From an uncultured Erysipelotrichaceae bacterium (GTDB lineage Bacteria > Bacillota_I > Bacilli_A > RF39 > UBA660), in NCBI GenBank assembly GCA_902783895.1, contig CACZST010000014.1:1-36683 (forward strand): 36,683 nucleotides of DNA, in the 5' to 3' direction. How positions within the stretch are numbered: position 1 is the stretch's first letter; the number at the start of each line of letters is the position of its first letter. A program made the translations under genes and the position numbers. Below are positions 1 to 36,683 of the stretch, in pieces. A model generated the notes under the pieces. It worked only from the letters and a program-made list of their open reading frames with translations. It did no database searches and was not told the DNA's origin.

Positions 1-71
1 TCTTACAAATACTTAACTGGAATTTTGTGTAAGACTAAATTCTTATCAAATATATTGAAACTGGAATTTAC

Positions 72-94
72 TTTTTCATTTTACGAATGAAAAA
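72..94. other. AT-rich hairpin in the region upstream of rpsB
   Basis: A 9-bp perfect stem (72-80 with 86-94) encloses a 5-base loop. It may end transcription from a gene left of the window, but there is no clear separate U-run. The rest of 1-130 shows only a 10-bp direct repeat (ACTGGAATTT near 17 and 60) and no coding sequence that I can recognise. Confidence 0.3.
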
Positions 95-139
95 AAATAT
101 TCAAATACTTTAAAAAAAGTTTTTAATTTAAGTAAAATA

Positions 140-148
140 TGTTATAAT
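140..148 (+). promoter_or_regulatory. rpsB promoter, extended -10
   Basis: TATAAT at 143-148 is preceded by TG at 140-141, giving a consensus extended -10. The -35 region around 119-125 is poor. Transcription would start near 155 and leave a leader of about 100 nt before rpsB. Confidence 0.65.
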
Positions 149-154
149 ACAAGT

Positions 155-257
155 GGCTTTTTTAAATTACATGAATACGAATTTTCATCTCTAGTGCCTT
201 TTATAGGTGGGATGATTTAGAAGTGTTCAGAGGAAATAACAAAAGGAGGATGAAAGT
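155..257 (+). promoter_or_regulatory. rpsB 5' leader, possible S2 autoregulatory RNA
   Basis: A leader of about 100 nt separates the promoter from rpsB. It has local pairing (ATGAA near 170 with TTCAT near 183) and a GGC/GCC pairing option spanning 155-200. Ribosomal protein S2 leaders are autoregulated in several bacteria, so a similar role is inferred; I do not recognise a named RNA family. The rpsB ribosome binding site AAAGGAGG lies at 243-249. Confidence 0.25.
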
Positions 258-1262
258 ATGGCCGTTGTGTCAATGAGTTATTTATTAGAGGCTGGTGTTC
301 ATTTTGGACATCAAACTAAAAGATGGAATCCTAAAATGAAGGAATACATCTTTACTGCAAGAGATGATATTTATATTATCGATTTACAAAAGACAGCAAA
401 GAAAATTGAAGAAGCTTATGAAGCTTTAAGAGATATTGCTGCTAATGGTGGAAAGGTTTTATTTGTTGGAACTAGAAAACAAGCTCAAGAAGCTGTTAAA
501 GAAGAAGCTTTAAGAACTGATTCATTCTATGTTAATGAAAGATGGTTAGGTGGAACTTTAACAAACTTTAAAACAATTAGAAGAAGAGTTAAGAGATTAG
601 AACAAATTGAAAAGATGGAAAAAGATGGAGTATTTGATTTACTACCTAAAAAAGAAGTTGTACATATTAAGAAAGAATACGCTAAATTAAATAAATTATT
701 AGCTGGTATTAGAGATATGTATAAATTACCACAAGCTATGGTAATTGTTGATCCATCTAAAGAAGATATTGCAATTAGAGAAGCAAGAAAACTTAAAATT
801 CCAGTATTTGGTATTGTAGATACTAACTGTGACCCAGATATGGTTGATTATGTTATTCCAGCTAATGATGATGCAATTAGATCTGTTAAATTAATTATTG
901 GTGTTTTAGGAAACGCTATTGCAGAAGCAAATGGTGGTAAACTTAACGATTATGTTAATGGAAATCCTAAAGAAGAAAAAGGCGAAGAAATTATGAAAAA
1001 AGCCTTAGAAACTGTTAAGAGAAAAGAAGATAGAAAACCTAGATTCGACCGTAGAAAACCTTATAATAAATCATCTGATAGAAGTGAAGCTAGAGGAGAT
1101 AGAAGAGTAACTGAAGAAAAAGCCGAAGTTAAAGAAAATAAAAAAGCCACTGTAGATTTATCTACTAAAAATGTATCTGAACTTCGTGAAATGGCAAAAG
1201 AAGCTGAAATAAAAGGTTATTCAACTATGAAGAAAGCTGAACTTATTGAAGCTTTAAAATAG
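258..1262 (+). CDS. rpsB: 30S ribosomal protein S2 with C-terminal extension
   Basis: Small-subunit ribosomal protein S2, needed late in 30S assembly near the mRNA exit. The N-terminus ([20 protein letters not shown]) and the blocks [16 protein letters not shown] and [11 protein letters not shown] are canonical S2. The chosen ATG has AAAGGAGG 8 nt upstream. The protein is 334 aa against about 230-260 for most bacterial S2. The extra part has a charged Lys/Glu/Arg-rich linker (about 240-296) and a final module, about 297-334, with the pattern [20 protein letters not shown] followed by a second helix. That pattern resembles the helix-loop-helix of Rho N-terminal or SAP nucleic-acid-binding domains. 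It is the first gene of rpsB-tsf, with an attenuating hairpin before tsf. Identity is secure; the extension's role is inferred. Confidence 0.97.
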
Positions 1263-1270
1263 TTAATAGA

Positions 1271-1296
1271 AGATGATTTTATAATCATCTTTTTTT
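1271..1296 (+). terminator. rpsB-tsf intergenic terminator/attenuator
   Basis: A 7-bp stem AGATGAT/ATCATCT (1271-1277 and 1284-1290) is followed directly by a T run. It sits between rpsB and tsf with no separate tsf promoter visible, so it probably lowers tsf expression by partial termination rather than fully separating the genes. Confidence 0.75.
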
Positions 1297-1318
1297 GATC
1301 AAAAAGGAGAGATAAATA

Positions 1319-2188
1319 ATGATAAGTGCAAGTTTAGTAAAAGAATTGCGTGAAAAAACAGGTGCAGGAATGCTTGATTGTAAAAAAGCTTTAGAAGCAA
1401 ACGATGGAAATATTGATGCTTCTGTTGACTGGTTAAGAGAAAAAGGTATTTCTAAAGCTGCTAAAAAAAGTGATAGAATCGCTGCTGAAGGTGTAGCTGC
1501 TATTAAAGTTGATGGTAATAATGCTGTTATTTTAGAAATGAATTCTGAAACAGATTTCGTTGCTAAAAACGCTGAATTTACATCTTTAGTAGAAGATATT
1601 TTAACTGCTTTAATTAATAGTGATGCTACTACTTTAGAAGAGGCATTAGCTTTACCATATGGTGATGGAACTATTAATGATTTAATCGTTTCTAAAACTG
1701 CTACTATTGGTGAAAAATTATCACTTAGAAGATTTGCTAAAATAGCTAAAAAGGATAATGAAACATTTGGTTCTTACATCCACATGGGTGGTAAGATTGC
1801 TGTTTTAATTGTTACAGCTAACACTAGTGAAGATGTTGCTAAAGATGTAGCTATGCATGCTGCTGCTATGAGACCACAATATGTTAAAATTTCTGAGGTT
1901 CCTGCTGAAGAAGTAGCTAGAGAAGAAGAAGTTTTAAAAGAACAAGCTGTTAATGAAGGAAAACCTAAAGAAATAGCTGAAAAGATGGTTAAAGGTAGAA
2001 TTAATAAATTTTATAAAGAAATTTGTTTAGAAGAACAACCATTTGTTAAAGATGGAGACATTGATGTTAAAACTTATGTTAAAAATAATGGTGGAGAAAT
2101 TGTTTCTATGTACCGTTATGAAGTAGGCGAAGGAATGGAAAAAAGAGAAGAAAACTTTGCTGAAGAAGTTGCTAAACAAATGAAATAG
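1319..2188 (+). CDS. tsf: Translation elongation factor Ts
   Basis: EF-Ts is the guanine nucleotide exchange factor that regenerates EF-Tu-GTP. The N-terminal UBA-like domain (ASLVKELREKTGAGMLDCKKALE) and the EF-Tu-contacting block ETDFVAKN near residue 77-84 are present, as are the conserved HMGGKIAVL and PQYVKISEVP segments. The length, 289 aa, is normal for the Bacillus-type protein. An AAAAGGAGAG ribosome binding site precedes the ATG. It follows rpsB as in most bacteria; pyrH and frr, which normally come next, are absent here. Confidence 0.97.
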   Translation: MISASLVKELREKTGAGMLDCKKALEANDGNIDASVDWLREKGISKAAKKSDRIAAEGVAAIKVDGNNAVILEMNSETDFVAKNAEFTSLVEDILTALINSDATTLEEALALPYGDGTINDLIVSKTATIGEKLSLRRFAKIAKKDNETFGSYIHMGGKIAVLIVTANTSEDVAKDVAMHAAAMRPQYVKISEVPAEEVAREEEVLKEQAVNEGKPKEIAEKMVKGRINKFYKEICLEEQPFVKDGDIDVKTYVKNNGGEIVSMYRYEVGEGMEKREENFAEEVAKQMK

Positions 2189-2213
2189 ATATCGGTTTGA
2201 TATCTATTTTTTT
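2185..2213 (+). terminator. tsf terminator
   Basis: A 9-bp perfect stem (2185-2193 with 2199-2207) with loop GGTTT runs into a T tract. It overlaps the tsf stop codon and closes the rpsB-tsf unit. Confidence 0.85.
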
Positions 2214-2249
2214 GCTTAAATAATTAGTTTTGATTAAAGGAAAATATTA

Positions 2250-2296
2250 TTGCTTTTCATTTATGTTTTTGATAAACTGGTATTGTAGAGTAGGAG
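2250..2296 (+). promoter_or_regulatory. Promoter and shared upstream motif of the first surface-protein gene
   Basis: TTGCTT (2250-2255) lies 17 bp from TAAACT (2273-2278), with TG at the extended -10 position. The stretch from 2269 to about 2296 has the form TTGnTAAAnTG, then GTATnGTA, then TAGG. It closely matches the sequences upstream of the second surface gene (33488 on) and at 19172. The ribosome binding site TAGGAGAGG lies just before the start. Confidence 0.6.
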
Positions 2297-2305
2297 AGGA
2301 TTAAA

Positions 2306-3424
2306 ATGAAAAAATTAATTTTAATATCAACAATATTTCTTTTAAGTATACCTTTTTATACAGTAAAAGCAATGGAAAAAACAGCAGATATACTAAAGAA
2401 AAATGTAGTGACATCTGGTGATGGTTTATATGTAGATTCAACTATTGATGGAAGATATATTTATAGGGGTGCAAATCCAAATAATTATATTAAATTAGGT
2501 GATGATTTATATAGAATAATATCTATTGAAAAAGATGGAACAATAAAAGTGATTAAACAAGATAGTATTGGGAGTATGGCATTTGATACGCAAGATGCTA
2601 GACATTCCACAAATAGTGCGGATTTTTGTACAAGTCCATATGGTTGTAAGGCCTGGGGAAGTAATACAACAACCTTAGATTCAAAGGGTAACAACGTAAC
2701 CCAAATGCCATCTGAGATAGGTGGAAATCTTTATAACTTACCAGATAAAGAAGCGCCTATTAATATATACTTAAATAATGTTTTTTATAGTAATTTAAAT
2801 GATGATGTTAAAGAATTAATGGTGGAAAAAACATGGAATGTTGGGTTAATTGCAGATAATCAAACAAATTTATCCGAAAGTATAAAAGAAGAAGAAGCAT
2901 ATAAGTGGAAAGGAAAAGTAGCACTTATGAATGCGACAGATTATGTTAAATCATCAATAAATAGTGCATGCATAGATGTAAATGCATATAATAATGATTC
3001 ATCATGTTATGAAAATAGTGAGGTTCATAATTATTTGTATTCAAGTAATTATCCATTGACTCTTCAACCTGGTTCTGATCGAGATGCGTGCGCCGTGTTT
3101 AATGTGAACATCCGTGGTAGCATGAACGGAGGCAGCGCGAGCTATAGTGGCTACGGGGTCCGTCCTGCGCTCTATCTGTCAGCTAAAACTACATTAAACG
3201 GAGAAGGAAGTGAAACAAACCCATATACTATATCTAAGTATATAGAAGAACCAAAAGATGAAGAAAATAAAAGTGAAGTAAAAGTAGATAATGGACAAAT
3301 AGTAGAAGTACCATCAACATCGGCATTTGGTTCAGTAGTAATAGCTGGTTTAGGACTTGCTTGTGTAATAGGATCAGTATATGTTACAAATAAAGCTACA
3401 AGGAAAAAGAAAAAAAATTTATAA
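2306..3424 (+). CDS. Secreted, anchored surface protein with putative DGR variable region
   Basis: A 372-aa exported protein. Residues 1-22 form a signal peptide ending VKA. The N-terminal domain (about 33-90) includes TSGDGLYVDSTIDGRYIY and YIKLGDDLYRII. The middle has several Cys. The C-terminus has EVPSTSA (334-340), one membrane helix (about 342-362) and a KKKK tail, like a divergent sortase-type anchor. Residues 258-292 are encoded by an unusually GC-rich block (3077-3181) ending GVRPALYLS. This is the position and shape of the variable repeat in DGR-diversified C-type-lectin-like or DUF6273-like gut proteins. A paralogue lies at 33524-34645 and lacks the GC-rich block. The gene has its own promoter and sits where pyrH-frr usually lie. 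The family function is probably adhesion or ligand binding; this is inferred. Confidence 0.85.
   Translation: MKKLILISTIFLLSIPFYTVKAMEKTADILKKNVVTSGDGLYVDSTIDGRYIYRGANPNNYIKLGDDLYRIISIEKDGTIKVIKQDSIGSMAFDTQDARHSTNSADFCTSPYGCKAWGSNTTTLDSKGNNVTQMPSEIGGNLYNLPDKEAPINIYLNNVFYSNLNDDVKELMVEKTWNVGLIADNQTNLSESIKEEEAYKWKGKVALMNATDYVKSSINSACIDVNAYNNDSSCYENSEVHNYLYSSNYPLTLQPGSDRDACAVFNVNIRGSMNGGSASYSGYGVRPALYLSAKTTLNGEGSETNPYTISKYIEEPKDEENKSEVKVDNGQIVEVPSTSAFGSVVIAGLGLACVIGSVYVTNKATRKKKKNL
3077..3181 (+). repeat. Candidate DGR variable repeat (VR)
   Basis: By hand count, bases 3081-3180 are 58% GC, inside a gene and genome that are strongly AT-rich. Codons such as GCG, GGC, CTG, CTC and CGT cluster here and are scarce elsewhere. 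Most codons could derive from AAC/AAT template codons by A-to-N changes (AGC, GGC, TAC, CGT, ATC, GAT), while non-A bases look fixed. The 3' edge GGGGTCCGTCCTGCG resembles the GC-rich initiation-of-mutagenic-homing edge of gut DGRs. No second copy (template) and no reverse transcriptase occur in the window. Confidence 0.65.
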
Positions 3425-3500
3425 AAGTGATTTATATAAAATTTTAACTTTATTATAAGAATGAAATCAAATTAATTTAAAATTATATAGTTTATTAAAG

Positions 3501-3533
3501 ACCTCTTATCTTGAAAAAGAAATGAGGTTTTTA
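3501..3533 (+). terminator. Terminator after the first surface-protein gene
   Basis: ACCTC (3501-3505) pairs with GAGGT (3524-3528), extended inward by TCTT/AAGA around a GAAA loop with two mismatches, and is followed by T-rich sequence. The remainder of 3425-3606 shows no gene. Confidence 0.55.
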
Positions 3534-3606
3534 TATTTATAAAAGTTAATACTTAAAACATTATTATAATTTAATTATCTAGGATTATATCTTTTTTTCT
3601 TTTTAA

Positions 3607-3635
3607 TTGATAGTTTTCTTTATATTTGCTATAAT
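3607..3635 (+). promoter_or_regulatory. uppS operon promoter
   Basis: TTGATA (3607-3612), a 17-bp spacer and TATAAT (3630-3635), with TG at 3627-3628. This near-consensus promoter starts the uppS-cdsA-rseP-ABC-rhodanese unit. Confidence 0.85.
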
Positions 3636-3660
3636 AGGAATGGAAATATAAAGGAGAACA

Positions 3661-4392
3661 ATGATGGATTATAGTAGTTTAAAGCTTCCTAATCATGTTG
3701 GTATTATCGTTGATGGTAATGGTAGATGGGCTTTAGAAAGAGGTCTTTCACGTAGTAAAGGACATGAAGCTGGGTTTAATAATGTTAAGAAGTTAGGTAG
3801 GTATATATTTTCAAGAGGTATTAATTATGTAAGTGCTTACTTATTTTCAACTGAAAACTTTAAAAGAAGTGAAATGGAAGTTAATTTTTTGATGAATTTA
3901 TTTGCAACAAGAATGGAAGAAATATTAGAATTTTGTCATGAGGACAAAATTAAAATTGTTGTTTCTGGAAGAAAAGAACGTCTTTCAAGTAAAATTATAA
4001 AGGTTATGGAAAGGCTTGAAGAGGAAACAAAGAATTATGATAAAGTATTTAATTTATGTTTTAATTATGGTTCACATGCGGAAATAATTGATGCGACTAA
4101 AAAAATTGTTAATGATGTAAATGATGGTAAGCTTGATATTGATAATTTAGATGAGAGTATTTATAGTAAATATTTATATCAAGATTTACCACCAATTGAT
4201 TTTTTAATTAGGACAAGTGGTGAAATGAGGCTTAGCAATTTTATGCTTTGGCAAGTTTCATATGCGGAGTTTTATTTCCCTAAAGTTTATTTTCCTGATT
4301 TTGATGAAAATGAGTTTGATAAGGCGATTGTAGAATATACTAGTCGCGATAGAAGATTTGGAGGTATTAATTATGAAAACAAGAGTAATTAG
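3661..4392 (+). CDS. uppS: Isoprenyl transferase (undecaprenyl diphosphate synthase)
   Basis: Cis-prenyltransferase that condenses isopentenyl diphosphate onto farnesyl diphosphate to make the C55 lipid carrier for cell-envelope polymers. The signature DGNGRWA starts at the catalytic Asp18. Also present are FSTENFKRS, the RTSGEMRLSNFMLWQ block and the C-terminal SRDRRFGG. Its length of 243 aa is typical. An AAGGAG precedes the tandem ATGATG start. It overlaps cdsA by 20 nt. Its presence argues for a peptidoglycan or other undecaprenyl-linked envelope polymer. Confidence 0.96.
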   Translation: MMDYSSLKLPNHVGIIVDGNGRWALERGLSRSKGHEAGFNNVKKLGRYIFSRGINYVSAYLFSTENFKRSEMEVNFLMNLFATRMEEILEFCHEDKIKIVVSGRKERLSSKIIKVMERLEEETKNYDKVFNLCFNYGSHAEIIDATKKIVNDVNDGKLDIDNLDESIYSKYLYQDLPPIDFLIRTSGEMRLSNFMLWQVSYAEFYFPKVYFPDFDENEFDKAIVEYTSRDRRFGGINYENKSN

Positions 4393-5173
4393 CGCAATAG
4401 TTGCTTTGATAATTGTTGTTCCACTTATTGTGATGGGTGGTACTTATTATAATATAGGGGTCTTTTTAGTTGCTTTAATAGGATTAAAAGAATTTTTGGA
4501 TATCAAATGCTTTAAAAAAGAATTACCTATTTTTATTCAATTTATGGCATATATTTTTATGATGCTTATGATGTTTAATAATATAAATTTATTAGATATG
4601 GGATTTGTTTTAGATTATCGTCTATTATCGGCTTTATTTATAACATTTTTAATTCCAACTGTTTTATATCATGATAGGAAAAAGTATAGTATTAATGATG
4701 CTTTTTATATGATTGGTGGACTTATGTTTTTAAGTATTTCAATGTCACTTTTAATGACTGTAAGAAATATGGGACTTAATATTTTAATTTATTTACTTTT
4801 AATTACAACAATGACAGATATTTTTGCTTATGTGACAGGAATGCTTATTGGTAAGCATAAGATGTTAGTAGAAATTTCACCTAATAAAACTTGGGAAGGT
4901 ATGGTTGGCGGAACTTTAATGGGAGTTTTCGTTAGTGGTATGTTTTATCATACGGTAATTGATCCAGAGTTTTCTAAGACTTTACTAGTTCTTATTTCCT
5001 TATTCTTATCAATATTAGGTCAATTTGGTGATTTGGTATTTTCTGCGATTAAACGTTACTTTGGTAAAAAAGATTTTGGAAATATTATGCCAGGTCATGG
5101 TGGAATTTTAGATAGACTTGATAGTATTATATTTGTACTTTTAGGTTTTGTGTTTTTTGTAAATATTTTATAG
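4373..5173 (+). CDS. cdsA: Phosphatidate cytidylyltransferase
   Basis: Integral membrane enzyme that makes CDP-diacylglycerol from phosphatidate and CTP, the branch point to phosphatidylglycerol. The CTP-transferase signature is complete near the C-terminus: SAIKRYFGKKDFGNIMPGHG followed by GILDRLD. Several hydrophobic helices span the rest. I start at 4373 (MKTRVISA) because GGAGG lies 8 nt upstream; an in-frame ATG at 4358 lacks a site. The gene overlaps uppS and is followed by rseP after 13 nt; dxr, often between them, is absent. Confidence 0.95.
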   Translation: MKTRVISAIVALIIVVPLIVMGGTYYNIGVFLVALIGLKEFLDIKCFKKELPIFIQFMAYIFMMLMMFNNINLLDMGFVLDYRLLSALFITFLIPTVLYHDRKKYSINDAFYMIGGLMFLSISMSLLMTVRNMGLNILIYLLLITTMTDIFAYVTGMLIGKHKMLVEISPNKTWEGMVGGTLMGVFVSGMFYHTVIDPEFSKTLLVLISLFLSILGQFGDLVFSAIKRYFGKKDFGNIMPGHGGILDRLDSIIFVLLGFVFFVNIL

Positions 5174-5186
5174 AAATGGGGTTTTT

Positions 5187-6227
5187 ATGACTTTAATTTA
5201 TTTCATTTTAATTTTAGGTATAGTTATTTTAGTTCATGAATTTGGTCATTTTATATTTGCGAAAAGGGCAGGAATTTATGTTTATGAATTTTCAATTGGT
5301 ATGGGACCTAGGATATTTAAATGGACAAGAAAAAATGATGAGACTGAATACTCAATTAGATTAATTCCTATTGGTGGTTTTGTGCAGATGGCTGGTGAGG
5401 AAATTGAGGATGATAAAAGTGTTCCTAAGGATAAGAAATTTTCATCTAAAACTTTTGGTCAGCAATTAATTACTTGCTTTGCGGGAATTATGAATAATTT
5501 CATTTTGGCTATTGTTTTACTTTTCATTATTGCTTTATTTAATGGGGCACCTCAAGGTAAACCGATTGTTGGATCAATTAGTAAAGATTATCCAGCATAT
5601 ACATCAGGACTTCAAAAGGGTGATGTTATTTTAAAACTTGATGGTAAAAATGCTAGTAATACAGATTTACTGAGCTTAGAACTTCAAGTTCATCAAGGTA
5701 AAACTATTAATTTAACTGTTGACCGTGATGGTGAAGAGAAAAACATTATTTTAAAGCCTAAAAAGACTTTAGTAGATGGAAAAGAAACTTATAAATATGG
5801 TTTTGCGATAAATGATGAAGTTAAAAGAGGATTTTTACCTGCTTTAGAATATGCATTTAGTAAATTCTTTAGTTTAATTTGGCAAATGATTATGATATTT
5901 GTATATTTATTTACAGGTCATTTGAGTTTTGCTTCTTTAGCTGGACCGGTTGGTATTTATGGTGTGGTTGGTACTGCCGCTGCATCAGGTTTATGGTCAC
6001 TTGTTAGTTTAACTGCTTATATAAGTATTAATGTTGGATTTATTAATTTAATCCCACTTCCTGCTTTTGATGGTGGAAGAATATTTATTTTACTTATTGA
6101 GAAAATAACTGGTAAGAAAATTAATCCTAGAATTGAAAATACTTTCCATGCGATTGGCTTTTTCTTACTGATGCTTTTGATGGTTTTAATTACTTACAAT
6201 GATATAATTAGGATGATAAGTGGGTGA
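5187..6227 (+). CDS. rseP: Site-2 intramembrane metalloprotease RseP/RasP
   Basis: Membrane-embedded zinc protease that cleaves transmembrane substrates such as anti-sigma factors and signal-peptide remnants. The first helix carries HEFGH (His17, Glu18, His21). One PDZ domain lies at about 125-190 (YTSGLQKGDVILKLDG). The third metal ligand is in NLIPLPAFDGGRIF (Asp295). 346 aa with flanking membrane helices fits the Gram-positive form. The gene ends in TGA, showing that TGA is a stop here. It is co-transcribed with cdsA and the ABC genes; any target anti-sigma factor is not in the window. Confidence 0.95.
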   Translation: MTLIYFILILGIVILVHEFGHFIFAKRAGIYVYEFSIGMGPRIFKWTRKNDETEYSIRLIPIGGFVQMAGEEIEDDKSVPKDKKFSSKTFGQQLITCFAGIMNNFILAIVLLFIIALFNGAPQGKPIVGSISKDYPAYTSGLQKGDVILKLDGKNASNTDLLSLELQVHQGKTINLTVDRDGEEKNIILKPKKTLVDGKETYKYGFAINDEVKRGFLPALEYAFSKFFSLIWQMIMIFVYLFTGHLSFASLAGPVGIYGVVGTAAASGLWSLVSLTAYISINVGFINLIPLPAFDGGRIFILLIEKITGKKINPRIENTFHAIGFFLLMLLMVLITYNDIIRMISG

Positions 6228-6232
6228 TATAA

Positions 6233-7132
6233 ATGCTTAAATTTTCTAATATTAGTAAATATTATGGTGATTTTTTAGCGGTTGATAATTTATCTTTTGA
6301 AGTAAAACCTGGAGAGATATTTGGGCTTTTAGGAGTGAATGGTGCGGGTAAAACAACAACTTTTAGAATGATTATGGGTTTACTTGAACCTTCATCTGGA
6401 CAGATAACGTTAGATGGCAAGCCTATTGATTATAGTGTGACTGATGAACTTGGTTTTTTAACTGAGGAGAGAAGTTTGCTTTTAAAATTAACGGTTAAGG
6501 AGCAAGCTATATATTATGGTAGTTTAAAAAGTATGAAGGAAAAAGATATTTTAGAAAGACTTGATTATTTACTTGATAAGTTTAATATTAGTCAGTATAA
6601 AGATAAAAAAATAAAAGAGCTTTCAAAAGGTAATCAGCAAAAGATTCAGTTTATTATGGCAATTATTAATAAACCTAAATTACTTATTTTAGATGAACCT
6701 TTTTCAGGTCTTGATCCTTTTAATGTTGAACTTTTTAAAAATGAAATTACTGAGATGGCAAGTAATGGAAGTATGATTATATTTTCTTCTCATCGTATGG
6801 AACATGTTGAACTTTTTTGTAAAAAACTTGTTATTTTAAAAAATGGTAAATCTGTTTTACAAGGTGATTTAGCTGAAATTAAAAAAAGCTATAGGAAGAT
6901 GAATATAATGGTTATTGGTGATATTAATATTGATAAGATAAAAGAAATAGATGGTGTTTTATCTGTTTCTAAAAATAATTTAGAATATGAGATAAAAATT
7001 GCGGATGAATTTGTTTCGGATAAAGTATTTAAAGAGGTTAGTAAAGGTAAAAATGTTACTAAATATAGTTTAGAAGAGCCAAGTTTAAATGAAATATTTA
7101 TTGAAAAAGTAGGTGAGACTTATGAAAAATAA
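6233..7132 (+). CDS. ABC transporter ATP-binding protein, NatA-like
   Basis: Cytoplasmic ATPase of an exporter. Walker A GVNGAGKTT at about 34-42, signature SKGNQ at 131-135 and Walker B LLILDEPFSGLD at 150-161 are intact, followed by the switch His in SSHRMEH. The C-terminal 90 residues are the accessory domain found in NatA/YhaQ-type subunits. The permease gene overlaps its end, so the two are translationally coupled and form one transporter. Sodium export (NatAB) is the closest described type, but the substrate cannot be read from sequence. Confidence 0.92.
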   Translation: MLKFSNISKYYGDFLAVDNLSFEVKPGEIFGLLGVNGAGKTTTFRMIMGLLEPSSGQITLDGKPIDYSVTDELGFLTEERSLLLKLTVKEQAIYYGSLKSMKEKDILERLDYLLDKFNISQYKDKKIKELSKGNQQKIQFIMAIINKPKLLILDEPFSGLDPFNVELFKNEITEMASNGSMIIFSSHRMEHVELFCKKLVILKNGKSVLQGDLAEIKKSYRKMNIMVIGDINIDKIKEIDGVLSVSKNNLEYEIKIADEFVSDKVFKEVSKGKNVTKYSLEEPSLNEIFIEKVGETYEK

Positions 7133-8429
7133 ACTTAAATTTTTAACTAAGATGAGTCTTGACCGTAAAATTAAAACTAAGTGGTTTTTACTTGCTAATA
7201 TAATATTTGCTGTTTTAATTATTGGTCTTTGTAATATTGATAGTATAATTAAATCTTTTGGTGGCGATTTTAGTGATGCTCAAAAAGTATATGTTATAGA
7301 TAATTCTAATAAGATATATGATATTTTAGATAATCAAAATAAGGCATATAAGAAAATATTAGATAATAGTGAATCTGCATTTGAACTTAAAAAAACTGAT
7401 AAGAAGGCAGATGAAATTATAAAGAAAAATAAAAAGGCTTGGGTTTTAATTATTGATAATGATAATGATAATTATATTAAAGCAAAAATAATTTCAGAAG
7501 GTTATATTAATGCGACTGATTATGCACAAATTAATTCTATGCTTAATAGTGTTAAACAACAATATGCAATTTCTTTAAGTAATATTAATCCAGATGAACT
7601 TAGTAAGATTGATGCTCCTATTAAAATAGATAGGAAAATACTTGATGAAAGTAAAAAAAGTGAATCAGAAAGTACAAATATGATTATGAATACTGTATTT
7701 CCAATTGTTATTTTACCATTTTTTGCTTTGACGATATTTTTAGTTCAAATGGTTGGAGCTGAGGTTAATGATGAAAAAACAACTAGAGGTATGGAAATAA
7801 TTATTTCTAATGTTTCACCAAAGGTCCATTTCTTTTCTAAAGTGATTGCGAGTAATTTATTTGTAATTATTCAAGGTGCTTTATTAATTTTATATGGGGC
7901 GATTGGTCTTTTAACAAGAGGACTATTTAATAAGGGTAAGGCATTTGATATTTCAGGTCTTGATATTTCGTCAGCTTTAGATAGTATTATGAAAACAGAT
8001 TTAGCATCACAATTAGGTTATGTGATTGTTCTTGCATTAATTTTAATGATTATTACTTTTATTGGATATTCACTTTTAGCTGGAATTCTTGCTTCTATGA
8101 CAACAAATACAGAAGATTTCCAACAACTTCAAATGCCAGTTATGATTTTATCTTTAGTTGGTTATTATTTAGCTATGATGGCAGGATTTTTTGAGGGTTC
8201 ATTATTTATTAAGATATTCGCATTTGTTCCATTTATATCGGCTATTTTAGCTCCATCACTTTTAGTTTTGGGTCAAATAGGCATATTTGAATTTATAATC
8301 GCAATTATTTTAATGGGTATAACTGATTATTTATTAATTAAATATGGTTTAAGAATATATAAAGTTGGGATTTTAAATTATTCTTCTAAGGATTTATGGA
8401 AGAAAATGTTTAAAGCTTTAAGGAGATAG
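7122..8429 (+). CDS. ABC-2 type transporter permease, NatB-like
   Basis: Membrane partner of the preceding ATPase. One N-terminal helix (about 15-40) is followed by a large, probably extracytoplasmic, domain of about 150 residues and then about six helices from residue 190 on. The block EVNDEKTTRGMEIIISNVSP is typical of ABC-2/NatB permeases. I prefer the ATG at 7122 (MKNKLKF) over an in-frame GTG at 7113, because AGGTGAG at 7111-7117 then serves as its ribosome binding site. It overlaps the ATPase gene by 11 nt. Confidence 0.88.
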   Translation: MKNKLKFLTKMSLDRKIKTKWFLLANIIFAVLIIGLCNIDSIIKSFGGDFSDAQKVYVIDNSNKIYDILDNQNKAYKKILDNSESAFELKKTDKKADEIIKKNKKAWVLIIDNDNDNYIKAKIISEGYINATDYAQINSMLNSVKQQYAISLSNINPDELSKIDAPIKIDRKILDESKKSESESTNMIMNTVFPIVILPFFALTIFLVQMVGAEVNDEKTTRGMEIIISNVSPKVHFFSKVIASNLFVIIQGALLILYGAIGLLTRGLFNKGKAFDISGLDISSALDSIMKTDLASQLGYVIVLALILMIITFIGYSLLAGILASMTTNTEDFQQLQMPVMILSLVGYYLAMMAGFFEGSLFIKIFAFVPFISAILAPSLLVLGQIGIFEFIIAIILMGITDYLLIKYGLRIYKVGILNYSSKDLWKKMFKALRR

Positions 8430-8430
8430 T

Positions 8431-8820
8431 ATGGAATTCTTAGAAAAGCATAGATTTATGATTGTTATATTTGTATTTATTGTTTTAGTATTAGCTGTTT
8501 CTTCTAAAGGTGAAGTGAATGATATAGTAAATAGTGGTAATGAAACTTCTGTTTCTAAATTAGTTAATGATAAAAATGTGGTTATAATTGATGTTAGAGG
8601 TTATGATGATTATAAAATGGGACATATTCCTAATGCGATTAATGTTTCTTATAATGGTATTATAGATAATATTGATTATAATAAGAATACAAAAATTGCA
8701 GTATACTGCAATAATGGGTCATTAAGTCATGTGGCAGCCCAGCAACTTCATGATGCGGGATATAAAAATGTATATGATATGGGCTCAATAAAAAATTATA
8801 AAGGTAAGCTTAGTAAATAG
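8431..8820 (+). CDS. Membrane-anchored rhodanese-domain protein
   Basis: 129 aa: an N-terminal membrane helix (about 9-25), then a single rhodanese domain on the extracytoplasmic side. IIDVRGYDDYKMGHIPNAIN is the usual N-terminal half, and the active-site loop is CNNGSLS with catalytic Cys93. Rhodaneses carry sulfane sulfur; the physiological acceptor is unknown. It starts 1 nt after the permease stop with AAGGAGA upstream, so it is the last gene of the operon, just ahead of tRNA-Leu. Confidence 0.88.
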   Translation: MEFLEKHRFMIVIFVFIVLVLAVSSKGEVNDIVNSGNETSVSKLVNDKNVVIIDVRGYDDYKMGHIPNAINVSYNGIIDNIDYNKNTKIAVYCNNGSLSHVAAQQLHDAGYKNVYDMGSIKNYKGKLSK

Positions 8821-8832
8821 ATTACCTTTTAT

Positions 8833-8919
8833 GCATGGATGGCGGAATAGGTAGACGCGCTACTTTGAGGGGGTAGTGAAGGAGACTTCGTGCCGGTTCA
8901 AGTCCGGTTTCATGCACCA
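8833..8919 (+). tRNA. tRNA-Leu (anticodon GAG)
   Basis: A complete 87-nt class II tRNA with encoded CCA. The acceptor stem GCATGGA pairs with TTTCATGC. The anticodon stem CTACT/GGTAG encloses TTGAGGG, with anticodon GAG reading CUC/CUU. The long variable arm and the GGTTCAAGTCC T-arm are clear. It sits 12 nt after the rhodanese gene and is probably processed from the same transcript. Confidence 0.96.
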
Positions 8920-8932
8920 AATATGTAATAAA

Positions 8933-8970
8933 AAGGCAATTGCTTTAGGCAATTGTCTTATAATTTTTTT
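8933..8970. terminator. Terminator between tRNA-Leu and the converging ClpX-like gene
   Basis: A 10-bp stem (8933-8942 with 8950-8959, one G-T pair) is followed on the plus strand by ATAATTTTTTT. On the minus strand it overlaps the end of the ClpX-like gene and is followed by T-rich sequence, so it can serve both directions. Confidence 0.8.
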
Positions 8971-9455
8971 GTTAAAACATATGGTTTATTATTTTCATCA
9001 GGTTTTACTAAAGATATACTTTTATATTCTCCAGCAAAAATTCTAAATAGGGCACTACTGATACATTCATCAAAGACTGTTTTTAAACTTCGGGCACCAC
9101 TTTGTTTTTCCATGGCAAGTGTAGCGATGTAATCGATAAATTCATCATTAAATTTAAAGTCTATTACTAATATTTCGAATAATTTTTTGTAAGTATTTAA
9201 TGGACTAAAATCTGATTCTTTTAATATTTTTATGATATCTTCTTTTTGTAGTGGATTCATAGGAATAGTTTTTGAAAATCTTCCAATTAATTCTTTCATA
9301 ATTCCATATTTTATAAAATCTTCAGTATTTAATTTTTGATAATTATCAGTATTTGTTATTCCAGTAAAGGCGCCTAAACCAACTATTGTTAATTTTGATG
9401 TATCAAATTTTTTACCATTAAAATAGAAAACAGTACCATCAAGTAGTTTTAACAA
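8958..9455 (-). CDS. ClpX-like AAA+ ATPase, C-terminal part after an in-frame stop
   Basis: This is the second half of the gene at 9498-10307, in the same frame. Translation through the TAA gives DSQSHVSRIGVQRSLLKLLDG, the usual ClpX segment after Walker B. The part holds sensor 1 (IVGLGAFTGI), the arginine-finger box (ELIGRFSK) and sensor 2 (SGARSLKTVFDE). The insert that carries the ClpP-binding IGF loop in ClpX is missing: about 15 residues separate sensor 1 from the arginine finger. A TTG at 9453-9455 could be a restart, but no ribosome binding site precedes it. It is either the tail of a pseudogene or of a gene whose stop is suppressed or an error. Confidence 0.7.
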   Translation of the reverse strand: MLKLLDGTVFYFNGKKFDTSKLTIVGLGAFTGITNTDNYQKLNTEDFIKYGIMKELIGRFSKTIPMNPLQKEDIIKILKESDFSPLNTYKKLFEILVIDFKFNDEFIDYIATLAMEKQSGARSLKTVFDECISSALFRIFAGEYKSISLVKPDENNKPYVLTKKL

Positions 9456-9497
9456 TGATCTTTGAACACCGATCCTTGAAACGTGGGACTGGCTATC

Positions 9498-10307
9498 TTA
9501 GGATTTTTCAGCAAGTTTATCAAATTCATCAATAACTAATATTCCTTTTTCAGCAAGATTAATATCTCCGTTTGCGGCAAGACATAAATCTTCAAGCATA
9601 TCATTAATTTTTCTTCCTTGATAACCGGTTTCTGAAAGTGATGTAGCATCTTCAATTACTAAGGGTATTTTATAAATTTTTGATATTCTTTTTAGTATTT
9701 CTGTTTTTCCTGTACCGGTTGAACCATAAATTAGTATATTTTCTTTTAATTTAGCAATTAAGTCCATATCTAAATTTGAGTTTACTATTTTTTGATTTTT
9801 AAATAAAGAGGTAAGTATTTGCATTATTTGTTCATCTTGAGATATGATTGTTTTCTTTATTGATGAATACATAGATGATATGTCTGTATTTTTTTCAAAT
9901 TCTTCTTCATCAAAGTCTTTATTTTCATTTTCTAGTTTTTCGATTAATTTTTCATCTGTAAGACATACTACACTCCAATATTCTTTTGATCTTATATAAT
10001 ATTTATGTGTTTTTTCTAATTTATTTTTCCTTATTTTTTTAAAGTTAACATAGTTGCCAATTTCTTCTATTGCTTTATCTAAATCATCTTCCACAAATAC
10101 GTATTCTTCTTCATTTTTTTCTTTGTTTATAAAACTTGCGAGGATATTTGCTTTATTACCAGTTATTATATTACATAGTTTAATTTTTTTAGTGTTGGTG
10201 AAACCAATACCAACTACATAATCAATTAACTCGAAAATTTCATAATTTTTTCTTTTAAAATCTATATATCTTTTTTTGAATAAATATCCAATTGTTAACT
10301 CTGTCAT
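9498..10307 (-). CDS. ClpX-like AAA+ ATPase, N-terminal part
   Basis: 269 aa ending at a TAA just after Walker B. The N-terminal 150 residues are not the ClpX zinc finger and are unrecognised. The AAA+ core starts near 155 with Walker A GSTGTGKT (195-202), a pore loop GYQG (228-231, where ClpX has GYVG) and Walker B ILVIDE (256-261). The 14 codons after the stop continue the ClpX alignment without a shift, so only this one codon separates the two halves. A GGAGGAAT site precedes the ATG. The combined gene of 450 codons would encode an unfoldase-like ATPase, probably ClpP-independent because the IGF loop is absent. Confidence 0.75.
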   Translation of the reverse strand: MTELTIGYLFKKRYIDFKRKNYEIFELIDYVVGIGFTNTKKIKLCNIITGNKANILASFINKEKNEEEYVFVEDDLDKAIEEIGNYVNFKKIRKNKLEKTHKYYIRSKEYWSVVCLTDEKLIEKLENENKDFDEEEFEKNTDISSMYSSIKKTIISQDEQIMQILTSLFKNQKIVNSNLDMDLIAKLKENILIYGSTGTGKTEILKRISKIYKIPLVIEDATSLSETGYQGRKINDMLEDLCLAANGDINLAEKGILVIDEFDKLAEKS

Positions 10308-10330
10308 AATATTCCTCCAATATATGAGGT

Positions 10331-10339
10331 ATTATATCA
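10331..10339 (-). promoter_or_regulatory. Promoter of the ClpX-like gene
   Basis: On the minus strand TGATATAAT (extended -10) lies at 10331-10339, about 24 nt before the start codon. The -35 is weak. Confidence 0.6.
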
Positions 10340-10430
10340 TATTTTTGTATTTAATTATTTAGTGTTAGTATATTTAAAAGTAGTTTGTTTTTAATTTATT
10401 TAAAAGTTTTATATTTTAAAAATTAATTTA

Positions 10431-10439
10431 TGTTATAAT
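10431..10439 (+). promoter_or_regulatory. Promoter of the cadherin-like repeat gene
   Basis: TGTTATAAT, an extended -10, lies 13 nt before the AAGGAGG of the next gene. It is identical to the rpsB extended -10. No good -35 is seen. Confidence 0.6.
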
Positions 10440-10457
10440 TATAGAAGGAGGCTTCAT

Positions 10458-11579
10458 ATGAAAAAATTTATTTCACTTATATCTATTATGATGGTTTTAT
10501 TTATGCCTTTTTCAGTACTTGCTGAAGATCCAGTAAATCCTGGGACAGGTGATAATCCACCAGTTACTGATCCAGCTTTACCGCAGCAACCACCTGCTCA
10601 AAATGAACAAAATAATCAGAATAATCAAGGAAATCAAGGAAATCAAAATAATCAAAATTCAAATACTCAAAATTTTTATAAACAGACATATGAGAAAAGT
10701 AATGATGCAAATTTAGGATTACTAGAAGTTGATGGACAAAGTATTTCAATAAGTAATGAAATGTATTTTGAAACTGGAAATGCAACTCCTTCAATTGTTG
10801 CTAAACCTAGTAGTAATAAAGCATCAATTAAAATTGATAAGCCGGATAAATTATCATTTGGTGATAACATTATTAAAATAACAGTTACGGCGGAAAACTT
10901 TTATGTTGTTAAGGAATATACGTTAAATCTTAAATTAGTTAGTACCGATGCGACTATTAGTAGTTTAAAAATAGATGGTAAAGATGTTAAAGTATCTGAT
11001 GAAATGAGTGTTCGAACTGATAAGAAAAAATTAGATATTAAAGTAAAGACAGCTAATGATAAAGCTAGTGTAAATATTGAAAATAATGATAATTTAAAAT
11101 TGGGTAAAAATAAGATTATAATTAAAGTTACTGCTGAAGATGGTAAGACTACCCAAGATTATGTTATTAATGTTACTAGGGTTAACAAATTAATTGGTGA
11201 TGTCGGTATAACAGTTTGGGTAAACAATGAGAAGGTAACTTTTAAGAAATATAAAAGTAATATTATTTATATAAATAATGATGTTTCTAAAATTAATATA
11301 AAATATAAATTATCTGATAAATATGCAGAAATAGATTTGAAATATGATAAAAATATTGAAGTAGGGAATAAAACAATTAAATTTAAGGTTACAGCTGAAA
11401 ATGGTAAGGTTCAGGAGTATGAACTTTATATTCATCGTTTTAGTGTTTTCGAAGAGGTTTTAGCTTCGGGACTTGGAGTAATTATTTTTGGGATTATTAT
11501 TATAATTATTTATCATTTTGTAACTAAATTTAAAAAGGCTTCAAGAAGAAAAATATATAAATTTTCTAAATTTGATTAA
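10458..11579 (+). CDS. Secreted membrane-anchored protein with cadherin-like beta-sandwich repeats
   Basis: 373 aa. A signal peptide (1-22, ending VLA) leads to a Pro- then Gln/Asn-rich spacer (about 25-72). Three related beta-sandwich modules follow (about 80-155, 156-240 and 245-330). Each ends in a strand like KITVTAENFYVVKEYTLNL, IIKVTAEDGKTTQDYVINV or KFKVTAENGKVQEYELYIH, which is the cadherin-like beta-sandwich (PF12733-type) pattern. One membrane helix (about 337-355) and a basic cytoplasmic tail end the protein. It stands alone with its own promoter and terminator. A surface structural or adhesive role is inferred. Confidence 0.85.
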   Translation: MKKFISLISIMMVLFMPFSVLAEDPVNPGTGDNPPVTDPALPQQPPAQNEQNNQNNQGNQGNQNNQNSNTQNFYKQTYEKSNDANLGLLEVDGQSISISNEMYFETGNATPSIVAKPSSNKASIKIDKPDKLSFGDNIIKITVTAENFYVVKEYTLNLKLVSTDATISSLKIDGKDVKVSDEMSVRTDKKKLDIKVKTANDKASVNIENNDNLKLGKNKIIIKVTAEDGKTTQDYVINVTRVNKLIGDVGITVWVNNEKVTFKKYKSNIIYINNDVSKINIKYKLSDKYAEIDLKYDKNIEVGNKTIKFKVTAENGKVQEYELYIHRFSVFEEVLASGLGVIIFGIIIIIIYHFVTKFKKASRRKIYKFSKFD

Positions 11580-11582
11580 TTA

Positions 11583-11613
11583 AAAACGTTTCTTTTGGGA
11601 AACGTTTTATTAT
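11583..11613 (+). terminator. Terminator after the cadherin-like gene
   Basis: A perfect 10-bp stem AAAACGTTTC/GAAACGTTTT (11583-11592 and 11599-11608) with loop TTTTGG is followed by AT-rich sequence. Confidence 0.8.
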
Positions 11614-11717
11614 AAAAAAAGACTTTTGACAAGTGTTAGCAATAAAAAATTAGACACTCTTTCAGCTATAAATTGTACCCTATAAAATGGACACGATAGG
11701 AATTTAAAATTTATTAA

Positions 11718-12638
11718 TTATTGATTTGAAGAAGATGATTTCTGTATTGAACAGGACTCATTTTTTTTTAGATTCCATTGATATCTATAATTGTTATAAT
11801 ACTCTATATATCTAGCAATTTCAACTTGTAATTCTTCAAAATTGGAACAAACTTTAAAATCAACTTCATCTTTCATATGTCCAAAAAATGATTCTTGCGG
11901 TGCATTATCCCAACAATTTCCTTTTCTAGACATTGATTGACCTAATTTTAATTCTTTTAACAATGATTGAAAAGTTGGACTTGTATAATGACTTCCTTGA
12001 TCAGAATGTACAAAAGCATCTTCTGGAATAGGGACATTTTTTTGCTTTATTATATCCCACATGGTATCTAAAACAAAATCTAAATATAAATTTGTTGATA
12101 ATCTATATGCCATAATCTCATTTGTAGAAGCATCTTTTATTGTAGATAAATATGCTCTTTTATAATAACCATAAGACAAATAGGTAATATCAGTTAATAA
12201 TACTTTTCCTGGTTTTTCCTGTTTAAATTCACGATTCAATTTATTTTCAATAGTTCTATGTTCTAAATCTTTTTTCAACATCTGCTTATAGGGCTCTGCC
12301 TTTCTAATAGGGCAAATAATATCATATTTTCGCATTATTCTTCTAATATGTTTTAGATTAAAAACAATTTTATCCTCGTTTTCAAGAGTCATCTTAATTC
12401 CTTTTGCACCTTTTTTATATCCGTGTCTTGTAAAAGCATCTAAAATAACGTCTCTATCTTTTTCGTCTTGTATTTCTTTTTTATTTCTATTTTGAATAGA
12501 TTTTTCGCTAAAGTAATTATAATAACCACTTCTAGATACTTCAGCTAAACTACATAAATATTTAACTTGAGCTTTTTCATCATATTTTTTAACAAGTTCT
12601 TTTATAATTTCATAGACCTGACTTGTATAATTTTTCAC
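11718..12638 (-). CDS. IS3-family transposase OrfB (DDE integrase core)
   Basis: Catalytic subunit. An HTH_21-like segment (RRIMRKYDIICPIRK) precedes the rve core. The DDE residues are visible in LLTDITYL, FVHSDQGSHYTS and NAPQESFFGHMKDE, and the C-terminal YIEYYNNYRYQWNLKK is typical. 306 aa is full length. The GTG start overlaps the orfA stop as GTGA. The two frames are in a -1 relation, with A AAG GGG just before the orfA stop (12638-12644), so an OrfAB fusion by frameshifting is possible as well as re-initiation. Confidence 0.93.
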   Translation of the reverse strand: MKNYTSQVYEIIKELVKKYDEKAQVKYLCSLAEVSRSGYYNYFSEKSIQNRNKKEIQDEKDRDVILDAFTRHGYKKGAKGIKMTLENEDKIVFNLKHIRRIMRKYDIICPIRKAEPYKQMLKKDLEHRTIENKLNREFKQEKPGKVLLTDITYLSYGYYKRAYLSTIKDASTNEIMAYRLSTNLYLDFVLDTMWDIIKQKNVPIPEDAFVHSDQGSHYTSPTFQSLLKELKLGQSMSRKGNCWDNAPQESFFGHMKDEVDFKVCSNFEELQVEIARYIEYYNNYRYQWNLKKNESCSIQKSSSSNQ

Positions 12639-13369
12639 CCCTTTCTTAAGGCCGAAACTTTTTTTAAGTATTCATTTTCCATTTCTAACTGGTTAACTCT
12701 CCTTTGTAAATACTTAATATCTTTTAATTTTTTCTTTTTTTCTTCATTAGTTTCTTTATGTATAGGATGGTAGTTATTTTTACTAAAAGATGGATCATGG
12801 GAAGCTTGTTTTTTCCAATTTCTAGTACATATTTTTATTCTTCTTTTTCCGATTAATAATGGATCTAACCCAAATTCTGAAAATATTTGTAAATTGCCTT
12901 TTCCTTTATTAAATTCCTTTATAAATATGATTTTAAATTCCTTTGTAAAAGTAATTTTATCTTTACTTATAAATTCTATATATTGATTTTGACTAAGTTT
13001 ATTAATTTGTTCATCAGTATAATTTTCTACTAATTTTCCCCCATCAATTGGTATATACTTTATTTTTCCCTTATCATTTAAAACTGGATAAGCACCTTTG
13101 ATTCTAATGGCTTTCCTTTTTCCATTTTCTTCTACTATTTTAAATTCTTTAGACCAATTGTGTTTATTTGCTTTAATTGATGATAATCCTATTTCATCTG
13201 GATTAAAACTACAGTTTTCAAATATTTCTAGAATTCTTTTGCCTTTATTTAAATCTAAAATAACTTTCTTTCTAAATTTCTCTGTATAAATAATATGATC
13301 TTGAGCAAATGTAAGAATATACTTGTTTTCTAATAATTCTTTTTTTCTTTTCTTTGTAAATTTTGGCAT
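12635..13369 (-). CDS. IS3-family OrfA with duplicated helix-turn-helix region
   Basis: DNA-binding subunit of the IS. At 244 aa it is longer than most OrfA proteins (about 90-175 aa). The extra length comes from an internal duplication: about residues 16-72 (ILTFAQDHIIYTEKFRKKVI) and 131-185 (IEFISKDKITFTKEFKIIFI) share the same pattern, each with an HTH-like segment. A leucine zipper (LQRRVNQLEMENEYLKK, about 220-238) for multimerisation ends the protein. An AGGAGG site lies upstream of the ATG. It appears intact. Confidence 0.88.
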   Translation of the reverse strand: MPKFTKKRKKELLENKYILTFAQDHIIYTEKFRKKVILDLNKGKRILEIFENCSFNPDEIGLSSIKANKHNWSKEFKIVEENGKRKAIRIKGAYPVLNDKGKIKYIPIDGGKLVENYTDEQINKLSQNQYIEFISKDKITFTKEFKIIFIKEFNKGKGNLQIFSEFGLDPLLIGKRRIKICTRNWKKQASHDPSFSKNNYHPIHKETNEEKKKKLKDIKYLQRRVNQLEMENEYLKKVSALRKG

Positions 13370-13407
13370 ATTATTCCTCCTTTATTATAATTTTATCATA
13401 TCAAAAA

Positions 13408-13429
13408 AGATAGGTGTTTTTTCCTATCT
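13408..13429 (-). terminator. Read-in blocking terminator inside the IS end
   Basis: On the minus strand a 7-bp stem AGATAGG/CCTATCT with an 8-nt loop is followed by TTTTTT, upstream of orfA. Such hairpins commonly shield IS transposase genes from outside transcription. Confidence 0.65.
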
Positions 13430-13555
13430 GTCTATTTTTATGGGTACAATTTATACTTTGATTAAGTGCTAACCAATTGGTGAGTACTCAACTTTGCGAT
13501 GTTAAGTATTCCCTTTTTTATTTTATACAAGTTTCCTTGACATATTCATAATAAC

Positions 13556-13580
13556 ATAAAAACGACTTTTTGACAAGCCG
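13556..13580 (-). terminator. Probable tRNA-Thr terminator
   Basis: On the minus strand CGGCTT/AAGTCG (6 bp, one G-T pair) around GTCAAA is followed by TTTTTAT, about 40 nt beyond the tRNA. A similar sequence occurs on the other side of the IS near 11612-11633. Between the IS end (13449) and this point I see no gene, only a 24-bp near-palindrome at 13465-13488. Confidence 0.5.
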
Positions 13581-13620
13581 CTTTACTAATACTCGAAAAT
13601 ATCCGAGTTTGGTATCAATC

Positions 13621-13696
13621 TGGTGCCGAAAACAGGACTTGAACCTGCGACCTGCTGATTACGAAACAGCTGCTCTACCAACTGAGCTAATTCGGC
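13621..13696 (-). tRNA. tRNA-Thr (anticodon CGT)
   Basis: A complete 76-nt tRNA with encoded CCA. The acceptor GCCGAA pairs with TTCGGC, the D-arm is GCTCAGTTGGTAGAGC, and the anticodon loop TTCGTAA gives anticodon CGT, reading ACG. The T-arm GCAGG/CCTGT with TTCAAGT is present. The last pairs of the acceptor and anticodon stems are T-T mismatches, but overall it matches bacterial tRNA-Thr(CGU). Confidence 0.93.
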
Positions 13697-13767
13697 ATTA
13701 TTAATAATTACATTTTAATTATATACTATTTTAAATTAATTTGGTAGGGTTTTCTATTAAATTAGTG

Positions 13768-13773
13768 TATAAT
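13768..13773 (+). promoter_or_regulatory. Possible mutL -10 element
   Basis: TATAAT lies 18 nt upstream of the mutL ATG. No convincing -35 is seen, so this is a weak call. Confidence 0.4.
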
Positions 13774-13790
13774 TATTTTAGGTGATTTTT

Positions 13791-15569
13791 ATGGCAGTAA
13801 TTAAAGTTATGGATGAACTTTTAGCAAATAAGATTGCAGCTGGTGAAGTTGTAGAAAGATGCGCTTCAGTAGTTAAAGAGCTAGTTGAAAATAGTATTGA
13901 TGCGAAAAGCACTGAGATTAAGGTTTTTCTTGAAGATGCAGGTACAAGAGAAATAAAAGTTGTTGATAATGGAAAAGGGATGGATGCGACTGATGCGGTT
14001 TTAGCTTTTTCAAGGCATGCGACTAGTAAGATAGATGATGAAGAAGATTTATTTAGACTTCAAACTTTGGGGTTTAGAGGTGAAGCCTTAGCGTCTATTG
14101 CTTCGGTTAGTAAAGTTGAGCTTAAAACGTGTCAGGAAGATATTGGAACTTTAGTGTTAATTAACGGTGGTAAACTTTTAAAGGTGGACCGTGGTGATGC
14201 AAGGGTTGGAACTAGTATGAGTGTAAGTGAACTTTTTTATAATACACCTGCTAGACTTAAACATATGAAAAGTTTATATACTGAGCTTTCTAGTATTACT
14301 GACTATATGAATAAACTTGCACTTTCAAAACCTAATATAAGATTTTTACTTAGTAATAATGATAATATTATTTTAAGAACTGATGGTTCTGGTAATTTGC
14401 TTAAGGTTATTCAAAGTATATATGGAAATAATGTAGCTAGGAAAATGATTAGGATTGAAAATGAAAATGCGGATTATGTTATTTCGGGATATATTTCACT
14501 TCCAGAGATTCATAGGTCAAGTAGAAATAATATGGTTACGATTGTTAATGGTAGAATAGTTCGTAATTATGAAATTAATAAGGCTATTAATGAGGCTTAT
14601 CATTCTTATAAACCTGATAATAGATATCCGATTACGGTAATTAATATTGAGGTTGATCCTAGTGTGATTGATGTTAATATTCATCCGACTAAAATGGATA
14701 TTAAATTTAGTAAAATGGATAGTTTAATTGATTTGATTAGTAAAACTGTTACATCAGCTATTACAGGTAGAACGCTTCTTGTTGAAGGGGTTAAAAAAGA
14801 GGAAAAACCTAAATATGAGAATATGATGCTTAATTTAGAAAGGCATGGTTCTAGTGTAAAGGAACCGGAGGAAATAGAACTTCCTTTAGATACTTTAGTT
14901 ACTAATGATTTTGAAGAAATTGAAAGTGATATTAAGGAAAGAGAAGAGTATGAGAAAACAAAGGAAGAGTTAATGCCTGAGATGTGGCCTGTGGGTCTTG
15001 TTCATGGAACTTATATTGTTGCTCAAAATGAAAAAGGAATGTATTTAATTGATGAGCATGCAGCTAAGGAAAGGTGTAATTATGAACGTTTTATGAAACA
15101 GATGGGTAGTCCAACTTTAGCAAGTACGGCACTTTTATTTCCAATAATGATTGAGCTTTCAAATGAAGAATTTATTATTTTAAAGGAAAATTTGGATATT
15201 TTAAGAAATCTTAAATTTAAGATAGAGGAGTTTGGGATAAATTCGGTTATAGTTAAAGAACATCCTGCTTGGATTCCATCTTCAAATGTTGACTGGGATA
15301 TTAGAAAAATAATAGAAACTGTAATTAATACACAAAAAGAATTTAGCATTGAAAAATTTAATGAGAAGGTTGCAACTATGATGAGCTGTAAACATGCGAT
15401 TAGAGCTAATACAAACATTACTTTAGATGATATGGAAGCGTTAATTGAGGATTTAAGGAAGTGTAAAAATCCGTTTAATTGTCCTCATGGTAGGCCGACT
15501 ACTATATTTTATTCAAATTATGATTTGGAAAAATTATTTAAGCGTACGGGATTTGATTTAAAGAAGTAA
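13791..15569 (+). CDS. mutL: DNA mismatch repair protein MutL (endonuclease type)
   Basis: 592 aa. The N-terminal GHKL ATPase is clear: NKIAAGEVVERCASVVKELV, then DAKSTEIKV, DNGKGMD and GFRGEALASI. The C-terminal nicking-endonuclease metal motif appears as DEHAAKERCNYE (421-432). It fits the DQHA-X2-E-X4-E pattern with Glu in place of Gln. SCKHAIRAN and CPHGRP (564-569) complete the site, so this is a nicking MutL as in Bacillus rather than the E. coli type. I start at ATG 13791 (MAVIKVMDELLA) with AGGTGA upstream; the in-frame GTG at 13782 is too close to that site. mutS is not next to it in the window. Confidence 0.95.
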   Translation: MAVIKVMDELLANKIAAGEVVERCASVVKELVENSIDAKSTEIKVFLEDAGTREIKVVDNGKGMDATDAVLAFSRHATSKIDDEEDLFRLQTLGFRGEALASIASVSKVELKTCQEDIGTLVLINGGKLLKVDRGDARVGTSMSVSELFYNTPARLKHMKSLYTELSSITDYMNKLALSKPNIRFLLSNNDNIILRTDGSGNLLKVIQSIYGNNVARKMIRIENENADYVISGYISLPEIHRSSRNNMVTIVNGRIVRNYEINKAINEAYHSYKPDNRYPITVINIEVDPSVIDVNIHPTKMDIKFSKMDSLIDLISKTVTSAITGRTLLVEGVKKEEKPKYENMMLNLERHGSSVKEPEEIELPLDTLVTNDFEEIESDIKEREEYEKTKEELMPEMWPVGLVHGTYIVAQNEKGMYLIDEHAAKERCNYERFMKQMGSPTLASTALLFPIMIELSNEEFIILKENLDILRNLKFKIEEFGINSVIVKEHPAWIPSSNVDWDIRKIIETVINTQKEFSIEKFNEKVATMMSCKHAIRANTNITLDDMEALIEDLRKCKNPFNCPHGRPTTIFYSNYDLEKLFKRTGFDLKK

Positions 15570-15579
15570 TAGTATAAGT

Positions 15580-15608
15580 TTGACACAAATTAAAAAACAT
15601 GTTAGAAT
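15580..15608 (+). promoter_or_regulatory. Strong promoter of the helical-repeat protein gene
   Basis: TTGACA (15580-15585), a 17-bp spacer and TAGAAT (15603-15608), with TG at the extended -10 position. This is the best -35 match in the window. The AGGAGGGG ribosome binding site follows 11 nt later. Confidence 0.85.
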
Positions 15609-15631
15609 ATCTGACTATTAGGAGGGGTTGT

Positions 15632-16834
15632 ATGTTAAATTCTGATGAGTATTTAAGTATATTAACAAGAAAAAGGGTTTCGCCTATAATTATTGAAAGA
15701 GAGCTTAGTAAAAAAAATATAACACTTTATTCAAGAGGTGTGAAAGCTAAGATAGAAAAGATAATAGATATTTTTAGGCAGTATGGTTTTTCTGATGAGG
15801 AGATTTTTAGTACAACTAGTGTTTTAGTTAGAGGTATTCCTTCAGAGATTGAAGGTATATTTGATATTTTTGATAAAAAAATTAAAGAGGGAAGAGTTAA
15901 AGAAGAAGTATTACATAAGTGTATGTATATATTTGTTCAGGGAAAGGCTCATGAGATTGAGAAAATATTTGACGTTTTGGATGAATTTTCAATTAGTAGT
16001 GAAGCAATTAATGTATGTCCTTATATTTTCGCTTCTGGTAAAGCTGATCAAATGAGGGAAATATTTATTAGATTAACTGATTTTAAGATTAGTCAGGAGT
16101 CTATTGAAAAGTGTTTGAGTGTTGTGGCTTTAGGTAAAATTAAAAAAATAGAAAAGATTATTGATATATTTTATGGACTTAATGTTACCCCTTCAATGGC
16201 GGAGAAATGTTTAAGTGTATTTGTATCTAGTAATCCAAAAGAGATAGAGCTTATTATAAATTATTTAATTGAAAATGGTATAAGTTTAAATTCTATAGGT
16301 AATTGTTTAAGTTTATTTGCGAAGGGTAATTTAGCGGAAATTATGGTTAGATTTGATACTTTAACTGGTGAACCTTTTTTAATTAGTACTTCTTCTATAG
16401 ATAAATGTTTATCAGTTTTATTTAAGGGATCATTTAGTGATATTGAAAAGAATTATCAAAGACTTTTGGATAGTGGTGTAAGTAAAGATTTTATTGAAAG
16501 TCATTTAGGAGCTTTAGTTAATGATGAGTTTTTAAATAAAACTATAAGTATGATAAATGACGTTAAATATGATGATGGTATGCAGAAAATAGAAGAATAT
16601 ACAGATAGAGTATATGAAGCTAAATGTATAATACCTATTTTGAAAATATATGGATTTTCAGCTAATTATGTTTTTCAAAATCTTGATTCAATTATTGATT
16701 TGGGTGTTGATTCTATAATTTCTTATTTTGATCAGGCTAATGGTCTTGGTCTTCCTTGGGAGGAAGTTATTAATGGGTTTGAAGAGTTAATTGGTGATCA
16801 TAATTCTCCTTCTTCTAAAAGTAAAAAGCTTTAG
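15632..16834 (+). CDS. Unknown protein of about eight 32-36-residue alpha-helical repeats
   Basis: 400 aa, no signal peptide or membrane helix, so cytoplasmic. From about residue 38 to 305 it is built of tandem repeats with the form xIEKIIDIFxxxGxSxExIxKCLSVxxxGKxx. Examples are EIEKIFDVLDEFSISSEAIN, KIEKIIDIFYGLNVTPSMAE and EIELIINYLIENGISLNSIG. Each is two amphipathic helices, giving an alpha-solenoid recalling mTERF or PPR-type folds. A less regular C-terminal region and a basic tail follow. I choose ATG 15632 because AGGAGGGG is 6 nt upstream. Strong promoter and terminator make it a single-gene unit. Binding of RNA or protein is a guess from the fold; the function is unknown. Confidence 0.75.
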   Translation: MLNSDEYLSILTRKRVSPIIIERELSKKNITLYSRGVKAKIEKIIDIFRQYGFSDEEIFSTTSVLVRGIPSEIEGIFDIFDKKIKEGRVKEEVLHKCMYIFVQGKAHEIEKIFDVLDEFSISSEAINVCPYIFASGKADQMREIFIRLTDFKISQESIEKCLSVVALGKIKKIEKIIDIFYGLNVTPSMAEKCLSVFVSSNPKEIELIINYLIENGISLNSIGNCLSLFAKGNLAEIMVRFDTLTGEPFLISTSSIDKCLSVLFKGSFSDIEKNYQRLLDSGVSKDFIESHLGALVNDEFLNKTISMINDVKYDDGMQKIEEYTDRVYEAKCIIPILKIYGFSANYVFQNLDSIIDLGVDSIISYFDQANGLGLPWEEVINGFEELIGDHNSPSSKSKKL

Positions 16835-16862
16835 TATTCATTAAAGCTTTTATTTTTTTTTA
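16824..16862 (+). terminator. Terminator after the helical-repeat gene
   Basis: A 10-bp stem AAAAGCTTTA/TAAAGCTTTT (16824-16833 and 16842-16851) is followed by a run of Ts. It overlaps the stop codon. Confidence 0.85.
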
Positions 16863-16867
16863 ATGAA

Positions 16868-16876
16868 TGATATAAT
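16868..16876 (+). promoter_or_regulatory. Promoter of the NifS-like gene
   Basis: TGATATAAT extended -10 directly after the preceding terminator, 19 nt before the start codon. The -35 is T-rich and weak. Confidence 0.6.
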
Positions 16877-16894
16877 TTTTAAGGAAGTGATATA

Positions 16895-18004
16895 ATGGTT
16901 TATTTAGATTATAGTGCGACAACCCCTTTAGATGATGAGGTTGTTAAGAGTTTTGTTTCTGCAAGTAAATTTATTGGTAATCCTAATTCTTTACATAAAC
17001 TTGGGGTTTTATCAAAGAAGTTAATCGATGCTTCAACAAAGCAAATTGCTAGTCTTTTAAATGTTTTACCTGAAGAGGTTATTTATACATCAGGGGCAAG
17101 TGAGAGTAATAATATGGCTATTAAAGGCATTGAGGTTTTTTCTAGGGGAAGGGAGATAATTACAACTGAACTTGAACATTCTTCTATATATGGCCCTTTA
17201 AAATATATGGAGGGTAAGGGTTATAAGGTTTCATATGTTCCTTTGAAAGATGGAATAGTTGATATTTCTAAATTAGAAGAGATGATTAATGATGATACGT
17301 TATTTGTTTCAATAGGTATGGTTAATAGTGAAACCGGGATAAGACAACCGATTGAAAAGATAGGTAAGGTTTTAAAAAAATATCCAAAGGTTATATTTCA
17401 TAGTGATATTACCCAGGCTATTGGTAAAATTCCTTTTAGTTTGGAAGATGTGGATATGGCATCGTTTTCTTCTCATAAGTTTTTTGGATTTAAAGGTATT
17501 GGTGGACTTATTAAGAAGAAAAATATTAATATAGAGCCTTTAATTCATGGGGGAAAAAGCACAACTGCATATAGAAGTGGAACTCCGGCAACCCAGCTTA
17601 TAGTTAGTATGGCAAAAGCACTTAGGCTTTCTTATGAAAATATGGAAGAGGATAATAAAAGAATTTTAAAATTAAATGAGAAAATTAAAGATAAAATTAG
17701 TTCATATGACAATGTTTTTATTAATAGTACTAAAGATTCGATTCCTCATATATTAAACTTTAGTGTTTTGAATGTTAAACCTGAGGTATTTATGCATACG
17801 CTTGAGGAAGATGAAGTTTATATTTCTACTAAGAGTGCTTGCTCAAGTAATGATATATCTAAAGCAGTTAAGGCGATTACTTTATCTGATGATAGGGCGC
17901 GCCATAGTTTAAGAGTAAGCATATCAAGAAAAACTACTGAAGAGGAAATTGATATATTTTTAAATTCGTTTGATAAAAGTTATAGAAAGATGGTTTTAAA
18001 ATGA
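16895..18004 (+). CDS. Cysteine desulfurase, NifS/IscS type
   Basis: PLP enzyme that converts cysteine to alanine and passes the sulfur on as a persulfide. The N-terminus YLDYSATTPLDDEVV, the PLP-Lys in SSHKFFGF (Lys195), RSGTPATQ, and the catalytic loop SACSS (Cys316) place it in the NifS/IscS group (class I, longer loop). It is distinct from the SufS at 24459. At 369 aa it is of normal length. The next gene overlaps its stop (ATGA). Having two desulfurases suggests one serves Fe-S clusters and this one tRNA thiolation or another pathway, but the partner is not in the window. Confidence 0.92.
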   Translation: MVYLDYSATTPLDDEVVKSFVSASKFIGNPNSLHKLGVLSKKLIDASTKQIASLLNVLPEEVIYTSGASESNNMAIKGIEVFSRGREIITTELEHSSIYGPLKYMEGKGYKVSYVPLKDGIVDISKLEEMINDDTLFVSIGMVNSETGIRQPIEKIGKVLKKYPKVIFHSDITQAIGKIPFSLEDVDMASFSSHKFFGFKGIGGLIKKKNINIEPLIHGGKSTTAYRSGTPATQLIVSMAKALRLSYENMEEDNKRILKLNEKIKDKISSYDNVFINSTKDSIPHILNFSVLNVKPEVFMHTLEEDEVYISTKSACSSNDISKAVKAITLSDDRARHSLRVSISRKTTEEEIDIFLNSFDKSYRKMVLK

Positions 18005-19101
18005 AAAAATTTTTATTACTTGTTTTACTTTTAATTTTACCTTTTACTGTTTCAGCAAAAGAAGTTAATATTGATGTTTTTTATGGTGAAACATGTCCTT
18101 ATTGTCATAATGAACTTAATTATTTGGATACTTTAAAAAGACAATTAGGAGATAATATTAATATAAAAAAATATGAAGTTTGGAATAATAAGGATAATAG
18201 TAAGCTTATGTTAGATGTTCAAAAACGTTTAAATGATGATGCTTCTGGTGTTCCTTATACAGTTATTGGTGATAAAACTTTTGTTGGATATAGTGAAGAT
18301 ATAGGCAGAGAGATCCATAAAGAAGTTATTAGTAATTTAACTTGTGGAAGTGGGGATAAGACTCATGAAAAATCAGGTAATACATTAGTTTTACCATTAC
18401 TTGGCAGGACTGATGTAGAATCTAAAAATACAATATTTTATTCATTTATTTTAGGGGCTTTAGATGTATTTAATCCTTGTTCAATTTGGATTATATTAAT
18501 CTTAATGGCAATCTTAATAGCGATTTATAATGAGAAGAAAAGATTTAAAATTGGAATTTCTTTTGTATGTGGTTATGTGCTTACTTATTTGATTTTTATT
18601 ATGACATCTTTATCCTTATCTATTGGTAATATATATTTATCTATTTTAAGGATAATTGTTAGTATATTAGTTTTAGTAATTGGCTGTTTAATATTAGATT
18701 CATTTATGAGACTTAAAGATGAAAAGGAAAGTTATTTAGCTAAAGCTTCGAACACTTTTGGTAAAAAACAAATGGGTGTATTTATGATTGGAACATTCGC
18801 ATCTTCACTTATTATAAGTTTGGTTCAAATATCATCATCTTCATCTTTACCAGTTATATATGAAGCAATACTTAATATTAATAATGTTACAGGTTTTGCA
18901 TATGGATTAAATATATTTATTTATATATTAAGTTTTTTAATTGTTAGTTTACTTATTTTATTTATTATAGTTAAGTTTATTAATTTAGTAATTATGAATA
19001 CTTCACTTAAACCTTATGCGAGATTAATAAGTGGAATTATGTTATTACTTTTATCTGGATTTTTAATATTTTTCCCAGAATTACTTTTATTTACAGTTTA
19101 A
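18001..19101 (+). CDS. Thioredoxin-domain/CcdA-like membrane fusion protein
   Basis: 366 aa. A signal sequence (1-19, ending VSA) leads to an extracytoplasmic thioredoxin-like domain with CPYC (Cys32, Cys35) and the cis-Pro segment GVPYTVIGD. From residue 145 six or so membrane helices resemble CcdA/DsbD. The first repeat keeps one Cys in LDVFNPCSIW (Cys160), but the matching position in the second repeat reads QISSSSSLP, with no Cys. The family moves reducing equivalents across the membrane to extracytoplasmic thiols; loss of one membrane Cys makes that uncertain. It is translationally coupled to the desulfurase by a 4-nt ATGA overlap. Confidence 0.82.
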   Translation: MKKFLLLVLLLILPFTVSAKEVNIDVFYGETCPYCHNELNYLDTLKRQLGDNINIKKYEVWNNKDNSKLMLDVQKRLNDDASGVPYTVIGDKTFVGYSEDIGREIHKEVISNLTCGSGDKTHEKSGNTLVLPLLGRTDVESKNTIFYSFILGALDVFNPCSIWIILILMAILIAIYNEKKRFKIGISFVCGYVLTYLIFIMTSLSLSIGNIYLSILRIIVSILVLVIGCLILDSFMRLKDEKESYLAKASNTFGKKQMGVFMIGTFASSLIISLVQISSSSSLPVIYEAILNINNVTGFAYGLNIFIYILSFLIVSLLILFIIVKFINLVIMNTSLKPYARLISGIMLLLLSGFLIFFPELLLFTV

Positions 19102-19121
19102 AGGATTTATATCCTTTTTTT
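19100..19121 (+). terminator. Terminator after the thioredoxin-CcdA gene
   Basis: AAAGGAT/ATCCTTT (19100-19106 and 19111-19117) around TTAT, followed by Ts. Confidence 0.8.
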
Positions 19122-19171
19122 ATTAATATTTACTTATTAAAAAAAATAAAAAATGATAGCTTTTTTAATTT

Positions 19172-19198
19172 TTGTTAAAATGGGGTATAGTAAAATAG
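19172..19198 (+). promoter_or_regulatory. Orphan copy of the surface-protein promoter motif
   Basis: TTGTTAAAATGGGGTATAGT and the following AAAATAG match, almost base for base, the sequence just upstream of the surface gene at 33524 and more loosely that before 2306. No surface gene follows. There is only a 9-codon ORF at 19210-19236 that includes an ATGAAAAA-like start, followed by AT-rich sequence up to ffh. It may be a relic of a lost third copy. Confidence 0.5.
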
Positions 19199-19288
19199 AA
19201 AATGTGTTTATGGAAAAGGGTAACATGAAAAACTGATGAATTAATTAATTTTTTTAATAATATATTTTTCTTTTAAATATTTTTAATG

Positions 19289-19294
19289 TATAAT
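19289..19294 (+). promoter_or_regulatory. ffh -10 element
   Basis: TATAAT, 17 nt before the ffh start, in AT-rich sequence with no clear -35. Confidence 0.45.
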
Positions 19295-19311
19295 AAGAAT
19301 TGGTGATTAAA

Positions 19312-20619
19312 ATGTTTGAAAATTTAGGAGATAGATTACAAAATGCTCTTAATAAAATAAAAGGGTATGGAAAAATAAATGAGGATAATATAAGTGAAGT
19401 TACTAGGGAAATAAGACTTGCTTTACTTGAAGCTGATGTTAACTACAAAGTTGTTAAAGAGTTTATAAATAATGTTAAAGAAAAAGCTTTAGGTGAGGAA
19501 GTTAAGAAAAGTTTAAAACCAGGTGAGGTTTTTGTTAAAATAGTTAAGGATGAACTTGTAGATTTACTTGGTAAAGATGATGAACCTTTAATAGTAGTAA
19601 AACCTATGACTATTTTAATGATGACAGGTCTTCAAGGTAGTGGTAAGACAACTACAACTGGTAAACTTGCTTTACTTTTAAGAAAAAAATATGGTTTAAA
19701 ACCATTAATGGTTGCTTGTGATGTTTATCGTCCAGCCGCTATTGATCAGTTAAAACAATTAGGTAAAGAACTAAATATAGAGGTTTATAGTGAAGGAAAA
19801 GGTGATCCAGTTGAGATTGCTAAGAATGCGGTTGAATATGCTAAGGAAAATGGTTTTAATTATGTTTTGATTGATACTGCAGGTCGTTTACATATTGATG
19901 ATGAGTTAATGGATGAACTTGAAAATATTAACGATGCGGTAGAGCCTAATGAAGTATTACTTGTTGTTGATAGTATGATGGGTCAAGATGCTGTTAATGT
20001 TATTACAGGATTTAATGATAGGCTTCCTTTAACTGGTGCTGTTTTAACTAAGCTTGATGGCGATACTAAAGGTGGAGCAGCATTATCAATAAGACATTTA
20101 ACTAATATTCCAATTAAATTTGTTGGTGTATCAGAGAAAATGGATGGACTTGAAGCTTTTTATCCAGAGAGAATGGCTAATCGTATTTTAGATATGGGCG
20201 ATTTGATGGGAATGATTGAAAAAGCTGAGGGTGTATTTGATGAAGAAGAAGCAATGAAAACTGCTAAAAAACTTCAAAAGGGTAAATTTGATTTAGAGGA
20301 CTTTTTAAATCAATTAAATCAAATTAAAAAGCTTGGGCCACTTGAGAATTTAATTAAATTAATTCCAGGAGCTAAAAAAATGGGTCTTAATAACGTAAAT
20401 ATAGATCCTAAACAAATGGCTCATATAGAGGCAATTATTTTATCAATGACACCTAGTGAAAGAAGAAATCCTGATATACTTAAGGCTTCAAGAAAAAGAA
20501 GGATCGCTTCTGGAAGTGGAACAAGTGTTGAGGAAGTTAATAGGCTTTTGAAACAATTTGAACAAATGAAAGTTATGATTAAACAAATGAAGAATGGTAA
20601 TTTAAAAATGCCTTTTTAA
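19312..20619 (+). CDS. ffh: Signal recognition particle protein Ffh (SRP54)
   Basis: GTPase that binds signal sequences with the SRP RNA and delivers ribosomes to FtsY. In order: the N domain (MFENLGDRLQNALNKIKGYG), the G domain with GLQGSGKTTTTGKLA, DTAGRLHIDDEL and TKLDGDTKGGAALS, and the Met-rich M domain ending in RRIASGSGTSVEEVNRLLKQF. 435 aa is standard. I start at ATG 19312; an in-frame TTG at 19300 overlaps the GGTGAT ribosome binding site. The usual upstream partner ylxM is not present. The SseB-domain gene follows after 9 nt. Confidence 0.97.
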   Translation: MFENLGDRLQNALNKIKGYGKINEDNISEVTREIRLALLEADVNYKVVKEFINNVKEKALGEEVKKSLKPGEVFVKIVKDELVDLLGKDDEPLIVVKPMTILMMTGLQGSGKTTTTGKLALLLRKKYGLKPLMVACDVYRPAAIDQLKQLGKELNIEVYSEGKGDPVEIAKNAVEYAKENGFNYVLIDTAGRLHIDDELMDELENINDAVEPNEVLLVVDSMMGQDAVNVITGFNDRLPLTGAVLTKLDGDTKGGAALSIRHLTNIPIKFVGVSEKMDGLEAFYPERMANRILDMGDLMGMIEKAEGVFDEEEAMKTAKKLQKGKFDLEDFLNQLNQIKKLGPLENLIKLIPGAKKMGLNNVNIDPKQMAHIEAIILSMTPSERRNPDILKASRKRRIASGSGTSVEEVNRLLKQFEQMKVMIKQMKNGNLKMPF

Positions 20620-20628
20620 GGAGGGTTT

Positions 20629-21369
20629 ATGAACAATAAAATTTTTGATAAAAAACAATTAGAAGAACTTGCGAAAGATGGATGTGCGAATGGTCGTAGG
20701 TTTTCGATGCTTGTATCAAGTGAAGATTTAACTGGTATGGTTTATGGTGAAATTAAGGTTGGTGATGCGATTTATATAATGCAGTATAATCAGCCAATAA
20801 TGGTTTCAGTTGTAAAGGAAATAATTAAAGATGGTAAATCTGTTGATATGGCATCTGATTGTAATATTAAAGTTATACTTGATATAAATGGTGAAGTTAA
20901 AAAAGATAAATTTACTGTTTTAACTAGTATTAGACCAGATACTGATGAATATATTCAAAATGCTTTTTTACTTGGTCTTTCTTATGGCTTTTATAAATAT
21001 AATGGGGATATGGATTATTTAGGTTTACTTATTAATCAAATTTCTAAGGCTAAATATTTACTTCCAATAAGTTTAATTAAAGCTAATGATGATAATTTGA
21101 AAGAGGGTAGTGTATTTTCAATTCCTTCTTTAGTTAATCCATCTAATAAAGAAGAAACTGTTTTACCAATTTATACAGATTATATTGAACTTTCTAATTA
21201 TAAAAGTGAAATGTGGCAAAAAGCTAAGGTAATGCTTGTTACTTTTGAAGATGCGGTTACATTTTCTAAAAAGCATGATAGGGGTATAGTTATTAATCCA
21301 TTTGGTGATGCACCTATTATGTTACCTGAAGATTTACTTAATACAATTATTAGTAATATGAAAAAATAA
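20629..21369 (+). CDS. SseB-domain protein with EF-Tu domain 2-like N-terminus
   Basis: 246 aa, cytoplasmic. The C-terminal half matches the SseB N-terminal-type domain, seen in VLPIYTDYIELSNY, VTFEDAVTF and GIVINPFGDAPIMLPEDLL. The N-terminal segment, about 25-70, has SSEDLTGMVYGEIKVGDAIY, the beta-barrel pattern of translation-factor domain 2. The function of such proteins in Gram-positives is not settled. AAGGAGG precedes the ATG, and it is co-transcribed with ffh. Confidence 0.7.
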   Translation: MNNKIFDKKQLEELAKDGCANGRRFSMLVSSEDLTGMVYGEIKVGDAIYIMQYNQPIMVSVVKEIIKDGKSVDMASDCNIKVILDINGEVKKDKFTVLTSIRPDTDEYIQNAFLLGLSYGFYKYNGDMDYLGLLINQISKAKYLLPISLIKANDDNLKEGSVFSIPSLVNPSNKEETVLPIYTDYIELSNYKSEMWQKAKVMLVTFEDAVTFSKKHDRGIVINPFGDAPIMLPEDLLNTIISNMKK

Positions 21370-21391
21370 TGGTTTAAAAGCCATTATTTTT
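21364..21391 (+). terminator. Terminator of the ffh/SseB unit
   Basis: A 9-bp stem AAATAATGG/CCATTATTT (21364-21372 and 21381-21389) followed by Ts. It lies against the far end of the out-of-frame mazF tail on the other strand. Confidence 0.75.
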
Positions 21392-21467
21392 ATTGTTCTA
21401 TACAGGCACTTATCAATGTTATTGTGCTTAATAGGTCATTGTCGCTTGCTTTTTCAACAAATGTTAC
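21390..21467 (-). other. Out-of-frame C-terminal tail of mazF, reachable by -1 frameshift
   Basis: In the -1 frame the codons run GTA ACA TTT GTT and so on for 25 residues (VTFVEKASDNDLLSTITLIS and ACIEQ) to a TAA at 21390-21392. Joined to the 88-aa ORF this gives 113 aa, the usual MazF length. The zero-frame codons before the stop are GAA AAA AAG TAA, so the slippery heptamer A AAA AAG is in phase at 21467-21473. Confidence 0.7.
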
Positions 21468-21730
21468 TTTTTTTCTTCGTAATCAATACTTCTTATGTGT
21501 TCACATAAAACAGAACCTTTAATTTTTTTTGTATCTTCCAGTAAATAATGAGTAGGGAAATTTTTTGTATTTGATGTTATTGGACAAACGATTACCATTT
21601 GGGTATGTTTATTGAAGATGCTATTACTTATTACAATCGCTGGCCTTTTACCAAATTGTTCATGGCCTTTTGTAGGATTTAAATCTAGATATATAATATT
21701 TCCTTGGTTTGGAATATATTTATTTACCAT
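21464..21730 (-). CDS. mazF: MazF/PemK-type endoribonuclease toxin, ends early at a slippery site
   Basis: MazF toxins cleave mRNA at short sequence motifs. IPNQGNIIYLDLNPTKGHEQ, GKRPAIVISN and VIVCPITSNTK are the conserved blocks, with catalytic Arg and Thr/Ser positions kept; VLCEHIRSID is also present. Normal MazF continues about 25 residues beyond; here a TAA follows EEKK. The missing tail is intact in the -1 frame right after A AAA AAG. So it is either a programmed frameshift, transcriptional slippage on the A7 run, or a one-base deletion. The ATG overlaps the mazE stop by 7 nt, the usual coupling of antitoxin and toxin. Confidence 0.85.
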   Translation of the reverse strand: MVNKYIPNQGNIIYLDLNPTKGHEQFGKRPAIVISNSIFNKHTQMVIVCPITSNTKNFPTHYLLEDTKKIKGSVLCEHIRSIDYEEKK

Positions 21731-21963
21731 ATTTCATTTCCTTTTGGCTGATCCCATTTAAAGTCTTTAGCTTGATTTTTATCTTTATAGTTTTTGAATC
21801 TTTCTTCTAGGGATATTTTCTTTTTAGGAATACTTATGATTATTTTGTCTTCTACTTTTTCAATATTTAATATATCGTTATTTTTAATGTTTAAAGATTT
21901 TAAAATATTACTTGGTATTCTAATTCCTGATGAATTTCCCCATTTTATCAGTTTTATTTCCAT
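21724..21963 (-). CDS. mazE: MazE-like antitoxin (AbrB/SpoVT fold)
   Basis: 79 aa. The N-terminal swapped-hairpin DNA-binding domain is clear: IKLIKWGNSSGIRIPSNILK followed by LNIKNNDILNIEKVEDKIII. The acidic/basic C-terminal tail (from about residue 50) should bind MazF. I start at ATG 21963, since everything upstream in frame lacks antitoxin similarity and lies over the promoter. It is the first gene of a mazEF operon with a -35/-10 and repeated operator-like sequence upstream. Confidence 0.88.
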   Translation of the reverse strand: MEIKLIKWGNSSGIRIPSNILKSLNIKNNDILNIEKVEDKIIISIPKKKISLEERFKNYKDKNQAKDFKWDQPKGNEIW

Positions 21964-21979
21964 GTTATCACTTCTATTT

Positions 21980-22010
21980 AAAGTAGATACTTTGTATATA
22001 CTTTTGTCAA
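21980..22010 (-). promoter_or_regulatory. mazEF promoter and probable operator
   Basis: On the minus strand TTGACA (22005-22010), a 17-bp spacer and TCTACT (21982-21987). The spacer and -10 hold two direct repeats AAAGTATATAC and AAAGTATCTAC; the second is also part of the near-palindrome AAAGTATCTACTTT (21980-21993). Position and repeats suggest autorepression by MazE or MazEF. Confidence 0.6.
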
Positions 22011-22011
22011 T

Positions 22012-22039
22012 AAAAAATAATGGTTTAGAAACCATTATT
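22012..22039 (-). terminator. Terminator of the CotD-like gene
   Basis: An 11-bp inverted repeat (22016-22026 with 22029-22039) is followed on the minus strand by TTTTTTATT. It insulates the CotD-like gene from mazEF. Confidence 0.75.
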
Positions 22040-22291
22040 CATGAATTTACTACAACAACCAGGGTCATTATTAATGACTTGGTTTTCTTCTGTGCAAGTG
22101 TATGATGGTGTATATGTGTGATTGTAGATATGTTTATTAATTACATGTGTGTTAATTGGACAAATGTGTTTTACTTCATGACAAAACTGTCTTTCAACGC
22201 ATTGGTTAATAGCTGGTTCAATTATTGGACATTCTTGATCGCAGTTACAGTTATTCATTGGGCCTGTCATACCAAATCTTCTTGTGAACAT
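22025..22291 (-). CDS. Small Cys/His-rich protein resembling spore coat protein CotD
   Basis: 88 aa with ten Cys, several His and many Asn. NCNCDQECPIIEP is followed by HEVKHICPINTHVINKHIYN and HTYTPSYTC. The His-spaced region resembles the CotD family (CCVNHT...PHIHPTHTT...VNHQ...KHVHYFPHT); the match is by pattern only. AAGGAGGAATTTAC is a strong ribosome binding site. No other sporulation gene is in the window, so a coat role is doubtful. Metal binding or disulfide cross-linking is equally likely. Confidence 0.55.
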   Translation of the reverse strand: MFTRRFGMTGPMNNCNCDQECPIIEPAINQCVERQFCHEVKHICPINTHVINKHIYNHTYTPSYTCTEENQVINNDPGCCSKFMNNGF

Positions 22292-22362
22292 GTAAATTCC
22301 TCCTTATCTAATTTATGATATGCACATATTTATTTGGTAGTTATGGCAAATGCATAGATAAT

Positions 22363-22384
22363 AAAAAAATGACTTATTGTCATT
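22363..22384 (-). terminator. Terminator of the HIT gene
   Basis: On the minus strand AATGAC/GTCATT around AATAA, followed by TTTTTTTATT. It overlaps the HIT stop codon. Confidence 0.75.
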
Positions 22385-22745
22385 CTTTTATTATGTTATA
22401 TATTTCTTCTGGTTTTAGTATTCTTTGTTTTTCTTTATATTGTGGTTTTAAATGTAAGTGGAAGTGTTTTACTTCTTGAAGTAAACCATTATTTTGAACT
22501 AAGGTTAAGCCTTCTGTATTTAATTTTTCTTTAAGTATTGGATTTATTTTTTTTGCTGTTTCAAATATATGCATTAATGTTTTTTCATCAATATCAAATA
22601 AATCTTTATAATGCTTTTTAGGTATTATTAATAAGTGACCATTAACGTCTGGGTTTACATCTAAGAAAGCTTTTACTAAATCATCTTCATAAATGGTATA
22701 AGATGGGATATCTCCATTTACAATTTTACAAAATATACAATCCAT
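22380..22745 (-). CDS. HIT family nucleotide hydrolase (Hint-like)
   Basis: 121 aa. It has the N-terminal DCIFCKIVNGDIPSYTIYED of Hint proteins and the histidine triad HFHLHLKP, reading H-x-H-x-H-x-x. Such enzymes hydrolyse nucleoside phosphoramidates and adenylates; the cellular substrate is not clear. The Cys pair in the N-terminus with a later His may bind zinc. AGAGGTGA precedes the ATG. It is divergent from the suf operon. Confidence 0.93.
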   Translation of the reverse strand: MDCIFCKIVNGDIPSYTIYEDDLVKAFLDVNPDVNGHLLIIPKKHYKDLFDIDEKTLMHIFETAKKINPILKEKLNTEGLTLVQNNGLLQEVKHFHLHLKPQYKEKQRILKPEEIYNIIKE

Positions 22746-22764
22746 ATTTATTCACCTCTTTTAA

Positions 22765-22773
22765 ATTATAACA
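22765..22773 (-). promoter_or_regulatory. HIT gene promoter
   Basis: TGTTATAAT extended -10 on the minus strand, about 20 nt before the ATG. A small hairpin (22781-22797) overlaps the -35 area. Confidence 0.6.
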
Positions 22774-22885
22774 CAAAAAGAAAGGATTAAGTCCTTTCCT
22801 GGGTGAATATCTGCGAATATTCTAATAATATAGTGGTAGTCTTTTAATATTTTTAATCATTTATATATGAAAAAAGGGCAAAAAA

Positions 22886-22894
22886 TGTTAAAAT
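22886..22894 (+). promoter_or_regulatory. suf operon promoter
   Basis: TGTTAAAAT extended -10, 24 nt before the sufC start. The upstream region holds a 6-bp inverted repeat GAATAT/ATATTC near 22805-22822 whose role is unknown. Confidence 0.5.
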
Positions 22895-22917
22895 ATATAC
22901 GGAAGGTGAAGAATTAT

Positions 22918-23670
22918 ATGCAAAATTGTTTAAAAATAGATAATCTAACTGTTAAAGTTGGACATAAGACGATTTTAAAGGATTTTAATTTAGAAATCAA
23001 ATCCGGAGAAATCCATGTTATTATGGGACCTAATGGTACTGGTAAGTCTACCTTATCAAAAGTTATTATGGGTGACCCTGCTTATAAGATTGTAAGTGGA
23101 AGTATTTATTATAATGATACTTTACTTAATGATTTAAAGGTTAATGAAAGAGCAAACTTAGGTATTTTCTTAGGTATGCAGATGCCTCTTGCGATAGAGG
23201 GGGTTAGTAATGCTGATTTTTTAAGAAGTGCTCTTCATACAAAAATTGGCAATGAATTTAAGTTAATGCCTTTTATTAAAGAGATAGATAAAATGGTTGA
23301 TAAACTTCATATGGATCCTGAAATGATTCATAGGGGAGTTAATGATGGTTTTTCTGGTGGAGAAAGAAAGAAAAACGAAATTTTACAAATGGCTATTTTA
23401 AAACCAGATGTTGTTTTACTTGATGAAATTGATTCTGGTTTAGATGTTGATAGTTTAAAATTAGTTGGTGAAAATGTTATGGATTATTATAATGAAAGAA
23501 AACCAGCTATGCTTTTAGTTACTCATTATCATAGATTACTTGATTATATTAAGCCAGATTTTGTTCATATAGTTAGAGATGGTCATATTGTTAAAAGTGG
23601 TGATGCTTCTTTAGCTTATAGAGTTGAAAAAGAAGGATACGATAAAGTAATTGGTGAGGATAATGAATAA
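22918..23670 (+). CDS. sufC: Fe-S cluster assembly ATPase SufC
   Basis: ABC-type ATPase that drives the SUF scaffold. Walker A GPNGTGKST ends at about residue 44, the signature is SGGERKKNEILQM and Walker B VVLLDEIDSGLDVDSLK, all in the SufC form. 250 aa when started at ATG 22918 (MQNCLKIDNLTV), which has GGAAGGTGA upstream; an in-frame ATG at 22867 lies over the promoter. It overlaps the next gene by 8 nt. Confidence 0.95.
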   Translation: MQNCLKIDNLTVKVGHKTILKDFNLEIKSGEIHVIMGPNGTGKSTLSKVIMGDPAYKIVSGSIYYNDTLLNDLKVNERANLGIFLGMQMPLAIEGVSNADFLRSALHTKIGNEFKLMPFIKEIDKMVDKLHMDPEMIHRGVNDGFSGGERKKNEILQMAILKPDVVLLDEIDSGLDVDSLKLVGENVMDYYNERKPAMLLVTHYHRLLDYIKPDFVHIVRDGHIVKSGDASLAYRVEKEGYDKVIGEDNE

Positions 23671-24454
23671 GATTATTTTAGATGGTAAAAATACTAGACT
23701 TATAGAAAGTGATGGATTTTTAAAACTTGATGTTTTAGACCATGAAAAATCTTTAGAAGTTACTGATATTAAAATAGATATTGAAAAGGATACTGACTTA
23801 TATATTGAAACTAGTGGTAAGGATGAGAAGGATAATATTATTATTAATGTTTATCCTAAGGCTAAAGTTAATTTATATGAGTTTAAAACTTTAGGAACAC
23901 ATAAATTTCAATATACGTATAATATGGATAAGGAATCAGAAATTCATGTGGAAAAAGTTTATGATATAAATAGTAATAATGAAATGACAATAATGAATTT
24001 AAATGGTGAAAAATCAAAGATTGATTACGTTTTAAAAACTGTTAGTGAAAGTAATGAAAAATATAATTTTTTAGTTTATCATAATGGTAAAAATTCTATT
24101 AGTAACATAATAAATAATGGTGTTAATATTTTAGATGGAACTTTAGAGTTTAATGTATCTGGATTTGTTAACCGTGGTGTTACTGGATGTGATGTTAATC
24201 AAGATAATAGAATACTTAATTTAACGCGTAATTTTTGTGTGATTGAACCTAATTTATTTATTGATGAATATGATGTTGTAGCTAATCATGCCGCACATAT
24301 TGGAACGTTTTCAGAAGATTCAATTTTCTATTTAATGAGTAGAGGAATTGATCAAAAAACTGCTGAAAACTTACTTACAAAAGGTTTCTTACTTAAAGGA
24401 ATTACTAAGTATACAGATGAACTTAGTGAAATTATAAATAAGTACTGGAGGTGA
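23663..24454 (+). CDS. Short SufB/SufD-family scaffold protein
   Basis: 263 aa against about 400-480 for usual SufD/SufB. The beta-helix core signature is complete in the C-terminal half: NRGVTGCDVNQDNRILNLTR, then VVANHAAHIGTFSEDSIFYL and SRGIDQKTAENLLTKGF. The N-terminal domain is reduced. SufB or SufD identity is uncertain: the His of NHAAHIG is the SufD/SufB ligand region, and a Cys lies in GVTGCDV. With no second paralogue nearby it may act as a homodimer with SufC. The ATG at 23663 has GGTGAGG upstream. Confidence 0.85.
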   Translation: MNKIILDGKNTRLIESDGFLKLDVLDHEKSLEVTDIKIDIEKDTDLYIETSGKDEKDNIIINVYPKAKVNLYEFKTLGTHKFQYTYNMDKESEIHVEKVYDINSNNEMTIMNLNGEKSKIDYVLKTVSESNEKYNFLVYHNGKNSISNIINNGVNILDGTLEFNVSGFVNRGVTGCDVNQDNRILNLTRNFCVIEPNLFIDEYDVVANHAAHIGTFSEDSIFYLMSRGIDQKTAENLLTKGFLLKGITKYTDELSEIINKYWR

Positions 24455-24458
24455 TATT

Positions 24459-25652
24459 ATGCACCGTGAAGATTTTAATATTTTAGATAGCGGAATTATT
24501 TATTTTGATAATGGAGCAACAACTTTAAAACCTAAAATATTAGCTGAAGCGGTTAGTGATTATTATAATAATTATAGTAGTAATGCACACCGTGGAGATT
24601 ATGGGATAAGTATTAAAGCTAGTGGTATGTATGAAGAAACTAGAAAACTTGTTTGTAATCTTATTAATGCCGAAAAGGCTAGTAATATAGGTTTTACAGC
24701 GGGGGCTACTGATTCGATTAATAAGATAGTTTTTGGATATTTTAGGAATCATTTAAAAAAAGGTGATGAGGTTTTACTTACAATGAGTGAACACGCATCT
24801 AATTTACTTCCTTGGTTTGAACTTGCTGATGAGATTGGAATTGTATTTAAATATATTAGACTTGATGATGATCATAAGGTTACTATTGAAAATGTGAAGA
24901 AAGCAATTACTCCTAATACTAAGGTTATATCTTTAGCTCATGTAACTAATGTGGTTGGTGATATTAGACCAATTAAGGAAATTACTAAACTTGCTCATGA
25001 AAATGGTATTTTAGTTTTAGTTGATGGAGCTCAAAGTGTTCCACATATGAAGATTGATGTTCAAGATTTAGATATTGATTTTCTTGCTTTTTCAGCTCAT
25101 AAGATGGCAGGTCCGACTGGAGTTGGTGTTTTATATGGAAAAACTGAATTATTAAATGAACTTAAACCAATTATTTTTGGTGGGGGTATGAATGCGACTT
25201 TTGCTCATGATGGTAGAAGGCAGTATAATACGATGCCTGATATGTTAGATGCTGGAACACCAAATGTAGCTGGGGTTATTGGCTTTGGTGCGGTTATTAA
25301 ATATTTAGAAAATATTGGTTTTGATAATATTTATAAGAAGGAAAAGGAATTACGTGATTACGCTATTTCTAAATTAAAGGAAAATCCAAATATTATTATT
25401 TATAATGAAAATAGTGAGGCGGGTATAATTGCTTTTAATTATAAGGGTGTTTTTCCTCAAGATTTAGCTATTTATTTAGATAAATATAATATTTGTATTA
25501 GAGCTGGTAATCATTGTGCTAAAATATTAAAAGAAGAAATACCTGTTAAGAATACATGTAGAGTTAGTTTTTATTTTTATAATACTAAAGAGGAAATTGA
25601 TAAGTTAATTGAAGCTTTAAATAATCCAAATATAAAAAACGAAATTATTTAG
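24459..25652 (+). CDS. sufS: Cysteine desulfurase SufS
   Basis: PLP-dependent desulfurase of the SUF system. IYFDNGATTLKPKIL and SSNAHRGDYGIS begin the protein, the PLP-Lys is in FSAHKMAGPTGVG (Lys215) and the short catalytic loop is RAGNHCAK (Cys353), the class II form. 397 aa, full length. GGAGGTGATATT precedes the ATG, 4 nt after the scaffold gene. The usual sulfur acceptor SufU is not downstream. Confidence 0.95.
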   Translation: MHREDFNILDSGIIYFDNGATTLKPKILAEAVSDYYNNYSSNAHRGDYGISIKASGMYEETRKLVCNLINAEKASNIGFTAGATDSINKIVFGYFRNHLKKGDEVLLTMSEHASNLLPWFELADEIGIVFKYIRLDDDHKVTIENVKKAITPNTKVISLAHVTNVVGDIRPIKEITKLAHENGILVLVDGAQSVPHMKIDVQDLDIDFLAFSAHKMAGPTGVGVLYGKTELLNELKPIIFGGGMNATFAHDGRRQYNTMPDMLDAGTPNVAGVIGFGAVIKYLENIGFDNIYKKEKELRDYAISKLKENPNIIIYNENSEAGIIAFNYKGVFPQDLAIYLDKYNICIRAGNHCAKILKEEIPVKNTCRVSFYFYNTKEEIDKLIEALNNPNIKNEII

Positions 25653-25664
25653 TTTCGTTTTTTT
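25634..25664 (+). terminator. suf operon terminator
   Basis: An 11-bp stem AAAAAACGAAA/TTTCGTTTTTT (25634-25644 and 25653-25663) with continuing Ts. Confidence 0.85.
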
Positions 25665-25677
25665 GTATTGTTAAATA

Positions 25678-25775
25678 ATGTCTGAAATGCTTAATTTTAT
25701 GTCTAAACGTATTTTATGTGTTACTAATAGTGGTAGTTTTGAACGTTTAGACAATAAACTAAAGCATTCAGACAT
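25678..25775. repeat. 98-bp element made of two 33-bp inverted arms
   Basis: Left arm 25678-25710 (ATGTCTGAAATGCTTAATTT then TATGTCTAAACGT) and the reverse complement of right arm 25743-25775 (ATGTCTGAATGCTTTAGTTT then ATTGTCTAAACGT) agree except for a few bases and two single-base offsets. The arms enclose a 32-nt AT-rich loop. It lies between the suf terminator and the RHS-like gene and encodes no protein. It could be a miniature transposable element, a recombination site or a structured RNA. Confidence 0.8.
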
Positions 25776-25844
25776 GGTTTCACATTTTTTTCATAGCTTA
25801 TGTTAATATTAGGTTAAGAATAGCAACTTTGTTTTTTACATCTT

Positions 25845-25871
25845 AGAAGGAGGTATTAGATTATTATGTAG
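25845..25871 (+). promoter_or_regulatory. Shine-Dalgarno followed by an ATG-TAG minimal ORF
   Basis: AGAAGGAGG (25845-25853) is followed 12 nt later by ATGTAG, then a second AAGGAGG (25898-25904) for the large gene. It may be a start-stop leader element or chance; spacing is long. 25776-25914 holds nothing else that I recognise. Confidence 0.25.
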
Positions 25872-25914
25872 GATAGATGTTTGTTTTAGGCTTTATGAAG
25901 GAGGATTTTTGTGT

Positions 25915-28900
25915 ATGTTTTGGAGAAATATTCAAAAGGCTATTTCAATTTTGGTAATTTTTTGTTTAATGATTCAACAAGTACCTGTATATGCTTTGGA
26001 CTTTAGTGTTTTTTCTAATGGTTTAGATGAAGAAAAAATAAAAAAAGATGACATAAAAACTCTTTATGAAATTACATCAAAAAGGGAAGAAGATAAAAAA
26101 TACTTTAAGATGAGTGATGGTAGTGAAAAAGTTAATCTATATGCTGCGCCTGTTCATTTTAAGGAAAATGGTAAGTATGTTGATGTTGATAATGAACTTA
26201 TTAAGATAAAAGATACTTATGAAAATAAAAAGGCTTCTTATAAAGTTCGTTATCAAGCAGAGAGCAATAATAATTTGTTGAAATTGGAAAAAGATGGTTA
26301 TTCTTTATCTATGTCTTTGCTTGAAGGTGAGAAGGTAAAGGCTATCGTCTCTAAAGATAATAGTGATAATGTTGATGATCTTTCTAAGATTTCATCGCAG
26401 ATAGAGTATAACAATATAAAAGAAAAGGTAGATATTAATTATGTTACTTTGCCTAATAAAATAAAGGAAAGTATTATTTTAAAAGATAAAGATGCTTCAA
26501 AGGAATTTAAATATAAAATAAATTTAAATAAGAATTTGAATGCGATAGTTAAGGAACATAATATTATTGAATTTTATGATGGTGAAAATATAGTTTATAG
26601 TGTTGAAACACCATATATGTACGATAATGAGTTTAATTTGAGTAGTGATATTGAAACTATCTTAGATAAAGTAGATGATGGTTATATTTTAACTATTAAG
26701 CCTGATGAAAAATGGCTTAATGATAAAAATAGAAAGTATCCGGTTACAATTGATCCAACTGTTAATACATCACAAATTAGAAATCAAATAGATGATTTAT
26801 TTATATATGAAGGTGATGATAATGTTGATACATATGCGAAAGCTAATCAACATATCTTAAGAGTTGGTAGTAATAATTTTTCTGGTACTGGGCAGCATCC
26901 AACGAGGTCATTAATAAGGTTTAATTTACCTAATTTAAATACTGGTGATCAAGTGATTGATGCTAAACTTGGTATTTATAGCTATGCTTGTGGTCTTGAG
27001 GGTGTTAGGTGTCCAAATGGAAAGCCTATAGAAATTAATGCACACAAGGTTTTGAAATCTTGGAATGATGATAATGCAAGATGGAATTATTTGGGCTCTG
27101 ATGATAGTTATGATCATAAAGTTATTGATTATCAGGTATTTAATTATGATGAGAATGATCAAGTTAAATTATATCAATTTGATATAACTAGTATTGCTAA
27201 AGATTGGTATTTATCTGGTGAAAATAATGGTTTAATGCTTAAGGAAAATAATGAGATAAATGGATTAAATAGAGAAGATGCGTATTTCTTTTCATCAGAT
27301 ATTAGCGATAAATATTCAAATGGTAGACCGATAGTTTCAATAACTTATAGGAATCAAACGGGAACTGAGAATTATCAGACTTTCTCTTCACACAGTGTTT
27401 CTGATTTTAATGTTAATGTTAATAATTATAATGGTAATTTAGTTTTACAGCATGAGGATGTATCTACTCCTGGTGGAAGATTGCCTGCTTTAATTAAACA
27501 TGTTTATAATACTAATGATAAGGATATAAATATCGGTTATGGTAATGGATTTAGATTAAATTTAAATCAAACAATTACGACTGATTCAGACTATTTAAGA
27601 TATATTGATGAGGATGGGACAAGACATTTCTTTAAAAAGGAAGGAAACAATTATAAGGATGAAGATGGTCTAAATTTAATGATTTATTCTGATGGTAATG
27701 ATTACCGAATGGAAGATAAGGGTGGTAATAAATCATACTTTAGTAAGAAAGATAATACATGGTATTTGTATAAAATTGTAGATACTAATGGTAATCAAAT
27801 GGTTATTGATTTAGACTCTAATAATTTTAATAGAATAAATAAGGTTACAGATGGTGCTTCTGATTGTTTAACGTTTGTATATTCTAATGATAAATTAAGT
27901 AAAATTTTAGATACTGCAGGAAGAGAGGTTAAGTTTAATTATAGCGATAATAATTTAATTTCTATTGTTAACAAAAATAATGATATAGAAAAAATAAATT
28001 ATAATAATAATTTGATAACTAAATTAACTTCTTTTGATAATAGTTATAATACATATGAGTATTATGAAAAATCACCATACAGACTTAAAAAAATAAGTGA
28101 ATATGGAAGTAATGGTTCACTTGGAAGTTCACTTGATTTTGTTTATGGTGAAAATGTTACTTCTATTACAGATAAAACGGGTAAGAAAACAAATTATGTA
28201 TTTAATAATTTGGGCCAGACGACTTCTATTACGGATTTAGGTAGTGGTAGTTCTGTAGAGGAGGCTTATGGTCAGTCGTTTGAGTTTGATACTAGTGAAG
28301 GTGATAGTAAGAATAAAATTAAAAGTGAAGGTAAGATTATTAGTTATGCTTCTAATTCTATACCTAATGTGGTTGTTAATGGTGATGCAGAGGAAGATAA
28401 TTATTATTGGGACTTTGTGGGTAATGGAGTATCGTTTGATACTTCAGAAAAATATCAGGGTTTAAAATCTTTTAAATTTTCTGCAGGGTATATGACTCAA
28501 CCAGTTACAGTTGAACCTGGGAAAACTTATAAACTATCTGCATATATTAAAAGTAATTCAAGTAATAATGGTAAAGCTTATATGTCTTTTTCACATGATG
28601 ATTCAATGAATTTGGAAACTTTTGATAAGACTTTTAATGTTACTAATGAATGGAGGGAGTATAGTTTTAATTTTACTGTACCAAATGGTGTGCTTGGGAA
28701 AAATAAATTAACTATTAGTTCGTCTAGTGATAATATTATATATTTTGATGATATTAAAATTGAAGATGAGAGTTCTAATTTATATAATCCCAATAACCTA
28801 ATTAATAATGGTAATTTTGATAAAGGACTTGATGATTGGACAGTACAACATTTTCCTGGTATTGATGATGGTATAGTTGAGAATCAGGGTAATAAGGTTT

Positions 28901-29886
28901 TGAAAATTGCTGGTGAGATTAATAGTGTAAAGGCTTATAATCAAATTATTAATAAAAGTGGGACTAAGGGGTCTACTTTAAATGTTAGTTTTTGGGCTCT
29001 TAATACTGGAGTTTCTATTGATAATTTAAGGGAAGCTAAGGTGCAGGTAGAACTTCTTGATTCTAATGGAGCTATTTTACAAAGTGAGAATTTGAATGTT
29101 TCTAATGATAGTTCATCTTGGCAATTTATAAATAAGTATATTGTCGCAAAGAGTAATTTTTCTAAGGTTAAGATAACTCCAAGTTTCTTTAGACAAAGGG
29201 GATATATTTTATTTGATAATATTAGTTTTTATATTGACGCTGAAAATGGCAGTTTTACCTATGATAGTAAGGGTAATGTTGTAAGTAGTAAAAATGCTGC
29301 TTTAGAGAAAAATGATTATTCATATGATAGTTTAAATCAGCAAATTTCTTTACTAAATAATCGTGGAAGGACTACTTTATATTCTTATGATTATAATCAT
29401 CGAAATAGGCTTTTATCTATGAGAAGTCCTGATGGTATGGATAGTGAATATACTTATGATAATTTTGGTAATAAAACAAGTGTAAAAACTTATTCAAAGA
29501 GGGATATTAGTAAAGAAAATATTGATCAAAGTGAAATTTATTATATTAAATCTTATACTAATGATTTATATGTTACGGCTAATGGTTCAGTTGAAAATAG
29601 TGGGACTAAATTAAATTTAAGTCCACTTAAGGATGATGGAACCAATGAGTGGAATATTGTTAGAACAACTAATGGTAAATATGTTGTTAAAGCTGCACGC
29701 TCTAGAAATGAGACTGTTTGGGATGTAGATGGTGAACCTAATTATAGAAAATTATTAAGGCAACAGAAAAGTTGGCCTGATAATGTTCAAGTTTTATCTG
29801 AGGACAATAATGAATATATTGAAATGGGATTTTTAACAAGCTCCGGAGATACAATTACAGTTATTTGTAAGAAAATAATTATATAA
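25915..29886 (+). CDS. Large secreted protein with DNRLRE, RHS/YD, carbohydrate-binding and ricin-like modules
   Basis: 1323 aa. After a signal peptide (1-27, ending VYA) comes an N-terminal region typical of DNRLRE-RHS proteins. A DNRLRE domain follows at about 284-480 (HILRVGSNNF, RSLIRFNLPNL, DITSIAKDWYLSG), then an RHS segment at about 490-800. Two jelly-roll, CBM-like modules (about 817-960 and 965-1105) follow, then a few YD repeats (YSYDSLNQQ, YTYDNFGNKTS) and a ricin-type trefoil segment from about 1205. The RHS core and a C-terminal toxin are missing; the end TVICKKIII is abrupt. I use ATG 25915 (AAGGAGG 10 nt upstream); TTG 25909 is possible. It may be a shortened RHS toxin or a surface lectin. 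Confidence 0.82.
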   Translation: MFWRNIQKAISILVIFCLMIQQVPVYALDFSVFSNGLDEEKIKKDDIKTLYEITSKREEDKKYFKMSDGSEKVNLYAAPVHFKENGKYVDVDNELIKIKDTYENKKASYKVRYQAESNNNLLKLEKDGYSLSMSLLEGEKVKAIVSKDNSDNVDDLSKISSQIEYNNIKEKVDINYVTLPNKIKESIILKDKDASKEFKYKINLNKNLNAIVKEHNIIEFYDGENIVYSVETPYMYDNEFNLSSDIETILDKVDDGYILTIKPDEKWLNDKNRKYPVTIDPTVNTSQIRNQIDDLFIYEGDDNVDTYAKANQHILRVGSNNFSGTGQHPTRSLIRFNLPNLNTGDQVIDAKLGIYSYACGLEGVRCPNGKPIEINAHKVLKSWNDDNARWNYLGSDDSYDHKVIDYQVFNYDENDQVKLYQFDITSIAKDWYLSGENNGLMLKENNEINGLNREDAYFFSSDISDKYSNGRPIVSITYRNQTGTENYQTFSSHSVSDFNVNVNNYNGNLVLQHEDVSTPGGRLPALIKHVYNTNDKDINIGYGNGFRLNLNQTITTDSDYLRYIDEDGTRHFFKKEGNNYKDEDGLNLMIYSDGNDYRMEDKGGNKSYFSKKDNTWYLYKIVDTNGNQMVIDLDSNNFNRINKVTDGASDCLTFVYSNDKLSKILDTAGREVKFNYSDNNLISIVNKNNDIEKINYNNNLITKLTSFDNSYNTYEYYEKSPYRLKKISEYGSNGSLGSSLDFVYGENVTSITDKTGKKTNYVFNNLGQTTSITDLGSGSSVEEAYGQSFEFDTSEGDSKNKIKSEGKIISYASNSIPNVVVNGDAEEDNYYWDFVGNGVSFDTSEKYQGLKSFKFSAGYMTQPVTVEPGKTYKLSAYIKSNSSNNGKAYMSFSHDDSMNLETFDKTFNVTNEWREYSFNFTVPNGVLGKNKLTISSSSDNIIYFDDIKIEDESSNLYNPNNLINNGNFDKGLDDWTVQHFPGIDDGIVENQGNKVLKIAGEINSVKAYNQIINKSGTKGSTLNVSFWALNTGVSIDNLREAKVQVELLDSNGAILQSENLNVSNDSSSWQFINKYIVAKSNFSKVKITPSFFRQRGYILFDNISFYIDAENGSFTYDSKGNVVSSKNAALEKNDYSYDSLNQQISLLNNRGRTTLYSYDYNHRNRLLSMRSPDGMDSEYTYDNFGNKTSVKTYSKRDISKENIDQSEIYYIKSYTNDLYVTANGSVENSGTKLNLSPLKDDGTNEWNIVRTTNGKYVVKAARSRNETVWDVDGEPNYRKLLRQQKSWPDNVQVLSEDNNEYIEMGFLTSSGDTITVICKKIII

Positions 29887-29899
29887 TATGGGTGGAAAA

Positions 29900-30565
29900 A
29901 TGAATATAAAAAATGGTAAAAATATGTTTTCAAAGTTAGATAGTGACTTTATTAAATTATGGAAGCAAGGTAAAACTGTAGATGATTGTGATATAAAAGA
30001 ACTTCAGGTTTTGGGGTGTGATTGGAAGACTAACGATATTTATGCTTATCAATTAAAAAGTGAAGCTTCCAAAAAGTATAATTTATTTAATCACTGGTTA
30101 TTGTTTATAGTATGTGAAGTTTATATACCGTTTGATAATTATACTGTACCAATTGTTGGAGTTAAGATAACTGATGACTGTAATATTCCAAAAAATTCTT
30201 TTGAGATTAATAAACTTAAGTATATAAAAATAGACGGTAAAAATTATGATTCAATATTTACATTTCCTAAAGGAAGAATAAAAGATGATAAAAAATACAG
30301 GAAAGTTATCGAAAAAATTGTTTTTAAAGGAGAACTTCCAATATATTATTTTGGATTATATAATTTGTATAATCGTGATATACCATATTTTTTACATTAT
30401 ATTGGTAATTTTAAAGATGTAGATACTTTGAAATTAGATTATATTTTGGAAATAGGATATGTTTCTGAGCTTGAGTATATTGCTGAGGATATTGGCTCGA
30501 TGAGTGGATATATATGGGATCTTAGGGAAAAGAATATAATCGAAAATATGTTTAATAATTTTTAA
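29900..30565 (+). CDS. Unknown protein, possible immunity partner of the RHS-like protein
   Basis: 221 aa, cytoplasmic, no membrane helix. I do not recognise a family. Aromatic and charged residues are frequent and the C-terminus is acidic (DIGSMSGYIWDLREKNIIEN). It begins 13 nt after the RHS-like gene, or 1 nt if the ATG at 29888 is used; GGTGG at 29891-29895 favours 29900. Position directly behind an RHS gene is where immunity genes sit, which is the only basis for that idea. Confidence 0.6.
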   Translation: MNIKNGKNMFSKLDSDFIKLWKQGKTVDDCDIKELQVLGCDWKTNDIYAYQLKSEASKKYNLFNHWLLFIVCEVYIPFDNYTVPIVGVKITDDCNIPKNSFEINKLKYIKIDGKNYDSIFTFPKGRIKDDKKYRKVIEKIVFKGELPIYYFGLYNLYNRDIPYFLHYIGNFKDVDTLKLDYILEIGYVSELEYIAEDIGSMSGYIWDLREKNIIENMFNNF

Positions 30566-30691
30566 AATATAATTATATTAAACGGTAATAACTTGTACAT
30601 TAATGTTACTAAAAAAGGCTTGGTATTATTAAATTCAGTAACTTTATATGGTGAAGATGATGGTGAGACATTTTTGCAAATTAATACTTAA
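30566..30691 (+). pseudogene. Coding remnant after the putative immunity gene
   Basis: In the frame of the preceding stop there are 41 further sense codons: NIIILNGNNLYINVTKKGLV then LLNSVTLYGEDDGETFLQIN and T before TAA. There is no start codon or ribosome binding site. The composition looks protein-like, so it may be the end of a displaced RHS C-terminus or of an older cassette gene. It is too short to assign. Confidence 0.4.
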
Positions 30692-30741
30692 GACATTATC
30701 ATAAATTAATCATAGTGATATTGTTTATTTATATGAATGAT

Positions 30742-30770
30742 TTGTATATTTTCTTTTTTTAATATATAAT
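30742..30770 (+). promoter_or_regulatory. Promoter of the lipid kinase gene
   Basis: TTGTAT (30742-30747), a 17-bp spacer and TATAAT (30765-30770), 17 nt before the start. Confidence 0.7.
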
Positions 30771-30786
30771 TATTGTGGTGAGGCGA

Positions 30787-31704
30787 ATGAAAAAGTGTGC
30801 ATTAATATGTAATCCAAGTAGTGGACATGGGAAGAAAAAACCAATTGTTTCTAAGATGATTGTGATTTTAAAAGAATATGGATATGATACAGATGTTTAT
30901 TATACAAAGTATTCTGGTCATGCGAAAAAAATAATTTTAAGCATTGATAGTGCTGATTTAGTTGTTTCTTTAGGTGGAGATGGAACTTTTAATGAGGTTG
31001 TTACTGGTAATTTACAAAGGCCAGTAAGGTTACTTCTTTCACATATTCCACTTGGAACAACAAATGATTTAGGAGCTATATTTGGACTTGGTAAAAATCC
31101 GATTAATAATTTAAGACTTATATTGGATGGAACTGTTAAGAAAATTGATATATGCAAGATAAATGATCAACCATTTGTTTATGTGGCAGGTCTTGGTAAA
31201 TTTACAGATGTTGCATATGATACTCCAAGAAAACTTAAAAAAACGATGGGATATTTGGCATATTTAATAAATGCTTTTACTAAGTTTCGTCAAAAAACAC
31301 ATTTGTTTGAGATGACTTATGAGGTAGATGGTAAAGCTTATACTGGACTTTATTCATTTGCTTTGATTTGTAATGCAAGTCGTATGGCTGGTATTAATGT
31401 TTTTCAAGATGTTAAGATGGATGATGGAAAATTTGAGGTATTATTTAGTAATATAACTTCAAGAGCGGATATTATAAAAAGTTTATATTATTTTAAGACA
31501 AATGGTATTGAGAATGTTCCGGGATTTTATTTTTTTAGAACAGATAATTTAAAAATAAAATTAAAAAGTTATCCTAAGAACAATTGGTGTATAGATGGTG
31601 AAAAATTAAGGGATAGAAGTTTAACTTTTGATATAGGAATAATTAAAGGATTAGAAATGCTTTTACCTGAGAAAGAGCTTGATAAGATATTTATAAACAA
31701 ATAA
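30787..31704 (+). CDS. Diacylglycerol kinase family lipid kinase (DgkB/YegS type)
   Basis: 305 aa soluble kinase that phosphorylates diacylglycerol, recycling it to phosphatidate. The nucleotide-binding ICNPSSGHGKKK and the glycine-rich GGDGT (63-67) with FNEV are present, then PLGTTNDLG and the C-terminal WCIDGEKL, all DAGK catalytic features. ATG 30787 has GTGAGG upstream; an in-frame GTG at 30775 overlaps that site. It links functionally with cdsA and uppS in lipid recycling but is not in that operon. Confidence 0.9.
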   Translation: MKKCALICNPSSGHGKKKPIVSKMIVILKEYGYDTDVYYTKYSGHAKKIILSIDSADLVVSLGGDGTFNEVVTGNLQRPVRLLLSHIPLGTTNDLGAIFGLGKNPINNLRLILDGTVKKIDICKINDQPFVYVAGLGKFTDVAYDTPRKLKKTMGYLAYLINAFTKFRQKTHLFEMTYEVDGKAYTGLYSFALICNASRMAGINVFQDVKMDDGKFEVLFSNITSRADIIKSLYYFKTNGIENVPGFYFFRTDNLKIKLKSYPKNNWCIDGEKLRDRSLTFDIGIIKGLEMLLPEKELDKIFINK

Positions 31705-31733
31705 TTGCTTTTTAGCTATATTTTTGGTATAAT
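31705..31733 (+). promoter_or_regulatory. RNase J-like gene promoter
   Basis: TTGCTT (31705-31710), a 17-bp spacer and TATAAT (31728-31733) with TG at 31725-31726. Confidence 0.85.
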
Positions 31734-31771
31734 TGGGAGGCTTTACCCGTTTAAAAAGAAAGGAGAAGAAA

Positions 31772-33418
31772 ATGAGTAAAATTAAAATATTTAGTCTTGG
31801 CGGATTAAATGAGGATGGAAAAAATATGTATGTCGTTGAAGTTGATAAAGATATATTTGTTTTCGATGCTGGTTTAAAATACGCGGACGATAAAATGCTT
31901 GGAGTAGATTATATTATTCCAAATTATGATTACATTAAAGATAATATAAAAAGAGTTAAGGGTGTTTTTGTAACTCATGGTCAAGATAATTACATGGGTG
32001 CGATATGTGATATGGTGAAGGAAATGCCTGAGCTTAAAATTTATGGTACTAAGTTTACATTAGAGATAATTAAAGAAGAGTTAGAAAATGATGGGATAAA
32101 GAGTTCTAATTTAATTGAGGTTACTCCTCATAAGAAAATTGATTTTGGAAAAAATAGTATATTTCCAATTTCTGTAACTTATATGATTCCAGATGCGGTT
32201 GGTTATGTTTTATATACTCCTGATGGTGCAATATTCTATACTGGAAATTTTGTTTTTGATCCAACTATGCTAGGTCCATATAAAATGGATATTGGTAAAC
32301 TTGCATATGTTGGAAAACAAGGTGTTCTTTGCTTACTTTCTGAATCACTATATGCTGATAAGAAAGGATTTACTTCACCTAATCATAGAGCGTCTGATTT
32401 ATTTAGTGAAATTATAAATAGTCATGAAGGAAGAATTTTATTTAATATAGATCAAACACAATTTTATAGAGTTCAAGAACTTTTTAATGAACTGGCTCAT
32501 ACAAAACGTAATGTTGTTATTTTAGGTAAGAGAATGGAGCAAAGTATATTAAAAGGTATTAATATGAATTATATTAACTTTGATCCTAAGAGAATTGTAT
32601 CTATTAAACATGTAAATGATGAAGGTATAATTGTTATTGTATCTGATGAAAGAGAAAGACCTTTTTCTAATTTAAAGAGAATTGTTAGAGGATACGATAA
32701 ATTTATAACAGTTAATGATAAAGATACATTAGTTTTAGTTACACCAATTGATGATGGTATGGAAGGTACTGCTACAAAGGTTTTAGATACATTAGCTAAA
32801 ATTGGTGTAGATACAATTGTACTTGATAAACGTAAATATTTATCACATCATGCTTCATCTGAAGATTTAATGTTGATGCTTGATTTAATGAAACCAAAAT
32901 ATTATATGCCAGTTATTGGTGAATACCGTCAACAAGTTGCTAATGCAAATGTTGCTAAACAAATTGGAATGGATTATACTAATATATTACTTAAACTTAA
33001 TGGTGATGTTGCTTATTTTGAAAATGGTGAACTTGTAGATAACAATATGAAAGTTCCTGTTGATGATATATTAATAGATGGTCTTTCTGCAGGAGATGTT
33101 GGAGACTTAGTTATTAAAGATAGAGAGCTTTTAAGTGATAATGGTATTGTTATTATTACAGCTACTTTAGATAAGAAAACAAAAAGTATTTTAGCTGGAC
33201 CAGAAGTTTTAACTAAGGGATTTATTTATGTTAAAGATAGTATTGATTTAATTAAAGAAGTAGAAAAAATATCTACAGATGTTATTAAAAACAATGTTAA
33301 GGGTAATTATATAGATTTCGCTAAAGTTAAATCTGGAATTAGAGATAAAGTTGGTAAATATTTATATGAACAAACAGAATGTAAACCAATGGTAATTATT
33401 GTAATCGGAGAAGTTTAA
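31772..33418 (+). CDS. RNase J-family protein lacking the metal-binding residues (RNase J2-like)
   Basis: 548 aa with the RNase J domain order: metallo-beta-lactamase, beta-CASP, C-terminal domain. Family landmarks are clear: GGLNEDGKNMYVVEV, MLGVDYIIPN, and GFIYVKD. The catalytic motif HGHEDH is HGQDNY (69-74), the His of HSIPD is Tyr, the Asp of TGDF is Asn159 and the His of PVHGE is Ile382. All zinc ligands except one are gone, so it should be inactive, as an RNase J2-like partner of an active J1. ATG 31772 (MSKIKIFSLG) has AAAGGAGAAG upstream. A true RNase J1 is not in the window. Confidence 0.9.
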   Translation: MSKIKIFSLGGLNEDGKNMYVVEVDKDIFVFDAGLKYADDKMLGVDYIIPNYDYIKDNIKRVKGVFVTHGQDNYMGAICDMVKEMPELKIYGTKFTLEIIKEELENDGIKSSNLIEVTPHKKIDFGKNSIFPISVTYMIPDAVGYVLYTPDGAIFYTGNFVFDPTMLGPYKMDIGKLAYVGKQGVLCLLSESLYADKKGFTSPNHRASDLFSEIINSHEGRILFNIDQTQFYRVQELFNELAHTKRNVVILGKRMEQSILKGINMNYINFDPKRIVSIKHVNDEGIIVIVSDERERPFSNLKRIVRGYDKFITVNDKDTLVLVTPIDDGMEGTATKVLDTLAKIGVDTIVLDKRKYLSHHASSEDLMLMLDLMKPKYYMPVIGEYRQQVANANVAKQIGMDYTNILLKLNGDVAYFENGELVDNNMKVPVDDILIDGLSAGDVGDLVIKDRELLSDNGIVIITATLDKKTKSILAGPEVLTKGFIYVKDSIDLIKEVEKISTDVIKNNVKGNYIDFAKVKSGIRDKVGKYLYEQTECKPMVIIVIGEV

Positions 33419-33432
33419 TACTTCTTTTTTTT
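33409..33432 (+). terminator. RNase J-like gene terminator
   Basis: AGAAGT/ACTTCT (33409-33414 and 33420-33425) around TTAAT, then a T run. It overlaps the stop codon. Confidence 0.8.
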
Positions 33433-33467
33433 ATAATTTTTAGTATTGATATATCAAAAACATCAAC

Positions 33468-33514
33468 TTATTTTTTAATTTGCTTTTTGCTAAAATGTGT
33501 ATAGTAAAATAGGA
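33468..33514 (+). promoter_or_regulatory. Promoter and shared motif of the second surface-protein gene
   Basis: TGCTAAAAT extended -10 (33488-33496) with a weak TTATTT at 33468-33473 17 bp before. The following TGTGTATAGTAAAATAGGAG matches the region before the first surface gene and the orphan site at 19172. Confidence 0.6.
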
Positions 33515-33523
33515 GGAATAGAA

Positions 33524-34645
33524 ATGAAAAAGTTATTTTTGGTGTTAACGTTAATTATTTTAAGTATATCTTTTTATCCGGTAAAAGCAATGGAGAGGGC
33601 ATGTGATATACTAAAGAAAAATGTGGTAACATCAGGTGACGGTTTATATGTAGATTCAACTATAGACGGAAGATATATTTATAAGGGTGCAAATCCAAAT
33701 AACTATATTAAATTAGGTGATGATTTATATAGAATAATATCGTTAGAAAAGGATGGTACTATAAAAGTTATTAGAATTGAAAAAGCTACAGGATTTTCTA
33801 ATGTCTTTGATGGATATGATAGAAAGTCAACAGGTAGTAGTGATTATTGTACTGGTTCATATGGCTGTAATGCGTGGGGAAGTAATACAACTACACTTGA
33901 TTCAAATGGTAATAAAGTAACGCAGATGTCCAAAGAATTAGGAGGCAGTTTATATAATTTACCGGATAAAGAAGCTAGTTTGAATACATATTTAAATAAT
34001 GATTTTTATAATGGTTTAAGTGATGAAGTAAAGAACTTTATTGTTACAAAAGAATGGAATATTGGACCAACTATAGTTTGGCAAAGTAATTTATTAGATA
34101 GTATAAAAGAGGAGTCATCATATAAATGGAAAGGTAAGGTTGCTTTAATGAATGTAACAGATTATGTTAAGGCTAGTAATAATCCTGAATGCACAACTGT
34201 AAAAGATTATTCTTATTATGGAACTTCATCATGTTATAATAATGCTTCAAAATATACTTATTTATCTTTGGGATCATGGATTATTACATTATCTCCATTA
34301 AGTTCTTATCCTGGTGATGTTATTTATATTCCAAGTTGGATTCAAGATCAGAGAGCAACTACTGGTGGTTCTGTTTACCCAGCATTCTTTTTATCCTCTG
34401 AAACTACATTAAATGGTGAAGGTACACAGACTAATCCATATACAGTTTCAAAATATGTAGAAGAAGTAAAAAGTGAAGAAAATAATGACAATAATGAAGA
34501 AAATAATCAAAATGTAAATAATGGTCAAATAGTAGAAGTACCGTCAACATCAGCTCAAATGTCAATCATAATCGCAAGTATTGGAATCATATTTGTATCT
34601 TTGGCTTTAATAATTACAAAGAAGATGGCTATAACTCATAAATAA
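33524..34645 (+). CDS. Secreted, anchored surface protein, paralogue without the GC-rich block
   Basis: 373 aa, sister of the protein at 2306-3424. The signal peptide ends VKA at about residue 22. The N-terminal domain is nearly identical (LKKNVVTSGDGLYVDSTIDG), as are CNAWGSNTTTLDSNGNKVTQ, YNLPDKEA and YKWKGKVALMN. The region matching the variable block reads LSPLSSYPGDVIYIPSWIQD then VYPAFFLSSETTLNGEG and is AT-rich, so it looks fixed. VPSTSA (339-344), a membrane helix and a Lys/His tail end it. ATG 33524 has AGGAGG 7 nt upstream; an in-frame ATG at 33497 lies in the promoter. Confidence 0.85.
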   Translation: MKKLFLVLTLIILSISFYPVKAMERACDILKKNVVTSGDGLYVDSTIDGRYIYKGANPNNYIKLGDDLYRIISLEKDGTIKVIRIEKATGFSNVFDGYDRKSTGSSDYCTGSYGCNAWGSNTTTLDSNGNKVTQMSKELGGSLYNLPDKEASLNTYLNNDFYNGLSDEVKNFIVTKEWNIGPTIVWQSNLLDSIKEESSYKWKGKVALMNVTDYVKASNNPECTTVKDYSYYGTSSCYNNASKYTYLSLGSWIITLSPLSSYPGDVIYIPSWIQDQRATTGGSVYPAFFLSSETTLNGEGTQTNPYTVSKYVEEVKSEENNDNNEENNQNVNNGQIVEVPSTSAQMSIIIASIGIIFVSLALIITKKMAITHK

Positions 34646-34664
34646 ATTTTATTATATATACTTT

Positions 34665-34697
34665 AAAAAATTTTTAGTATTTTTCTAAAAATTTTTT
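34665..34697 (+). terminator. AT-only hairpin after the second surface-protein gene
   Basis: A 13-bp perfect stem (34665-34677 with 34685-34697) around TATTTTT whose 3' arm ends in TTTTTT. Being almost purely A-T it is a weaker terminator than its length suggests. Confidence 0.6.
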
Positions 34698-34740
34698 AGT
34701 ATATTTTATTATAGTTTTAAAAAGTATTATAACTATTTTA

Positions 34741-34768
34741 TTGACAAATTATATTATAGATGTAAAAT
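34741..34768 (+). promoter_or_regulatory. Promoter of the small unknown gene
   Basis: TTGACA (34741-34746), a 16-bp spacer and TAAAAT (34763-34768), 20 nt before the start. Confidence 0.75.
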
Positions 34769-34788
34769 ATATTGTCCGAGGTGATTAT

Positions 34789-35085
34789 ATGAATATTTCA
34801 AAAATTATTAATTTTATGAACGAAGGTGCTTTAAGAGGTGATTATATTATTAGAGGTTTGGATTTTATTAAACCAACTCTTACTTTACAATGGATAAATT
34901 TAGTTGATTATTTAATGTCACAAGATAATTATAAGATGCTTGATAATATAATAAGCGGATTAGAAAAATATAATAATGGTGAGAATATTGATTATATTAA
35001 GAATAATTTTGTTAAAAATATTGTTTTAAATTATGGGATTGGGTATGATATTTATATAACAGATAAGAAGAAGGTATTAAAGTAA
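34789..35085 (+). CDS. Small protein of unknown function
   Basis: 98 aa (MNISKIINFMNEGALRGDYI...), mostly helical by composition, no membrane helix or signal peptide, basic C-terminus. I recognise no family. ATG 34789 is chosen since GAGGTGA lies 5 nt upstream and the consensus promoter fits; a longer reading frame from 34741 would start inside the -35. It sits 23 nt upstream of miaB and is probably co-transcribed; a 9-bp hairpin without a U-run (35071-35091) lies between. Confidence 0.7.
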   Translation: MNISKIINFMNEGALRGDYIIRGLDFIKPTLTLQWINLVDYLMSQDNYKMLDNIISGLEKYNNGENIDYIKNNFVKNIVLNYGIGYDIYITDKKKVLK

Positions 35086-35091
35086 TACCTT
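35071..35091 (+). other. Hairpin between the small unknown gene and miaB
   Basis: A 9-bp stem AAGGTATTA/TAATACCTT with a 3-nt loop. No T run follows, so it is more likely an mRNA stability or processing element than a terminator. Confidence 0.5.
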
Positions 35092-35108
35092 GATAAAATA
35101 AGGTAAAT

Positions 35109-36554
35109 ATGTTATCATCATTAAGAGAAATGAGTGATAAAATGTTGGTACCTGATTCTACATTAGAAAGAAAAAGAACAAGAAATTTAGTTAATATTAG
35201 AAAATATAATATTGATGATGAATATAAGAATATTGGAAAAGGTAAGAGTTATTTTGTTAAAACTTATGGTTGTCAAATGAATGTTCATGATTCTGAAAAT
35301 ATTAAGGCTATACTAGAAGAAATGGGATTTAATGAAGCTTCAGATATGGAAAAAGCTGATTTGATTTTGCTTAATACGTGTGCGATTAGGGAAAATGCTC
35401 ATAATAAAGTGTTTGGTATGCTTGGCAGAATAAAACATATGAAAGCATCAAGACCTGATATTAAGGTTGGTATATGTGGGTGTATGGCTCAAGAAGAGGG
35501 TGTTGTTTCTGAAATTTTGAGTCATTATAGATGGCTTGATTTAGTTTTTGGGACACATAATATTGATAGACTTCCCGCAGTTTTATATAAAGCTTTAAAT
35601 AATAAAAAATTAGAAGTTGAAGTTTATAGCTGTGAAGGTGATTTAATTGAGGATATGCCGGTTAAAAGGGATAGTAAATATAAAGCCTGGGTTAATATTA
35701 TGTATGGATGTGATAAGTTTTGTACTTACTGTATTGTTCCTTTTACTCGCGGTAAACAAAGAAGTAGAAGACCACATGATATTTTAAGTGAGGTTAAAAA
35801 GTTAAAAGAAGATGGGTATCAGGAAGTTACTTTACTTGGTCAAAATGTTAATGCTTATGGTAAGGATTTAGGTAATTATGATATGAGTAATTTACTTGAA
35901 GATGTTGCTAAAATAGGTATTCCAAGAGTTAGATTTGTCACATCACATCCTTGGGATTTTACAGATGAAATGGTTGATATTATTGCTAAATATGATAATA
36001 TTATGCCTTATATTCATCTTCCGTTACAGTCTGGGTCTGATAGAGTTTTAAAATTAATGGGAAGACGTTATACTAAGGAAAGTTATTTAAAATTATTTGA
36101 TAGAATAAAAAATACTGTACCAAATGTTTCAATAACTACTGATATAATTGTTGGTTTTCCTGGTGAGACTTTAGAAGACTTTGAAGATACTTTAGATGTT
36201 GTTAGACACTGTGAATATGATAGTGCGTTTACATTTATCTTTTCTCCAAGAGAGGGAACTCCAGCGGCTAAAATGAAAGATGAAATTTCGCTTAAGGAAA
36301 AAGAAGATAGACTCCATAGACTTAATGATTTAATTAACAAGTATTCAAATAAGTCAAATCAAAAATATTTAAATAAGGTAGTTCCAGTATTACTTGAGGA
36401 AGTTAGTTTAAAAAATGATGATATGGTTATGGGATATACTGAAACGATGAAGCTTGTTAATGTTAAGGCATCTAAGGATTTAATCGGTAAAATTGTAAAT
36501 GTTAAAATAACTGATGTTAAGACTTGGAGTATGGATGGAGCTATATGTGAATAA
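35109..36554 (+). CDS. miaB: tRNA 2-methylthio-N6-dimethylallyladenosine synthase MiaB
   Basis: Radical SAM methylthiotransferase acting on i6A37 of tRNAs that read UNN codons. Three Cys of the N-terminal auxiliary cluster are at 55 (YGCQMNVHDSE), 91 (NTCAIRENA) and 125 (CGCMAQ). The radical-SAM cluster motif is YGCDKFCTYCIVPFTRG (Cys201, 205, 208). A TRAM domain ends the 481-aa protein. RENA and the TYCIVPFTRG form favour MiaB over MtaB or RimO. A long N-terminal extension of about 45 residues is usual for Firmicute MiaB. The ribosome binding site AAGGTAAAT is modest. Confidence 0.95.
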   Translation: MLSSLREMSDKMLVPDSTLERKRTRNLVNIRKYNIDDEYKNIGKGKSYFVKTYGCQMNVHDSENIKAILEEMGFNEASDMEKADLILLNTCAIRENAHNKVFGMLGRIKHMKASRPDIKVGICGCMAQEEGVVSEILSHYRWLDLVFGTHNIDRLPAVLYKALNNKKLEVEVYSCEGDLIEDMPVKRDSKYKAWVNIMYGCDKFCTYCIVPFTRGKQRSRRPHDILSEVKKLKEDGYQEVTLLGQNVNAYGKDLGNYDMSNLLEDVAKIGIPRVRFVTSHPWDFTDEMVDIIAKYDNIMPYIHLPLQSGSDRVLKLMGRRYTKESYLKLFDRIKNTVPNVSITTDIIVGFPGETLEDFEDTLDVVRHCEYDSAFTFIFSPREGTPAAKMKDEISLKEKEDRLHRLNDLINKYSNKSNQKYLNKVVPVLLEEVSLKNDDMVMGYTETMKLVNVKASKDLIGKIVNVKITDVKTWSMDGAICE

Positions 36555-36580
36555 TCAAGAATTTTTTCTTGATTTTTTTT
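36553..36580 (+). terminator. miaB terminator
   Basis: AATCAAGAA/TTCTTGATT (36553-36561 and 36566-36574) with TTTT loop, followed by Ts; it begins at the last bases of the gene. Confidence 0.85.
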
Positions 36581-36604
36581 ATAAATCAAATGTTATTTTT
36601 TTAT

Positions 36605-36638
36605 AATACATAGTGACCCCCGGTTATTATGTATTTTT
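36605..36638 (+). terminator. Second, longer hairpin terminator
   Basis: A 14-bp stem (36605-36618 with 36622-36635, two G-T pairs) around CCC, followed by Ts. Its ACCCCCGG top is unusually GC-rich for this genome. It either backs up the miaB terminator or belongs to another transcript. Confidence 0.7.
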
Positions 36639-36650
36639 TATGAAATGATA

Positions 36651-36677
36651 TATAATAACGAGACAAGAAAGGAGGTG
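36651..36677 (+). promoter_or_regulatory. Promoter -10 and ribosome binding site of a gene beyond the window
   Basis: TATAAT at 36651-36656 and GAAAGGAGGTG at about 36667-36677. The start codon must lie just past the last base. Confidence 0.6.
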
Positions 36678-36683
36678 AAGAAA

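Follow-up and report, generated by a model that had tools for sequence, protein, structure and literature searches.

The question raised by this locus is why a gene of an AT-rich genome should carry, in frame and close to its 3' end, a short block much richer in GC than the rest of the gene. The window analyzed (the whole stretch of 36,683 bp) comes from an uncultured member of the Bacilli, represented by a MAG of 1.03 Mb that is 78% complete. It had been predicted that the block is the variable repeat of a DGR, in a surface protein gene that is diversified by a template and a reverse transcriptase (RT) located elsewhere in the genome. Our analysis gives a probability of about 0.87 to the block being a DGR variable repeat in one member of a large, dispersed family of surface-anchored, C-type-lectin-like proteins.

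The GC-rich block and the gene that contains it

The GC content was 27.5% in the window and 31.6% in the target gene (Table 1). The block at 3077-3181 reached 57.1%, practically the 58% claimed beforehand, with a z-score of 5.2 over sliding windows. The 105-mer richest in GC of the whole window (59.0%) starts at 3068, and it is around this point, slightly 5' of the start first noted, that the GC-rich part begins. Outside the block the best 105-mer had 49.5% and corresponded to a tRNA-Leu gene (position 8833). Read in the frame of the gene, the block encodes DRDACAVFNVNIRGSMNGGSASYSGYGVRPALYLS. The paralogue at 33524, described by the original prediction as ordinary AT-rich DNA at the same place, is indeed so. 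The window also contains, on the minus strand, a pair of transposase-like genes, IS3-type by eye (11718-13369), and a ClpX/AAA-like gene apparently split over two reading frames (8958-10307).

Table 1. Features of the target gene and its paralogue in the window
Feature	Position	Strand	Basis
Target gene for a DUF6273 protein of 372 aa with a predicted C-type-lectin-like fold	2306..3424	+	ORF, PF19789, AlphaFold2, fold search
Probable signal peptide, aa 1-22, MKKLILISTIFLLSIPFYTVKA	2306..2371	+	Low pLDDT, read by eye
GC-rich variable repeat of 38 codons (CCT to TCA) with an NNC/NNT codon pattern	3068..3181	+	GC 57-59%, third positions, variability, match to congener template
Conserved 3' end of the repeat, GTCCGTCCTGCGCTCTATCTGTCA	3158..3181	+	Near-identical in L022, L042, L026, L027 and L048
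Candidate anchor of sortase type, made up of VPSTSA, a hydrophobic helix and a basic tail	3308..3421	+	VPSTSA layout kept by most full-length members in this genome
Paralogue lacking the GC-rich repeat (35% GC at the corresponding 34265-34369)	33524..34645	+	Non-A mismatch 51%, no signature left

The window protein matched PF19789 (DUF6273) above the cut-off (E=9.4e-6, 26.0 bits versus 23.5), and the paralogue scored 17.0, below it. AlphaFold2, supplied with 35 relatives, gave a mean pLDDT of 85, with values above 90 across nearly all of residues 31 to 310 approximately. The predicted layout consists of a leader, a domain of some 280 residues modelled with confidence and a C-terminal helix (aa 343-370). 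The repeat occupies codons 255-292 of the 372, i.e., near the 3' end of the gene and inside the confidently modelled domain. The top structural match (Foldseek/VIA) was the N-terminal part of 9qa6, an IgA peptidase of Thomasclavelia ramosa (Z 17.4). The other matches were all at about Z 6 or lower, among them the C-terminal domain of the Legionella Lcl protein (Z 6.1) and the Treponema variable protein 1 (2y3c, Z 5.2), which in Treponema denticola is itself a DGR target. DUF6273 targets of phage DGRs (tentaclins) have been modelled as C-type lectins whose variable repeat sits on a hairpin at the surface (PMC10743442). The C-type-lectin fold is thus predicted from the DUF6273 literature and from modest structural matches, and the variable residues might bind ligands.

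The predicted display at the cell surface agrees with what we found, since the protein looks surface-anchored by a candidate signal of VPSTSA motif, helix and basic tail, in a genome with five sortase genes, one of them adjoining a family member on contig C29. With the NCBIfam sorting-signal model the window protein scored far under the cut-off. The conserved 3' end of the repeat is a candidate equivalent of the homing (IMH-like) end of DGRs, judging from its sequence; at the corresponding position the templates of congeners finish with CTCTCTAAAA.

A dispersed gene family with a codon signature

The genome contains some 30 relatives of the target gene, distributed over more than 20 contigs. 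A codon alignment showed that the family is most variable just ahead of the GVRPALYLS motif. Within the block, C made up 53% and A 3% of the third codon positions in the four members richest in GC, versus 6% and 47%, respectively, outside the block in the same genes, so that the codon bias that had been pointed out at the start holds. Besides, variability in the block at codon positions 1, 2 and 3 was 0.55, 0.46 and 0.36, versus 0.16, 0.14 and 0.28 elsewhere in those genes, where position 3 was the highest. Such a pattern of codon positions in the block is what would be expected if the adenines of AAC and AAT codons were randomised. Variability at third positions is, on the other hand, just as high in the block as outside it (0.36 and 0.28), which would not be expected from a single live template.

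The pattern is not equally preserved in all the copies. At least 11 members, and one fragment at a contig end, retain some of it, deviating from the inferred template at 0 to 35% of the non-A sites. In the remaining ones, among them the paralogue at 33524, the pattern is gone (41-51% deviation). The template of this genome was inferred from the repeats themselves, making these deviation tests partly circular. P-values for individual copies were left out of account as tests, having been picked by their non-A match. L042 fits it at all non-A sites, being among the copies that defined it, and L026 at 89%. The window copy deviates at 19% of the non-A sites, and because of this we think that, although DGR-written, it dates from some time ago or comes from a template other than that of L042; most likely it has not been recently rewritten. 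In the middle group of members the non-A changes are mostly C-to-T and G-to-A.

DGR machinery and remote targets in the same genus

Among the 44 genomes of the genus, 34 had a match to RT and 28 to Avd. More than 30 of the congener RT genes carry the DGR-type motif LPIGNxTSQ together with YMDD. In 15 pairs of template and variable repeat found within one genome near RTs, 226 of 474 template adenines were changed versus 22 of 1156 other bases. DUF6273 was above the cut-off in five of the seven targets scanned, four of them adjoining a DGR core. In G002 the core on contig C2 consists of template, Avd (PF22296, E=1.3e-11) and RT. Of the template adenines, 17/36 differed in its target on contig C20 and 18/36 in that on C39, whereas all 66 other bases were unchanged. 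This shows that remote rewriting occurs in the genus. The Avd of G002 gave no match to PDB sequences in the structure search.

G007 (94% complete) has 13 ungapped repeats on 13 contigs, in which 53% of the inferred A sites were changed versus 3.9% of the others; the template having been inferred from these 13 targets, this is a test of consistency. The template itself was not found in the genome. Two local templates, T116 and T138, match neighbouring targets only.

Does the window repeat resemble any of these systems? The template common to G002 and G004 aligned to positions 3094-3166 with 36 matches over 46 non-A sites (21 for the next-best site of the window), and the repeat differed from it at 14 of 27 adenines and at 10 of 46 other bases (p=0.009). 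Together with the codon pattern, this match supports the DGR signature that had been proposed for the block. We infer that the same process wrote the window copy.

The template-like sequences collected, all rich in Asn codons, comprise about 40 distinct ones. A conserved RNA tail, the stretch that follows the template, is common to about a dozen of the congener templates (L137:4272-4500 and counterparts, CTCTCTAAAACACTATGGGTTATGAACTAATATGGTCATAA...) and is probably the structured part of the DGR RNA. Several template-like sequences have no RT nearby and run on into a target-like gene at its 3' end (L178:1426-1620 on C4 and L179:1423-1620 on C1 of G002, and also L149, L153, L159, L160 and L308). 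In G002 two copies match the RT-adjacent template with 100% identity over 112 bp and are located just downstream of a DUF6273 target. These RT-less copies are perhaps a route for the origin or spread of templates.

The targets of the genus are not of a single kind. A second architecture corresponds to proteins some 960-980 aa long, which carry a membrane segment at the N terminus and the variable repeat at the C terminus (L112, L114, L138, L142, L144 and L145); DUF6273 was not matched in the one tested (L112). In another target (L110:2100-4253, on C31 of G015) the repeat is near the N terminus and precedes an AAA-type ATPase domain, an arrangement that differs from the C-terminal repeats found elsewhere and recalls the conflict-system targets of Thiohalocapsa.

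The search for the DGR core in the genome of the window

The original prediction placed template and RT elsewhere in this genome and proposed looking for a near-identical template beside the enzyme. In the 78%-complete assembly neither was found. The template was searched with the repeat, with the inferred template and with a degenerate pattern (3 mismatches). There was no RT of DGR type and no match to Avd, and the RNA tail of G002 had a best match of 23 bases (E=0.017), i.e., none. The sole RT present (C20:264-734) was rejected as a DGR RT, since it is an AbiP2-type defence RT (L021:3-1337, PADLOC E=1.3e-155), its 5' end cut by the contig end. Beyond the genome, the exact repeat pattern had zero matches in IMG/VR, and comparing the window protein with collections of genomes and viral contigs confirmed nothing, in searches that may leave out near records. 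Considering the completeness of the assembly, and that of the 102 contig ends about a dozen or more fall within the gene family, this absence is no proof, and the core could easily have dropped out. The proposal of a remote DGR target therefore stands in part: the variable repeat is well supported and remote targets exist in congeners, whereas a remote template and RT are unproven here.

Possible origin of the repeats

The mechanism that we propose would start with a DGR RNA whose template, rich in Asn codons, is copied by the DGR reverse transcriptase together with Avd. The template adenines would be randomised in the process, and the cDNA would replace the matching stretch of the target gene, including targets far away from the retroelement. 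With GC-rich bases at the non-adenine sites of the template, each rewritten gene would retain a GC-rich island in an AT-rich genome. The graded loss of template-derived bases most likely reflects repeats written at different times, from more than one template, or both. The core would either have been lost or belong to the fraction of the genome that was not assembled.

The leading option is loss of the DGR from the lineage, the repeats being leftovers that drift in the ordinary way, and we give it an even chance. RT, Avd, template and RNA tail are all absent from the assembly, and the copies are eroded towards AT to different degrees. Besides, there is a precedent in Treponema denticola, in which some isolates retain the target genes after losing RT and template (PMC4891356). 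Against it are the incompleteness of the assembly and the fresh aspect of L042, although this copy helped to define the template.

Second comes a missing contig, with a live DGR diversifying the window gene in trans from a core locus that was not assembled. We regard this as a tentative possibility. A template repeat would break the assembly as the contig ends within the family do, in an assembly that is 78% complete, and the more complete G007 likewise lacks the template of its 13 targets. The fit of L042 and L026 to the inferred template points in the same direction. However, drift at non-A sites affects the window copy and most of the others, and C-to-T and G-to-A changes dominate the middle group. 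Current diversification is unproven, the window repeat deviating at 19% of non-A sites versus roughly 4% in a congener with fresh-looking targets, and we consider current DGR activity on this gene doubtful.

Cassette-type antigenic variation, by recombination or gene conversion among paralogues with no reverse transcription involved, could make use of a large and dispersed family with a conserved 3' flank. But it would shift shared blocks rather than fix third positions while positions 1 and 2 are randomised, and congeners show adenine-specific change with a non-coding template; we find it very improbable. A recent acquisition of GC-rich DNA from another organism, free of targeted mutagenesis, would explain a GC content far over the genome average and can practically be discarded, given at least 11 paralogues with blocks at the same position, a fixed codon pattern and a GC gradient.

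Comparison with known systems and significance

Rewriting by a DGR, with the core either lost or missing from the assembly, has parallels in several known systems. The TvpA family of T. denticola also has dispersed C-type-lectin targets, two to seven per genome (PMC4891356), and target genes left without RT or template. Here there are at least 11, and 13 in the congener G007; the family has DUF6273 and a candidate sortase-type anchor, and belongs to an uncultured bacterium of the Bacilli whose genome is small. Tentaclins are receptor-binding proteins of phages (PMC10743442), whereas this family is chromosomal and located beside housekeeping genes. Multi-target cellular DGRs, some of whose targets are thought to be served in trans, act on antigen-sensor and conflict-system proteins (PMC10907252), and the remote variable proteins of cyanobacteria, with many CLec paralogues and an eroding similarity to the template, are mostly cytosolic and multidomain (PMC7517822); those described here are predicted to be anchored at the surface. 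Remote, multi-target, orphan and DUF6273 targets had all been published, and what we describe is a large new instance in uncultured gut Bacilli. The size of the family is notable. One survey found a single DGR with 91 template-variable pairs, so we claim no record.

Large metagenomic surveys of DGRs sought repeats beside the RT and, by their own statement, would miss remote targets (PMC8144416). The present case indicates that targets can be recognised without the template, by a GC-rich island whose NNC/NNT codon pattern recurs from one paralogue to another. If this is general, many families of DGR targets have yet to be counted, as have the former targets of DGRs now lost. A genus that includes genomes with several DGR loci and up to at least 13 dispersed targets is suitable for measuring how one template serves many genes, and also the rate at which rewritten genes decay once rewriting ends. 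More speculatively, and with the odds rather against it, one or a few DGRs might rewrite in trans dozens of dispersed sortase-anchored lectins, with the copies that have ceased to be rewritten kept as a slowly drifting archive of binding variants. If true, a genome of about 1 Mb would hold a standing repertoire comparable to an antigen-receptor or adhesin library.
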